Source: Chiua virens (taxonomy: Eukaryota > Basidiomycota > Agaricomycetes > Boletales > Boletaceae). Taken from it: 64,000 nt of DNA. A program made the translations under genes and the position numbers. Below are positions 1 through 64,000 of this stretch, piece after piece. The stretch covers positions 1,736,001-1,800,000 of the forward strand of contig JAHNUO010000011.1 in the NCBI GenBank assembly GCA_019787685.1. The letters run 5' to 3'. The notes beneath the pieces were generated by a model. The model saw only the letters and a list, made by a program, of their open reading frames with translations, had not been told where the DNA came from and did not search any database. Each line of letters begins with the position of its first letter. Within the stretch, counting starts at the first letter, position 1.

Positions 1-1610
1 CTTGCGTGACGATGGCGATCGATAACAAATCTGTCTCACACCTTATACCTATCTAGGGTGGTGGATGCTCTTAATACGTATTGTTCGGCCAAATATTACT
101 GGGACTATCTTTCAGCGTGCCATCACGCCCATAATGAAGATTGTGCTGTAAGAGTTACTTGGTAAGTGCAGGTTTGATGCATTCGTGTACTAAACTCTGA
201 TGATCAATTGCGGATGGGGGACGGATGCGCAGGGAGATGATAGTGCGTGGTTTCTAGCCTACCTTTTTGACGTGATTCCATCCACATTTTACCAGGTTTC
301 CACGATCACTGTTGTCAGTACTTGTTCGCGTCCTAAGTCCGCATTGACGATATTAACACTACTTATCCTTATCACTAGTATATTATGACTGCCACGGTCC
401 AGTGGTAAGCAGTACTTTGATTCGCGCACTATTTTCACGAAGTAATCCCGCATGATAGCTTTTACGCTCATAGAATCTGGATAAGTGAGTTTTGTGGCTT
501 TCCTTGTGCATGCTGCTGAGAGAATGGCTCGGCATCAGTTAGCGGGAGAAACATACTCGTCACATTTACAATTGTGAGTGAAATTAATAGTTGCTTGGAT
601 TGTGCGACACGTTGTTAACGGTGACATGGCGAAGACGGCGACATCATTGATTCAATTCAGTACGTGGTCCCAGCGGTTTTTCGAATGATGTTCAATTGTC
701 ACAACCTTCGCAGTATTCGGAATATGTTCGTGCCCTTCATCTCTCCCAACATTGCAATACTAAGTTGTTCTTCCACCTCAAGTTACATCTTCTGTAGCGT
801 AGGCTTATTCAATCCGCTTGCTGGCTCGATGAGCTGAGACCACCCATGCAGCATTAACACCAGAAGCATACCCCACCTTTCAGCTACCCCAGTGCGTCAG
901 ATTTATACCTCGCATGCCACTTTCTTGGCAAGTTCTTGTAGCTCATCACCTCAATTTTGTCAGTGGTCCCCACGTTCGGCGCTCCTAGGAGCTATATGTG
1001 ATACCTTGATAACAGGATCCGTATTCTTTTACCTCAGAGAAGGCCGTAGAGGGGTACGAAGGTACCTCACATGTGCCCGACTCCCCGCTGCTCATGCTGA
1101 TGTGCTACTTGACTCTTGCAAACGATTAGGTCACGTAACTATTTTCGACATTTGACAGTTGTATTCATCAACATGGGCCTCTTCACATGGTAAGTACCAG
1201 TGTTGGTTGATGTGACGAATATTTTGAGGCGTGCTTTTCCGCTTTTCTTCTCAGCCTTATTTCGATCGGTTGGTGTTCACTGGTACGTCCCGATTCGCGA
1301 TTATGCTGAGAGAACGAAGGTTATGGATATTGGAACAGTATTTGGTGCAAGGGGGAAACTACTTCGTTGCATTGCCGACAACCCTTGTATCTACAGGTGC
1401 GTTGTCACACAATTTGCATGTTCTGTAGTTAACTGCTTATTAGCATACGCCAACTCAATGATGGCGGTGTGAGTGTTCTTAAAGGTGCACTCCTCTTGTT
1501 TAACTCATCCGATTCTCGACGGTAGGCTAAATGCGCGAAAATGGGTCCGGGAACGGGAGCAGGAACTCATGATAAATGGTGGTAACCTGACTACCATCAG
1601 TATTCACTAG
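1..1610 (+). CDS. DUF6534-type 7-helix membrane protein, copy 0, 5' end outside window
   Basis: This is the 3' part of a multi-exon gene for a fungal seven-helix membrane protein of the DUF6534 kind, whose function is unknown. Readable exons in order are FYAHRIWIS (about 457-484), LLGAICDTLITGSVFFYLRE (about 980-1040), a helix exon matching FINMGLLTW in the paralogs (about 1155-1190), the region around FTGTSRFAIM and GGNYFVALPTTLVSTG (about 1225-1400), LLAYANSMMAV (about 1437-1470) and LNARKWVREREQELM (about 1525-1570). The stop TAG is at 1608-1610. YANSMMAV spliced to LNAR is the family's diagnostic C-terminal signature. It is convergent with copy A. The first exons lie before or near base 1 and were not resolved, and the FINMG exon reads less cleanly than in the paralogs, so partial decay is possible. 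Confidence 0.72.
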
Positions 1611-2356
1611 AAGTGGGACTGAAATCCAACAAATATTTCTTTTGGCGCTGGCAATACATGTGGTTTTGGCGGTCGTGTGCAAATATGGACGAAAGATCAA
1701 ATTTGTGTTCTAGAGGACAAGCTCCAAATATTCTGCGTCGCTTATCAAATGCCTTGGGATGGCGAGGGACCGGACCCACACGGACATCATGTCCGTGTGA
1801 TGCTGCATAGGTACGAGGAAGTGCGGCATGCTGCACCCGTTTTGTCCATGAGAGGGTCTCACCCTGGGATTACTAGTACTGACTGGCGTCGTCGAGCCTC
1901 TTTACCCAATGCCTGCGGTGGGTCACCCGTCGCTGCTGCCCACGTTAGAGGCTTAGCATTCAGCATTCAGCACCCTCCCCCCAGCTCCCGCGACACCCGT
2001 GCCTACGAAGTTGAAAGGCTGACAATGCCTGACAGCAACCCCCTGGTGAGAGTTTTCGCAGGCTCGAAACCACTGCCTGCTATCCCACCCTTTACCCGTT
2101 CCTGTGCATACTGTATCCTTCCCGGAGTCTGACCCTGATCCTCGAGAGGGGTAGCCGACGGCATCGCACACAGATTTATCATCGGAAAGGGTCCTGTTCC
2201 CCCATCAGTCTTCATGAATTGACCTCACAGCGACATCTAGACAACCATACGCGCATGTAGCCAGTGAACAGAACAAATTGATACATATATACAAGGATAA
2301 CTTCCACCACGACAGAGGGAGTCTATCGGTCAGCCCTTCTTTGTAAATCCAAAGGC
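1611..2356. other. Convergent intergenic region with a short hairpin
   Basis: This lies between the 3' ends of copy 0 (+) and copy A (-). A 151-codon open frame at 1677-2132 has no recognisable domain. A hairpin with 10-base arms and a 3-base loop lies at 1777-1799 (CACACGGACA / TGTCCGTGTG). It could belong to 3' UTR sequence, but its role is unknown. Confidence 0.5.
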
Positions 2357-4301
2357 TCAATTGATACTAATCGTAGCAAGGTCATAGCCATTTACCATCA
2401 GCTCCCGTTCCCTCACCCGGACTGAGCTTCGTGCATTCAGCCTAGACCCAGGCATGAAGAACATCAAGATTAGCTTAGGAAGGAGTCGGAATCCGCGCAG
2501 ACCAACTTACACCGCCAGCATAGAGTTGACATACGCTAAGAACTCGACACCGTTCGCGTGCAAGATGTGAAAGAGTGGAGAAACACCCACCTTTCGATAT
2601 GATCGATGTCGGAAGTGCAACAAATTGGTTCCCACCCTCTATCACGAACTGTATGCGCGTGTCATCTCCATGTTATCAATGGTCGTTGCGAAACGCGAGA
2701 CGTACCATCAAGCACCACCCGATCGAAATGAGGCTATAATGCAAATTTCCCGAAGATTTTCACTAATGTTGTCGACTCGGCTGACACTGCACTCACCATG
2801 TGAGAAGTCCCATGTTTATAAATACGATCATCAGATGTCGAAAATAGTTGTGTGATCTGGCATTTAACAACGAGCCATTGGTCATACTTCTCGATGGCAT
2901 CGGCACGGTAAATATTGCATACCTTCGAATTTCTCGACGGCCTTCTCGAAGGTAGAAGAAAACAGACCCCGTTATCAAGACGTCACCTATAGCTCCCAGG
3001 AGCGCAGAACGTGGGGACCACTGATAATTGGATTAAGCAGACTGAAGGACGTAAAAGCTAAAGAAAAATTAAACGCACAGGGGTAATGCTGAGGGCAACC
3101 AGATCACGGGTAATGAGCCTGCAGATAGTCTTAGTTCCCCGGGATAGAGGGTGGGTGAACACGCATACGCTATAGACGTGCAAACTTTGAAGGGGAAAAC
3201 TCAGTATTTCCATGAAATGTTAGAGGAGGTAGGGAATACGAACTCATTCCTAATGCTACGCCGATGAAAATACTTAGCTTCGTGTCCCAAATCATTCTGG
3301 CTACACATACCGAAATGCGCCAAAGTTGTCGCCATCTATACCCCACGCACGACTGTCAAATGTTGTGCCTATGAAGCGACCGACTTCACGCACAATCAAA
3401 GATGTTATGAGCACATTTCTTGAACTAACTGACGCCAGGCATTTGACTAGAATCGATGTGAAGATATGCCTGAACTTACTTATCCAAACTCGGTGGGCGT
3501 AGAAGCTGAACCCATGGTTATTCATGTAAAGAAACACACATGGATGGGCGATACTCACCTTTGAACCATGGTGGCTACGGTATACTTGAATTACCAATGT
3601 CAGGATCACAGCCTCGACACGCGCTTGCTCCGTGAACTTACAGTGAGAAACATGGCTGCCTGATTAAATGGGTCAGACGAGATGTTCAACCCCGTAAAAC
3701 GTCCACGTACTATCATTTCCCTGCCATGTGAACGTTCCCAACGGTCCACAATCAGTCAGCCCGAGTTCACCCTTCAATCAAAGCTTGCACTCACCACGGG
3801 ACTTGCAAGAGACAGACTCCGTCCGGACTAGAGTGGCACATTGCGAGAGTCTTCCAATGTATCGCTGACGTGAAGATTGCATGGAGAACATCTAGCAGGC
3901 TTCAATATTCGATAGATGGCGTAGACTAAGTATCCATCAAGTGCTCACGCGAAGCAAGAAACATACAAAAGAATCCACACCTAGCAGCGCATTCAGAGTG
4001 ATCCTCACAAGCTGAAATTCCCAGCCACGCACAGTGATCTTTAATGACCTCAGGTCTTTAGGAAAGCTCAACACATAGAACACATATTGCCCGAGGTTGC
4101 ATCCGAATAACCTGTCCATTCGAGTTTCAATTGGTACAGCCCGGTCGCGACACTCGACAGGTGAAGACATTGTACTTACGCCACCGATACGATGAGTCCT
4201 ACGCCAACCGTCTCAATTAGTGATATACCAGCGAGGTTCGCACCAAACTCACCACACACACTCGGCGCCCATTGCAGCTCAAATGTAGAATCTACGGTCA
4301 T
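2357..4301 (-). CDS. DUF6534-type 7-helix membrane protein, copy A
   Basis: This is the best-resolved member of the array. Exon 1 starts at ATG 4301 (MTVDSTFELQWAPSVC) and ends at a GTGAGT donor. A 19-nt exon 2 encodes GLIVSVA. Exon 3 gives LFGCNLGQYVFYVLSFPKDL, the first helix and loop of the family. Later exons read VWILLYVSCFA, LLDVLHAIFTSAIHWKTL, VEAVILTLVIQ joined to FYAHRVWI, then TGSVFFYLREGRREIRR and FINMGLLTW. The last exon contains LNARSSVRVRERELM and stops at 2357-2359. Phases agree over the exons I checked, so a functional gene with about 11-13 exons is likely. Copies B and C follow upstream in the same orientation. Function is unknown. Confidence 0.75.
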
Positions 4302-4689
4302 TGGGAAGTTAGTTGCTACTACCTGGAGAACCCAGGAAATTTTTCACGCATATAAGGAGGGCTCAACCCCGGAAGTACTAAGGTGCAGCCCCACGGCAAC
4401 AAGGTTTTGACGTTATTGACTTTGTCCTTGTGGGGAGCGTTCTCACCAGAGCACAGCACGGAGAACTCCTCCAATGGTCAGGTTAACAACACATACGTGT
4501 CGACGAGTCCGTAATCCCAACGCAATTACTAGGGTAAATCTTGAAATCGATGCCAGGAGTCGCGCGCTTCCGTATATGGGAAGGCGTGGCAGCGCGGTTT
4601 ATCTGCCAATGGTGGGTACCCGGATGCTGAGAAATCTTGACCTCACTCAAAAATGCGACTTTGTAGCCAAACAAGGGTTAGTCCGAAAC
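4302..4689. other. Intergenic region, copies A/B
   Basis: This 388-bp spacer lies between the start of copy A and the stop of copy B and should hold the copy A promoter. I see no gene and no clear TATA box. Confidence 0.4.
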
Positions 4690-6580
4690 CTAATTGATAT
4701 CGTTAGCAGCACAGTTACAAAAGTTCATCATGAGTTCTTGTTGCCACTCTCGTGTCGATCTTCGCGCATTCAGCCTAGTTAGTCATCGAATATGGAAGTC
4801 ATTTCAGAAGGGGTCAAATTCCGATCACTTACACGGCCATCATCGAATTACATAACATATGCTTAGCAACACCCCAGTCTGAGCTCACGCTGACAACAAC
4901 AGGGCAGCACTCACCTTTGGTCACTATGGCCGTTGGAAGTGCAATGAAGTAATTTTCCCATATGCCTTACTTCGTGTTCCCAAAACAGTGATCGTAGATG
5001 CAAGACGCAGCAAACACCACGTAACCGAAATAAGACTAGGGAGTAATATGTTCGAATATTATTACTGCGGCGAAAACTGACGTCGTACTCACCATGTAAA
5101 GAGCCCCATGCTGATGAACACGATCATCAAGTGTTAAAGTGAGTTACGTGACCTGATGCTCATGATTAGCCCCTCGACCATACTTCTCGCTCTGCATCAA
5201 AGAGTAGCATATGCATGTATGTATCCTCGAACTTCCCGACGACCTGCTCGGAGGTAAAAAAAAAATACGGACCCCGTTATGAGAATGTCACATATAGCGC
5301 CTCGAATTGCGGTACGTGCAGATCACTAGATCAAGGAAGCAGATGAGAGAGTACAAAAGAAAACTAAGATATACCGGGCTGGAATAGACTTCAGCTACGA
5401 TACGATACTGTGGAAGCAGTCTCACTCCGAGAACACACGAGAATCTCATGTAAACATACGTACCCTAAATGTGTGCAAGCTCTTGAGGAAATAATCGACT
5501 TACTGTTTCAGTCTCGGGGAGAGGTAGAGCATACAAACTAATCCCAAATACTATGAATGGGAGCGACAATCAGCCTTGTGTTTACAAATGATACTGGAAC
5601 TTCGTACCAAATTGCGTTGACGATGTTGCCGCCTATTGTCATTCCTTCAATATATGATGCGCCACCCGGGCGATTTACTTACAATCAAAAACGTCACGAA
5701 CACGTTTCGTCCGCTAACTGATGCCAAACCATCAAGTTAGAATACGGGAAAGGAGGGTTTTTCAACTCACTTATCCAAATTCTATGAGCATAAAAGCTGT
5801 AGATGTGAGCTCATCCACGTCAAGGATAACTCGTCAGAAGCAGGATATCCACCATTGGACCATGGATATGATAACAAACCTGTTTGAGGTAAGTATCGCA
5901 ACTCCAACGCAGAACCGAAATATAACCAAGCGCTCACACTAACGAACATGCCTGGTAACCTAATATGATGGTTGCGTTGAGTCACCGACGTTAAAACTTT
6001 GAGTAGGTATACATACGTACGAGCATTTCCCCGCGCGAAAAAAAAATTCCAGTTCACAACCGATCAGCCTGGCAACCCACGGACTGACCAAACCCATACT
6101 TACCAAGGGACTTTCGAAGGACAATCTGTTGTGGATATGGTGGCACTTTGCGACAGACACCCAATAAGTTCTGCCGCGAAATATGTGTGCAGCGCATCCA
6201 GGATTCTAGATATCCCATGGAAAAGAGTAGGAGATTTTGCGGTCAAGATACGTAACCTACGTTAGCAATCCCCACGACGACGTGAAGCAGACGTACACCA
6301 GGGACAATACCTAGCTGCTCGGAATTGAAGGAGTCCCGTGAAACCAACTTGAAGATTAAAGACGCACCACAACCCTGAGGCAATCTCAAGCCCTGAGGAA
6401 AACTTGAAAAGTAAAAATTGCACTGCCCGAGTGTGCATCCGAATTCTGACCTGATTGAAGTTCCAACATAAGTAGGAATTTTTTTCACTTACGCCACAGC
6501 AACAAACAATCCTATGTCAAGACAGTCAAGCTGAGTCACCACCTACGAGGGAATTTTGAGACGAACTCACCAGACGCCAT
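4690..6580 (-). CDS. DUF6534-type 7-helix membrane protein, copy B
   Basis: This is the second minus-strand member. The helix-1 exon reads EFGCTLGQCNFYFSSFPQGL (about 6430-6370) and joins in frame to the 19-nt exon GLFVAVA. A helix exon and the tyrosine-rich exon before it occupy 5090-5900. The last exon contains LNARRSTREWQQELMMN and stops with TAG at 4690-4692. Exon 1 is the odd part. Where copies A and C have a 13-16 residue leader ending at a GTGAGT donor, copy B has a stop in the aligned frame. The only ATG next to the donor is at 6580, which would give a much shorter leader, MAS. The gene may be functional with a short N-terminus or may have lost its start. Confidence 0.62.
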
Positions 6581-6985
6581 CAAAGACTTACATAATTTCA
6601 GGTTCAGAGATTGCGGATGGGCCTAGAAAGCCAAGGTCAGCGAGGCACCACGCGGCCACGATCGCGAGCACATGCCAACAGTGCCGCAAGCCTCAAGGTG
6701 ATTAAGATTCATTTATGTAAAGGCTACGTAATATTAGTAGGTTCCTGTAACTCCTAGACCAGGGAATTTCCCAAACTGTTCCCAAGACTGTGTCCTCGTG
6801 TCAACTCAGGTTCGCGGAATTTTTCAACTTTACAGTTACAGTACATAGTGTTTACACACTGCTTAACGAACAAGCAGGAAATTCGTAGCTGTGCCTGTCA
6901 GTTTAGCACCTTTGGCTTCAAAATAGTAAAAGTGGAATGATCACTGATAGATTTTTTTACATATTTACGGTATGCAATCCGAACC
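6581..6985. other. Intergenic region, copies B/C
   Basis: This 405-bp spacer separates the copy B start from the copy C stop. It contains no open frame of note and should include the copy B promoter. Confidence 0.4.
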
Positions 6986-8955
6986 TCATAATGGATTGAG
7001 GTCAATGGTAGCCAAGTTATAGCCATTCATCATCAGTTCCTGTTCCTGATCCCGCACCGACTTTCGTGCGTTCAACCTGCACAAGTGGATCAGCTCCACG
7101 GGAGGACATGTTTTCCGGAACCACTTACACTGACATCATTGAGTTGGCATACGCTGAACAGCCAGAATGATTGAGCTCAAAATTCTCCAGACTCAGATGA
7201 CACTCACCATGACATATAAAGCCAGTTGGTAATGCAGTAAAGTAGTTTCCATCTTGCACGACGTACTGTGCCCGGTATTGTTACCGAAATGTTCCTCAGC
7301 ATCTTCGTGAGATTGAGACGTACCAGCAAACACCACCCAATTGAGAGGAGACTGGGTAGCCCAATCAACAATTGCATCCGAGCAACTTGACAACCTACTC
7401 ACCATGTAAAGACTCCCATGTTGATAAACACGATCATCAGATGTCGAAAATAGTTGCGCGACCTGAGGCATTAAACAATCTATCAGTTGCGCTATTCAGT
7501 GGCGTTGACTGACAACCCATCGCACCTGCGAATCTCTCGACGACCTTCTCGAAGGTAGAAAAATATGGACCCTGTTACCAGGACGTCACATATAGCACCT
7601 AAAAGCGCAGAGCGTGGGGACCACTAGTGAACAGATAGATGAGAGCTATGAACGAGGGATGGCAAGATGCCGTACCGGGGTAGAATAGAGGACAACTGCA
7701 CTGCGCGATGCGAGGCTACGTGAATTCTTCACTTCATAACAAGGACATTTAGTTGAAAGCAAGTTACGCACGCCACATATGTACAAACTTCAAGAGCGGA
7801 ACGACTCAGTATTGAAAAGGGATCTCGGTAAAGTGACGAGAACGAACTCATTCCAAGCCCTATGAGCATCAAACAATTCAGCTTCACATCGTAATCGTTC
7901 TTAATCACATACCGAAATTCGCCAATGTTGTCGCTATCTACTCCGGTTACCCTTTTAGGCGGAAGTTCCACCAACATTATGATACATTTCACTTACGATC
8001 AAGAACGTCAAAAGCATATTTCGCGCACTAACTAACAAAACCGTTACTAGAGGACAGAACAGCAAGTATTCAAACTCACTGATCCAAATTCTATGAGCGT
8101 AGAAGCTGTGCAAGTCGATTGAATCAAGAAGAGTCTGGGCATGAGGCCAATGCTCACCATTGGACTGACGTAGATACTAAGTACTTGATATATCTGGGGT
8201 TAATGTCTCCATGTGGACTCGAAAATTGAAGTGGACATACGCTGATGAACATGGCTGCCTGGTAGCACCGCCCAGCTTAGATGCCGCTGACATGACGAGA
8301 CAGTGTCAACATACCATCATTTCCCTATAGAAGTACAACATTTCCATCCGCGACTTAATCAGCTTTCACTCTACGAGTACCTTTCCGACGCTTACCAAGG
8401 CAGTTTTCGAGGACAGTTTAGGTTCACGCGATGGCACCTCCCAAGAAAGTTCCAATAAAGCCCAGACATACAGATGGCATGCAATGCGTCCATCACCCTG
8501 GAGCACGTCCCGTGCAACGGTGTAAGTATCGATCACCGACGTTAAGCGCGAAAGTGCTTGGACATACAGAATGAATGACACCTGACAATTATTCGCACTT
8601 CAGAATAGTTCTCACAAACACAAGTTACTCACGTACCACCACTTTGATCGATTTCAAGTCTCGAGGAAAACTCCAATAATAGAATATACCCTGTCCCAGG
8701 CAAGCGCCGAATAACCTAATGATATATTTTGAGCTCCAACTAAGTTGTCTCATTCGTCTGCTACATAGTCGCTGACGCTCGCGGATATAGAGTCCACGAT
8801 CGCTGACATGAAGAAGTCGATGTCTGTCTGGTGGAAATTTTTTTACTTACGCCACCGACAGAATAAATCCTATACGAGTGGTTACCGGAATGGTATCAAA
8901 GAGACGGATCGCACTCACCGCACATCCCCGGAGCCCACTGAAGTTCTTCAATCAT
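6986..8955 (-). CDS. DUF6534-type 7-helix membrane protein, copy C
   Basis: This is the third minus-strand member. ATG at 8955 begins MIEELQWAPGMC and is followed by a GTGAGT donor, then a 19-nt exon GFILSVA. The helix-1 exon near 8640-8710 reads LFGACLGQGIFYYWSFPRDL. The late exons match copy 0 and copy A: a YANSMMSV exon near 7130-7150 and a final exon with LNARKSVRDQEQELMM, stopping at 6986-6988. A frame near 7330 reads VVFAGTSQ, matching FTGTSRFA of copy 0. Length and exon order equal those of copy A. I found no definite lesion, but not every intron was phased. Confidence 0.7.
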
Positions 8956-9225
8956 ATCGAAAAGGAGGATGGGTCCAGGTCTTTGAGGTAAAAAAACTTC
9001 TGCACTTTCAACATGACGAGGCTTCAAATCAGTCGAAGTTTCAAGGCCCGACTTACTTTTCCCTCTGTTAGAGTAATTTAAACGTTATCGCTTCTGCTAA
9101 ATGAGCCGAACAATGTATTGATCTGACGAACTAACTCCATTCGGTATGCACTCTTTTGTCGAGATTTGGCAGCATGACATGATGGATATCCGAAGGGTCA
9201 CACAGCATGGGTTGAAATGACGCCA

Positions 9226-10807
9226 TTAGGTGACCGAGCGAACGTTGTATAGAGCTATTGCTGAACAAAGGACATACAGTAACGTATCACAACTTCTTGC
9301 AACAGAGGGAAAATAAAGGACTACCCTCCAAACTTCACATTCATTTACCTCTCCATGCAGTCCTGCCGATGTTTCCAATGCCAAAACTTCCAAAGGCGCT
9401 ACCGGTCGTGGAACTCGTGGGTGTTTCGTTGGAAGGGGCGACAGCGCTTCCGAAGGACCCCTTGTGGGTATGGCTAACTGACGGGCCAAACGTTGATCGG
9501 TAAGATGTGGTTGGCATTGCTTGTATGGACAAAAACTTGTTAGGCAAGGGTCGGTCCTCGGTATTGTACTGGAAAACATCAGTGAGATTGCACAGATCAA
9601 TGCCGCCACTCGACAGAAGGCGAAGGACCCACCTGGAACTCAAGCCCAATACTGTCAGCTTCGGAAACGTCCAGCAGCTTAACGAGCTTCTTCCCGATAC
9701 CGTTGAGTCTCTCCACATCGTCTTTGTTCCGTGTCCACAACTGAATACGGTCCACCTTGCTTCGCAAGCTCACGACTGCGCCACAGATCTCATCACCCTC
9801 TTCCAATTCCTCCCCAACGAGTGCCATCGCCAACCAGGTCCAACAACGATCCAGTAAAGCCGGGTTATTCTTCATCGTAAGAACCCACTTGCCACCCTGC
9901 GCATTCGCAGCATCTTCCCACATGGGCTTGATCCCTGACTTAAAGATATGGTAGTTTGAGTTCCGCTCCAGCTTTGAGGGTGGCTTGAGCCAATTGAAAT
10001 AACGGCAGAATGATTCGACAGTATCGAATTCCCCGATGACGGTGAGACCTGCCTCGTAATCCTCGGACTCGGGAACGGCGGAAAAGGGAACGTTATCGTC
10101 ACCCGTGCTCTTGACGGGAGCCTTGGCTTTCGTATCGTGGTAAATTGTCCTATGAATACGATGAATTATAGAAAGGTCTTCCATGATCCAAGCATGCTCA
10201 CACACCAAGTGAATTGAAGGGGATGCTCAGGCGCTTTCATAACTGCACCAGGCGTCTTCGGATCCTCAATCATCTCTGCTTCGGGAGGGCGTGACGATCC
10301 ATCGATGCTAAGGGATCTCGCCTTGGCCAGGCGAGCGGTGATAGCATCGAGACTTGGGATGTTCTTGTACCCTTTGACCTTCTTCTCGGGTGGCTTCATA
10401 ACGGAGCCCATTTCTTGATTAAGCTCATTTAGTTTGTCTTGGGTGAGAGGTTCGGCCTCGGGTAGGGCCTCCTCCGGGATGGAAGGTGTGTTGGATTTGG
10501 GAGGCGTGGCGGTAGTCGTAGTCGTGAGTGCTGGGGACGCTGAACGAGTAGATGGGGCATTCACTACGATGGAGTCGTTGGTGCAAGTAGTCGACAGGGA
10601 CGTCTGTGAGCCCGTCCGAAGAAGGGATGCTGCAAGACGTGGGCGGGCGGACGAACTGGTCGTTGATGCGCTTGTGTTTCCCGAATTGAGGTTGATACGA
10701 GCGGCTAGCTGATTGAGCGACGGTGGCCGTAGGGCAGCCACTGGGCGTTCTGGCTTTGGTGCATGCATGGAAGCGTGCAGAGACTGCGAAGACGACGGGC
10801 TCGACAT
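9226..10807 (-). CDS. eIF4E family protein, class II (4EHP-like)
   Basis: This encodes a cap-binding translation factor of the eIF4E family. Four exons fit exactly: 10807-10206, 10149-9633, 9568-9349 and 9260-9226, giving 457 aa. An unusually long Ser/Thr/Pro-rich N-terminus (about 190 residues) precedes the fold, which begins at HPLQFTW. Later landmarks are FDTVESFCRYFNWL, GIKPMWEDAANAQGGKW, EICGAVVSLR and GLEFQ joined to YNTEDRPLPNKF. The MWED tryptophan is kept. The position of human Trp56 is Tyr (EDYEAGL), Trp46 is Tyr and the eIF4G-contact Trp73 is Cys. Those changes, plus the 4EHP-like KPMWEDxANxxGGKW and EICGAVVSxR, point to class II, often a translational repressor. The ATG was chosen as the first Met after a 5' stretch unlike coding sequence; an in-frame Met at 10876 is possible. 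Confidence 0.93.
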
Positions 10808-12542
10808 CGTGATGAACGTTGACGACGATGGGCAGTCTTGGTGGTAAAGGGACAAGACTGACACCGGTTCTGTCAATAACCATCAATCATCACAGCTTCC
10901 ACTTTGATTGATGCCGCAATACTTGCATCGACAACTCATAACCTTTCCATCGCGATGTACAATTTCAACTATTGACACTATTATACGCGCACACGACGCT
11001 CGCTCAGATGATATATTCACAATTTCAGAATGCACCAACTTCACTGAGAATCTTCTCAACTGCAGCCTATTGATGTGGCTGCATTATGATTGACTACACT
11101 TAGAATAGAATGGTCGGTCACCAAGAAAGACTAGCAGCTTTGCTGACTCCGCCACAGGGTGACATCCCACCGAAGGTGAGTAGTAGGACGCATTTGGTAT
11201 CGAAGAGTTAGACTCAAGAGGTCCAGTTATTCGTCGATGACTCCAACGCGATCGCTCACACGCAAGGTGCATCTGAAGTGGTATCAAGGTAATAAAGTTC
11301 AGAACAAACCCCACCAGGTACCATGCCTTATCATTACGTTGCTCCTTATCAGATAATAATACTCACACCTTCGAACCCAACCTGTGGATACTTATTAAGT
11401 TACTTCCTTAGACTGACTCCGAGTCAGGTTTGATTTGTTAGACCCTGTGGCACAACAGTTTCCATGCTGCGTCCCTTGCGCAGTGAGTACAGAGCCGCGC
11501 ACTGGCGGAGGCCCTGCGACTGGTTATGCTCATGTATTTCAAGTTCTAGGAGAGCCGGAAGCGGATCAAGTGTCCGTCCTCGACAACTTGCCACGCGATG
11601 CCAGAACAAGTAAACAGAATGGACAAACCGCCTTTTATCAGCGCCGACGGTTCGCAGACCGCAATCCAATCAACGGCATGACTAAAGTAGTCCACCCCGA
11701 CCACTTGATGAACCTGAACTGTAGGTAAGACATACAGCGTGCTCTCAACTGGGAGAACCAATGAGGAGTGTCTTTCGTCATACACCAAGGGATAGGTACA
11801 TATATATGTAACCATCACAGCTTGATACTCAGTTCAAAGATTGTTTTAGAGGACGAGGAAGAACTTCTGTTACCCACGGTCAGGTCTGTTGACCAATGTG
11901 GATTATTCCTGGTAAACTGTTCAACCGAAATGTTTCGTTACGACCTCACAGATTTTGGCAACTGACGTCTCATACTGGTTGCCCAGATGACTGGAATACG
12001 TTCTACCTTCAAAGAGTCTAAATTTAGTGCCGGTCACAAAGTCATCGTATTCTAAGGGATAGGCCTAAATTGGCGAGCGCTGGGAAATTTATCTGTGTAA
12101 CCACTGGCACGTGTTTTTCGAAGAAAACCAACACTTCTGAGTCCAGCCAAGCGTTCAGGAGGCCTGAAATTAAACGAGGGTATTCTCACTGTGGCATTTC
12201 GAGTTACAAATTCATCACATCTCTTTGACCCTGAGGTCAAAGGAAGTACCAAGTCACTGGCCCCTCCACCAGGCCCTTTGCGGAACTAAGGATCGTACTG
12301 CCTTTCTTCGCTTATTCCTTCCTCCGGATTTAGTGGGGACTGCCGGAGCAGCGCTCTCAAGGCTCTGATATCGTGCTACATAGACCCTTCCAATTGGAAC
12401 CGAATTCTCAGAGTCTTCCATCATATGTTCTGCCCTGCTCGAGGATTTACGCGCAGAACCCTGTCGAGATATCCGTATCTTAGGTCAAACATCTCTTCCC
12501 CCGAAACCTCCAGGAAGTCAAGTACTCGTTGGTAGAGTAGAA
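10808..12542. other. Intergenic region, no supported gene
   Basis: This lies between the divergent eIF4E gene (-) and the rhodopsin-domain gene (+). Short open frames on both strands (60-97 codons) lack shared domains, codon continuity across splice signals or family motifs. A minus frame at 11424-11669 has scattered Cys residues but no recognisable zinc-cluster spacing. It should include both 5' regulatory regions. Confidence 0.4.
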
Positions 12543-13861
12543 ATGGCCGAGAACGAGCCAAACTCGGATTCACCGGACATTGTGTCCGCTTTGCTAAGTG
12601 AGTGTCAGCTCGATCGCTGGCCATGTGATTACCAACTGATCCCGCTCCTGAGTCTTGGCTACAATCTTTCATGTGACAGCTTTGACATCAACGTCGTTTC
12701 GACTCTGGTTTCGACACCATACCCGACGGCTCTGGTGGGATGATTTCTGGGCAGTTCTAGCACTTCTCGGCGACGTTGTCTGCATGGTGACGATGTGGAC
12801 CGGTGTTGCACCGTTTGACAACCCATACATAACATTTGAGGCTTTGTGTGAGCTAAACTCTTTGATCAAACTCACTTAACTTACCCTTTTCACGTCAGCT
12901 ACTCTGCCTCAGTCACGTCGCGCTCATATAGTATCCTTCTGGCTCAGTATGCTCACATATACGTGCTCAATATGGTTTGCTCGTATCTCCATCGTATGCT
13001 CGGTGGTCCGCATCGTTCCGCCGTCTCGATGTGTCAGTATAACAGCGTTTGGTGCTGGAGCAATATTTGTCTGCCTGTGGGGTTTCATGTTTACATCCAA
13101 GTCGGCTGTATGTGGTGTAGACACAACATGGTATCACGCCACGCCCACTGCGTGCCCGATTCCGTATTGGGTAGCCATATCGGAAGTCTGCAGTAAGTCT
13201 GTCGATATCTATGCGACAGAGTATCACTTACTTATTCGCTATGCTCCTCAGCCGACGCATTCTCAGATATAATTCTCGTGGCTCTCCCGCTTCGTTTGCT
13301 ATGGCGTGTGAAGTTGCCCTCAAACCAAAAAATCATGCTCCTTTCAGTTTTCTCCACAAGTATCTTGGTCAGCGTCGTCAGCGCGGTCCACACATCATAT
13401 CTCATCCCTAATATCACCTTTGTCGGAGGCCTCACAGCACAAATAGAGGTATGCACGCTGGTTTCTAACCTCACTCCCCGAGTCGCTGATGACGAAACTC
13501 AACATAAAAATAGGGTCCGGTCTCTCTCATCGTCTGTAATCTTCTCGTTATCGTTACCTTCGTTTATCGCGCGGTCAGAAACGGCAGAGACCTCACCGCG
13601 GGTCTCTCCGAAAAGAAATCTTGTAGTCGTCTCACCACCGTCGACCTCGACATTTCCGCCAGCTCTTATTTCGCCGGGACCCGTTCTGGATGTACAGGCA
13701 CAGGGTTCACTGGGACGAATATCTCGAGTTATGGGTTCATCGGCGACAGGAACATGACAACCGGCTCTGTCTCCGTCATCCCCACAGGGGGTGGGTCTAT
13801 GCTTCCGGCAGTCTCTGAGAATGGAGACACGAACCCACCATCGATTGCGGCGAGCTCATGA
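12543..13861 (+). CDS. Fungal 7TM integral membrane protein (rhodopsin domain)
   Basis: This is a plasma-membrane type seven-helix protein of the fungal rhodopsin-domain family, usually uncharacterised. ATG 12543 starts MAENEPNSDSPDIVSALL. After an 82-nt intron (12598-12679) the frame runs into RLWWDDFWAVLALLGDVVCM, the family's RxWWDD motif. Further exons give YTCSIWFARISIVCSVVRI, then VALPLRLLWRVKLPSNQKIM, the conserved loop, and SLIVCNLLVIVTFVYRAVRN. Exons 13267-13448 and 13514-13861 are exactly in phase, and the stop is at 13859-13861. The join between about 12850 and 12948 was not resolved: the frame near 12855 ends at a GTGAGC donor, and acceptors at 12898 or 12947 are possible. The C-tail is Ser/Gly/Thr-rich. 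Confidence 0.85.
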
Positions 13862-15597
13862 TTCCAGGCGTCCGTTTCCCACTACACGATATTCAGCTCC
13901 TCGGGGTCGGAGAAAGGAGTGTTTTTATAACTGATGTTGCCCATTGTTCCCGACCTTTCGCCCGTCATTTTTATCTGATGAGATAGTTGTACACCTTTTT
14001 ATCTCAGCATTAGAGTTATTCATCATTCGCGGTTCTTTTTCCGTCATCTCCCTTTCTGTAACATGATATCGTCAATGTATTTCAGTCTGTATTCAGTATT
14101 TTCTTTCTCTCGTTCCTTTTTGTTGTCGACTGTTTTATCACTGAAGATTATAGAACACCGGATCCGGTACGTTTCGATGACCAACCGTACTACCCTATGC
14201 TTACATGGATCATTGACAACTTCGCTCACATCTCCCTGTGCTAGGAATTAATATAATCATGTTTCCAGGCGCACGCATCTTGTCCATCTGCTCGGACCCT
14301 TCATGTCTCAGATTAGGAACCCGTGTCTCGGCGTGGAGTCTTTTACCGCTTGGGAAGGATCCGAGGGTCGAAAATAAAACACGCGTCGAATCCCCGTCAT
14401 GTGCGATCCGGTGTTACCATCGTTCACGTTTTCCCCTCGCGCGTTTCGGTCCGAACGACGGTGCCACGGACAGGGGTAACTACGATGCATTTATCTTCTC
14501 ATCCAAGTTTTTTTAGTGGCGCGCGTACCACTCGAAATAATATCCTCCCGTTTATCTTTGTTCGCAGGTGGCGCACATGGACGTTGGGACCGATGGTCCG
14601 AGTGTCGGACTCACACGGTAAGTTTAGGGCTTACTTCCGGGTCCTCGATGTTGGCACGTGGCGTAGCAACAGCTGGCTACACAAGTGGTCGACCTGTCGT
14701 CCAACTTTGCCTGATCTACCACCACTGCAGCTCTACATCCCAAGAGTATGCTGTCTCAGCTGGCAGCTCATCGTATGTCCGCCGCATATTCATCTGGCGT
14801 GCAGTGCAAGAGTCGCCGCTCAAGCTGCGTGATGACGCCGTACAGCCTGACCAGGCACCTCGGAGTGTAAAGTCAAATTCACCTCGGTACCGGCTCGTCG
14901 CCGAGTTTGGATTGTGCTGAGTGAGCCGAAGCGCAGTCCTGATCCGAGTCAGATAACCGGCGTGTCCTCTTTTTCATGTCCAACACATTCTAAAAAAGAT
15001 CCAAAATGAGAACACCGCAGCGTTAATGGTGCCACCGAGGAGAAACATGTATTCCCGGCACTCCTCTGGTTTGTGCCTGGAGTCAGGTGTCTGGTAAGCG
15101 TGTTATTTCGCATCCGATCATGACCGACTTTGATCTTGGTTGTATGTGCTTTCATAAACGCTGGATCACTCTAGGCTTTCCAAACCCCGTTTGCCAGAGG
15201 CAACTATCAGGAAGGTGCTTACACTTGCACATAGCCCACGGGTACCCAACCACTCGATTCTTGTGACAGTTTGGACAGCCTACGCTTGAGCGCTGCCGCG
15301 GCACACCCATCCGATGCAGGTAATCGGCAATCTATCGCCGAAGCGCCTCGGTCGCGACGTTGTCCATTCTCCAAGATATGCACTTGGCGTCATCAAGCCT
15401 CCGTCCACAAGAGCGCGATGCGTCAGCGCACGAAACGCCACCGTTGGTAAGGAATCGCCCATGTAGAACAGCCGTCATCGTTCATAGCCTGCGTCTCGTT
15501 CGAGCCCATATAAACGTCGACCGGAGCGGTATACGTCTACCATCTACCATCTACCCACACGAGACAATACTTGCGCAGTTTGACCTTATCTCGAAAT
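13862..15597. other. Intergenic region with a weak exon-like stretch
   Basis: This holds no gene I can support. Around 14560-14710 on the plus strand an acceptor, a GTAAGT donor (about 14620) and a further CAG acceptor frame an exon-like piece encoding GTDGPSVGLTR and then QLATQVVDLSSNFA before a stop. It may be a gene remnant. A TATA-like TATAAA at about 15510 precedes the small secreted protein gene. Confidence 0.35.
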
Positions 15598-15795
15598 ATG
15601 CGTGCTGCGATCGCCATCTTTTCCGTGCTTGCTCTCTTCTCTGCTCACGTGCTTGCCAACACTCCTCTCTCGGTTAACCCGGGAGGACCTATCGAGACGG
15701 TGACGACCAACCCTGGGGGTCTAATCATCACGCAGACGTCCCACGCCGTTAAATTTGTGCCAACCACAAATCTAGCATCCCCCACTGAGTTGTGA
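15598..15795 (+). CDS. Putative small secreted protein
   Basis: This is a 65-residue open frame starting MRAAIAIFSVLALFSAHVLA, a textbook signal peptide with an AxA-type cleavage site, followed by a Pro/Gly/Thr-rich mature part with repeated NPGG motifs and no cysteines. A TATA-like TATAAA lies about 90 bp upstream. A second open stretch follows at 15893-15970 after a GTAAGT donor and CACAG acceptor, but its phase would meet a stop, so it is not joined here. No family is recognised. It could also be the first exon of a longer secreted protein. Confidence 0.5.
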   Translation: MRAAIAIFSVLALFSAHVLANTPLSVNPGGPIETVTTNPGGLIITQTSHAVKFVPTTNLASPTEL

Positions 15796-16430
15796 GGGAC
15801 GCTTTCAGCTTGATCTTGGGGACACGAGTAAGTGCTTGTGCACTTGCATCTGGACGTTGCATGTTTATCAATTGCACAGTGATGTGGTTTGTTGAGACGA
15901 GGATCGATTATGTCGATGGTGCCTTGATGATCAAAGGTTACGATACTGTGGTCACAGAGGAGAGGTCGTAGTTTGGCAAGGGATCATTTTATCTGTATCA
16001 CACACCTAATGACTGCGTGATTTTATTGTACACACGCGACTTTTTATTGTATGGTTTACTGCTTGGCAGGATTATGGATTATGGATTATGCTTGTCGAAA
16101 TAGGTCATCATTGAGTCAAGTTGCATGATCCGCCAGGGATCATATTTTCAGATTGACAAGGCAATAGATTGAATGATAGGTACACAAAATAGTGGGATGA
16201 TATTCAAACCCTGGAGCAGTGCCAATGCCCAGAAAATAATTATAAGGACAATAATGGAAGAATGTACCAATGAATGATGGTAGTACCTAAGTTTTCTAAC
16301 CGAGTAATATCCCCAAGACCACCAGGGATTTCAAGAATCCGGGGTATACTATGCATACACGATGATAACCTATTCAATGAGATAAGCCTATAAACCAATG
16401 CCAAATGTGATCCGAACAAATGCTCTCTCA
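15796..16430. other. Intergenic region with a 7-bp tandem repeat
   Basis: Convergent spacer. ATTATGG is repeated almost three times at 16071-16090. I see no gene apart from the possible downstream exon noted for the secreted protein. Confidence 0.4.
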
Positions 16431-17855
16431 TCAAACCTCCTCTTCGTCTGCAAATGGATCCCAGTCAAATGGCTTGTCTGGAAATATGTGATGTCTTTTG
16501 ACGCCGTCTTGATCGTCGTTCGCGAGCTCATCTTCTTCCTCGTCAGCCAAACCGGCCTCTTTCATACCTTCTTTCGTCAACCTTAAGAGTCGTTTTCGTT
16601 CATAATCGATTCGTCGCCGCGTGGATGGTTCGGTAGGGAATGGCGTAACCGGATTTGAAGATATGGTGAATGGGGAAGATGAAAGCTCGTAAAGTGGTAG
16701 CGTCGCAGACGACTTTTGTGGGATAATATCAGGACGAGTCCAGTGGCTGTGTCATGATAGGGCACATACTATATCGGGATCTAGCTCGCCTTCAGGATCT
16801 TCTTCGTCGACCTCGTTGCCTCGTGTCGCACGTTCTTTTTCTTCTTCAGCTTTCAGATACCTCTCGAATGCACCAATTCTATTCCACCGCAAGGTTTCAA
16901 CGGAACCCATGCGAAGCGTTCCTTCTGGATTGGACAACGAAATGGAGCCACTCGACTGGAATAAGAACGGTATGTTGCCGACGCCCTTGCGACCTTGGAT
17001 CTTTTTCGTGTTCACTGTAATATGTATTTTTATTTCTGCATTGTGGTGCTGGCGTATGTCGGTTATCCTGTTTTCGACTCAAAACCAGTTACTCACATAG
17101 ACTACACCCCTCGCGAGGTCACCCCCTTTCGGCCAGACTTTGGAGAGAGTAAAGTCTTCTTCCGCTTCCCACTTCCAGTCATTACCCTTGGCGTCGTCTT
17201 CGAGCCAGAGACTCTCTTCCGAGTCGTTTCCAGGATAGTGATAAGGGTCGCGTATCGTCGACGCCTTGACCCACGTCTGCGCCTCTTTGATCTGTCCCGC
17301 TGAGCCCATCTTGATTTTCCGCTGTACTTCGAAGAGATGACCGACCGGAACTGCTGATCCGACCTGCTTCCCCTTGCTTGATGACGAAGTACTCGACGCG
17401 CGGCGAGATGACCGCCGCAGGATATATGGCTCGACGATCTCGGCATCCGTGGCGGGATCGAATATGTAGTGGATGAGTTTACGCAGGTGGGCGAGGGTAT
17501 GGTTGAGTGGGACTTGAACGATGCGATATACTCCGTCTCTGTCGATATCTCGACCGTCGACGCGGGGATGGATAAACTGGAACCGGAGGGGAAGATGTTT
17601 CGAGAAAGAGGTTGGGCGGGGAAGGGTGGTACTGAGGGTCAGGCGACGGATGCGTCCAAAGGGGTTGGTAGGTGAGTCTGCGGGCACTCTCCAGTTGTAC
17701 GAGGCTGGCGTGCATGGTGTAGCGAAAGCAGAGGACGACGAGGGGATCGGGGATGATGGTGGTAGTGAACCTGCTAGTTGGCGTCTTTTGGGACCGCGGG
17801 GCGATGTGTAGGAGATAACGCTGGTCGAATCTGCACGGGGACGTTTTGTGGCCAT
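16431..17855 (-). CDS. PRiA4_ORF3-domain protein
   Basis: This is a basidiomycete protein with the plasmid pRiA4b ORF3-like fold. Its biochemical role is not established. Exons 17855-17093, 17014-16770 and 16712-16431 are in phase and give 429 aa. A basic, Ser/Pro-rich N-terminus (residues 1-70, with GPKRRQL) precedes the domain core: LPLRFQFIHPRVDG, YRIVQVPLNHTLAHLRKLIH, YIFDPATDAEIVEPYIL, GHLFEVQRKIK, DWKWEAEEDFTLSKVWP. The C-terminal part is acidic and ends FDWDPFADEEEV. The second intron is only 57 nt. The first uses a GTAACT donor; a GTGAGT four bases upstream would put a stop in frame, so the choice rests on phase. The order of segments matches family proteins. Confidence 0.9.
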
Positions 17856-18514
17856 CTCAGTTGGACTTGAACGTGTTTGCTTTTTGGATGCGCGCTAGTT
17901 ACGAAAAAGTGTTGCTCAACAACGCGTAATATCACCGCGATCACATGACTATCACATGATCGCGCACAAGAATTTTCGAGGCGCGATGACTCCGCCGATG
18001 AGCCTACGTGTCTTGCTTCAAGTTAGGCTTCATATATAGAACAATTCACTGAGATCTGAAGTATGCCCATTTGTCAAGTCAGCTTCCCTTCTTTATGGGC
18101 AATTTAAAGACAAATTACCCAACAGGATCATATAGTCACTGGCTAGTACCTTGCCTCGTCATAATTAATCGAGACTCAATTATCACAACAACTACATGCT
18201 CTAAGGGTTATATAGTCCTATCTAACAGACTTTGAAAAGCCTTCAAGTGGTACACGCGTGTGATAGATTGGAGAAATAGAGCAACGTCCAAACACTGGCA
18301 GTGATTGGAGTATAATAACGATGGACACCGTACAGCAATAATTTGCATTAATATTGTTTGTCAGCATCGAAAAGCGGAGTCACTATTGTATGTTTTCTTT
18401 ACCTTGATATTTGTAAGTAATATGGTGAGCTTCCATACGATGAAGTGATTTGACGTTGTATTATTTTGGGAATTTTACTCCTCATCGTACAGAAACGAGG
18501 ATGATTAATCCGAT
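17856..18514. other. Intergenic region
   Basis: This lies between the PRiA4_ORF3 start and the kinase stop, both on the minus strand. It is AT-rich from 18000 on and contains no gene I can support. Confidence 0.4.
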
Positions 18515-19780
18515 CTACAAACCAACGGAACCTCGGACCATATCAACGACGTCAAGGGCATTATTCATGATGCGCTCTATCGACCCTTCTTCCCTTGCCG
18601 GCCGAAGTCTTGTCCACCGCGGAGGTATCGAGGGAGACAGTTTCAGACTGTTCCATAGAGTCAATGTATCGTGTGAGCTTGGACGATCATCTGGATTGGG
18701 TTTCGTCATCAATCGGGCCAAATCGCTCAAAGCTTCCAATCCTTTAAACTCCTACTGGAATACTTAAGGCCCGAGAAGGAGTAAATGACATTGACAGGAA
18801 ACGCACATCCACGATCTTTGTTTGATAGACACGCCCCAAATAATACACGTCTAGTTTGAACGGGTCATAGGGTAAACCGGATATCTGCTCTGGGGCTTGT
18901 GTTCGGCCACATCGCCCAGTCACCAAGCGTTCATGTTGTTCAGGATCGAACTCTGCTGAGAGACCAAAATCGATAAAGTAATACTCGATCTCGGCTTCAG
19001 AACGCTTGCGACTTGGGGGGAGATCGCCACCATCGCGAGCTCGCCAATGATCCATGGGATGCCAACCGTCTTTATAGAGATTCGAGCCATCCATGAGAAT
19101 ATTTTCGGCGGCACAATCGCTACATTCTTCGCTGTCAATCCATAACAAGAGTGCGAAAGCTACTTACCGATGCGTCACATGTTGTTCGTGGATATAAACA
19201 AGACCCTGGGATGATAATCAACGAGAGCTGAAACAAAAGTAACATACACTGACCTCCAGGGTTTGATCCACGAAATCGACAAGTTCCCCGAATGAGGTGA
19301 AGGTTGGTTTATTGAATGGCCGAAGAACGGGCATGACGATGTACTGAAACCATGGATCATGGTCATCAGAAAAGACAGAAAGAACGGGAATACAGTGGTT
19401 CCTTCCGTCATTGCGGCTGTCGGGTGATCCTAGACGCGAGGCAATCCTTACTTCGTGAGGGTGAGTTCTCAAGTCCACCCGTTTGATGAACACGCTCTTT
19501 CCGCCCTTTCCTTCCTGTGTGGCATCGAGAAGGGCGCCTTTCTAGTGTGGACTCGGATAAGTAAGGGATAAATTGGTGTGAGGAGACAACCGACCCACTG
19601 GATTATACTGTCTTCGAATCGATCAGGGAAGGGGTCTGCGCTAAACTTCCAGGATGCTTCCCAATTTGGGTGGTAACGAGGCCGAAGTGTATAGCCTTTA
19701 CTTTTGAAGAAGTGGTACCTATCCCGCCAAAAACATTCCCTGTTTTCCAGCCTGTCGGGGGCATACTCAAAAGTGGCCAT
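18515..19780 (-). CDS. Protein kinase-like protein (basidiomycete FunK-like)
   Basis: This is a eukaryotic-type kinase fold. Five exons, 19780-19595, 19541-19254, 19205-19168, 19119-18807 and 18751-18515, are exactly in phase (353 aa). The N-terminus, CFWRDRYHFFKSKGYTLRPR, is the pre-kinase signature of this group. VFIKRVDLR provides the beta-3 lysine. The catalytic loop is rebuilt across an intron as HRDCAAENIL, a normal HRD with the expected Asn. The magnesium motif is IDFGLSAEF, followed by APEQISG and LDVYYLGRV. The alpha-I region reads MTKPNPDDRPSSHDTL. A 38-nt exon encodes GLVYIHEQHVTHR. The residues needed for catalysis look present, though the G-loop is poorly defined. It is divergent from the next gene with a 214-bp shared upstream region. 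Confidence 0.88.
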
Positions 19781-19994
19781 GAAAGTGAGGATAAGATTCA
19801 AGGTGGTTCTTTGTCACGGGGCACTGCCACCTTGACGATCCCAGTTTGGGCAGAGGCTGTTACTACAGCACGAATTTCGCTTGCATCAGCCTCGAGGTGA
19901 CGGCGTGCTCCATGTTGAATTTTTATTTAAAGTCCTGTATGCACCACGATGCTCCCCAACTCCATCAACGAAGCACGACACTTGAAGGCCGGTA

Positions 19995-20791
19995 ATGAAC
20001 AGCACGTTTTCCTGTTTCGCCAGCATTTTCGGATTCATTGCGACTATCATCTCCCTATTCGCGTTCGTCCTTCAAATATGTCGGTCTCGCCTCCCTAGCA
20101 ATAAGATCAGGACATTGGATTTACTCCTGGAGGAAACCGAGACTCTCGTCAAGACAGCTAAGAATGATTGTCGTCTGAAAGAACCATTCGTGGAGGAGAT
20201 TGAACACCATCTCTCAATGTAAGCCATTCTTCTTATTGTCTTACGACTTCGTAGTGATGCTCAGTAGACTGCGGGCGCGAACATTTGCATTGCGGCCCAG
20301 TGCATACGGCGCAACCACCTTACACAAAGACTATGCTGAATGGCGAAAAGGTACCTCATCAGCAATTGGGAGAACCTACGATTCCCTCATCGAGCTTAAA
20401 GCTCAAGTCGCTGTGAGCCTCTCTACTTACATAGTTTGATTTAGGATTCTGACATAAATGTCCTCTATCAGACATCCAGTGAAGAGGGCTTTGCTGACCT
20501 GGAGATGGATTCAGATTTCCATGCGACTTCCGCTGCGACTCCGTCCCTGGACGCAAACCAGAACCAGAATGCCGCACCACGCCATTACCATCCATTTAGG
20601 TTCTTAACTCGCATCCTTTTCTCCCGATCAGTGAAGGAAGAAGATTTGACGACCCACAGCGTGACTCTGGATGCAGTGAGTTGATCGAAATTTTTGATAG
20701 ATGTATATACATACTCACTCGATAGATACTGATGGTATAGATCCCAAGCCGGGTGGTGGGTGACTCGGACGTACGAACAGCTGAGGTTTAA
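19995..20791 (+). CDS. Single-pass membrane protein of unknown function
   Basis: Not recognised as a named family. Four in-phase exons, 19995-20218, 20265-20412, 20472-20675 and 20741-20791, give 208 aa. Residues 6-30 form one strong hydrophobic helix (FGFIATIISLFAFVLQICRS), then a charged, probably helical stretch (LDLLLEETETLVKTAKNDCR), a middle with DYAEWRKGTSSAIGRTYDSL, and a Ser/Thr/Asp-rich tail. A TATA-like TTTTATTTAAA sits near 19921. The layout resembles fungal N-terminally anchored signalling proteins, but I have no motif for a function. Confidence 0.68.
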
Positions 20792-21877
20792 TACGCAACA
20801 TCAACTATCCATACGTCAGTCACCCTCATGCCTGGAGCTTGAGTGTTGTAGATTCCAGAGATTGTGAACGATGTAATCACTCACATGTTGCCACTTAAGT
20901 GTACTCCGATGGACATTTCGGAAACATATTTATACACCATATCCATTCCTGTATAAATGCTGTGTACAATGCCCCCATGACTGCTTTGTACGTCTCATAT
21001 CTAAATGCATTCATTATACATGGATCCGTGCCAGTGAACGCCAATAATTTGCGCTGAGAACGTGGGTTACAATTCGTGAGAGCTTGTAATCATCTCGAGC
21101 TTTCAACCCATGGACAAGATTTACGTCTGGTATAAGTGTCCGAGTGGCCAAATCGACAATCGTCATGAAAGGGAACGTTCGTCGTTGAAGACGGACGGTG
21201 CGCGTGAGTTCTAAGGCGTGACTAGCCAAATCGAGAAAGCGTGAGAGAGGAGGGAAAACCGGGACGTCAGATCCCGTCGATTTTATGTGATCTCGTTCGA
21301 TGATGTGCTAGAAGTACAGGGGAACTTATATACTACTGAGGGAGTGGCTCGGGAACTATGTATGACGTAGATAGAGACAAAGGAAGTGACAAAGGAAGTG
21401 GCATAGTGAAAAGGTAAGGGTGGCATAATGATGTAGAACAAAGGAAAGAAACGTGTCTATGATTCTATGATGTAGGTGGCGGGCGTGCGGGCGACTCAAT
21501 CGAGAATTGAGACCAGTGTGACTTGATGGAAGGAACCGAGACCGTTCGGACCGTGAACGCGAAGCATTCCTTACAGTTATCCTGAGTTCAATCGGAGCGA
21601 CTCAGTGAGTGTTGAACTCATTATACCACCATTCCTTGTCGCATTACCTAACCTCACCCTCCACCACATCGTCCGTCGACTTTAGTGTTCTGGGTGTCTT
21701 CGTCAGGATCCTAATTACCTTATACTTCTAAGGGTGCTTCCCATGTCATAACCGTACGATTTGAGGACTCAATATAGCGTTATATGATGCTCCCGAGGAT
21801 TTCCCGTGAGGAATATATACACAATATGGTATTAAAAATGGTAGTGCAATACGCGCTGTCGTGAGGAGATCGTGCGG
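20792..21877. other. Intergenic region with a possible small gene
   Basis: On the minus strand a TATATAAG box (plus 21325-21332) precedes an open frame that ends at 21014. From the first in-frame Met at 21166 it would encode about 50 residues beginning MTIVDLATRTLIPDV. It may be a short gene or an exon; no homolog is recognised. The rest appears non-coding. Confidence 0.3.
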
Positions 21878-22651
21878 TCAACTAGAAACATGTATCAGTT
21901 CATAATCGTCAATCTCTATCAGGCCTTCTCGATCATTCCCTCTCTGCTCTCCCGACTCTCTCCCACCTCGCCTAGTCGCCCCCGCTGCCCACAAATCATA
22001 CACAAAGGTCAACAAATAAAGCGTAAACCCAAACGCAATCGACCATTCAATAACGCCGCCGACGTTGGCCGCAGGGAAAATCGTCGCCCCAAAGACAATT
22101 GCCAGCACCACTAACGTCAATCCGATCACCGCCTTGGCTATATATGCCCTTTTCAGCTTTTCAACCTCCGGGTAGTCCTCCGAGAGCCACCGGTACTCGA
22201 TCACGGTGAAGATGGCAGAGAGGGCCACGCCGACCAAGAAGACGAGGAGGAAGCATAGATGGGGGGTTGGATAACGACCGGTGTCGAACCCGGACAGGAG
22301 GCCGAGACCGCACATGGCGATGAATGCGCCAGTGATGGCCAGTCTGGCGAAGATGCGTTCCCATACATGGAACTCGGGAGTAAGCCTGCCTGCCTGACGG
22401 AGACCACGCTCAATGATAAGCGTGAGCAAGAGACCAACACCGGTGATACAACATCCAGCGACGAAGAGAGGTTTTAGGAAGGATGCACCGACGTCGGAGA
22501 TGTAGACGACCTCGACTTGAGTGGACACATATCTAGGGCGTCCGGATATAAGCCAGGTCAGTAGCATTGCGAGAAGCATAGAAAACCATATGAAGGCAGA
22601 AAGTAGCGGGACCATCACAAAATAGCGAGGCTGTAAGTTCAGAAAGGACAT
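21878..22651 (-). CDS. Frag1/DRAM/Sfk1 family membrane protein
   Basis: Intronless, 257 aa, with six hydrophobic segments. This is the Frag1/DRAM/Sfk1 family. Sfk1 works with plasma-membrane lipid signalling in yeast and DRAM in autophagy of animals; the role here is inferred from family only. Landmarks: the N-terminal helix YFVMVPLLSAFIWFSMLLAM, a charged first lumenal loop with VYISDVGASF, the basic cytosolic loop LRQAGRLTPEF, FDTGRYPTPHLCFLLVF, and last helices WSIAFGFTLYLLTFVYDLWA. A decayed copy lies at about 26.1-26.7 kb. Confidence 0.9.
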   Translation of the reverse strand: MSFLNLQPRYFVMVPLLSAFIWFSMLLAMLLTWLISGRPRYVSTQVEVVYISDVGASFLKPLFVAGCCITGVGLLLTLIIERGLRQAGRLTPEFHVWERIFARLAITGAFIAMCGLGLLSGFDTGRYPTPHLCFLLVFLVGVALSAIFTVIEYRWLSEDYPEVEKLKRAYIAKAVIGLTLVVLAIVFGATIFPAANVGGVIEWSIAFGFTLYLLTFVYDLWAAGATRRGGRESGEQRGNDREGLIEIDDYELIHVSS

Positions 22652-23150
22652 CGTGGTGCGAAGACACGAAGGGTGCTGACAAGTAGCTTCCTTCAGATCC
22701 TGGCCTTATACATGGAAAACGTGGACAAATCCTGTGGAGTGAGCATGTTTCCCATTTCTACAAAGATGGGGTAATGAAACCCTGACGATCATATATATCG
22801 TTACGACCTCCGTGGTGTCGCTAAACTTTATGCGGTGCTGGGAGCCCAGAAGACAGACCAAAGATGTTCGTACTCTCGAACTAGACGTTTTAGGGAATGC
22901 CCGACGCAGTGCTGCTGCATTGATGTGGACTAATAATCCCTCGCACAAATTGTTTTATCTGAAACAAGCTGGCCATCACCATTATCGAAGCTTGGCAAAG
23001 AGGTGTGTTTCCATAGAAATGCTTGGCAGCGCTTCCATGAAAATACGACGGCATCTGCGCGGTTGTTTAGAAAATCACGCCCACGTTCGTTCGGCGCAAC
23101 GTGAAAACCCACCGTATATGATACATATCTACTTACTACTTCGGGGGAGT
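22652..23150. other. Intergenic region
   Basis: This lies between the Sfk1 start and the RUS stop, both on the minus strand. Open frames here on the plus strand overlap the 3' region of the RUS gene and have no motif. No further gene is seen. Confidence 0.4.
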
Positions 23151-24994
23151 TCAACGTTTCTTCTTCTCCTCATCCTCACGACCCTGATCTATATCCAATA
23201 TGAGATGATTAGGAGAACCGAACATCATCGAGTCTTCTCTCGTTTCCCACCCTGCTTCGACCAAGGACTGGACAAAACGAGGGAGGTCTTCGCGAACCGC
23301 CAACAATGTCGATCGCAGGACATCCACTCGATCGGCTTTGTCTCCTAGTTCATGCAACTGTCGTGTGACTTCGATAGCATGGATCCAGGCCTGAAGTTGA
23401 TCCAACGAGGAATATCCGTCCTTGAAGCAGACCGAAGTGGTCACGCGGTGCCAACCATGAATGTTCCCACCGGTTATAAATAGCACATATCGCTCGCCTT
23501 CGAACACGTGTAACGCAGACTGCCACAAGCTCCACAGCGCAGTGGAGCATGGCGTTTCTGAAAGATAACCCAAGCGTGCATCGACCCAATATACGCCCCG
23601 TGAGCGCCTCTCGTAAACTGCTAGGCGCCGCGAATAGCATCTCTTTTGAGGCGACATTGGCAGGGCTAGGCATCTTGCCATCGAGGAACCCACTCGGGGC
23701 TTTGAAGCTGGTCCAAAGGATGCAAGCACGCTGTCTGTTGAGTGTGCGGAGAACCACAGAACGAACGGCGAGGTAGTTGAACAACAAGTGAGCTCCGACC
23801 AGAATGAAAAGCAACGTATAAGTCAACGTGCGTGTGTTGACGTAAGAAATAACAAGGGTGCCAAGCTGTGATCGATTGATCTATCAATGGAAAGAGATTC
23901 GAACAATTCGGACCTCACCAGTATGCCTGAAAGGCCGACAACCGTCTCCCGACTTGCATCCTTCGCACTGACCTCGCCAACGTCTCCTTTCCCAGTCAAC
24001 GGCGACGCGAAATGGTTCGTAAGTGCTGCTTTCGAGCCATTTGCCACGAGGACACAAAGGGTTCTCATGCCGCCACTCAAACACAGGGCAATCACCTGTA
24101 ATGTGGCACCGGACGGGAGGGGAGACCAATAACTTGGAAGATCAATGGACCCGATGAAAGGTACTACAGTGTCTAGAACCGTGGCCGCATCATTGAACAC
24201 GTCAGCAAGATATCGAAAGGTTTTAGTTTCTGGGTACAATGATGTTCCGAAATAATACGCAGCGATGATGGCTTAACAATGTTTAGTCTTCGTTGAGTTG
24301 AGTTCGTGATCTCAATCAGAAAAGACTTACTTGTAAGTCTGGAGAAAGCGTCTTTCAAGACGGTTAACAAGAGGGCATACGTTGCCGAGGCGGATGCGTC
24401 TCCAACGCCAACACCTTATACGAATGAAACTGAACATCTCCAGCTAGAATAGTGGCTCGTAAACGTACCTTCCAAGGCACCTCGAGAAGCTAAAAGTCCT
24501 GAAAGCGAATTGCAAAAGGCTTGCAGCGCGTTGTAAATCTGATACCTAAATCGTTACGGTCATTTATGCTCGAGTACATGTGGAGACCATATGTAGGATG
24601 GGCATGACACGTACTCGAGGTAATCTAGACAATTGAGGGTAGCGTATGAGCTTCTCCGCATCCTTCAAAAGACATGGAACGCACCTGGGGAAACACTAGC
24701 AGGATAACCAGCAGGAAGGAAAAGTTCTGAGAGAAAATGGTGCAAGAAGCCTAGCCCGGTGTTTGTGGCTTTCACATCCCGAGGTGATGGGGAGGTGGGG
24801 AAGGTCTAAAATGATGCCACTTAGTGCTCTACTCCCATGGGAAGCATCCCACATGAAACTAAAAGTATCTGATTACTTCACTTCCTCACCTTGGTAGCTC
24901 CATCAGCACGGGCCGTGTGCTGCTGTATTACCATCCCTCGGATGGGTATTTTGAACACGCGACCAGTATCATCTCGTTCGATTACAACAACCAT
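23151..24994 (-). CDS. RUS/DUF647 family protein (root UVB sensitive-like)
   Basis: This is a vitamin B6-related or organelle-associated family (DUF647) known from plants and fungi; its fungal role is unclear. Exons: 24994-24890, 24805-24685, a 10-nt exon 24624-24615, 24545-24469, 24414-24331, 24271-23919 and 23865-23151. Landmarks in order: LPAGYPASVSP, DYLEYQIYNALQAFC across three exons, SRGALEG, VGVGDASASATYALLLTVLK, FRYLADVFNDAATVLD, KAALTNHF, VSAKDASRETVVGLSGIL, and LLFNYLAVRSVVLRTLNRQR. The last exon is one base too long for its frame: it reads LTGRILGRCTLGLSF in one frame and ALHVFEGERYVLF in another. Either a 37-nt intron (gtatat...tttcag) or a one-base insertion near 23540-23580 explains this. 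Confidence 0.88.
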
Positions 24995-25399
24995 CTCAAA
25001 CACGTCGGTTACTACAGCTCTTGAGTCGCCTTATAAGCCGGAGGAGGGTGTATGAATATAGTGTGTTGTTTGACGTCGTGTCTGAAATTGAAAGTCGGCG
25101 GGGTCCAGGGTTCGGACGCTAGTAAACTTTTCTCACGCATTTGGAAGACGTACACGACGCGACCGTGACAACACAAGTTGCGCCGGACACTGCTAGTACT
25201 ACACGGTGGGCGCAGACTCATCCACGTCTTGCTGAAGCCACTCTCCTTGCTGTTCGAAAAGGTACATCTCGTTTAATGATTATGGCTGACCCGGACTCTG
25301 TCGAGTTCGTCGAGTCTGTAGCGAATTCTCAGTTCATGATCTTATTATCATGAACTCCCGTCGACGTTACATAAGTCGTTCATTTGGGTCTTGCAGTGC

Positions 25400-25720
25400 G
25401 TGACAGGAACCCGTTTCAATGATTGTCACTGATGGTGAAAAATGCACTTTGGGTAATTCCAGTATCATTACGTCCGGTAGTACAATGCCCTCCTTAAACA
25501 CCGTTTCCTGTCGTTTCCATTGGAGCCATGCATCGATCTTTTGAATTGACGTCCAAGTGAATGTCCGCGTGTCGTTTCGGCTTCGTGTACTGCACACTGA
25601 TCGAATAACGATCATCTGAGCAGAATTCAACAAGGGATCGAAACCCATTCCTGCTATTGTGCTGTCCAGCAACGTTCCGTTCACTCTGGGCACCAGCAAG
25701 CGAATTACCCCTCAAGTACA
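25400..25720 (+). pseudogene. F-box gene relic (paralog of the gene at 28.4 kb)
   Basis: Bases 25450-25510 align with 28617-28680 of the intact F-box gene, including a shared CACCGTTTC stretch and conserved spacing around ACGTC-GGTA. Frames are broken by stops and the similarity fades on both sides. Its place, directly after RUS and before the Sfk1 relic, is what a tandem duplication of Sfk1-RUS-F-box predicts. Boundaries are approximate. Confidence 0.45.
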
Positions 25721-26059
25721 TTGTCGTCGCGAAACTCACTTTGTGATCAACGACCTCATTCAAAGTAGTGACTCATTCGCCAAATCGATCCAGGCACACG
25801 TTCGCTTCTGATCCTCTCATGACTGATCTCCCAACGCGTGATCATAGTGCAAGATGATCCGAATGCACTTGAGGATGCATATCACCATGAGGTTAGCAGG
25901 ACTCTTTCGGGCTGCAACGGATTACCTCTTTTGAAAAGTTCAGCTATCAGGACTTCCGTCAAATCCATCCGAGTCCCCCGACTTGGTTCCTGCGAGACGA
26001 AGTGTTGCAATGGTAGTCCGTTCGTCACTACGACATAAGGCAATGAGAGACATGAGACC
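25721..26059. other. Unassigned region between relics
   Basis: Only short frames are present and no motif is recognised. It probably belongs to the decayed duplicated block. Confidence 0.3.
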
Positions 26060-26700
26060 GTCATCAAGAGATCGTGTGATCAACCAGAAATAACTTCGTA
26101 GACACGTCCATTAGGGTTTCTCGACCGTTTCCTCCTCGCTCCTTTTGTCCGCCGTGATCACCCTCAAATCGCATGCTGAGGTCAACAGAGGAAACGTAAA
26201 CCCAAACAACCGATGAATGACCCCAGCAGTATTCCGCGGAGTAGGAAAGGTCCCCGCAAATACCAGTGTCAACGCCACCAAGTTGCCACCAAGGTCAAGT
26301 GAGTCGCCCCCTTGACGGTATATACTGTCTTCAACTCTCCTACCTATAGGTGTGTAGTCCCGTGCAAGCAAGCGAAAATGATGATGTTAGAGATGGACAA
26401 GCAGTCACGATGAAAATGAAGAGAAAGACAGGTGTGCGATCGGGTGTTTTGCAATGACCGCACAGAAATGTTAGTCAGCCAAAGATGCGCGTTCCCATGG
26501 GTGGAGTCATTCTGACAAAGAATGATTTCGAAGATGTGCAAAAGGAAGAGACAGTGTCCCTTGATGACGTCGAAGAGGAGTATTACAACTTGGGCTTGAG
26601 TGGATACGTATTTCGAGTGGCCGGAGACTAGTCAGGTTAATGACACCACGAGGAAGGTGGAAACCATGTCCATGTGAAAGCAGCAAATAGCAGGATCAGT
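26060..26700 (-). pseudogene. Frag1/DRAM/Sfk1 relic
   Basis: A minus-strand frame at 26111-26371 reads LVALTLVFAGTFPTPRNTAG then FGFTFPLLTSACDLRV. This aligns with LVVLAIVFGATIFPAANVGG and FGFTLYLLTFVYDLWA of the intact Sfk1 gene. At DNA level 26170-26290 tracks 21990-22110 (for example the shared GTAAACCCAAAC). The N-terminal two thirds are scrambled by stops and indels. The region has the same orientation as the intact copy. Confidence 0.8.
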
Positions 26701-26999
26701 ACAAAATAGCAATGTCGCCCGTGTTGCTAAGGGGTCACTTTCCCTTCATACATGTAACATGAATTCGGTGATTGAACTTGGTCAGAAAATAAGGCGATCA
26801 ATTTCGTTGGGACCAGACGCTTTAAGGGATACCTAGAGAAGTACGGGTTTAGGATTCCGAGGGGTATCGGCGAGCACTAACATACCGCTGGGTCCAAGAT
26901 TTCTGCAGCCGTCGAGTAAAACCTATCAGTTTCCGTTGGCCATAACATAAAACTCTCCTTCTGTCGACAAAGTATCGACGATCTGACTTATCAGTATCG

Positions 27000-28020
27000 T
27001 CGCGATCCAGATTCTAGTACGAAATGAGATGATTGGGAGTCAAACGTCATCGGGTATTTCTACTTCGCCACTGTGTTGCGGCCAGAAACAGCACAAGACA
27101 AGTACGAGTCGAACCGCCAGCGGTCTGGGCAATAGAAAATACACGCCTTGGGCTATTCCGATTTCCTAATTTCGGCGAGTTGTGACATGACTGTGATTGC
27201 ACGGAAGAAGGCCGAACTCGGCATTCCCATCGATCATGTCGATCGCGTTAAAACATGTCGCGTAGACGTATCGTCCGTCCAAGGGTATTTGGAAGTGATA
27301 TTTGTCTCAGAACGGAGATCCGAGGGTTTCGCCCTGACCTTGCGCTGTGTGCTCTGATAGAATAGGATCCCGTTGTCTCCGTGATACGACTTGATAAAGC
27401 TACGCGGTGTCTTCCGGGCTGAGAACTCTATGCGACGCTTCCAAGGGGAAGGTATGTCGCTTGGCCAGCATGTGGCAACCACGGAACGAGCGGCGGGGCG
27501 GCTGAACCACACTTCGGACCGAAAGGGAGAGAGCATCATAGAATGTTGCCAAGGTCACTGCACCATGCTAACGTGCGAATGAGAAATGTCGTGTGATGAG
27601 AAGCGCGCGAAGCAACTGTGAATGTGATCCGTCAGCGAAGAATTTTAAAAAAGCAGAGCACAATCTGGTACCTACCAAATGCCTAGCCCAATAATAAATA
27701 GTGAGTCAACAACTGTTTCCCTACTCACATCTTTCTCTCGGGAAATTGCACCTCTATTTGGTAGATCGTTGGAATGGATTCAAGTTCTCCACGTATTTCA
27801 AAAGGCGAAGTTCCGAGGAAAGACCCGTGGACATTGCACGAATATTCCGAGGACCGAGACACGACGAGGATGCACTGAGTCCAAGAGAGGCCTGTAGTGA
27901 GACCAGTGCCAAGGGAACAACTTTCTCGCGCGAAGCCCACAGGATGAACTGTTTCGAGTTCCTCACCAGTTGACTTGCGGCCGGGTGCCACGGTTCCCAA
28001 GCGGCTGGTACCTTCTTGTT
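27000..28020 (-). pseudogene. RUS/DUF647 relic
   Basis: Several blocks match the intact RUS gene in order and orientation. Bases 27025-27055 match 23205-23235 (ATGAGATGATT...). Bases 27470-27510 match 23740-23780 (GAACCAC.GAACGA.CGGCG). Bases 27690-27740 match the segment coding SAKDASRETVV, where nearly all differences are transitions. No continuous frame survives. Confidence 0.75.
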
Positions 28021-28395
28021 CGACCAAGAAAGCCGTGTTAGTCCGTACGTCAGTAATTACCGGTCGCCTTGAGTGGCCTCAGACTGAGGTGTAGGCGCGA
28101 GTACGAGGTATGATTTCGTACGAACACGAGCGCGTAGCGTACCAGCAACGTAAGTACGACTCGAATGACACTCGGTCAACGTTTTCGCAGGCTGTCAACA
28201 GGCGCCGAACGGATGGCGTTATGGTGACGAAATTCATGCTCACGGTCCGACTTCATCATATTATGAATCATATCAAGCAGGAACGAGCGCGCATTGCCCA
28301 TGGAGGGTACAAAGGTAGGTAAACATGATTCCGGACGTCGTCTCGAGACCACTAAGAGAGTTCTCTGCTATTAGTACCCCTTTACCAAGACTCGG
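28021..28395. other. Upstream region of the F-box gene
   Basis: This 375-bp stretch holds the 5' region of the F-box gene. No separate gene is supported. Confidence 0.4.
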
Positions 28396-30115
28396 ATGAT
28401 AGGCCACAACATCAGCTCTTTTGTCAACGGTGGGCAGCGGCCGTCTGCTGAGCCTGTCATGCTCGTAGAAGACTTGTGGTTTATGATCATGGGCTTGTTG
28501 TCGCCGCCCGACATCGTTCGTTTGAGCCATGTGAGTGGTGCCGATGCACAGTCACTGGGACACGAACAGCTGACATTATACATGGATTGGTTTAGACATG
28601 TAAGACGCTGTTCAAGTACTCTCAATACCACCACGTCTGGTACAGCGCCCTGGTCAAGCACCGTTTCTTGCCGACGAGTTACCCACACCTCCGTAACGCC
28701 TCCACGAACGTTATCCGACGCCAGCTCATCACGACTGCACGGCTCGATGCCGCGTTCTCGAAAGGGGCTCTCAGATCTATCCGGAGCCGCTCATTTCCGC
28801 TCGAGTTTCCTGGCGTGTTCCAGGGAATGAAGTTCATACCTGGGAGTGACTGGCTGGTATTCCTCTTTCACAGTCGGACACTCAATCCGGACAAGCATTC
28901 GAATATTTGCCTGTTCAAGACCCCGACAACAGAAGAAAATGCGACAGACGCTGTGCCCACTTCCGTGACGTTGCAAAGCGAGTGGTGTTGGTTAAATCTC
29001 GGTCCGAATGACGGTCCATACAAATCGTCCCGAGGTGACGACCTCATGCTTTTGCGGACATTCTCCAAGAGTGGGTGGGTACCCCTCTTTCGGATCTGAT
29101 CGTAAAACGATTGATAAGATGCTACCTCTAGGCGAACATTTGCTATTTGTCAAATGGATATAAAGACGCCATCGGTCAAAATTACCTTTATGGTCCATAC
29201 CATGGAACGGACAAGGAATCATATTGTTGGTGGGGATTATCTCGTCTATGGGTGGATCACAGAGGATCGCAACCACATGCTTCGCATCGTAAAGCTTAAT
29301 GAAGACTATACTAAGTCAGTGAAGGACGTGACTGTTGAAATCGACTGCCCTTCGGGACATGACGGGAGGCTAATGGTAACCTTCGAGTGTTTGCGATTGT
29401 TTCTACGCGACTCATGATCCCATCTCAAGGTACGCTACGACTTGCGTTTGTCCGGAAAGCGACCCAAGTTGTTACTCATAACTACGCGGCTGATGGCCGC
29501 TTATGATATCTCCGATGACGCATTGACCATCGCAAGCCAGTCCCCACCCCTGAAACTGCCGGCAATGTGGAAGTATGTTCCCGAGACCATATCTTTCGGC
29601 CGAATAATACGCGTTTTCCACGAGAGTGCCATCGTGACGCTGTACGGAGGCCAGCTCAGGTTCATTTATCCAGAAATAGACAATCCGGAACCCAATGCGA
29701 AGACGATAGCCACTTACAAAGTATGCAATCTCTTACCGAAAGGGGGTCATTGCTGACATTTTATACTCAGTTCTCGCCCCCGACACCGTACAGTTCCAGG
29801 TACCCAACCGTTTTTACCTCTGAACGGATATTCTGGCCGCTGCGTTTCCCCCGTTCACTGCCTTGCTCGACGGGTTTGAAACATCTCATCGAGACAGCAT
29901 CCATTCCCCCTCTGAGCAACGAGGAGTGCGAGATCGCTCGGGTTCTCGTCGACTACGACGAACTGGGCCCCGAAAAAGGCAGTCTAGCATGTGATGCGCA
30001 AGATTGGGACGAGTTGTCGGGGAGGCTTTGTGTGCGGAGTGTGAGAAGTAAGTTTCCGCACGACTTTTCTTGGCGGAAGATGAGTTGGCGTATTACGATT
30101 CTTGAGATGGTGTAG
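28396..30115 (+). CDS. F-box domain protein
   Basis: This is a probable substrate-recognition subunit of an SCF ubiquitin ligase. Exon 1 (28396-28530) encodes VEDLWFMIMGLLSPPDIVRL, and the spliced exon 2 (from 28596) continues TCKTLFKYSQYHHVWYSALV, a complete N-terminal F-box. The rest is a long C-terminal region in further exons: WLVFLFHSRTL, WLNLGPNDGP, then after a GTGGGT intron RTFAICQMDIKTPSVKITFM, and after a GTAACC intron VRYDLRLSGKRPKLLLI. The stop is at 30113-30115. The intron near 29730-29770 was not phased with certainty. The body resembles the WD-like beta-rich region of Agaricomycete F-box proteins. A decayed copy lies at 25.4 kb. Confidence 0.82.
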
Positions 30116-30828
30116 GGCCACTTGACACATAGCTGTCACATTCGAATTCAACACTCGTAGATGTGCCTGTAGATTTACGTGAATCGCCTTTTCTGCACCG
30201 CCAACATTGATTAGCTCAAGATAAGATCACCAAGGCTCTATGTGATCAAAGGGGCTGGTGTCATACTCAGGAATTCAAGTCGACACTCGATTTCTGTTGC
30301 GAGTGAGATTGGTTAATTGAATCACTCTGCTGATGCTGAGGTCCCCCTTTATTGATTTTGGATCTCACTATCACCACATCAAATAGTTCGATGGAATTTT
30401 CTGCGAGCCCTGCAAACTGCCAAGGCGGATAAGACGTTACATATCCCCTTAGGGAGAGATTGAGGAGGAGAATTCAATGAGGATCAGACATTAAATTTGA
30501 ATAGGGTCACTGAGAGCCTGGATTATTTTACGCATCATTACTGTAATAACACTGCAGTGAAAAGTGGATTTCGGAAATGGACAGTAGATGATACAGACTC
30601 GATCAGATCAGTCACATGGCATCGTCGTATACATGTTTCCCTCGTGAGACTGCGTTACGGGGTCAATATGAAGAATAAGTCAGAAACAGATTTGAATCGA
30701 TACAATCTAGTGAAATGCATGCCAAGTTATGTGTCAAAAAACTTGTGCGCGGAGACAGTGAGGTTGACCCACTTGATCACATTGCATACGTGCATTGAAC
30801 TGGTCGAAGACAAGCGAAGACGCTCCTT
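30116..30828. other. Convergent intergenic region
   Basis: This lies between the F-box stop (+) and the DPH3 stop (-). A 111-codon plus frame at 30497-30832 has no recognised motif and runs into the DPH3 3' end, so it is not called. Confidence 0.4.
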
Positions 30829-31245
30829 TTAGGTTGAGACGGCGATCATTGCGGGCTTGGAGTCCTCATGGAGCGTGAGCTTGTCGAGGGCATCCTCGAA
30901 ACGATCGTCGTCTGAGTGAGAATCTGACTCGTCCTCCTTCTCACTTTCTTCTTGCTGTGATTCATCATCTGGTGGTTCGTCTTCGAAATCGAGCTGTTGA
31001 TAACACAGAGACGAAGATAAATTGACGCCAAGATATGCGACACTACTGGAGAGCGTGCGTACGGGATCGTAGATAACACGGATAATGAGGCTGCAGCTGG
31101 GGCAGGTTGCGATGTCTTCGTAATTTGCAAGCTGTTTTCGAGAGATCTCGAAACGGTCACCGCAAGGACAGGGATAGTGGTAGACACCTTTTGCCTCATC
31201 CCAGCTCATGTCTTCGATCTCAATCTCATCGTAATACGCACCCAT
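30829..31245 (-). CDS. DPH3: Diphthamide biosynthesis protein 3 (CSL zinc finger)
   Basis: This is an electron donor/zinc protein for the first step of diphthamide synthesis on eEF2 and a partner of Elongator (established for DPH3/KTI11). Exons 31245-31063 and 30993-30829 flank a 69-nt intron; the product is 115 aa. The start [13 protein letters not shown] is classic. All four zinc cysteines are present in YPCPCGDRF and [13 protein letters not shown]. The second exon replaces the usual short end with a long acidic tail ([19 protein letters not shown]), longer than in yeast. Confidence 0.96.
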
Positions 31246-32141
31246 CGTGAACAAGGTGGACGCGGTGATGATCGTCCTCTGCAAGGTGATTCGATGAGTC
31301 AGCAAAGGTGGCTATGTTGGTTTGTTTGCGTCACTTCAAGCATTGAAGCAACTTCAAGTTCAATGGCAGTAAACATGTCTTGTGTCGGTATTACTGCCTC
31401 AATCCCTGCAGGTTGTATTTCCGAGGTCACGGTAAGTACATCCGAACCCTATGGTGACCAAATTCCCGCATTTGCTTGCATACAAAACATTTCGCTGCCA
31501 ATAGTGGGGCGCCGGGGCCGCATTCCTCGCTTCCGAAATTCAAATATGCATTTCCCCGGATTTTTCCACCCCCATTCTAGATGTAAGTCACGGTTCAGGC
31601 AAGTGAGTATGCACAGGAAATATCCCCTTATCGTTTCCCATGTCGTTGACGAGCCTCGACGGATGAGTCAACTCGTCACTTGCCAGTGTCACCTTCCCGT
31701 AACTTGTCGCGTCAAGACGTACAAGACACCACATCTGACCGGAGGCGACCTACCTCAACAGCAAAAAAGGTTAGCGTATCACAACGTATGTGGATATATC
31801 TAACGTGTATGGGCTGGTGTGGCAGGGTCCAGAGTTCAATCAGATGACACACTGGTCCAGGAGCACCTCTTAATAGTACTCATGTTCCCAGTATGCGACT
31901 CCAAGTGGTCGTACGTTATCGACGGTGTCTTGTTTCTTGTTCGTGTCATACAAGGGGAAGGGCGTGTTGTCCCGTCGAGAAGGTTCAATTTTCCGTCCAA
32001 TCAGGCATGACGTGTAACGTGCTGCGGTCCTCCAGCAGCCAGCTATGGACGATTGATTTCGTTACACGGATTCATACCAGACTCACATAAAGTGAGAGCT
32101 GGGAGCAGAAATCCCCCATTCCATCGCTCCCTCGCAAAAAA
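31246..32141. other. Divergent upstream region of DPH3 and the MFS gene
   Basis: This 896-bp region contains both promoters. A 208-codon plus frame (31177-31803) starts inside antisense DPH3 and has no domain, so it is treated as chance. Confidence 0.4.
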
Positions 32142-34297
32142 ATGACATCGACATTCCTCACTTCTGCCTCCTCCGAGGAGACCCCCCCGCCACAAAATCG
32201 TGCAAAGGACAACAATTTCTTGAGATCGTCTTCACATGTTGCTGCCGAATCAGAACTACCCGAAGGTGGTCTTGCAGCGTGGTGTACGGTTTTTGGAGCG
32301 TAAGATTCTCTGTCTCTAGAGACGACGCGCACCCACCAGGACTTCCACAGTTTTCTTTCTCAATTCTGTGCATTTGGGTGGGTTGTGGATTATTGAGCTG
32401 CTTTCTGCCGTTTACACTCAAACAGCTACACCAATGCGTTTGGTGTATATCAAGGTGAGGTTTCTCTCAAGTGAAGAGGCTACCATGTCTCGTTCTCAAC
32501 AACGTGCACAGCGTTCTACGCTGAACAGTACCTGCAAACTGAGAGCTCCTCGGCGGTTTCGTAAGTAATCAGTTTCATCTCGCGTGCGTGTCTCATTACA
32601 TAAAACGCAGATGGATTGGAAGCTTGACGACGTTTCTCGTTACTGCAGTGGGCCCAATGTGCGGCCCACTTTTCGACAGTGGATATTTGTGAGGCTGACC
32701 CCATAGTTACCGCCACCACGAGTTCTTATCATTTTGCCCAGTTACCACGTATACATCGCTGGTGCCATTCTCCAGTCACTATCCATCTTTATGTTGTCAC
32801 TGGTACAGCCAGGGCAATACTACCAGGTTCGTTCTTCGGGGCCGTATCGTGCTCCGAATCTCGCTTGACCATCGCTCAGATCTTGCTTGCTCAAGGCCTC
32901 ACATCTGGCGTTGGCCAGGGACTGATGTATGTCCCTAGCTTTACTATCATCTCGCATCACTTCAGACGTCGGCAAGCGATCATGATGTCCATCGTTAGCT
33001 CGGGTGCAGCGCTTGGTGGTGTCGTAAACACTATCATGTTGAATTATTTATTGAACGGCCCTCTGGGATTCAAGACGGGCGTACAGATTAGTGGAGCATT
33101 CATCTCTGGGTTGATGATCTTGTCATGTATTCTCATGCGCACTCGGTATCCCCCCGTGATCCAGCAAGCGCCCTCAGTCAATTTCTGGAAGGCCACTAAA
33201 AAGTGTTTCACGGAGATTCCGTCGCTTCTGACGATCATCGGGTATGTCGTTGTATTTCTTCCTTCTTTTGGTAATCACAACGTCATACGGAACTAATCCT
33301 GGCCTAGGTTTACGCTGTTCCAGACAGCGTATATGTATCCCCTCTTTTATTTCCAACTAGATTCGCTTCAACACGGACTCAGTGCTTCCTTTGCTTTCTA
33401 CTCGGTGCGTTTCCCATGATCCCTTTGCGAACTAGTTGGGCTGACGGTAGTCCATCGCAGTTGGTCATCATCAATGCAGGCAGTTTTCTTGCCCGCTTTA
33501 TGGCTGGCATAGTGCTCCCGTTCCTCGGAGTCATCGACCTGACCATCATCACGACTTTCGTATGCGCGATATTGATTATTGGTATGATTTGGCTCGGTTC
33601 CGCCGCCAGTGTCGTCGTGCTGGGGTTGTTGTATGGGTTTTTCTCGGGGATGAGTAAGCATCGTGTTTGTTGTTCCCAAAGCGTAGTCGAAGGTTAATTC
33701 TCTGACCGTTACAGATATCGGCGTGATGGCACCCATGTTGGGGCTGACGTCAGACCCTGCAGAACTCGGGTTCGTCATTTATTATCTGTTTGTCACAGTG
33801 CCGTTTCAGAGGGCTGACATACTACTTTCCGGCAGAGTGAGAATGGGTGTCGGTTTTGCAATCACCGGTTTGTCTATTTTACTTCCATCCTTATCTGCGT
33901 TGCAACTGACGTTTTTGTTCGACGCAACAAAGGTATTGGTGGCTTAGTGGGTGAGTTGCCTCGGAAATCTGAAGTCAGGCTACCAATCCGACGATCATGA
34001 TGCGTGTTCCAGGATCCCCGATTTGTGGTGCCCTTCTGACGAGCCATTATCTTTGGTGGGCGCCTGCGCTCTTTTGCGGGGTAGGTTGTCTTCTCGAACG
34101 TTGTGGCTTTGGAACAGCATGGGAGATTGGCTGACACGTTCGTCTAGGCCGTCGCGATCGTGGGCGGGGCTTTGTTCATCGGCGTACGTTTCTTGTTCGA
34201 GCGTGCGAGGACCGGTCGGGGTGCCAGCGTCGACAGCGATAAGGAAAATATTGTGAATGGAAATGACAAGAAAGCGGAACTTGAACCTAAAGCGTGA
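32142..34297 (+). CDS. MFS transporter, monocarboxylate (SLC16/MCT) type
   Basis: This is a twelve-helix plasma-membrane permease of the monocarboxylate-porter family; the substrate is not predictable. Fourteen exons phase perfectly (466 aa): 32142-32299, 32351-32377, 32426-32454, 32512-32560, 32611-32688, 32742-32826, 32880-33241, 33308-33404, 33461-33653, 33715-33769, 33836-33867, 33933-33950, 34013-34080 and 34148-34297. Family hallmarks, rebuilt across introns, are PEGGLAAW, QFCAFGYTNAFGVYQ, WIGSL, GQGLMYVPS, FRRRQAIMMSIVSSGAALGG, RFMAGIVLPFLG, SDPAELGVRMGVGF and GSPICGALL. Four exons are 18-32 nt long. No lesion is visible, so the gene should be functional. Confidence 0.94.
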
Positions 34298-34661
34298 GGG
34301 ATCCAAAAGGGTGTCCGCATGGCGGGGTTTGTGAAGACATGACGACCTGTTGGGGGTGACCATAGATAGAGTGCTTGTATGGTAGGGATGAGAATTTTCG
34401 AGCTTATCAGAGGATCATGCTGGTGACGCACATTTGTGTCTCGGTGAATTCAAACGTGCCAGATAAACCTTCCTATTTTGGGTTGATGTATAGTTCGACA
34501 ACCAAAACACCCGAAGGGTCAAGACGAACATGAGAAATGTGAGCAGGTACTTAGTTTCTACTAGTAGATGATTCCCATGACAACAGAGAAACTGACTAGA
34601 TCCGGGTAGGGAACTTCAGGGAGAATTGCAGGGAGGATCGGTTGAAAAACCCAGCACTACA
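34298..34661. other. Intergenic region
   Basis: This lies between the MFS stop and the next putative start. I see no gene. Confidence 0.4.
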
Positions 34662-35561
34662 CATGCCACGTCGTCACATTGCGCTGTCATTTCTGAAACA
34701 AGAGGTCGAGTCACCGGGGTATCTCAATCTTGGAGGACAGAGTGTTACTACGACGTGCCTCACTGATGCTTTCTGATCCGTTGGGCCTACAAGGAGGAAA
34801 GACAACCGTCGAGGTGCTGATTTTCAAAATTAGTAACCCTGCATGCTTCTGTGCTGACTCGGACACGGAAAAAAATAGGTCCTCACCGTCCTTGCACATT
34901 GCAAGACCGATATCGCACAGGCCAAGCAGATCCTGGTGAGATGGATCCGGAACAAACAAGAGAAAGGTCGTAGCACAGGGTACATCTTGGAGAAACTCGA
35001 AGTGATCGAATCAAAGGCTCGTCTCCCATATTGATTTCGTTTTCAAGAGAGGTCGCGGCTGAAGGTGCCTTCGAACAGTTCGTAATGGATGTGTCTTTGC
35101 ACTCCGCCTTCCACGAGGCGCGAGAGGAGACGTATCTCCCTCGTTCTTTAGATCTTCCGTTCTCTTCGTTTATCCGCGGCGAGTCAGAGGAGCGGTCCGC
35201 CCAAGAACCTGTGGCTTCTTCGTGCGTTGATACGTCCATACGCGAGCCGGAGGTTCGACCCGCGTCGATGGTCATCACAGAGGAGCTACCGTCCACTGAA
35301 TCCGTATATTCATCTGAATCGGCAACCGATTTCGGGCCACTACTTCCTACCTCGATGCTTCTGAATCGGAAGCTGTGGACTGGTGAGGAGACGACCGCTT
35401 TGTTGGCTCAAGATGCCGAGACGACGATGGGGTCAGATTCAATACCTGCCTCAGTTGCTTCGTCGTCACTGCACGAACAACCAAATGATGAACGAGTGAA
35501 TGTTACTTTTAATTTTGACTGTGATCTCTCAGATTTCAACTACATGGAATCATTTCTTTAG
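34662..35561 (+). CDS. Hypothetical protein, acidic C-terminal tail
   Basis: Not recognised. Three coherent plus-strand pieces can be read. The first starts at ATG 34662 (MPRRHIALSFLKQEVESPG). After an AG acceptor near 34878 comes a basic, helical piece, VLAHCKTDIAQAKQILVRW, with KNKQ-like and LEKLEVIESKA segments. A 176-codon frame (35031-35561) is rich in Ser/Glu and ends FNFDCDLSDFNYMESFL, resembling an acidic activation tail. The frame change near 35030 was not resolved by a clear intron, so these may be one gene, two genes or a decayed one. A transcription-factor role is only a guess from the tail. Confidence 0.45.
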
Positions 35562-35924
35562 GTTCAAGAAGGTTTTTCTACATGCTTGTTGTATCACACT
35601 TTTCTTTCGCGTTCCATCTTGTGACCGTGACGCAGGACGCATTCTCGGGTAGTTATATGACCTTTATCTTATCTAATCAATCCGAGTTAGAGCGGGAAGA
35701 TGGTCAAAGTACTACTAAGACTCTGCGTATGACAATCGTCCAGCATACTGCGAGGCATCAGTACTATTCAGTACTTCAGTGTTCAGTGCTCACCTAATGA
35801 CAATTTGTCGTCCTCCGTCTATGCTAGGTCGTCATTCAAGTGAGTAGCTGATGTGAATGAAGTGCACATGGTTTGTATCTATACATGGCGAGTACACGAT
35901 GAGCAAGTACGGCGATGGTCGAGA
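35562..35924. other. Intergenic region
   Basis: AT-rich spacer between the hypothetical gene and the HET relic. A short plus frame at 35582-35797 has no motif. No gene is supported. Confidence 0.35.
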
Positions 35925-38450
35925 GGACAATGTCCATGACTCGTGATAGGCGCAAAGATCGCCATGACATGTGGGATCTGCGGTGGAACGAGCTGATCCG
36001 AGTCGTAGACCGTGAGGTCTGCTGGTAGGCAGCTGTTGTAGTCACCTCCGGGCCCAGTCCAAGCGGGGATGGTGAGATCGCTCGAACTAGCTAGGACGTA
36101 TTCCAGAAGACGGCCGATTCCCTTACACTTGCCTTCGCCGTATTCGATAAATATCGACATCGAAGATACCTAGCAATGAATAAGCAGTGTCTTCTGCAAC
36201 AGTAATCTGATGCTGCGAAGCCAGGCAGAGTTTCTCGTGAATCCTGTTGAGACCCATCTGAGCGCACGTAGCTCCTCCGCAGAAACATGGCCGCGATAAC
36301 GACAGGCGAATTTTTGTGGTTGAACATATCCAACCTTAGGTAGGGCCTCCAGTCCTCGGTGTAGAATTAGACAGTCTCGGCCGCTACGTATTCTTGGTAT
36401 GTCTATCCACGTTTGTTCCACTCGTTTTCCCAAAGGTCACCACGCTTCTGGAACTTCGACTGGGTTCCACGAAGGTGGACTAGGGTGAGTGCGGAGCCAC
36501 GGTACCACCTGAACACAGCAACAAAGGACCCATGCAATACTGGAGTGTCCTTTTCGTCTATACAGCACGTATCCGACCACACCCAGTGGAAGCCGAGGGT
36601 ACCCGCGGCCCTGAAAAACTTCTGAAGCTTGGTGTTCGGATAGGATGGTTCGTAGATCGGGATGTTCTGGGCTGTCTGATACGAACCTGAGGGGTTCGCC
36701 TTGCTGCTCCCACCGGTGCGACATGACATGACGGTAAAACTGTTGACCTCCCTCAGAATTCGGGTATCATCAAGCGAGAAGCGAGTCGTCATCGATGGAC
36801 ACAGTTCATCACAGATGGGAAGTTACTGTCACGCCGCCCTTTGCTGTGCTTTGTCAAGGAGGCGACCGGTAGTAGTGTCTATGGGTACACCAGGCATGTC
36901 GGAGACGGTCTTATCAATGGTTTGCTGAATGGGAGGTGTGGCGTCAATATATTGACGGCCGAGCTCTGTTGTCAATGATCATGTTAAGTAAATATGTGTT
37001 CGTGTAAGGAACATCGTAGAACGCGCTCACCGCGAATGTGTTCGTCTGAGGATTCCTTCAACTTCGCAAGCATCACATGGAACCCGGCAAATACCTCGAT
37101 ATATCACCTTCCTGCATGTAATTCTGTGCGGGAGTTGCATCATTGAAGGGATATGAAGTAACGAGGCGCAGAGTATACCTCGTCGGCATCAACAGCGCAC
37201 CCTCCCACGAGCCTATAGAGATTCGTGGCTTGCAACGCCTGACGAGGATCTCCACTTGGTTGACCGGATCGAGTGATAAGATGTGAAATGACCATCAGCT
37301 TCGTGATATCTCTGACAGTCCATTGCAGTGTCGCCGAGCGTCTCAAGCTGATCTCTACATCGTCGACGAAAAGTTATGGACACGAAAGTCAGAGAACCGT
37401 TAACTGCGTTTCGCATGCTGCGACCGACCGAGTGCACACTGAGCTTCTTCTTCACGGTTACTAGATGGATTCTGAGCAAATTCTGCAGCAATTGAATGCT
37501 CTTGGCTGATTCGCGAAAGCAATCTACCTGCGAGCACGTTTGCTTTCCCATCATCACTGATATGACATGACCCGAAGCCTCGGAAAGCAATCGGAGAGTG
37601 AGGGTTTCTGTCTAGTCACAGGGGGCGGGGAGATCAGAGCAAAGCTGCTGAACGGCATTCTCGAGATTTGGTATTTTTTCATCTGCAGTTTGATACGGCA
37701 GTCATACAACTGCGAGTGATATGAAAGGAAAGAACGAACGAACTTGAAGATTCGAGCTTGCGCAACTTCAAGTTGCATGACGTGCAACACGGTAAGCATC
37801 ATTGCAGAATTTTGATACGGGTGCACTTACACAGTCGGTGTATCCCCATACACGTGTCATCTTTCGGCAGAGAAGAGAGGTTAATCACTTTGAAAGTGTG
37901 GTCCCGGCAGATACATCGAGATGGTTGTTCCATGCGATGGAGCAGTTGTAGGAAGAAGCGGGTTCGATGTTGAACTTGAGTCTTGACGAGGTTGTCTTTG
38001 TTGAGCGTCGTAGATCCTGGCGTCCATCGTTGCCGAAGTAGAGATCCACCGGTCCCACGATCTCGACACGATTTTCATTCCGTCCGTCCGGTGAAATACT
38101 CTTTTCTTTCCACCGTGCGCATCAAAGACCGACAGTTTACCATTCTCCGCTGACGATCCACTTGCTGTCTTGCGAGGTTGCAAGATCTAACATTGTTCCC
38201 TCCGTGTCTTCTACTCGCCAAAATCGAATCCTTTCCTCACCTGCTCCAATCAGAAAATGCTGTCCGTCCACAGGAAGGGCGGACGCAGTCAGATGAGTTT
38301 GGCTATGGAATTCGATCACCTTGGATTTCCGAACGTTCAAGTTGGTCCTGTTCGTTTGTCTCATACCCATTTTCTCCCGCCTACACCACACCCCTAATAG
38401 CATTTTCAGCCTTTCGTTCCAACTTATTTCCCCTTCGACTGGTTTCACCT
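35925..38450 (-). pseudogene. WD40-TPR-HET gene relic (paralog of 43.3-47.4 kb)
   Basis: This is a decayed copy of the gene at 43.3-47.4 kb in the same orientation. The 3' ends align (TCCATGACTCGTGATAGGCG at about 35930 versus 43316). HET motifs survive in a frame at 36403-36792: FHWVWSDTCCID and WYRGSALTLVHLRG. WD40 remnants such as RIRFWRVEDTEG lie at 38137-38448, and TPR remnants such as DQLETLGDTAMDCQRYHEA lie at 37213-37590. The copy lacks the C-terminal segment present in the paralog at about 43346-43880 and is cut by stops and shifts (for example in the segment matching YRYVMLSHRWEE). Confidence 0.88.
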
Positions 38451-40200
38451 ACAAATTTCAGCGTGCATATAGGCTTGGTAGTCCCATCGCTGTTGATCGT
38501 CTCAACTCACGTTGTGAACTCAGACGAAATTCAGTGTCGACATAGGTCGTCGCGCCCGCAAACCACGCTCACACTACGCGTTTCTCGAGACACTGCGAAA
38601 TGCATCCCATCTTACTCGTTCATATTAACTTTCCGATCCCTTCTGGTTCTTGTGGGTAAAGATGGATTACCGACCCTGACGTTATCTTACTCTCACCCAC
38701 ACTTACTCCGCAGGTTGAAACGGTTGCGGTCCCTTCCGTCTCTACCAGGAAGTGCCTCCAAAGTTCCGGATTGTAAGAATTCTACCCCTCCCATATCTAC
38801 TACTCTATTCTCCGTCCCGATTCACGTACTTCCAACTCTCCAGCGGATTTCTCGTAGCCAACGGGACTGTTGAATTTCATGCACTGCAGTTGAACTAGAT
38901 CACGTTGCGTAAGGGCGCATACACTTATCTGGAGAAACTGCGTTTGGATTTACCAAGTCAAGAGTCATTCTATCCGAGGATGCTGTCAATAATCCTTCCT
39001 GATTGGCACGAACAAGGAGGATAGATGTGGCACCGCGCGTGGTTCGTTGTGGATCGCAGGCTTGCGTCCACTGCGGAGTGAAAAGGAATGGATGGAGCTG
39101 CATATGGTGCAGTTGGACGACAGTTTGTGGTACAGTTGGTTCCATTCGTGGTCTTTGGGGTCGGGGCTGATTGGTATGCCCGATTTTTGCGCACATTCGG
39201 GTTCAATGCAGTGGCCTAGAAACGGGATCCTGTCAATGGCGGTGATGAAGAGCAACCTCTCCTTCTCACGGGCTGCCCGTTATCATCGTCAATATCACTG
39301 GCTGGGATCTTCACTTGCCACCATGATCAAATCACTGTTCAGAAACTACTTGGGGAGATTCCCGGAGATGAGCAAAGCACCACCGGCACTGCTTATATCC
39401 AGTGAATACATGATTCTCATGTCGAGAGTGCACAGCAGGAGCGCGTAGAGTCAGGCCAATGAGACTTAAGATAAGCCGGCAAATAGTAGACGCGAGGATG
39501 CTATACTGATTTTGTCTGGTGATCCGAGGAGGACATCTGCCACTGATGAGTTGAATGCCTGGTGGCCAACATCAATATGTGGTCAAAATGATCATATCCA
39601 TCTTATATTGGCGCAGTGCATGTACTCAACTAGTCATTAGTCAACCCCTGCAGCAAACGTGTTCTTCAAGTAATCCCGGGCCGGGAGTTCCAAATTAGCC
39701 ACGGGCTTGGACAGCACATTGACGAAGGAACACAGATCCGTCCAGCCATATTACCGTCGCCTGACGGATGATGGATGATGGTCTCATGCAGGGTGACAAG
39801 AGGCTGGAATATCGACACGGCACTGTTCATGACGACGGTACGCAACAATGATAATCCTCGCTTGTGTTCATAATTTCTGGTGCTGATCAGGAGTCGGAAA
39901 GAGTGCACTGACAAGCTGTCCGCAACTCGAAAATCAATGATAGCTTCACTGGAAATTTGCCATGATTGCTTGAAACTACTGCAATGTTGCGACGTTCGTC
40001 TGATCCCAGCCACATTATTAACGATCATAACATGTTGATCATGATATTCCTCTATTGGCAACACAAAATAACTCATGGTCTTTACTTGTTATAAAGTTAG
40101 ACCCCATTGGGTGAACAGTGTAATCTTCTGCAGCTTCTTTTTTCCTCACACCTCTCACCCAGGGTATCTCTCAGTACTTCAGTTCCAATCCATCAAGATT
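38451..40200. other. Unassigned region downstream of the HET relic
   Basis: This contains several open frames of 70-136 codons on both strands (for example minus 39666-40076 and plus 39047-39448), but no domain, no splice-linked continuity and no match to the 47.5-48.2 kb region that should be its paralog. It may include decayed 5' sequence of the HET relic. Confidence 0.35.
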
Positions 40201-42010
40201 ATGTCTTCCGCATTACAGTCGGCTCTCGCAGCCATCCAGCAGAATAACTATTTGACTCGTACGTTCGTCCTCGCCTACAATGGTCAGTCTGACAGGCTTT
40301 TCGCAGTCGTTCTCATCACTGCCGTTGGATATGATTACAGTAAGCTGTATGATCCTATTCCAACATTCAGCACAAACTGACAGTTGTACGTCATCAGTCC
40401 TCATGTTTCCCAAAGAGGTGTGTCCAACCCACATGCTCTGTTTCATGTATGGGATGGTTTTCCTGATCTATATGAGCAAAGATAGAATATATCTGGGTCA
40501 GTGCGAAGTCGTTTCAATTGAGGTGTTCAATGACGTATTGCTGATTGGCCTGAGATGACAGTGTAAACCGTGGACCTGGGTGTCAACGCTGTTCATCCTT
40601 GTGCGTGCCAAAATTTGCGGCTCACTAGCATATCTCAGCAAGACCATCACCATCATAGGTTCGCTATTGTGGCCTATATACTTTGGCGTAAGCTTACTGC
40701 TGTGCAATGCATACACTGAGCACTGAACCTCGTGTGTCCATCAGATCCAATGCCCTCAGTAAGTTTAATATACAACTTTTCAGTATGAATTTGATCCGAC
40801 GAACACTGGCATGTCTAAAGATGGAAGTACTTTTCTACCTGGGACTGACAAAGTATATATCTCAGATACTGATAATGGTGATGTGTTGACGTGGATTATT
40901 CGTAGATGTGCGTATTCAAATTCTAGACTCTCAGGCTCAGGGTCAACGGCGCACCTTTTAATCACAACTGGTATTTGCTAAACAGTTGTGAGTTTTAAGT
41001 CGAAGCTTTTCCAATCCATTCTATTCATTTCAAGGCCAAATAATTTCCACTGTGCAGCTTTGGACATACACGCTATTCCTCAGCGCCGCTGATAGTGAGT
41101 AACTTTGTACTTTTAAAACGCGAAGTCAGTGACCATTGACACATGACCACCACAGTCGGAATGATGCTGCGCGTATGGGTCATCTACAGTCGGTCAAGGC
41201 GAATTCTTTTAACGCTTCTCACCTTGTTGTCCATGGAGATAATCTCCATGCTGGCAGTAGCAGTTTTTTACAGCAATTCGAGCCGTGAAATATGTATGTA
41301 GACCCGGTCGACAAATTCACACTACACTCACCAATGGCCAGGGTTCGCAATCCAAGTATTGGGATATTCATTTTGCGGAGGGCAACTTACATCCCAGTCA
41401 CTCATCTGGGAGGAAGTGACTGACATTTTGCAAATGACGTTTGGTGCGGTGTTGTGCATACTTGCAATCATCCAGTTCGCAAGGGAATCGTTTCAAATGT
41501 ATCACGCGACAAAGCAGTGGCAACCGAATCGATATGTGAGGTTGCTCACTGAGCAGGGCATTGTCTACTTCTTTGCGTATGTCCTTACCAATATAAGTCC
41601 TGTAAGATATCCACAAATTAACCGCCCTTTCTTTGCGCAGAATCTTCTTGGTGAACGTCATCAGCGTGCTGAGCTACTGGGGAGAACTTCCAAGCACAGG
41701 TTGGCTCTCGATATTCGTGGCTGTCCTGCAAGAGGTGCCCGTATTTATTCTAGCCCCTCGGTTCATCATCAGTATACGAGAGATGTATGCACATGATGCT
41801 CGACGTGGGACTGGGATTGATAATGGGTTTGGCTTATCCGCGTCGTCCAGCTTTGGTGGGGTTTCCAGAGAACCGGTTGTGTTCGCCCCTGGTGTGCAGA
41901 GCGAAGTCGCAGTCCACGCCGTCGATGCGGATGGTGAGGAGAATCAGAATGAGGGGACAGAAAATATCGAGTTGGTACCAAGGGAGGCTGGGTCCACTCA
42001 ACCAGTGTAG
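40201..42010 (+). CDS. DUF6533-type multi-pass membrane protein
   Basis: This is a fungal membrane protein family of unknown function. Exon 1 (40201-40339) starts MSSALQSALAAIQQNNYL and includes VVLITAVGYDY, spliced to ILMFPKE: the DUF6533 hallmark YDYxLxFPxE. Later exons give KPWTWVSTLFILVR, LRVWVIYSRSRRILLTLLTL, then SLIWEEVTDILQMTFGAV, QFARESFQMYH and WQPNRYVRLLTEQGIVYFFA. The last exon reads NVISVLSYWGELPSTGWLSI and ends with APRFIISIREMY and an acidic tail; stop at 42008-42010. The exons between 40400 and 41100 were only partly phased. A relic of its 3' part lies at 48.28-48.49 kb. Confidence 0.8.
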
Positions 42011-42239
42011 GTGGATGTCGGATCAGTATCTTTCTGATTCCGAGTCTGCGGTTAGCGCCACCTCAATTTCTTTATTGTCGCCCGGATTATATGTAGTATT
42101 CAGCTGGTGCAACAAAGCAATGACGACGGGTCTCAGATTCCATAAAATCGCATGACATAACCGTACGCCGGTGCCTCTATGACAAAGGGTCCAGCGTCGG
42201 ATTGGTAGCTCGAACGCAGGAATAACGCACCTTTTGGTG

Positions 42240-43045
42240 GTGCTCTCATATTACCCATCATCGTGTATGAAGAAAACAGCACTGTTATTACAAAAGTAAG
42301 TACAAAACATCAGGCGAACGCATCAGCAGTCGATTCATAAACACCTCATCTTCACATGATGCTGCACCAACTCATTTGATCCTGCATCCTCGGTATTTTC
42401 CACTTCATCTCCTCTGACACCCACTCTAACCGTTCCTTGGTGCATTTCTCGACCAACTTGTCCGCCGCTACCGCATACTTGTGAACCGTATACTCACCCT
42501 CAGCATACCCACCCGCGCGCAATGCAGCCCATGCGACGTTCCTCGCCAACACTGATCGATCCCGGTTGTGGACAGTATCCAAGATGACAAAGTATGTGAC
42601 CGGAAACGTCTTGAATCGAAAGAATCGCCCTTCATCTGCCTGTGCCGTGTCGCTGAGATAACCAGACTTGAGTCCCGAGTCGCCCGGGCCCCTCGATCCA
42701 TACAGCACATCCAGCGCAGACCATTTCACGTCCCACTTGTCTTTCAATGATGGTGGTACAGATGGTATAGATGCCACTGGCCACGGTGGAGCCTCAAATT
42801 GATGTCCACGTATTGCTGGTAGTGCCTCGTCGTTCGACGGACCCGATCCGAACATCTCAACTTGGCGACCGGGGGCCGTTTCGGAGCGAAGGACAACCTG
42901 GAAAAGATCTGGCCGTGCACGAAGCTCACATATAAATGCCTCCGTGAATCGATCCTGCTCATTTCGCATCGCACCGAACATGTACGACCGTATCTGAACC
43001 TCGGCCCAGACGGCGTAGCCCCGCTGAGTTGCTCTCAAGGTGCTC
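42240..43045. repeat. Duplicated block, copy 1 (partner 48.49-49.29 kb)
   Basis: About 800 bp are nearly identical to 48490-49292, with only scattered substitutions plus one indel. The block covers the 3' flank (a shared stretch starting GAAGAAAACAGCACTGTTA) and most of family X. The match stops abruptly at GTTGCTCTCAAGG (about 43045 and 49292), a clean breakpoint. Confidence 0.85.
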
Positions 43046-43149
43046 ACGACTGCGCCCGTTTCACCCCGACTTTTGGAAATCTTACCCCCCCAAGGGACGA
43101 CTAAAAGCCACTCACTCCCCTGCCCATATACCAGCATTTGTAACCCCAT
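42352..43149 (-). CDS. Family X protein, copy X1 (unknown function, truncated N-terminus)
   Basis: This is a 265-codon frame of an unrecognised basidiomycete family. The conserved core runs IRSYMFGAMRNEQDRFTEAF, ELRARPDLFQVVLRSETAPG, KWSALDVLYGS, FFRFKTFPVTYFVILDTV, LARNVAWAALRAGGYAEGEY and VHKYAVAADKLVEKC, ending near RMQDQMSWCSIM. The N-terminal 45 residues differ from X2 and X3 because the duplication breakpoint lies inside the gene, so new sequence supplies the start. Unlike X2 and X3 it has no Y gene upstream. It has no Cys/His cluster; the hydrophobic FPVTYFVILDTV suggests a buried strand. Confidence 0.6.
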   Translation of the reverse strand: MGLQMLVYGQGSEWLLVVPWGGKISKSRGETGAVVSTLRATQRGYAVWAEVQIRSYMFGAMRNEQDRFTEAFICELRARPDLFQVVLRSETAPGRQVEMFGSGPSNDEALPAIRGHQFEAPPWPVASIPSVPPSLKDKWDVKWSALDVLYGSRGPGDSGLKSGYLSDTAQADEGRFFRFKTFPVTYFVILDTVHNRDRSVLARNVAWAALRAGGYAEGEYTVHKYAVAADKLVEKCTKERLEWVSEEMKWKIPRMQDQMSWCSIM

Positions 43150-43345
43150 CCGATGTGCTTCTTCCTCGTGCTCACGACAAATTGGTTACCCAAGCCAGTA
43201 ACATAAGGACATGCTCATTATCGCTATATAAAGGTATCTCGTAGAGTACACGCATGTAATGTCTGCTGTTTATTGACCGGCGGGGCAGAGCCACACATCG
43301 ATTTTTAAAAAAAAGTCCATGACTTGTGATAGGTGCAAAGATCGC

Positions 43346-46300
43346 CTACTTCACATCTACCTTTGTGATCCCTGCCATCAACGCATTCACCGACGTATCC
43401 TCGCGGATCCGAGTCATGATCAAGCTATCGGTCGCAACGCGTCGATACCGCACGCGCTCCACCCGAGCGAGTAACAATGCACCAAACGGCTGCCGTAGAC
43501 AGGCGAGGATATATAGCGCACGCGTAGTATCGTCGAGCTGACCCGCAGCGCCACGCCGCCAAGAGAAACCCTGGTCGAGAAAAACACAAATCCACGGATG
43601 AATCAGGAACAGATCTTCCGTGTCGGAGAGCGTGTCCTTGGTCTTGATCTCCACCTCCCCAAGTGAAGAGGTTGTCGCACGATAAACGCGACAATCCATT
43701 CCCGAATCTGATTCGACAACTTTAGTTACGGAGAACATAATGCCGTGGAGTTCGAGGCGACCGGCGTTGATGGATGGCAAAGGAAGTTCGTTTAGACGGT
43801 AATAGAGCCGTACGACCAACGCAAGGTCCGAGTCCGACAAGGATGAGCGTAGCGTATGGACAACGTTGTCCAGCTTCGCGGGCTCGATGGCGTGTGGAAT
43901 CTGCGGTGGAACGAGCTGATCGTAGACCGTGAGGTCTGCTGGTAGGGAACTGTTGTAGTCACCTGCTGGCCCACTCCAAGCGAGGATGGTGACGTCACTC
44001 GAACTAGTCAGAGCGTATTCCAGAAGACGACCGATCGCCTTACACTTGCCCTCGCCGTATTTGATAAAAATATCAGCATCAAAGATACCCAGCAATGAAT
44101 AGGCAGCGTCTTCTGCGACAGTGGTCAGACGCTGCGAAGCCAGGAAGAGCTTCTCGCGAACCCTGTTGGGACCCGGCTGGAGCGCATTCAATTTCTCTGC
44201 AGAAACATGGGATGCTTGTTCCATCTCCGCGACAACGATGGGCGACTTTTTGTGGTTGAACATGTCGAGCCCTAGGTAGGGTTTCCAGTCCTCGGTGTAG
44301 AACTGGACAGTTTCGGCGGCCACATATTCTTGGTAGGTCCATCCGCGTTTGCTCCACTCACTCCCCCCAAGGTCACCACGCTTCTGGAACTTCGACTGGA
44401 CTCCACGAAGGTGGACGAGGGTGAGTGCGGAGCCACGGTACCACCTGAACATGGCAACCAACGACTCATGCAATACTACAATGTCCTTTTTGTCAATGCA
44501 GCATGTATCCGACCACACCCAGTGGAATCCGAGGGCACCCCCAACCCTGCAAAACTCCTGAAGCTTGGTGTTAGGAGAGGACGATTCCAGTTCATAGATC
44601 GAGATGTTCTGAACTGTCTGATACAGGGGTTCAACTTCTTCCCACCGGTGCGACAACATGACATAACGGTAAAACTGTTCGACCTCCCTCAGGATTCGGA
44701 TGCGATCAAGCGAGAGGCGAGTCGTCATCGATGAACGCAGCTCGTCATAGATGGGATGTTTCTGGAATGCCACCTTTTGCTGTACTTTGTCATAGAGGCG
44801 ACCAGTGGTAGTGTCTATGAGCACACCGGGCATGTTGGAGACGGTCTTATCGATGGCTTCTTGAATAACAGGCGTGACATCGATATATTGACGGCCGAGT
44901 TCTGTCGTTGATATTGTATTAAGTATGTGGACATATAGGGAACATCAAAGAATGTGCTCACTGCGATTGCGTTCGTCCGAAGATTCCTTCAATTTTGCAA
45001 GCATCTCACGGAACCCATCCAACGCCTTTGTATACTGCCTGCCTGCATGTAATGCTGCATGTCTTTGTTCATAACCCCGATGAGATGAAGGGTCTAATTT
45101 GATGATCTGCGAGCTGCGTTATTGAAACGATCTGAATAACGAGGTGCAAAGTATACCTCGTCGGCATCACATAGCGCATTCTTCCACGAGCCTGCAGAGA
45201 CTCGTGCCTTGCTGCGCTTAACGAGGATCTCGACACGGTTGACCGGATTGAATGACAAAATGGTTGAAAAATGACCAGCAGCCTCGGTGTATCTCTGAGA
45301 GTCGATTGCAGTGTCGCCGAGCTTCTCAAGCTGATCTCCACACCGTTGAAGAAAATCTACACATGGAAAGTCAGAGAACCATCCACTCCATTTCGTATGC
45401 TGCGACCAACCGAAGTTCCCACTGCGCTAGATTGCCGTAATTACTCACGTCGCCGGGCGAATTTCGTTGTATTTGTCGGAAACACTTGGTTGCCTCTTGA
45501 TGAACATCGAAATTTTGAAGCTTCAACTACATCATGTAGATTGTCAGCATCTGACATTAATTTAGTATATCACGTAAAACAAACTGTGGCGGTATCCACT
45601 ACGCTTTTGTCTACCGAGCCATGGAGTAACACGATGTTGGCCCACTTTGATAGGAGTTTAGTTAGGGTAGAAGGGCTAAGGGAAAGTGCGGCGGTGTATG
45701 CTGCAAGTGCGTCATCATGATTGTTGGTTATTGCCGCCTCGTTTCCTTTTCCCTCGAGTGTTGTGATATATCTATGAGCAAAATCTACGGGAATTCAATA
45801 CTCTTGTCTGATTCACGACGGCTAACTCACCTGTAATTATGTTCACAATTAGGTTGTTTGCATCCCCACTATTACTTGTACAACCCGAAGTCTCTGAAAG
45901 CAGTTGGAGAGCATCATCGATGCGGCCCTGAGCATACAGGATTTCACACTGATCCTTCCGCTCGCGGGCTTCAAGTTGAAGAATTTGAGTGAAGGTATCA
46001 GTCTTATCACGGGAGGCGGCGAGCTCTGAGCGAAGTTGCTGAACGGTATCCTCGAGACCTGCTATCTTTTCCTCTGATTGACACGGAGTCATAAAACTAT
46101 GAGTGACATGAAAAGAATGGAAAAACGAACTCAAAGATTCGAGCTTGCGCAGCTTGCATGACGTATGTACAACATGATAAGCAACACCGTACAAGTTTTT
46201 GATGCGAATACACATACACAATGAGTATATCCTTGATAAAGAATTTCGAAGACATTCCACAGCATAATTTTATCGCCCACTCTGACAACCAAGTCATGAT

Positions 46301-47389
46301 TTGATGAGATCGCCATAGCTTCGACATAATCGGGATGCTCGATAGGCGAACCAATTTGCTCGTGCGTTGTTGAATCCCAAAAGGAGATATATGGGCCAGC
46401 GGAGGCTGCGATATACGAACCATTGCTTGCCAGGGCGATGCATCGAGGAGAACGGTCAGTGTGAATTCGCCATTTCGACAGGGTGGTCCCAGTATCTGTG
46501 TCAAGATGGTAAATGTGACCATCGACTGATGCTGCAAAGAGATGGTTGTTGTGATGACTCCAGGCGATGGTGGAGACTGGAATCTTGAATTCGACGAGGA
46601 GATGACCATCTTGTTCGGTCTCGTAGATTCGAAGTGTTTTTTCCGAGGCAGTTGCGAACAAGTGTCCATCGTATGAAAACTTGGCTGCTTGCACCCGATC
46701 GTCGTGTTCCAGTGTGAGTAGCTCCTGACCGGTAGCAAGTGACCATACCCGCACATTACAGCTTCGACCGATGTCACAAGGGTGTCTCAGAGAGGTCTTC
46801 TTCGACGATCCCGATACGATCTTCGTCCCGTCTGGTGACACATCGACAGCGAGCACCTTGTACTTGTGTCCAAGTTTAGCTCGGCCACTTTCTCTTGACT
46901 TTGCGCATCAAAGACCACCACATCGCCGTCGTTGCCCCCGACAATCCACTCGCCATCTTGTGCGACTGCAATGCCGTTGACGCAATTCCCCGTGTCCATA
47001 GGCATCCCTACCTCCTCCATGTCTTCCACTCGCCACCATCGAATCTTATTGTCGTCTCCACTGGTCAGAAGGTGTTTCCCGTCCGCAAAAAATGCGACCG
47101 CTTTTATTCTCCTTGCACCCTCGAGTTCGACCACTTTTGTCTCATCCGCTTGAATGGTGGGGGAGGCCCTGTTTATTGAGCGCTCGTCAGCATCGCCTCG
47201 ACCATTTAGAGCTCGGCTTTTCTCACTCTTCTCCGCTGTCAGTATGAACCTTTGATCAGCTATCCAGCTACTCACCGCAAGTTGACCCAGGGTGTGATTG
47301 AGGAAACATTGTCGAAATGCGTTTCGGAGTCGCAAAACAAGGCTGAGCGGTTGTTCACTCCCTGGAGCCCTCAATCTCGCGGTATACAC
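43346..47389 (-). CDS. WD40-TPR-HET protein (heterokaryon-incompatibility domain)
   Basis: This is a large modular protein of the fungal HET family, whose members trigger incompatibility or cell-death responses; the role here is inferred. Order on the minus strand: WD40 repeats (47.2-46.2 kb; IKAVAFFADGKHLLTSGDD, KIRWWRVED, LFATASEKTLRIYETE, SFWDSTTHEQIG), a coiled coil (EEKIAGLEDTVQQLRSELAA), TPR segments (GNEAAITNNHDDALAAYTAA; LEKLGDTAIDSQRYTEAAGH), then HET (44.8-43.35 kb). HET motifs are YRYVMLSHRWEE, FHWVWSDTCCIDKKD and GWTYQEYVAAETVQFYTEDW, with AAYSLLGIF downstream. The final exon is a 495-codon frame. Several TPR introns are phased. The 5' end is not resolved: the first WD40 frame has no ATG, so an upstream exon (perhaps at 47.54-47.86 kb) is needed. 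Confidence 0.85.
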
Positions 47390-48283
47390 GTGTCCCCTTA
47401 TTGATCAACCCGGTGACCTCGAGTACCAAGGTACTGCGGACGATCCATATCACCACCATTCGAGCAGTACTCATGATCGTGCACAGCTCAGATCATCGGG
47501 ATAGGTTCGTGTATACGTACATCTTTCTCGGAATCCCCATTTACTCGTTTCCTCCCCAGGCTCTATTGTGCCCGACATCCTCGATCTTATCGAGGTGCTG
47601 AGTTAATCCACTGGCATTAAGGACCGCGTCTTCATCCCTACCTAGCTTCAGTTCAAGGAACTCATCATTTCGACCAAGCTTTGCCCTCGCCGACGTAGAC
47701 AAATAGCTCGCAATCGATGTGGTGATCGATGACGCTGACGAATCTGCCGCGTTCTGGTTTCGCCTATCGATGTCGACTCCGAAAGAAGATTCTTGCAAAA
47801 GCGACCAAAACGTATGTTTCCCATGTTGCTAATTTCTTGGTGTCCCAGTTCACGTTTCATCATGGTAGCCGGCTACAGACAACGCAACGACTTCCTTGGA
47901 AAGAATGTACGTTTGTTCTTCTCTAGCATTTTTAACGGCCTCTATTCATCTTTTTGTTTAGCTAGTTTACCAATGAGTGAGGTCGTCCCTCGGGCTTTTA
48001 CGGTCTTGTAGAACTTCCGTGAGAAACTTAGTTCACCCAACCCGTCACTTCGCAGTTAGCAAAAGCAAAGCTAGGGGCTTGGCGACACCGACAATGGCAA
48101 CTTTGTGATTGTTGACGTACCTTTGAGAGACTCTGCAGGACTCAATTTCGGTCGGGGAAGTTGTCTCTTCTGTTCGCTTCAGTCTCATGTAGAACATGTC
48201 TACATTTACTTGCTGTGCGGCTGTTGTCTAAGATAAAGAGTTGACGGCGTTGCGGAGGCTGGTCTCTTCCGAAATATTACCGT
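47390..48283. other. Region with a possible 5' exon of the HET gene
   Basis: A minus frame at 47541-47798 reads SSITTSIASYLSTSARAKLG and then LGRDEDAVLNASGLTQHLDK, which looks like real protein. It may be the first exon of the WD40-TPR-HET gene or a separate small gene. An ATG lies at 47863 in another frame. Nothing else is supported up to the DUF6533 relic. Confidence 0.4.
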
Positions 48284-48490
48284 ACGACCACCACAGTCGG
48301 AATGACTGTTGCGCATATGGGTCCTGTAGTCGGTCAAGTTCACAATCTAAAGTACTGGGATATTCATTTTGCGGAGAGCAGTCTCTCTCACTTATCTGGG
48401 AGGAAGTGACTGGGATTTTGCAAATGACGTTTGGTGCGGTGTTGCCCATACTTGGAACCAGTCCAGTTCGACGACAAGGGAATCATTCAA
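48284..48490 (+). pseudogene. DUF6533 relic
   Basis: Collinear with the DUF6533 gene but with internal deletions. Bases 48290-48340 match 41150-41200 (CCACAGTCGGAATGA; GTCGGTCAAG). Bases 48356-48480 match 41367-41490 (GGGATATTCATTTTGCGGAG; TTTTGCAAATGACGTTTGG). A further deletion joins it at about 48490 to the family X block. Only about 200 bp remain. Confidence 0.88.
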
Positions 48491-49292
48491 GGTGTTCTCG
48501 TATCACTCATCATCGTGCATGAAGAAAACAGCACTGTTACTACAAAAGTAAGTACAGAACATCAGGCGAACGCATCAGCAGTCGATTCATAAACGTCTCA
48601 TTTTCACATGATGCTGCACCAACTCATTTGATCCTGCATCCTCGGTATTTTCCACTTCATCTCCTCCGACACCCACTCTAACCGTTCCTTGGTGCATTTC
48701 TCGACCAACTTGTCCGCCGCTACCGCATACTTGTGAACCGTATACTCACCCTCAGCATACCCACCCGCGCGCAATGCAGCCCATGCGACGTTCCTCGCCA
48801 ACACTGATCGATCCCGGTTGTGGACAGTATCCAAGATGACAAAGTATGTGACCGGAAACGTCTTGAATCGAAAGAATCGCCCTTCATCTGCCTGTGCCGT
48901 GTCGCTGAGATAGCCAGACTTGAGTCCCGAGTCGCCTGGGCCCCTCGATCCATCCAGCACATCCAGCGCAGACCATTTCACGTCCCACTTGTCTTTCAAT
49001 GATGGTGGCACAGACGGTATAGATGCCACTGGCCACGGTGGAGCCTCAAATTGATGTCCACGTATTGCTGGTAGTGCCTCGTCGTTCGACGCACCCGAAT
49101 CCGAACATCTCGACTTGGCGACCAGGGGCCGTTTCGGAGCGAAGGACGACCTGGAAAAGATCTGGCCGTGCACGAAGCTCACGTATAAATGCCTCCGTGA
49201 ATCCATCCCGCTCATTTCGCATCGCACCGAACATGTACGACCGTATCTGAACCTCGGCCCAGACGGCGTAGCCCCGCTGAGTTGCTCTCAAG
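48490..49292. repeat. Duplicated block, copy 2 (partner 42.24-43.05 kb)
   Basis: This is the partner of 42240-43045. It carries one extra A at about 49098, where copy 1 and X3 lack it. Confidence 0.85.
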
Positions 49293-49522
49293 GCAGTTGG
49301 AAAAGGCCTACACAACTGTGGTGGCATGAAAGTGGACACCATGTCCGCAACAACAATTCCAGAAAGAGACAGGTGATTGCGTGACAGAGCAGGATCATTG
49401 GGGTCAAAATGAGGCCGGCTTTGACAGAAACTCGGACTTGGCACCAAGCCAAGGGCTGCGAAAGAAAGGAATCCGACAAGATCCTCAAAGTTGTTGCACA
49501 AACAAACGAAGCGACTCTCCAA
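48604..49522 (-). pseudogene. Family X, copy X2 (one-base insertion)
   Basis: Same family as X1 with almost identical core. An extra A at about 49098 (CCCGAATCCG versus CCCGATCCG in X1 and CCGGATCC in X3) shifts the frame. The upstream part stops soon after ETAPGRQVEMFG, while the downstream part (GHQFEAPPWPVASI to the end) sits in another frame. Without that base it would be a full-length X protein. Assembly error is the main alternative to real decay. Y1 lies directly upstream on the same strand. Confidence 0.75.
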
Positions 49523-49730
49523 ATGAGCCGGTGGTCGAAGTGTCTTGAGAAGAAACTATTCGTCAAGAGGAGTTTGATAATATCAGAAATGAACGAAGAT
49601 TGAATACTAGTACGTACCCCCCAAACTTCATTGGGGATAGTAGTCGTGTCGGTGTAATTAAAAACACAGCTTCCAAGTAATGGAATCTGGGCTTCTGGAG
49701 GAATTAGTTTTCTCGTTTAAATAGAAATAA

Positions 49731-50819
49731 TTAGTGTCTCTCACCTGCACCGCTGGTGCTAGGAGCCGTACCATGATGGGACATAGCAAGTGCATCCAAA
49801 ACCGCATCTTTGAACGACTTTAAAAGAAAACCCATAGGTTGCAAGAACATATCAAGAAACCTGGCGAGATCCTCCATAGAAAGGTCGTCGCTAAGGAAAA
49901 AATCCTCGAGAGAAGCCTTTTCCAGCGACTTCATAAAAAGAGACGATTCATAGAAAATGATCCGTCGAGCAAACTGCTGATGGGTGAAGAATTCCTTCTC
50001 AAGTAAAGCCTTCACGGACTCTGTATTTTGCGACTCGAGACTTTCTTCCTCTATGACAACCTCGATGTACGACTCAAGGCTGCTCAGCGATCTCAAGATG
50101 CTAAACATCTTTTCCTTTTGCCTGTACAAAAAATCCATTAAATCATCTTAGGTTACATTGATGCAAAGCTCACTCTCGTAAAGACATGTCGATCAAATCT
50201 TCATCTCCCACCTCCGATATCGGGATTATGAGAGGCGGCATCATGAAAGACCCCTGGGTGAAAACTTCTGGGTTGCGGGTAAATTCCACCAGTTCCTTAG
50301 TGGACCGACGGGATTCTTTTTCCCACTCTTCTTCAACCTTTGACAGCGCAAGATCCTTCATCGCAGGTAGAGCATCCTTGTATAGCTCGCAGGCTCGTTT
50401 CTGAAGTGCATCTAGCGTATCAATCGCTCTTATCATCTCTCCCTCGAGCAGATTGAAGCGGTTCCTGTGACCATCATTCACTATGAGGGTGTAAACGCTT
50501 GTCAACACAACTTTACCCTCGATCGTATTAACTTGCCTTTGAGAAAAAATCGCTGTTCGTGAATCTCTCGTCCCCTCTTCTCCACTCGCACCGCCTCCAA
50601 ATATTTGCGCACCCACTGCGCTTTCTTGAGCGCCGCACGCCAGTCTGTGTAGCAACCGATCTGCTCCTTCGAGGGGAGGCCGGTTCCCTGTTTGAGGTCA
50701 TCAACGATTTGCTGGGCGTCCTTGTATTTCTTGTATAGAATGCGGTATTGTCCGTGATGCACCTTGCAACGGTTCCGGCAATGATGGCCCTCGGTCGCTA
50801 GTTGATCACATCGAGTCAT
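49731..50819 (-). CDS. Family Y protein, copy Y1 (unknown function)
   Basis: Unrecognised family. Three in-phase exons (50819-50537, 50480-50174, 50121-49731) give 326 aa. The N-terminus is MTRCDQLATEGHHCRNRCKV then HHGQYRILYKKYKDAQQ, a compact Cys/His cluster that may bind metal. Then YTDWRAALKKAQWVRKYLEA, a helical middle, a conserved EVGDEDLIDMSLRE, and a C-terminal helical part with QFARRIIFYESSLFMKSLEK and SDDLSMEDLARF. Intron 1 starts GCAAGT, a GC-AG intron required by phase and by alignment with Y2. A 10-nt deletion relative to Y2 upstream of MTRC separates it from the basic leader MPRKNKRKDKAS, so the start is probably the internal Met. It is followed by X2 on the same strand. Confidence 0.7.
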
Positions 50820-51525
50820 CCCGTCTTCCTCGAGGGTGAGACACCGATGTGGGCCAATATCCTGTGACGGCAGTCTGCAAGATTGTCCTGCGAGTCACTC
50901 TCCCCGGATTCATCCATACATCGTCCTGCTTGTGCGTTTTCACTGGCCTTGTCTTTGCGTTTATTCTTTCGAGGCATGTGTCCGAGTCGCGCGTGAGGAA
51001 AGCACGAGAGTGATTGCACACGATGTAGCCATGTTCAATTTAAACTGCGATGCCGCATGGCAGTAGCCTATAAGGAAACACCCCAGCGCCGTAGCAAACC
51101 TTCAGGTAAAGGTACTCTGGATGATCGATGGGCACTGGGGCTAGTATTAGTTCGGCACTCTTTGAAAGTTTGCAGAATGATGCAACTCCGCGGTGTGACA
51201 CACAGACTCCGATCTGCCCAGCGATCTCCAATCCAAGTTCCCCTCCGCCTTGACGATGGGCCTACTTCAAATACACTTCAAGTTGTTTCCTACCTCGAAA
51301 ACATATGCCTCCTGGACTCTTGGTAATGCTAAATAGGAAGACGAGAGGCCTGGCGTCGGTAAAAATCAGCGCTGCGACGACCGCACATAATCACGCCCAC
51401 AAGGCTTGAGTAGGGTCGGTACCCGCGCGTCCTCGATGTTTTCCCGGACCACACTCCAAATTATTCGAGGCGCCCAGTGAGTCCTCTTCTCCCTCGTTGC
51501 GTCGCTTCATCGACACCCCTCTGCC
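50820..51525. other. Upstream region shared by the Y modules
   Basis: Pieces recur upstream of Y2: CTATAAGGAAAC.CCCCAGCGCC at about 51068 and 54958, a stretch around CACAGACTCCGATCTGCCCAG at about 51205 and 55305, and CTCCTGGACTCTTGG at about 51306 and 55620. This is a duplicated intergenic region between divergently oriented Y copies. No gene is supported. Confidence 0.6.
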
Positions 51526-51810
51526 ATGCCTAACCCACGAAATAGGCGAGAAATATGAACATCAAAGCCAACATAAATGAGCGTCAAGCTCCCTCAACAC
51601 GCGTCCAATCGTCCCCATTTCAGTATTTCACATTGGACGAAGACGAACCATAATTTAGAACCTTTTCGTCCAGTTATGGTTACGAGCCTGCAAGAACTAA
51701 TTCCTTCAGCGGCTCTTACACAACTGGCAACGGAGCTGAACATTTACCAAAAGTTTGTAAGCACCTGTTGGAAGGAAAGCGACCAAGAAGCTGATTTACT
51801 GCAGGTGTAG
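51526..51810 (+). pseudogene. Family Y relic, plus strand
   Basis: The region from ATGCC at 51526 tracks the plus-strand Y copy at 55834 (shared TCAAGCTCC, ACGCGTCC, ATCGTCCCCA). Further on, CAACTGGCAACGGAG matches the segment coding QLATE. Stops interrupt the leader, and the Cys/His residues are not preserved in frame. It is divergent from Y1, mirroring the Y2 / plus-strand Y arrangement at 54.9-55.8 kb. Confidence 0.6.
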
Positions 51811-52494
51811 TTCAACTCCAGTCCGCGCGCTGACATTGTCAATATGGTATGCTGACCTCAATCCGTTCAGCAATCTCCATGCTACTTTGTCAAGTTGATT
51901 TCAAGTAGGTTCTTACTATCTCGAAAATGTCGATATTCATATCTGCATACACAGGAGTTATACAAAGTATTCAAGAGGTTGGTCCGCAGAGGTTTCTCAA
52001 GTTTTCTTTGAGCCTGAGGACGGCCCTTCCTGTCAAACGCGCTGATGTGAGGCTGAGAGCTGTGAAGATTGTTATCAGTGTGGTAGTATAGGTTTACCAT
52101 GGCTTGTGGACATCCTTTTATTGTCATTTTCGTCCTCACCGAAAGTCATAGTACCGTTATACACCGTTCGTTGTGCATGCCTTGCCGCCTTGATAGTTGC
52201 CAAGGTTTTTCCCAGGTCTGTAACCATTTATCGCATCGGGCTACCTCGGCCCTATAACAGCTCGAATTCCAACGGAATCAATCTGTACCAGTGTGCGAAA
52301 GAATCGCGAATCCCACCCATCGAGTTGAAGAAGTCCGTCGAACCTAAGCTTTGACAGAGCCACCACAGTGGTTTATTATCCAGAACACAACATTTATCCA
52401 GCTCGTTAAACATTGCACGCAGACAATAAAGTACAAAGCATCGAACAAATGCATGAGCAGTTGATTCGTAAACGCCTCATCACACGATGCTGCA
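51811..52494. other. Intergenic region
   Basis: No gene is seen. Bases 51955-52010 match 55425-55485 (ATTCAAGAGG; TTCTCAAGTT), another scattered piece of the duplicated module. Confidence 0.45.
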
Positions 52495-53346
52495 TCAACT
52501 CATTTGATCCTGCATCCTCGGTAATTTCCACTTCATCTCCTCGGGGGTAAACTCTAACCGTTCCATGGCACATTTCTCGACCAGCTTGTCCGCCGCTACT
52601 GCATACTTGTGAACCGTGTATTCGCCCTCAGCATACCCTCCTGCGCGTAATGCAGCCCATGCAATGTTCCTTGCCAACACGGACTTATTCCTAAACGGAA
52701 CGGTATCCAAGATGACAAAATACGTGACGGGGAACGTCTTGAATCGAAAGAACTGCGCTTGGCGACTCTGCGCCTTGTTGTTAAGGTATCCCGTGAACTC
52801 GTCGTTCGATACGTATAGTACATCTATTGCAGACAACGTTATCTTCCACTCATCATTCGCAGATGACGGTACAGATGGTGGAAATGGCCGCCACGACGGT
52901 GGAGCCTCAAATTGACGTTCGCGGAATGCAGGAAGCGCCTGGTTATTTGACGCACCGGATCCAAACATCTCGACTTGGCGACCGGGGGCCGTGTCGGAGC
53001 GGAGGACAACCTGGAAGAGATCTGGCCGCGCACGTAGCTCGCGTATAAATGCATCCACGAACCCATCTCGGTCGTTACGCACTGCGCCAAACATGTGTGC
53101 CCGTAGGTCCATCTCCAACCAGGTGACACAGCCCGGCTTTGTCGCTTTGTTGCCAATCGGTATGGGCCCACGCAGTTGATGGTGCGTCTGCAGTTGCCAT
53201 GTCCACAACAACAATGCCTGAGAGAGAGAGGTGATTGTATGACAGACAAGGATCATTGGGGTCAAAATGAGGCCGGCTTTGACAGAAACTCGGACTTGGC
53301 ACCAAGCCAAGGGCTGCGAAAGAAAGGAATCCGACAAGATCCTCAA
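52495..53346 (-). CDS. Family X protein, copy X3 (unknown function)
   Basis: This 283-codon frame runs the whole length. A hydrophobic N-terminus (VSVKAGLILTPMILVCHTIT) is followed by LRAHMFGAVRNDRDGFVDAF, ELRARPDLFQVVLRSDTAPG, FFRFKTFPVTYFVILDTVPF, LARNIAWAALRAGGYAEGEY and VHKYAVAADKLVEKC. It is more diverged from X1/X2 in the core, but about 130 bp near 53225-53365 are almost identical to 49365-49500. It is uncertain whether translation starts in this hydrophobic frame or in the overlapping frame NFEDLVGFLSFAALG, which is what X2 continues from. Y2 lies directly upstream. Confidence 0.65.
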   Translation of the reverse strand: MRILSDSFLSQPLAWCQVRVSVKAGLILTPMILVCHTITSLSQALLLWTWQLQTHHQLRGPIPIGNKATKPGCVTWLEMDLRAHMFGAVRNDRDGFVDAFIRELRARPDLFQVVLRSDTAPGRQVEMFGSGASNNQALPAFRERQFEAPPSWRPFPPSVPSSANDEWKITLSAIDVLYVSNDEFTGYLNNKAQSRQAQFFRFKTFPVTYFVILDTVPFRNKSVLARNIAWAALRAGGYAEGEYTVHKYAVAADKLVEKCAMERLEFTPEEMKWKLPRMQDQMS

Positions 53347-53588
53347 AGTTACTGCACAAACGAGCGAATGCGATGCTCCATATCAGCTGGTGGTGAAAAT
53401 ATGCTGAAGAGGGACTATTCGTGAAGAGTTTAGTCGTGCCGAAGTACACAGTATCCAAAGACTGAATACGTACATTCCAAACTTGATTGGGAATAGTAGC
53501 TGTGCGAGCTGCGCTTAAAAACCCAGCCTCCGAGTAATGGAACCCGGGTTTCTAGAGGAATCAGTTTTTTTTTTTTCATCGAGGATAA

Positions 53589-54865
53589 TTATTGTGGTTC
53601 ACCTTCACTCCCAATGTTAGCAACCGTACCATGACCTGACATAACAAGTGCATCCGAAACTGCATCTTTGACCCAATTTAAAGGAAAATCCATCGGGTGA
53701 AAGAACATATCAGAAAACCTGACAAGATCCTCCATAGAAAGGTCATCGCTAAGAATAAAATCTTCAAAAGAAACCTTGTCCAGCGAGTTCATGAAAAGAG
53801 AGGGGTCATAAAAAATGATCCGCCGAGCAAGCTGCTGGTATACGAATAATACTTCCTCAACTAGAGCCTTCGTAGACCCTGTCATTAGCAGCTCGAGGCG
53901 TCCTCTCAGTTCCGAAGCCTCGACGCACGGTTCAAGGCTGATCATCTGTTTCAAGGCGCTGATTATACTTCCCTTTTGGCTGTACAAATAATTGGCATCA
54001 GATCATCTCAACGAAATCAGTGCCAACTTAGCTTACTCTGTTAATGACATATCAATCAAATCTTCATCTCCTATCTCCGACATCGGCAGTATGAGAGGTG
54101 GTGCTGGTGCTGCGAGAGAGGCTTGTGTGAAAACATCCGGATTGCGGGTACATTCCACTAGCTCCTTGATGGACCGGTGAGATTCCTTTTGCCATTTTTC
54201 TTCGACCTTTGACTGCGCTAGATCCCTCAGAGCAGGTACAGTGTCCTTGTATAGCTCGCAGGCTCGTTCGTGGAGTGCATTCAACGTAACAATTGCCGTT
54301 ATCATCTCCTCCTCGAGCATCCTCAAGCGGTGCCTATGACCATCGTCCACTGTAAACGTGGCAATACGATACCTGTCAATACAATTCCACCTGTCAATCA
54401 TGTAAACCTGCCTCTTAGGAGAAATCGCTGTTCGTGGATCTCTAGCCCTCTCCTCTCCACGCGAAGTGCCTCCAGATACTTGCGCACCCACTGCGCCTTC
54501 TCGAGCGCCGCACGCCAGTCTGTGTAACGACTCATCTGCTCCTTTGTGGGTAGGTTGGCTTCCTGTTTGAGGGCATCGACGACTTCCTGTGCATTTTTGT
54601 ATTTCTCGCATAGAATGCGGAACTGTCCGTGATGCACCTTGCAACGGTTCGGATAAGTATGGCCCTCGGTCGCTAGTTGATCACATCGGGTGGATTGGCC
54701 TTTCTTGAGGGTGAGACACAGATGCGAATAAGTATCGACGAAAGTGGGCAGGAGGTTGACTGCAAAGTTGCCCAGTGAGTCAATCCTTTCGGCGTCCCTT
54801 GTGCTTCGATGATTTTGTGCCTTTGCATTGGATTTGTTTTTTTGTTTATTCTTTGGACCGGGCAT
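53589..54865 (-). CDS. Family Y protein, copy Y2 (unknown function)
   Basis: This is the complete family member. Exons 54865-54412, 54349-54037 and 53979-53589 phase exactly (385 aa). A basic leader MPGPKNKQKNKSNAKAQNHR precedes LCLTLKKGQSTRCDQLATEG and RCKVHHGQFRILCEKY, the Cys/His cluster. Then YTDWRAALEKAQWVRKYLEA, ALHERACELYKDTVPALRDL, EIGDEDLIDMSLT, and a C-terminal part with QLARRIIFYDPSLFMNSLDK. The first intron again needs a GC donor (GCAGGT); using the nearby GT would introduce a stop. It is followed by X3 242 bp downstream on the same strand, as Y1 is by X2. No known domain is recognised. Confidence 0.75.
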
Positions 54866-55833
54866 GTGGTCTTGCGGGGAAAGCAGTAGAGAGATAGCAC
54901 ACGGCGTAGATGTATTGAACTTACATAAAACGGCGAGGCATGACAACAATTTGAGTCTATAAGGAAACGCCCCAGCGCCGGCCTTGCGCCGACCTCATAA
55001 AACTATACTATGAGGTAAATGAACTCTGCATGAATAGTCCTAGGGCTATCAGAATACACACTTGTAAGGCATTCCGGGACCAAACCCAGTCTTGAGTCGT
55101 GGTATACAAATGTGGTGGGGATTTTTTCTAAATTATGGACGGCACAGCGCCGACCATAATTCAGAAGAACTCTCAGTCATAGACGTGGGCATGGAAGAAT
55201 CGATTTCTTCAGCAACGGACGATCCACAACTAGCAATGTCAAAAAGGAACTTGTCTGTAAAGTCCAACTCCGCGGTGCATCCACTCCCACTCGCGGTACT
55301 TTGTGACACAGACTCCGATCTGCCCAGTCTCCGCTTCTTGAACGTTTGAACCCCCAGTCGTGGTGTCTTGCTACTTCAGATACTTGCTTGTTAAGCACCT
55401 CGAGTCATCAACGTGCTATGAGCATTTACAGAAGTTATACTACTATTCAAGAGGCAAGTCCCAAGATGGTTCTCAAGTTCTTTTTGAGTCAAACTCTTAT
55501 TAGTTAGTTACTCAATTGGCGGTTGACAGGTTGAAACCCGGAGAGTACTGTCTTACCCGAGTCAAGCCAGTGCGTAGTCGATTCTCTCTATCTCATGTTA
55601 CGACACGCGCCATATCCATCTCCTGGACTCTTGGCAGTGCTCGATAGAAACACAAGAGTCCTGGCAACGGCGTTTTATCCATCACACATACCATTGACAG
55701 TCGGGCCAAACTGGCGTAGAGTCGCGCTCTTGGTGATAGTACCCACAGATCCTTGATGTTTACCACGCTTATCATTCCAAACCGCCCGCTGCTCAGCGAT
55801 TTTCCTTCTTGTTGCCTCGCTTGATCGGCAGCC
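54866..55833. other. Upstream region between divergent Y copies
   Basis: This contains the same recurring blocks as 50820-51525 and 51955-52010. A plus frame at 55092-55349 is not conserved in the partner region and is not called. Confidence 0.5.
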
Positions 55834-56241
55834 ATGCCCGGACGAAACGGACGAAAACCCAAAACGAACACGAACATGAAAGCCACCGTAAATGATGGTC
55901 AAGCTCCTTCCACGCGTCCCAGATCGTCCCCAGTTCCGTGTTTCATGCTCGATAAGGATGAAATGACGCGATGCGGTCAACTGGCGACCGAAAGCAGGCC
56001 TGAGCCCGAAAGATGTACTGTGCATCATGGGTAGTGCATTCTGTGCGGAACATACAAGGAAGCACACCAGGTTATCGATAAATCGAGAGGGAGCCGAGTT
56101 ACCGACGCAGGAATAAATACATCGCTATACCGACTGACATGCGGCACTCGAGAAGGTGCGATGGGTGCGCAAGTATTTGACGGCCAATCGTTCGGAGAAG
56201 AGAGGACGAGAGATCCACCAAAAAGCGATTTTTTCTGAAAG
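55834..56241 (+). pseudogene. Family Y relic, plus strand, with nonsense codon
   Basis: Opens with MPGRNGRKPKTNTN and continues MTRCGQLATESRPEPERCTV and HHG, then stops. Further on, after a frame change, RYTD is followed by TGA (56135-56137) where Y1 and Y2 have Trp, then HAALEKVRWVRKYL and SEKRGREIHQ. It ends at AAAG followed by GTGAGC at 56242, the exact position where Y1 and Y2 use a GC donor. The Y C-terminal part is absent. Confidence 0.8.
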
Positions 56242-56605
56242 GTGAGCTTACTCAGTGGTGACACAATGTTGACACGTGGTATTCCGCATTCTCAAGTGGA
56301 CCCCCAACGACATGTTCGCGGTGTTGTGGTCCGCGACGGATGTGCTGTATGGGACGACCACCAATCGGAAGGGGTACCTCCTCAACCTGGAACACCCCAA
56401 AGGCTGGTTCTTCCGGCACAAGACGTTCCTGGTGACGTGCGTGATTATCATCGACACCGTCCCGGGCCGACCCAAGTGGGTACTGATACGGATCATGGCG
56501 TGGGCGGCATTGCGCGCGGGCGGGTATGCGGAAGTATGCGGTGGTGTCGAACAGGCTGTTCGAAGAGCGCATGCGGGAGCGGTTGGGCACGTTTATGCCC
56601 AGTGA
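56242..56605 (+). pseudogene. Family X fragment fused behind the Y relic
   Basis: Immediately after the Y relic, a plus frame reads AVLWSATDVLYG, KGYLLNLE, GWFFRHKTFLVTCVIIIDTV and IMAWAALRAGGYAE, the C-terminal half of family X. The end is degenerate. The X N-terminus and Y C-terminus are missing, so an internal deletion joined the two genes while keeping Y-then-X order. Confidence 0.78.
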
Positions 56606-57214
56606 GGGCTTTCGGATGATGAGCACAGAGGATCAGGTGGTTGCGGGCGGCTTGTGGGCTTGATAGGATGATGGTGCGGGATTCAGATGGATGGACGCTC
56701 ACGAGTAGGTTCATTGCAACCTTGTCTTCCCATGTCTTCCCTTCTTATGATAGTACCTTGACTGTTGTTCGTATTGTGCCCCTTGTACTGCGAGATACGC
56801 ACCAACTTGGTATATACAAGACGTCCACTTCACGCCGCTCGCGCTTCAGTCTTTCCACCCCGAGATCGAGCAGTGCTGAAGCGCTGAGCTGCCGTGCCCG
56901 AGTCGTGCCTTCCACGTTGGCGTTCATCACGGTATGGCGCTCCGAACAGCCATAACGAATATGGGTTTCCACCATGAATTCAAAATCCTACCAACGCTGA
57001 TGACAAGACTCTATCGATGAATCATAATGTTGATCCGATCTCTGGACTACCCAGGCATAACAAAATGTACAAAAGGCCATCCACCAGTGAAATCGGGTCA
57101 TAGTGCGCTACAAATGATCGCATATCCTCCAAAAAGTATGAATAAACCCAACATGATCAGGATATGTCAGACACGAACGGTCCACGCTCGTCCCGAGGTT
57201 ACCATAGAGAGTTG
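56606..57214. other. Intergenic region
   Basis: No gene is supported. A plus frame at 56641-56955 has no motif. Confidence 0.4.
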
Positions 57215-58447
57215 TTATCCTTGGTGCGCAAGAAAAGCTTTCGGGTCTAGCGATTTGGATCTTGCGCCCGAGAGGCCCGCGCTGGGAAAATCGACGCGTT
57301 CTCCATCACGAATGTACCGTTCGTGCGGCACGGGAAATGCAGCTACTGCAGGCGTCTCAGTGATGCTCTCAACCGGCGTATAAGGCGCTGTTGACGTGGA
57401 CTGCGATGTCTGCGACGAGACGGTCGACGTCCGCTTCGGTGCACGCTGGGGCTTGGTTTTCACCGGCACGGGAAGATGCATCTCTGTATGCGGGTATGGG
57501 ATGGACTGATTGGCAGTGTGGACGGGCAAGTTCTGGATATGGAAGGTGTCCTCCGCGGAGAACGATGCAGAGGTGCGGGAACGAGAATCTGAGCCCGATG
57601 CGCTCAGTGCTGCGGCGGATTTCTTTCTGCGGGTGTACAACTCCCCGCCTAGGTCTGCATCCTCACCGTCATCCAGCTCGCCACCTCGGAGTCGATCTGA
57701 ATCCAAATGACATTGTGAGGCGACGTCGAGTGCTTGGTGTAAGGAAAACGGCGAAGGAACCGGTCCATCTCCACTTCCTTGGAATCCTTCGAACGTGTCC
57801 ACGTCTGAGGGTGACTGCGTACCGCCGGTAAGCGACATGAGCGCTGCTGCCCTCTCGCGTGTTTTGCGTTCCTGTCTGCGTGCTCTGCGTTCTGCCTTCC
57901 GACGTGTCTCCTCCTCTGCTTCAAGCCGCCTTCGCTCGCTCTCGCGCTGTGCCGCCAGTGCTGCAAAGTGATCAGGCGACGTCAGTCGCTCGATGGTGCT
58001 TGCGTCGAGCGGGGCTGCGTCCGAGTCGAGCGTGGATGACGACGCAGTGCCCAACACCCTCGCTCTTCCACCATCCCCGTCCTCGTCGTCATCAAAGAGG
58101 TAGATCGGTGGGCGACCAAAGAGCGTGTACCCGAAGAGGGTCAATGAAAACTTGGGTCGACGACGACGCCTCGCTCTGCGGTGCGCGGCAGCACCCAAGT
58201 TGGAATGAAGCGAGAGTGCGTCCGAGTCCGAATCGCGGAGGAGGTGTTCGAGGTCGTTGGAGGAGGGTCTGGGAGTGCTGGTTGAGCGTGGTTCGGTGAG
58301 GGTCGGGTTCGCTGGTGTTGAACTTGGGGTCGAAGCAGACTCGGCGCAGGGCGATGTGGTGAAACATGGGAGACATGAGGCGAACGCAGCACGGATGCTA
58401 TCGGTGTAAGAAAAGTTGTCCATTGCCATGGACTCGTCGATGGTCAA
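57215..58447 (-). CDS. Conserved basidiomycete hypothetical protein, basic coiled coil
   Basis: Single-exon frame of 410 aa. The likely start is the Met at 58447 or the next one, MAMDNFSYTDSIRAAFASCL. Features: a Cys pair near the N-terminus (ASCLPCF, possibly lipidated), an Arg block AHRRARRRRRPKFSL, a strongly charged helix RESERRRLEAEEETRRKAER and onward to about residue 200, and a Ser/Thr/Pro-rich C-terminus. Low-complexity composition and length are typical of uncharacterised Agaricomycete proteins. No enzymatic motif. Confidence 0.65.
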   Translation of the reverse strand: MTIDESMAMDNFSYTDSIRAAFASCLPCFTTSPCAESASTPSSTPANPTLTEPRSTSTPRPSSNDLEHLLRDSDSDALSLHSNLGAAAHRRARRRRRPKFSLTLFGYTLFGRPPIYLFDDDEDGDGGRARVLGTASSSTLDSDAAPLDASTIERLTSPDHFAALAAQRESERRRLEAEEETRRKAERRARRQERKTRERAAALMSLTGGTQSPSDVDTFEGFQGSGDGPVPSPFSLHQALDVASQCHLDSDRLRGGELDDGEDADLGGELYTRRKKSAAALSASGSDSRSRTSASFSAEDTFHIQNLPVHTANQSIPYPHTEMHLPVPVKTKPQRAPKRTSTVSSQTSQSTSTAPYTPVESITETPAVAAFPVPHERYIRDGERVDFPSAGLSGARSKSLDPKAFLAHQG

Positions 58448-58871
58448 GTGAGATGACTATCTGGACTGGAATGATGATAAAGTGTGTCTGGTTAGGCCCA
58501 CGATGGTGGGTCAGAAAAAGTGGACTCGAACTTGGTTGGATGTGTCGAGGTGGCACGAGGCGAACGGCATGGTTACATACAAGTCATTTCCCCACATGGT
58601 ATCTGCATCCCAGGCATCTGAATTTGGGTCAACTCCGGTTACTGCTACTAAGCATTTCACAAAATCCAAAGTGTCACTTTAGCTACAGTGGTTTTCGGTT
58701 ATCCTTCGAGTGGTAGGTGCGACCAACGCGATACACCATCGATCGTTCCTGCCACTCCATAGATAATTCACAAGGGAAACGAGAAATGAATGACCTCCGG
58801 GCTAGTATCACATGTTACTTGCGACCTTATCAATGTCATCAAACGCCCATCCGAATATCTTTTCGCGCAGG
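58448..58871. other. Intergenic region
   Basis: This 424-bp spacer lies between two minus-strand genes. No gene is seen. Confidence 0.4.
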
Positions 58872-61800
58872 TCAGCATATGACATCGCGGGATCGGCAAA
58901 AACAACTCGCAAGCGTTATTGTCTCCAGATGATATCCGGTACATGTCGCCGTGAGAGCTTGTCCCCGCTCGCGCGACTCTGCCGCACGTTCAGAGTCACC
59001 CTGCTCTTGGTGCATTTTCGCAAGAACCTAAGACAATAGCATCATCTGCACGTCCCTGATCCGATCTTCAGAGACATACCTGGATACAACAGTACTTTGT
59101 TTCGTCATCCTTCACGATGAGTATCAGATTCTGAAGACGTGTGATCGCGCCTATCACGTCTGCGTCTCCCGCCGCCGGCTACAAACAACATGACGTTCTA
59201 GTCGCATATGCTTGGTTGGAGTGGGCATCTTCCATAAAATCGGATTGCACACCTTGATAAGTAACAGTAGATTGCTCTCATGTGAATCGGCGTTTGCGAG
59301 CGCGAGATCAAGTGCCTGAGTCGCTTCCTCTTGCTTACCCCTTCCGATTTGTGCGTGAGCCTTGACGATGTAACCCATAGCTGATTCCCGAGCATCGATG
59401 GACTGGATGGGTTGATGAGCAGCTACAAGAGAAAGAAGAGGTTACCGAACCACAGTACCTTTTGCGCATCCTCGCATGCTGAATCCCAGTTTTGATGCCG
59501 TGTGTGAATAAGGGCGTTATGAGCGAGTACGTGATGAACGACACTGGGGGAATTCGATGGGTCGTCATCGGAGATCGGTGTATTGGCATCAATGGCGCTT
59601 TCACGCATCCACTGTCTGAAATCATGGACACTCGGTACCCGCTGAAGGACTTCGGTAACCTGTCCTGTCTGAGTGTCGAGTGTCGAATGTACATGAGCGT
59701 CATCGATTCATCGCTGTCAAGATAACCTACCCGGCGACGTTCTGCATCTACTGTCTCCACCTGCTTCTGTGCAACATCTACCGCTGCTTGCAAATCCAAA
59801 ATTCTCTGGTTCGCTTCGGCGACCTCCCTGATCCGGGTGTCGAGCTTGGACTGCATCTCAGATTGTTCGTCCTCACGGCGGCGAACTTCGGCGTCACACG
59901 CGGCTTTGACTACCTCTATTTCGTTCTGTGCAGATTCCAGAGACGTCTGAAGAGCCGCGATGTTCCTGTTTGCTTCGATCACCCCCTCCATGCGAGCATC
60001 GATCGTGGATTCAAGTTGTGATTTGTCGTTCTTGTGCTCTGCTTCTAATGTCGCCGCGTCCTTCTTCGCAGTATCCAGAGCCGTTTCCAAAGATGAGATT
60101 TTCCGGTTTGCGTCCTCAACTTCCCCCGACCGAACGTCGAGCGTAGATTGAAGTTGTGATTTTTCACTTTGGAGACGGTCCATCTCGTTCTGGTGTTCCG
60201 CTTTGAATGTCTCCGCGCCCTTCTTCGCAGTAGTCGAGAGCTGTCTCCAAGAACGAGATTTTCTGGTTTGCGTCCTCAGCTTCCCCCGACCAAGCATCAA
60301 GCCCAGATTGAAGTTGAGTTTTGTCACTTTCGAGACGATCAATCTCAGTTCTGGTGCTCTGCTCTGAATGTCTCCGCGTCCTTCTTCGCAGTATCCAGAG
60401 CCGTACTCCAAAAGCAAGATGGTCTGGTTTGCGTCCTCGACCTCTCTCGACCGAGCAGTCGAGCGCAGATTGGAGTTGCGATTTGTCACTCTCAAGGAGG
60501 ACGATCTCGACATCTAGTTCTCCTCTGAGGGTTTCAGCGTCCGTCCGCTCTGCTTCTAGATCAGCTTGAAGAACCGAGATCGTCCTCTTCGCTTCCTCCA
60601 CCTCCCCTGCGCAAGCGTCAAGCTCAGATTGCAGCCCAAATTTCTCGCCATGAAGACGTCCGACGTCGGTCTGGGTCAGCACCGTCTCAAGTCTGTTCTG
60701 CGCAGCATCCAAGTCTGTTTGCAACTTCCGCGATTCTCTGGGTCGCTCCGGCAACCTCCTCTTCCTGAGCGTCCTAGTGCCGCTTGTAGATCGAACTTCT
60801 CTTGTTCAAGACGCGCGGCTTCAGCATCACGTTGGACGTTCAACGTGTCGACAGCGGCTCTGGCTTCATTCTCGGCCGTTTCGAGGGCACGTCCGAGGTC
60901 CGAGACTCGTCTGTCGATTTCATCCACCTCCCTTGTGCGGGCGTCGAGTGCCGACTGCAAGGCAGCGTTGTGTTGCTGAAGCTGAGAGATTTCGAGATCA
61001 CGTTGGGCTCCAATTGCGTCGATGATGGCGTTCTTGTGTTGGATTTCTACCTCCTGTTGTTCAAATACACGTGTCGTGGTCTATAAGATGGTGATGGAGG
61101 AGAGAGGTAGACAGCCACTCACTAACTAGATCAGGACGAGGTTGGTGCACTGTGAAGCACAGAAACACAGAGCTGACGAGTACTCACATTCTAAATAGTG
61201 AATTATGAAACCTTGGCGATGAAAAAGAATCAATGGGGACTCACTTGCTAGATGGGATATGATGAGCAGATCTTCATGAGACGCTGTGACATACAGAGGC
61301 ATAAAATTTACACACAGTCTAGAAGGGGACACGATGTCTCGTGAGACAGCTTGCACGAGCAGGAAGTTGAGAATTCACCTACTCGCTACACGAGACGTGA
61401 TCACAACATATTCAGCGAGAGGCGACTGAGAGAGTGAAGACAATCACTCACGAACTGTACGAGAAAGGCACGATGTAAGTTACAGAAGAACCTCGGAATC
61501 GATGGTCACTCACATACTATGTAGATAAAACACAATATAACATGAGACGGCTCTATAATGAGGCGATAATCACTCACTTCCTAGGTTGGATGAATTGAGC
61601 ACAATTCAGTCAGTGAGACAGCGGCAAAGGCAGTGATTCGACCATTGCTCACATGCTAGCAAGATGGAACAAGCGCGAGATAATTTGTGAGATGGCTGAA
61701 GGAGCAGGCACTCGACGATTCCATACCATCTAGACGGAGAGCAACAATCACGATGCGCAATCTTAGATAACTACATGATAACAGGCGGTCAACGATCACT

Positions 61801-61878
61801 CACAGACTTGAGGTAGACAAGGAATTCAGAGTTCCATAAGATAGACCGAGAAAAACATGTACCACGTATACTCACCAT
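58872..61878 (-). CDS. Coiled-coil/TPR protein with a micro-exon 5' end
   Basis: Likely start ATG 61878, directly followed by GTGAGT. Eleven micro-exons follow (see separate entry), then a long exon from 61080 with TTRVFEQQEVEIQHKNAIID and heptad-rich coiled coil containing a tandem 159-bp repeat. A GGTAGG or GTAGGT intron leads to TEVLQRVPSVHDFRQWMRES, AIDANTPISDDDPSNSPSVV and HNALIHTRHQNWDSACEDAQ, then SAMGYIVKAHAQIGRGKQEE, TPR-like. Two short exons follow (AITRLQNLILIVKDD; VLAKMHQEQGDSERAAESRE); stop at 58872-58874. The C-terminal half matches the TPR half of Agaricomycete WD40/STAND-like proteins. About six +1 insertions between 60780 and 60230 break the coiled-coil frame, though they sum to zero modulo 3. 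It may be a pseudogene, or the reads may be uncorrected. Confidence 0.7.
60030..60510. repeat. Tandem ~159-bp coding repeat (coiled coil)
   Basis: Three units of about 159 bp (53 codons) on the minus strand encode variants of GEVEDANQKIS.LETALDTAKKDAETF. The shared DNA includes GCGTCCTTCTTCGCAGTA and GGTTTGCGTCCTC on the plus strand. The unit nearest 60030 keeps its frame. The middle unit has one extra base (about 60232), and the distal one has three (about 60350, 60407, 60457). Confidence 0.85.
61081..61878 (-). other. Array of one-codon micro-exons and related introns
   Basis: Reading the minus strand, AG-NNN-GT signals recur every 54-74 nt. Exons in order (plus coordinates): ATG 61878-61876, TCT 61806-61804, ATG 61729-61727, CAT 61655-61653, GAA 61580-61578, TAT 61516-61514, TTC 61454-61452, CGAGTAG 61385-61379, ACTGT 61318-61314, CAA 61247-61245, AAT 61190-61188, TTA 61125-61123, then the long exon from 61080. 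Donors are nearly all GTGAGT and acceptors mostly TAG. Joined, they read without a stop into the coiled coil in the right phase (M S M H E Y F R V D C Q N L T T R). Several introns share GTGAGTGAT and a central GTCTCA, suggesting they arose from one another. Confidence 0.65.
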
Positions 61879-62837
61879 CTCGGCTTCAAGCTTCAGACTT
61901 TGTCACTTGACAAAACGAGAGCGCTCGCAGAGTGAAAACGGCTTGGAGATGGTGGGCGCACGGTGACGACGTGACGTGACATCGTCCTAAGTTACTTATG
62001 CGTATGATCTGCGCATAGCAGATTTGGTATTATTCGTGCTCGGGTCCAAAAGAGGTATCAATATATATATCGATCACTGACGGCGGCGGCGTTGGACGAT
62101 GTTGATTCCACTCACCACTAAGCCATAGATGAGTTTGTCGCATTGAACCGGCCGGGCCTTAAGTATGTTCAATGTTCCATCCCAGAGTTAAAAAATAATT
62201 GTAGAGCAGACTCACCACTCTCACCGGCCCTCCAATCCACAGCGTGGGCAAAAACCCAGATGAAGATGAAACACGGGAGACCTTCAAGTCCCAAGCTTGT
62301 AGAGTCACCAGACCTACTAGTAAAACAGTGGAAAACTGAGCGCAGAACGCAAGTGCAACATGGACCACTCACGCTTCAGAACCTCAGAGCCGTGCAGCTT
62401 GAAGCACGGCGATTACATAGTAGGTTCTTCACGGAGCCGATTCACCGGCGGAGGTTGATCCGGATCGGATAAAGTCGGGTCGATGAACCCGACGACTACT
62501 TCCTACACCACCTTCGTATGATCTATACATCCTCAGATAGACCCACGACGACAACGTATCACTGCGGAACACTTCCGGGTTGAGCGAAGGCGAGAAGTAC
62601 GGACAGAGAAGAAGCTGCACGAGCGCACTGTTCGGGACCGGAGAACGACTTGCACCGACTCGGATCACTGCAACACGTTGTACTTGTCCGTTAGGACTCG
62701 GAATAAGGTCGTGTGGTGAACTACACCCGCGGAGGCGTTTGGGCTATGCAAAATGTGAAACCAGCCTCCGAGTCGGATCAACAAAAGGTAGTAAAATAGA
62801 TGCGTCCATTTGTTCATTTTTGTGGCTATGCATCCAT
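61879..62837. other. Upstream region of the coiled-coil/TPR gene
   Basis: Contains the 5' region of that gene, including a near-palindrome around 61908-61925 (TTTGTCA/TGACAAA type). Minus-strand donor-like ACTCAC signals near 62107, 62214 and 62367 hint at more small exons, but no frame is convincing. No gene is called. Confidence 0.35.
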
Positions 62838-63056
62838 TCAAGTCAACGAACGTTGAAACGTTGACGATGACTGCAATATTCTTTTGCGTTGTTTTTCGGG
62901 CCAAGAGATTGCATAATAATTCCCTGGACCAGGCTGCTGCGTAATGTACATAGCAGTAGCGTCGCCCCACGCGGACGAGTCAACCTCTCTCCAACCATGG
63001 TCTGCATGAAAACCGGGGAAACAGCAAGTCAGGAAGAAGTTTGAGTTCGTTCCCAT
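62838..63056 (-). CDS. Putative exon of an unrecognised gene
   Basis: This 72-codon minus frame reads FHADHGWREVDSSAWGDATA and then YITQQPGPGNYYAISW, which has protein-like composition and lies near splice-like signals. No family is recognised and neither neighbouring exon was found. It could be part of a gene extending to either side. Confidence 0.3.
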   Translation of the reverse strand: MGTNSNFFLTCCFPGFHADHGWREVDSSAWGDATAMYITQQPGPGNYYAISWPEKQRKRILQSSSTFQRSLT

Positions 63057-64000
63057 GAGCTATTGACATGCATCTTGGCAAACGTTGATACACTTCATGA
63101 TTAAGCTCAGTGATCTCAGTGGCGACTCGGTCACTCGGTGTCACTCAGTGTCAAATACATACCCGTGATGACTATGTAGTAAGTTGGCAACGTAGAGTTT
63201 GGCCTCAACGAGGTTTGGGTTCAGATAGAAGTATTGTGCATTTCAGACGCGCCTTAGTACTAGTATAAATGCAATCTCTCCCACGTCACGCAGCCTACAC
63301 CTCAAGCCATGATGTTACAGTCATAATTCCAGGCTACAGCGGATGAAGTTGAAGGCGCTCCGCAATGATTACACCAACAGGTATGCCATAGTACGCATGC
63401 CAAAAATGTATGTATCCATGGTTATGCACTACGCCGATCTACAAATGTTCCCGGTGCCTGAATTTGTCAATGCCGTCACAGAGGGAATCTCCCTTTTCAA
63501 ACGCCGTGTTTCAACTTGAAGTCGTTCTTCGTCCGTCTGCGTCTTAATTAACGTTTAGTATACACCGAATGGCGGACCATACCTCGAAAATCCACCCACG
63601 CCATCCACGGCGCATGCCTATATGTAGAGCCAGCGATCAAGTCGGACTCTGCGAATAAGCTGTTTCAAGACGGAGACCAAATCGTATATGCGCTTTGTTA
63701 CTTGGGGTGAACCATGAACCAACCCTATCGAGGAGGATGAACATCGTCCACGTGAAGCCGGATGAAATCCAAAGTTACATGTGGCCACTCACACGTATGT
63801 TTTAGACCGATCATGCCGACTCGGACACTGTTGAATCACTCACGTTTAGCAGCGGGTGCGCCATGAACCGGAAAATTGAATAGCTTGGACTTTGCAAGCA
63901 GTTTAAGGAACCACGTGCGTGACATATCAAAGCCACTAACTATGCTCACATCATAGAACAGACAATCATCGAGCCACTCTGAATGTTGAGTCAGGAGAAG
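63057..64000. other. Window end, possible split gene
   Basis: Donor-like GTGAGT on the minus strand (plus ACTCAC near 63789 and 63837) and a GTATGT near 63160 suggest introns, but open frames are short. I cannot define exons here. Confidence 0.3.

Follow-up and report, generated by a model that had tools for sequence, protein, structure and literature searches.

An array of putative one-codon exons, probably of unit-duplication origin, at the 5' end of a coiled-coil/TPR gene in Chiua virens

Results

We analysed a window of 64,000 nucleotides of the Chiua virens genome, in which the minus strand carries a coiled-coil/TPR gene with a tract of repeated splice signals at its 5' end. Starting from a proposed start codon at 61876..61878 (the last codon of a putative exon 1, and the first ATG past an in-frame TGA), the tract holds 12 introns of 42–74 nt, each with its own donor and acceptor, and all 11 micro-exons between them can be read as 3 nt: TCT (Ser, 61804..61806), ATG (Met, 61727..61729), CAT (His, 61653..61655), GAA (Glu, 61578..61580), TAT (Tyr, 61514..61516), TTC (Phe, 61452..61454), CGA (Arg, 61383..61385), ACT (Thr, 61316..61318), CAA (Gln, 61245..61247), AAT (Asn, 61188..61190) and TTA (Leu, 61123..61125). 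An earlier, sequence-only reading had placed eleven micro-exons here, nine of them of 3 nt, and these hold, but the two that it took as 7 and 5 nt can also be read as 3 nt, with stronger donors. CGA followed by GTAGGT (donor 61382, score 4.7) beats CGAGTAG followed by GTGAAT (donor 61378, 4.1), and ACT followed by GTGTGT (donor 61315, 5.0) beats the donor at 61311 (4.3), although for the ACT unit a 24-nt in-frame alternative ending at 61295 (donor 61294, 5.3) remains and is preferred by a free-length scan. The array frame joins the exon at 61080 without a stop, as had been claimed.

The scores of the 12 introns are those of ordinary introns in this genome (median length 54.5 nt), with splice signals at the genome norm. 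The intron set for the models came from a self-trained gene finder and replaced an earlier set from long ORFs, which was too small (27 introns). Intron 1 (61807..61875, 69 nt, acceptor AAG) scores −2.1, and intron 12 (61081..61122, 42 nt, score −3.9) is below the usual length here, with an alternative in-frame acceptor at 61053 that would make it 69 nt (score −3.4). At its trained setting the gene finder starts the gene within the array, at ATG 61302, uses two of the eleven 3-nt exons (AAT and TTA) and passes over eight array introns.

Below the array, the first long exon (60779..61080) encodes a coiled coil (TTTRVFEQQEVEIQ...) in a frame of at least 134 codons, compared with 33 nt of array codons, and the first 120 residues of this frame contain no ATG. 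The coiled-coil repeats continue with six frame steps (60220..60800), and in this assembly the ORF under the array is interrupted; the gene is possibly a recent pseudogene. Its TPR-like C-terminal part (59154..59707) has paralogs of 37–42% identity at two loci, on C1 and C12, and PF06985 is present in the C1 locus. The gene may have a tie to a WD40-TPR-HET family, in which a TPR module is followed by a HET domain, but no HET domain came up in the window gene itself. Among 8000 scored candidates, no homolog of the coiled-coil/TPR protein was found at E <= 0.001, and a search of the genome for coiled-coil paralogs returned the gene itself and its internal repeat only.

To set the array against chance, chains of exons and introns were scored with splice models trained without the window gene. 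The fixed 3-nt chain of the array scores 42.9, versus 9.4 for the best other fixed-length chain (exon lengths 1–30, both strands of the 264 kb that the window and 20 loci make up), and in 40 simulated strands of 264 kb no 3-nt chain exceeded 7.1, the top score there. Leaving the exon length free narrows the margin (29.8 for the array versus 15.5 and 15.4 elsewhere), and looser settings produced a competing chain of 22.2 on the antisense strand of a LINE. Free-length chains (exons of 1–30 nt) were rejected as evidence because strong false chains arose on the LINE antisense strand and in a gene that by eye resembles a transporter, where three ordinary in-frame exons (29, 24 and 25 nt) would fit as well but scored below a path with 8- and 1-nt exons; the evidence was restricted to fixed 3-nt chains. 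Six of the seven matches to YAG-NNN-GTGAGT on both strands of the window lie inside the array. A two-unit pattern has nine matches in the 48.3 Mb genome (four in the window array and five in a small 72-bp tandem repeat), and its reversed control has none. An Rfam search gave a single match, far under its threshold.

Comparison of the array introns showed that they are mutually related, with none of 500 length-matched control sets equally alike and none of 500 branch-point-preserving shuffles reaching their similarity, which bears out the earlier proposal of above-background similarity among them. Agreement over intron positions +7 to +20 is 0.41 versus 0.264 (0 of 1000 controls), and neighbouring introns are more similar to each other (p 0.02). 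The shared GTCTCA core noted earlier reflects, in part, the branch point usual for this genome, but the similarity of the introns exceeds it. The codon columns, by comparison, are identical at 0.253, the random level. Every unit retains AG, three bases and GT while other positions stand at 0.25–0.5 identity in most columns; no stretch of the tract lacks this arrangement, and none of the 12 introns has lost a splice site despite divergence elsewhere. A 73% relic of the array lies 5.1 kb upstream; its ATG, donor 2 and acceptor 2 are gone, so the intact signals of the array are not a matter of course. Searching the genome DNA with the whole array returned only itself (a search of limited reach, as it missed the 73% relic), and searching with the relic returned the relic and the array and nothing else.

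The same genome contains larger arrays of this kind. A 22-place pattern built on TAG-NNN-GTAAGT with flanks has 998 exact genome matches (control 0), assigned to one gene family only for the seven arrays examined, all of which lie in one GTPase family with runs of 26–45 units. The first four stretches gave 37, 26, 19 and 25 consecutive 3-nt exons, and the exon preceding the GTPase array occurs in 54 copies. Two of the arrays fall within C2:2552.3–2557.2 kb and C1:647.6–652.6 kb. In the GTPase arrays a hypervariable triplet sits between introns that are as much as 99% alike (codon columns 0.28–0.56 identical versus 0.88–0.99 for introns), a pattern that differs from an ordinary minisatellite, where variation is spread across the unit with no special triplet. 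Stop triplets number 3 of 210 versus 25.8 expected, and with this depletion the triplets behave as translated codons do. TAA:TAT stands at 1:45, versus 39:27 for (G,C)AA:(G,C)AT. In three of six young arrays an in-frame triplet is a stop (TAA in C4, TGA in C2 and C8). With the intron prior relaxed by hand, the gene finder takes 29–38 three-nt exons in four paralogs but enters the array in a different phase in C1 and C2. A related protein covers both flanking domains and the linker continuously. For the GTPase C-terminal region, no relatives were found among 167 candidates in a protein search, although P0012 aligns to it by direct comparison. The C3 paralog, considered as an array-free copy, proved to be a collapsed array with one unit remaining. 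Like these arrays, the window array is a run of AG-NNN-GT units with complete introns, but its introns are 42–74 nt rather than 82–83 nt, and the two intron consensuses, compared by eye, are unlike.

Discussion

We consider it likely that the coiled-coil/TPR gene of C. virens bears at its 5' end an array of one-codon exons that arose by unit duplication and is spliced in frame. Twelve short, ordinary introns would be removed and eleven one-codon exons joined, giving a predicted product start of MSMHEYFRTQNL in frame with the coiled-coil exon. The introns are probably old tandem copies of one intron, produced by local duplication of an intron-plus-codon unit; the duplication of an intron together with its codon had been proposed before, and both the relatedness of the introns and the closer similarity of neighbours support it, pointing to a common ancestry of adjacent introns as expected of tandem duplication. 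Since each exon is one phase-0 codon, the gain, loss or skipping of a unit would alter one residue and never shift the frame. Splicing would most likely proceed by intron definition, with introns taken in succession and each step leaving a full-sized upstream exon. In fungi, short introns are presumed to be recognised by intron definition, and with a median intron of 54.5 nt the challenge to exon definition raised by the sequence-only reading is weakened. Its string of phase-0 one-codon exons gains support from the far larger GTPase arrays with codon-like triplets, and we see in the window array an older and independent instance of the architecture used on a large scale in GTPase linkers. As the window introns are unlike the GTPase introns, evidence from that family applies by analogy. 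Eleven codons are too few for a stop-codon test of the window array itself.

The splice sites might instead serve the stepwise removal of a compound intron, with the triplets mostly skipped or left as untranslated by-products, the array aiding removal of a long stretch or raising expression, and translation starting elsewhere, for example at ATG 61302. The gene finder's choice of that ATG and the random identity of the window codon columns agree with such a view, and the window codons are too few to reveal selection. However, a start at 61302 gives 8 of 12 introns no part in the coding model, and untranslated triplets would not be depleted of stops and codon-like as the GTPase triplets are. 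We regard a compound intron as unlikely.

Introner-like insertion, in which copies of one intron would have split an already existing coding sequence at its codon boundaries, with no joint duplication of intron and codon, could explain why introns are related while codons are not, and why GTPase codons do not follow intron similarity (p 0.04 to 0.62). It would need eleven insertions, all in phase 0 and one codon apart, and it fits poorly with the greater likeness of adjacent introns and with the C8/C26 pair of GTPase arrays, whose difference is one whole intron-plus-codon unit. Since the genome searches with the array (of limited reach) and with the relic gave no dispersed copies of the window introns, the introner-like process suggested earlier loses ground, and we judge it very improbable. 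A decayed tandem repeat with accidental splice-like ends and no splicing would suit units that are repeats of one another above a broken ORF but is scarcely credible, as AG, three bases and GT persist in every unit while the rest has diverged, the true relic nearby lost such signals, and in the ordinary C36 repeat (72 bp, four units), which looks similar, the triplet stays constant, as it does not in the arrays. The downstream gene start that had been offered with it is disfavoured by the 12 intact introns and the missing ATG in the coiled-coil frame, although the gene finder does begin at 61302 with two 3-nt exons.

If the array is spliced as we propose, it shows how far intron definition can reach, gives examples, of several ages within one genome, of intron gain through unit duplication, and provides a frame-safe route to hypervariable protein regions. 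More tentatively, and with the balance of our judgement against it, one-codon-exon arrays (in the 54-copy GTPase family, and older in the coiled-coil/TPR gene with its HET-type relatives) could be a diversity-generating device, in which near-identical tandem introns would open the way for recombination, gene conversion and splice skipping to work codon by codon with the frame always kept. Were this so, the arrays would form hypervariable segments of the sort expected in a repertoire for fungal recognition or immunity, and one gene might yield numerous protein variants. Such genes may have gone unnoticed because of their architecture, since six annotated C. virens GTPase models (P0001, P0002, P0006, P0007, P0008 and P0009) stop at or before the array. 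Confirmation by RNA would mean that genes can be built and varied by single amino acids.

To our knowledge, no gene is known in which a long run of residues is read at one codon per exon, and a literature search of open PubMed Central papers other than preprints found no long one-codon-per-exon gene. Known intron gain by local duplication yields one new intron, whereas the window array is a run of units each with a codon. Exons of 1–3 nt are spliced in nature, as in the 1-nt exons of Arabidopsis and other plants, the 3-bp exon of Drosophila hth and the 1-nt exon of Fusarium CYP621A, and human RPS24 has exons of 3-18-22 bp (PMC8831610, PMC7392893, PMC11162997, PMC12940212); in the portions of these sources consulted, such exons are single or few, at most three micro-exons in succession, with no run of one-codon exons. 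Basidiomycete P450 genes (Phanerochaete, from a related fungal class) have exons down to 6 bp and introns of 45–55 bp, but there the small exons are scattered and the introns are not described as related in the available part of the source (PMC1184071). Fungal introner-like elements are likewise introns copied from introns but, as excerpted, are scattered over unrelated genes as numerous near-identical copies, of a kind not found for the window introns (PMC4457414). Stwintrons share consecutive splicing reactions within a compact region, and in the sections available one intron splits a splice element of another, whereas each window intron is complete (PMC7138796). In schistosome micro-exon genes, as partially sourced here, micro-exons make up most of the coding region and several small symmetrical exons stand in succession, so that skipping keeps the frame and yields variants (PMC4015677, PMC4350168). 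The window array likewise has symmetrical micro-exons in a row (eleven 3-nt units), but compared with what those excerpts describe, its exons are one codon each, its introns form a related tandem set, and only a small part of the gene lies in the array.

A minus-strand array of putative one-codon exons

The window holds a minus-strand array that runs from ATG 61878 through eleven units, each an acceptor, three bases and a donor, to the coiled-coil exon at 61080. Its introns measure, in order, 69, 74, 71, 72, 61, 59, 66, 64, 68, 54, 62 and 42 nt, and its codons (TCT, ATG, CAT, GAA, TAT, TTC, CGA, ACT, CAA, AAT, TTA) give the predicted peptide MSMHEYFRTQNL-TTTRVFEQQEVEIQ. The sequence-only reading had placed eleven micro-exons here, two of them 7 and 5 nt long; number and place stand, and both odd lengths give way to 3-nt exons, whose donors score higher. 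The ACT unit has a 24-nt alternative, also in frame, with a slightly better donor still (5.3 versus 5.0 for the 3-nt reading). The last intron is short (42 nt), and the use of an alternative in-frame acceptor at 61053 would bring it to 69 nt.

A gene finder was trained on 264 kb, made up of the window and 20 further 10-kb stretches of its genome. It predicted 212 introns with a median of 54.5 nt, their donors mostly GTRNGT and their branch point Y-T-(G/C)-A-(T/C). With splice matrices built from 206 introns outside the coiled-coil/TPR gene that hosts the array, the chain of eleven 3-nt exons scored 42.9, versus 9.4 for the next-best chain (fixed exon lengths 1-30, both strands, 264 kb) and a maximum of 7.1 for 3-nt chains in 40 simulated strands of 264 kb. 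Free exon lengths narrow this margin (29.8 versus 15.5), and looser free-length settings gave a chain of 22.2 on the antisense strand of a LINE. Under a model whose training included the host gene, the array introns scored -4.5 to 2.2, between the 5th and 95th percentiles of predicted introns (-6.8 and 2.5); the median of random GT-AG pairs was -8.95. With the setting obtained in training, the gene finder placed the gene start at ATG 61302, within the array, and used only the last two one-codon exons.

Origin and preservation of the window array

The twelve introns are related: none of 500 length-matched sets of genome introns was as mutually alike, nor was any of 500 shuffles preserving donor, branch point and acceptor, which bears out the similarity above background that had been proposed for them. 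Agreement at intron positions +7 to +20 was 0.41 versus 0.264 (sd 0.019; 0/1000 sets) and in the acceptor half 0.315 versus 0.267 (6/1000), while the codon columns agreed at 0.253, equal to random. Similarity was higher between adjacent introns than between distant introns (p 0.02 across all twelve, p 0.05 for introns 2-11). The introns therefore have a common ancestor, and tandem duplication of an intron-plus-codon unit, the process that the sequence-only reading had suggested, would most simply explain it. They are old. The splice signals are preserved, with both sites intact in 12 of 12 introns and no part of the tract without them, a pattern that suggests selection for splicing.

The first part of the array has a relic, 73% identical (E 4e-14), on the minus strand 5.1 kb upstream, beyond the window, at 1802.9-1803.1 kb of contig C11 (L035:2896-3110 in the extracted stretch); a search with this relic matched nothing but the relic and the array. 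With ACG at the start-codon position, the second donor lost and the second acceptor altered, it is a natural contrast to the intact signals of the window array. The whole array as a DNA query matched itself only; since this query also failed to detect the 73% relic, further diverged copies may exist. Next to the relic, L035:3424-9068 holds a non-LTR retrotransposon whose two frames (RVT_1, endonuclease, RNase H) are intact. Upstream of the array, the minus strand of window 61900-64000 carries five GTGAGT motifs, four of them GTGAGTG, where about 0.8 would be expected (sample rate 195 in 528000).

Downstream of the array the gene continues as a coiled coil and then a TPR-like end, which has relatives on contigs C1 and C12 (37-42% identity); the locus of the C1 relative includes a HET domain and, by eye, WD40-like repeats. 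No ATG occurs within the first 120 residues of the coiled-coil exon frame. The coiled-coil ORF contains six frame steps, all in one direction, at about 60.8-60.2 kb (window 60220-60800, minus strand), its repeats differ mainly at apparent third positions (by alignment, uncounted), and a nearby LINE frame of 1311 codons is intact. The frame steps could reflect recent pseudogenisation of the gene in this strain or a fault of the assembly at that place.

Larger arrays in a GTPase family

Genome-wide, YAGNNNGTGAGTG showed no overall excess (278 matches versus 274 for the reversed control), and its matches cluster, among the matches listed. Four clusters were extracted, and all are one-codon-exon arrays, of 37 (L037), 26 (L038), 19 (L039) and 25 (L040) units; a wider intron limit gives 26 units for L039. 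The unit ATAGNNNGTAAGTGCTCTGATT had 998 exact genome matches (control 0). Four arrays read with their flanks comprise 45, 38, 34 and 32 units, and all are flanked by the same pair of conserved exons, which belong to a GTPase family (PF01926). Seven arrays were read, on C4, C1, C5, C2, C8, C26 and in L039. The large ones lie at C4:1807531-1804004, C1:651198-648139, C5:322286-325025 and C2:2555503-2552917 (L037, L038, L040-L047), and further ones in L039, L049 and L050. We also read a GTPase paralog on C3 (L048, C3:606300-608900), a 356-nt case in which one unit, GGA, is all that remains of a collapsed array.

The upstream exon has 54 matches (E <= 1), and for 54 of 54 a downstream-exon match follows on the same strand at a distance of no more than 17 kb; the median distance is 2975 nt, and it exceeds 1 kb in 53. 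From this distance and, for three loci, from listed unit matches, we infer that the remaining GTPase loci also hold arrays. Further downstream-exon matches, with 45-50% identity, fall at sites without an upstream-exon match (e.g. on C19, C20, C21 and C57), which would be a second GTPase subfamily.

Codon-like triplets in the GTPase arrays

The triplets of the GTPase arrays are hypervariable and depleted of stops. Intron identity is 0.991 in the C2 array, where the codon columns are 0.30, 0.40 and 0.44 identical; the other five young arrays have values of 0.88-0.96 for introns and 0.28-0.56 for codon columns, with one to three intron columns varying as much as a codon column. By contrast, in an ordinary 72-bp tandem repeat with AG-CCT-GTGAGT junctions (C36:95994-96221; L005, L007) the triplet is constant across the three full units compared. 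Stops number 3 of 210 triplets in six arrays (including C8 and C26, probably two haplotypes) versus 25.8 expected from positional base composition (P 2e-8), and TAA:TAT is 1:45 versus 39:27 for (G,C)AA:(G,C)AT (Fisher 5e-11), both P values being too small because array units are related. The C4, C1, C5 and C2 arrays alone have 2 stops in 149 (16.4 expected), and three further arrays, by exact-match listed units only, have none in 59 (11.4 expected). Codon identity hardly tracks intron similarity (p 0.04 to 0.62).

These patterns are those of triplets that would be read as codons. The upstream exon ends ...SWFPHVE in phase 0, which sets the array phase, and six arrays share the terminal codons (F/L)-D-(H/Q/E)-E. 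The predicted products, RQQQLEELEEELLEFEEYELHLELLLELQQLK in C4 and YPGQEGHYEYHPGYYQYQYPHQQEEE in C1, look like real protein segments. With its intron prior relaxed by hand to 1/60, the gene finder used 29-38 three-nt exons in four paralogs, entering the C1 and C2 arrays in another phase; with the trained prior it used 0 (C1), 0 (C5), 13 (C2) and 29 (C4). The related protein P0012 aligns without a break from one flanking domain through the linker to the other (50% identity, 444 columns), and its sequence, 438 codons on a 1529-base contig, probably derives from spliced RNA on account of that proportion. In-frame stops occur in 3 of the 6 young arrays (TAA near the end in C4, internal TGA in C2 and C8); these are either truncated alleles or cases in which the stop units are skipped.

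Contigs C8 and C26 carry three GTPase genes in mirrored order, as expected of two haplotypes, and are probably haplotype copies. For the one array compared between them (C8:1529336 and C26:106236; L049, L050), the codon series is the same apart from a GAT unit added in C8, two codon differences (TGA/CGA and CGA/GAT) and a tail that is two units longer in the C26 chain. Spacer lengths in other presumed haplotype contig pairs differ by 0 to 1359 nt, several of them by near multiples of 85-86 nt.

Possible function and comparison with known systems

The window introns are shorter than those of the young GTPase arrays and, compared by eye, differ in sequence. With introns of 50-100 nt and, in the wider reading, 26 stop-free codons, L039 looks intermediate in age between the two. 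The window array would be spliced and translated like the GTPase arrays, its introns presumably removed sequentially under intron definition, and a benefit of such arrays could lie in tolerating or generating one-residue changes.

As an architecture the arrangement appears to be new, although its components, canonical introns and codons, are ordinary. Word searches of the open PubMed Central literature found nothing similar to runs of one-codon exons. Exons of 1-3 nt have been described in plants, Drosophila, humans and Fusarium, and up to two or three micro-exons can follow one another (PMC12940212, PMC8831610, PMC11162997, PMC7392893). Schistosome micro-exon genes (PMC4015677, PMC4350168) are defined by micro-exons forming most of the coding region, unlike the genes here; their skippable exons are symmetrical, as are those of the present arrays, which might likewise be skipped.
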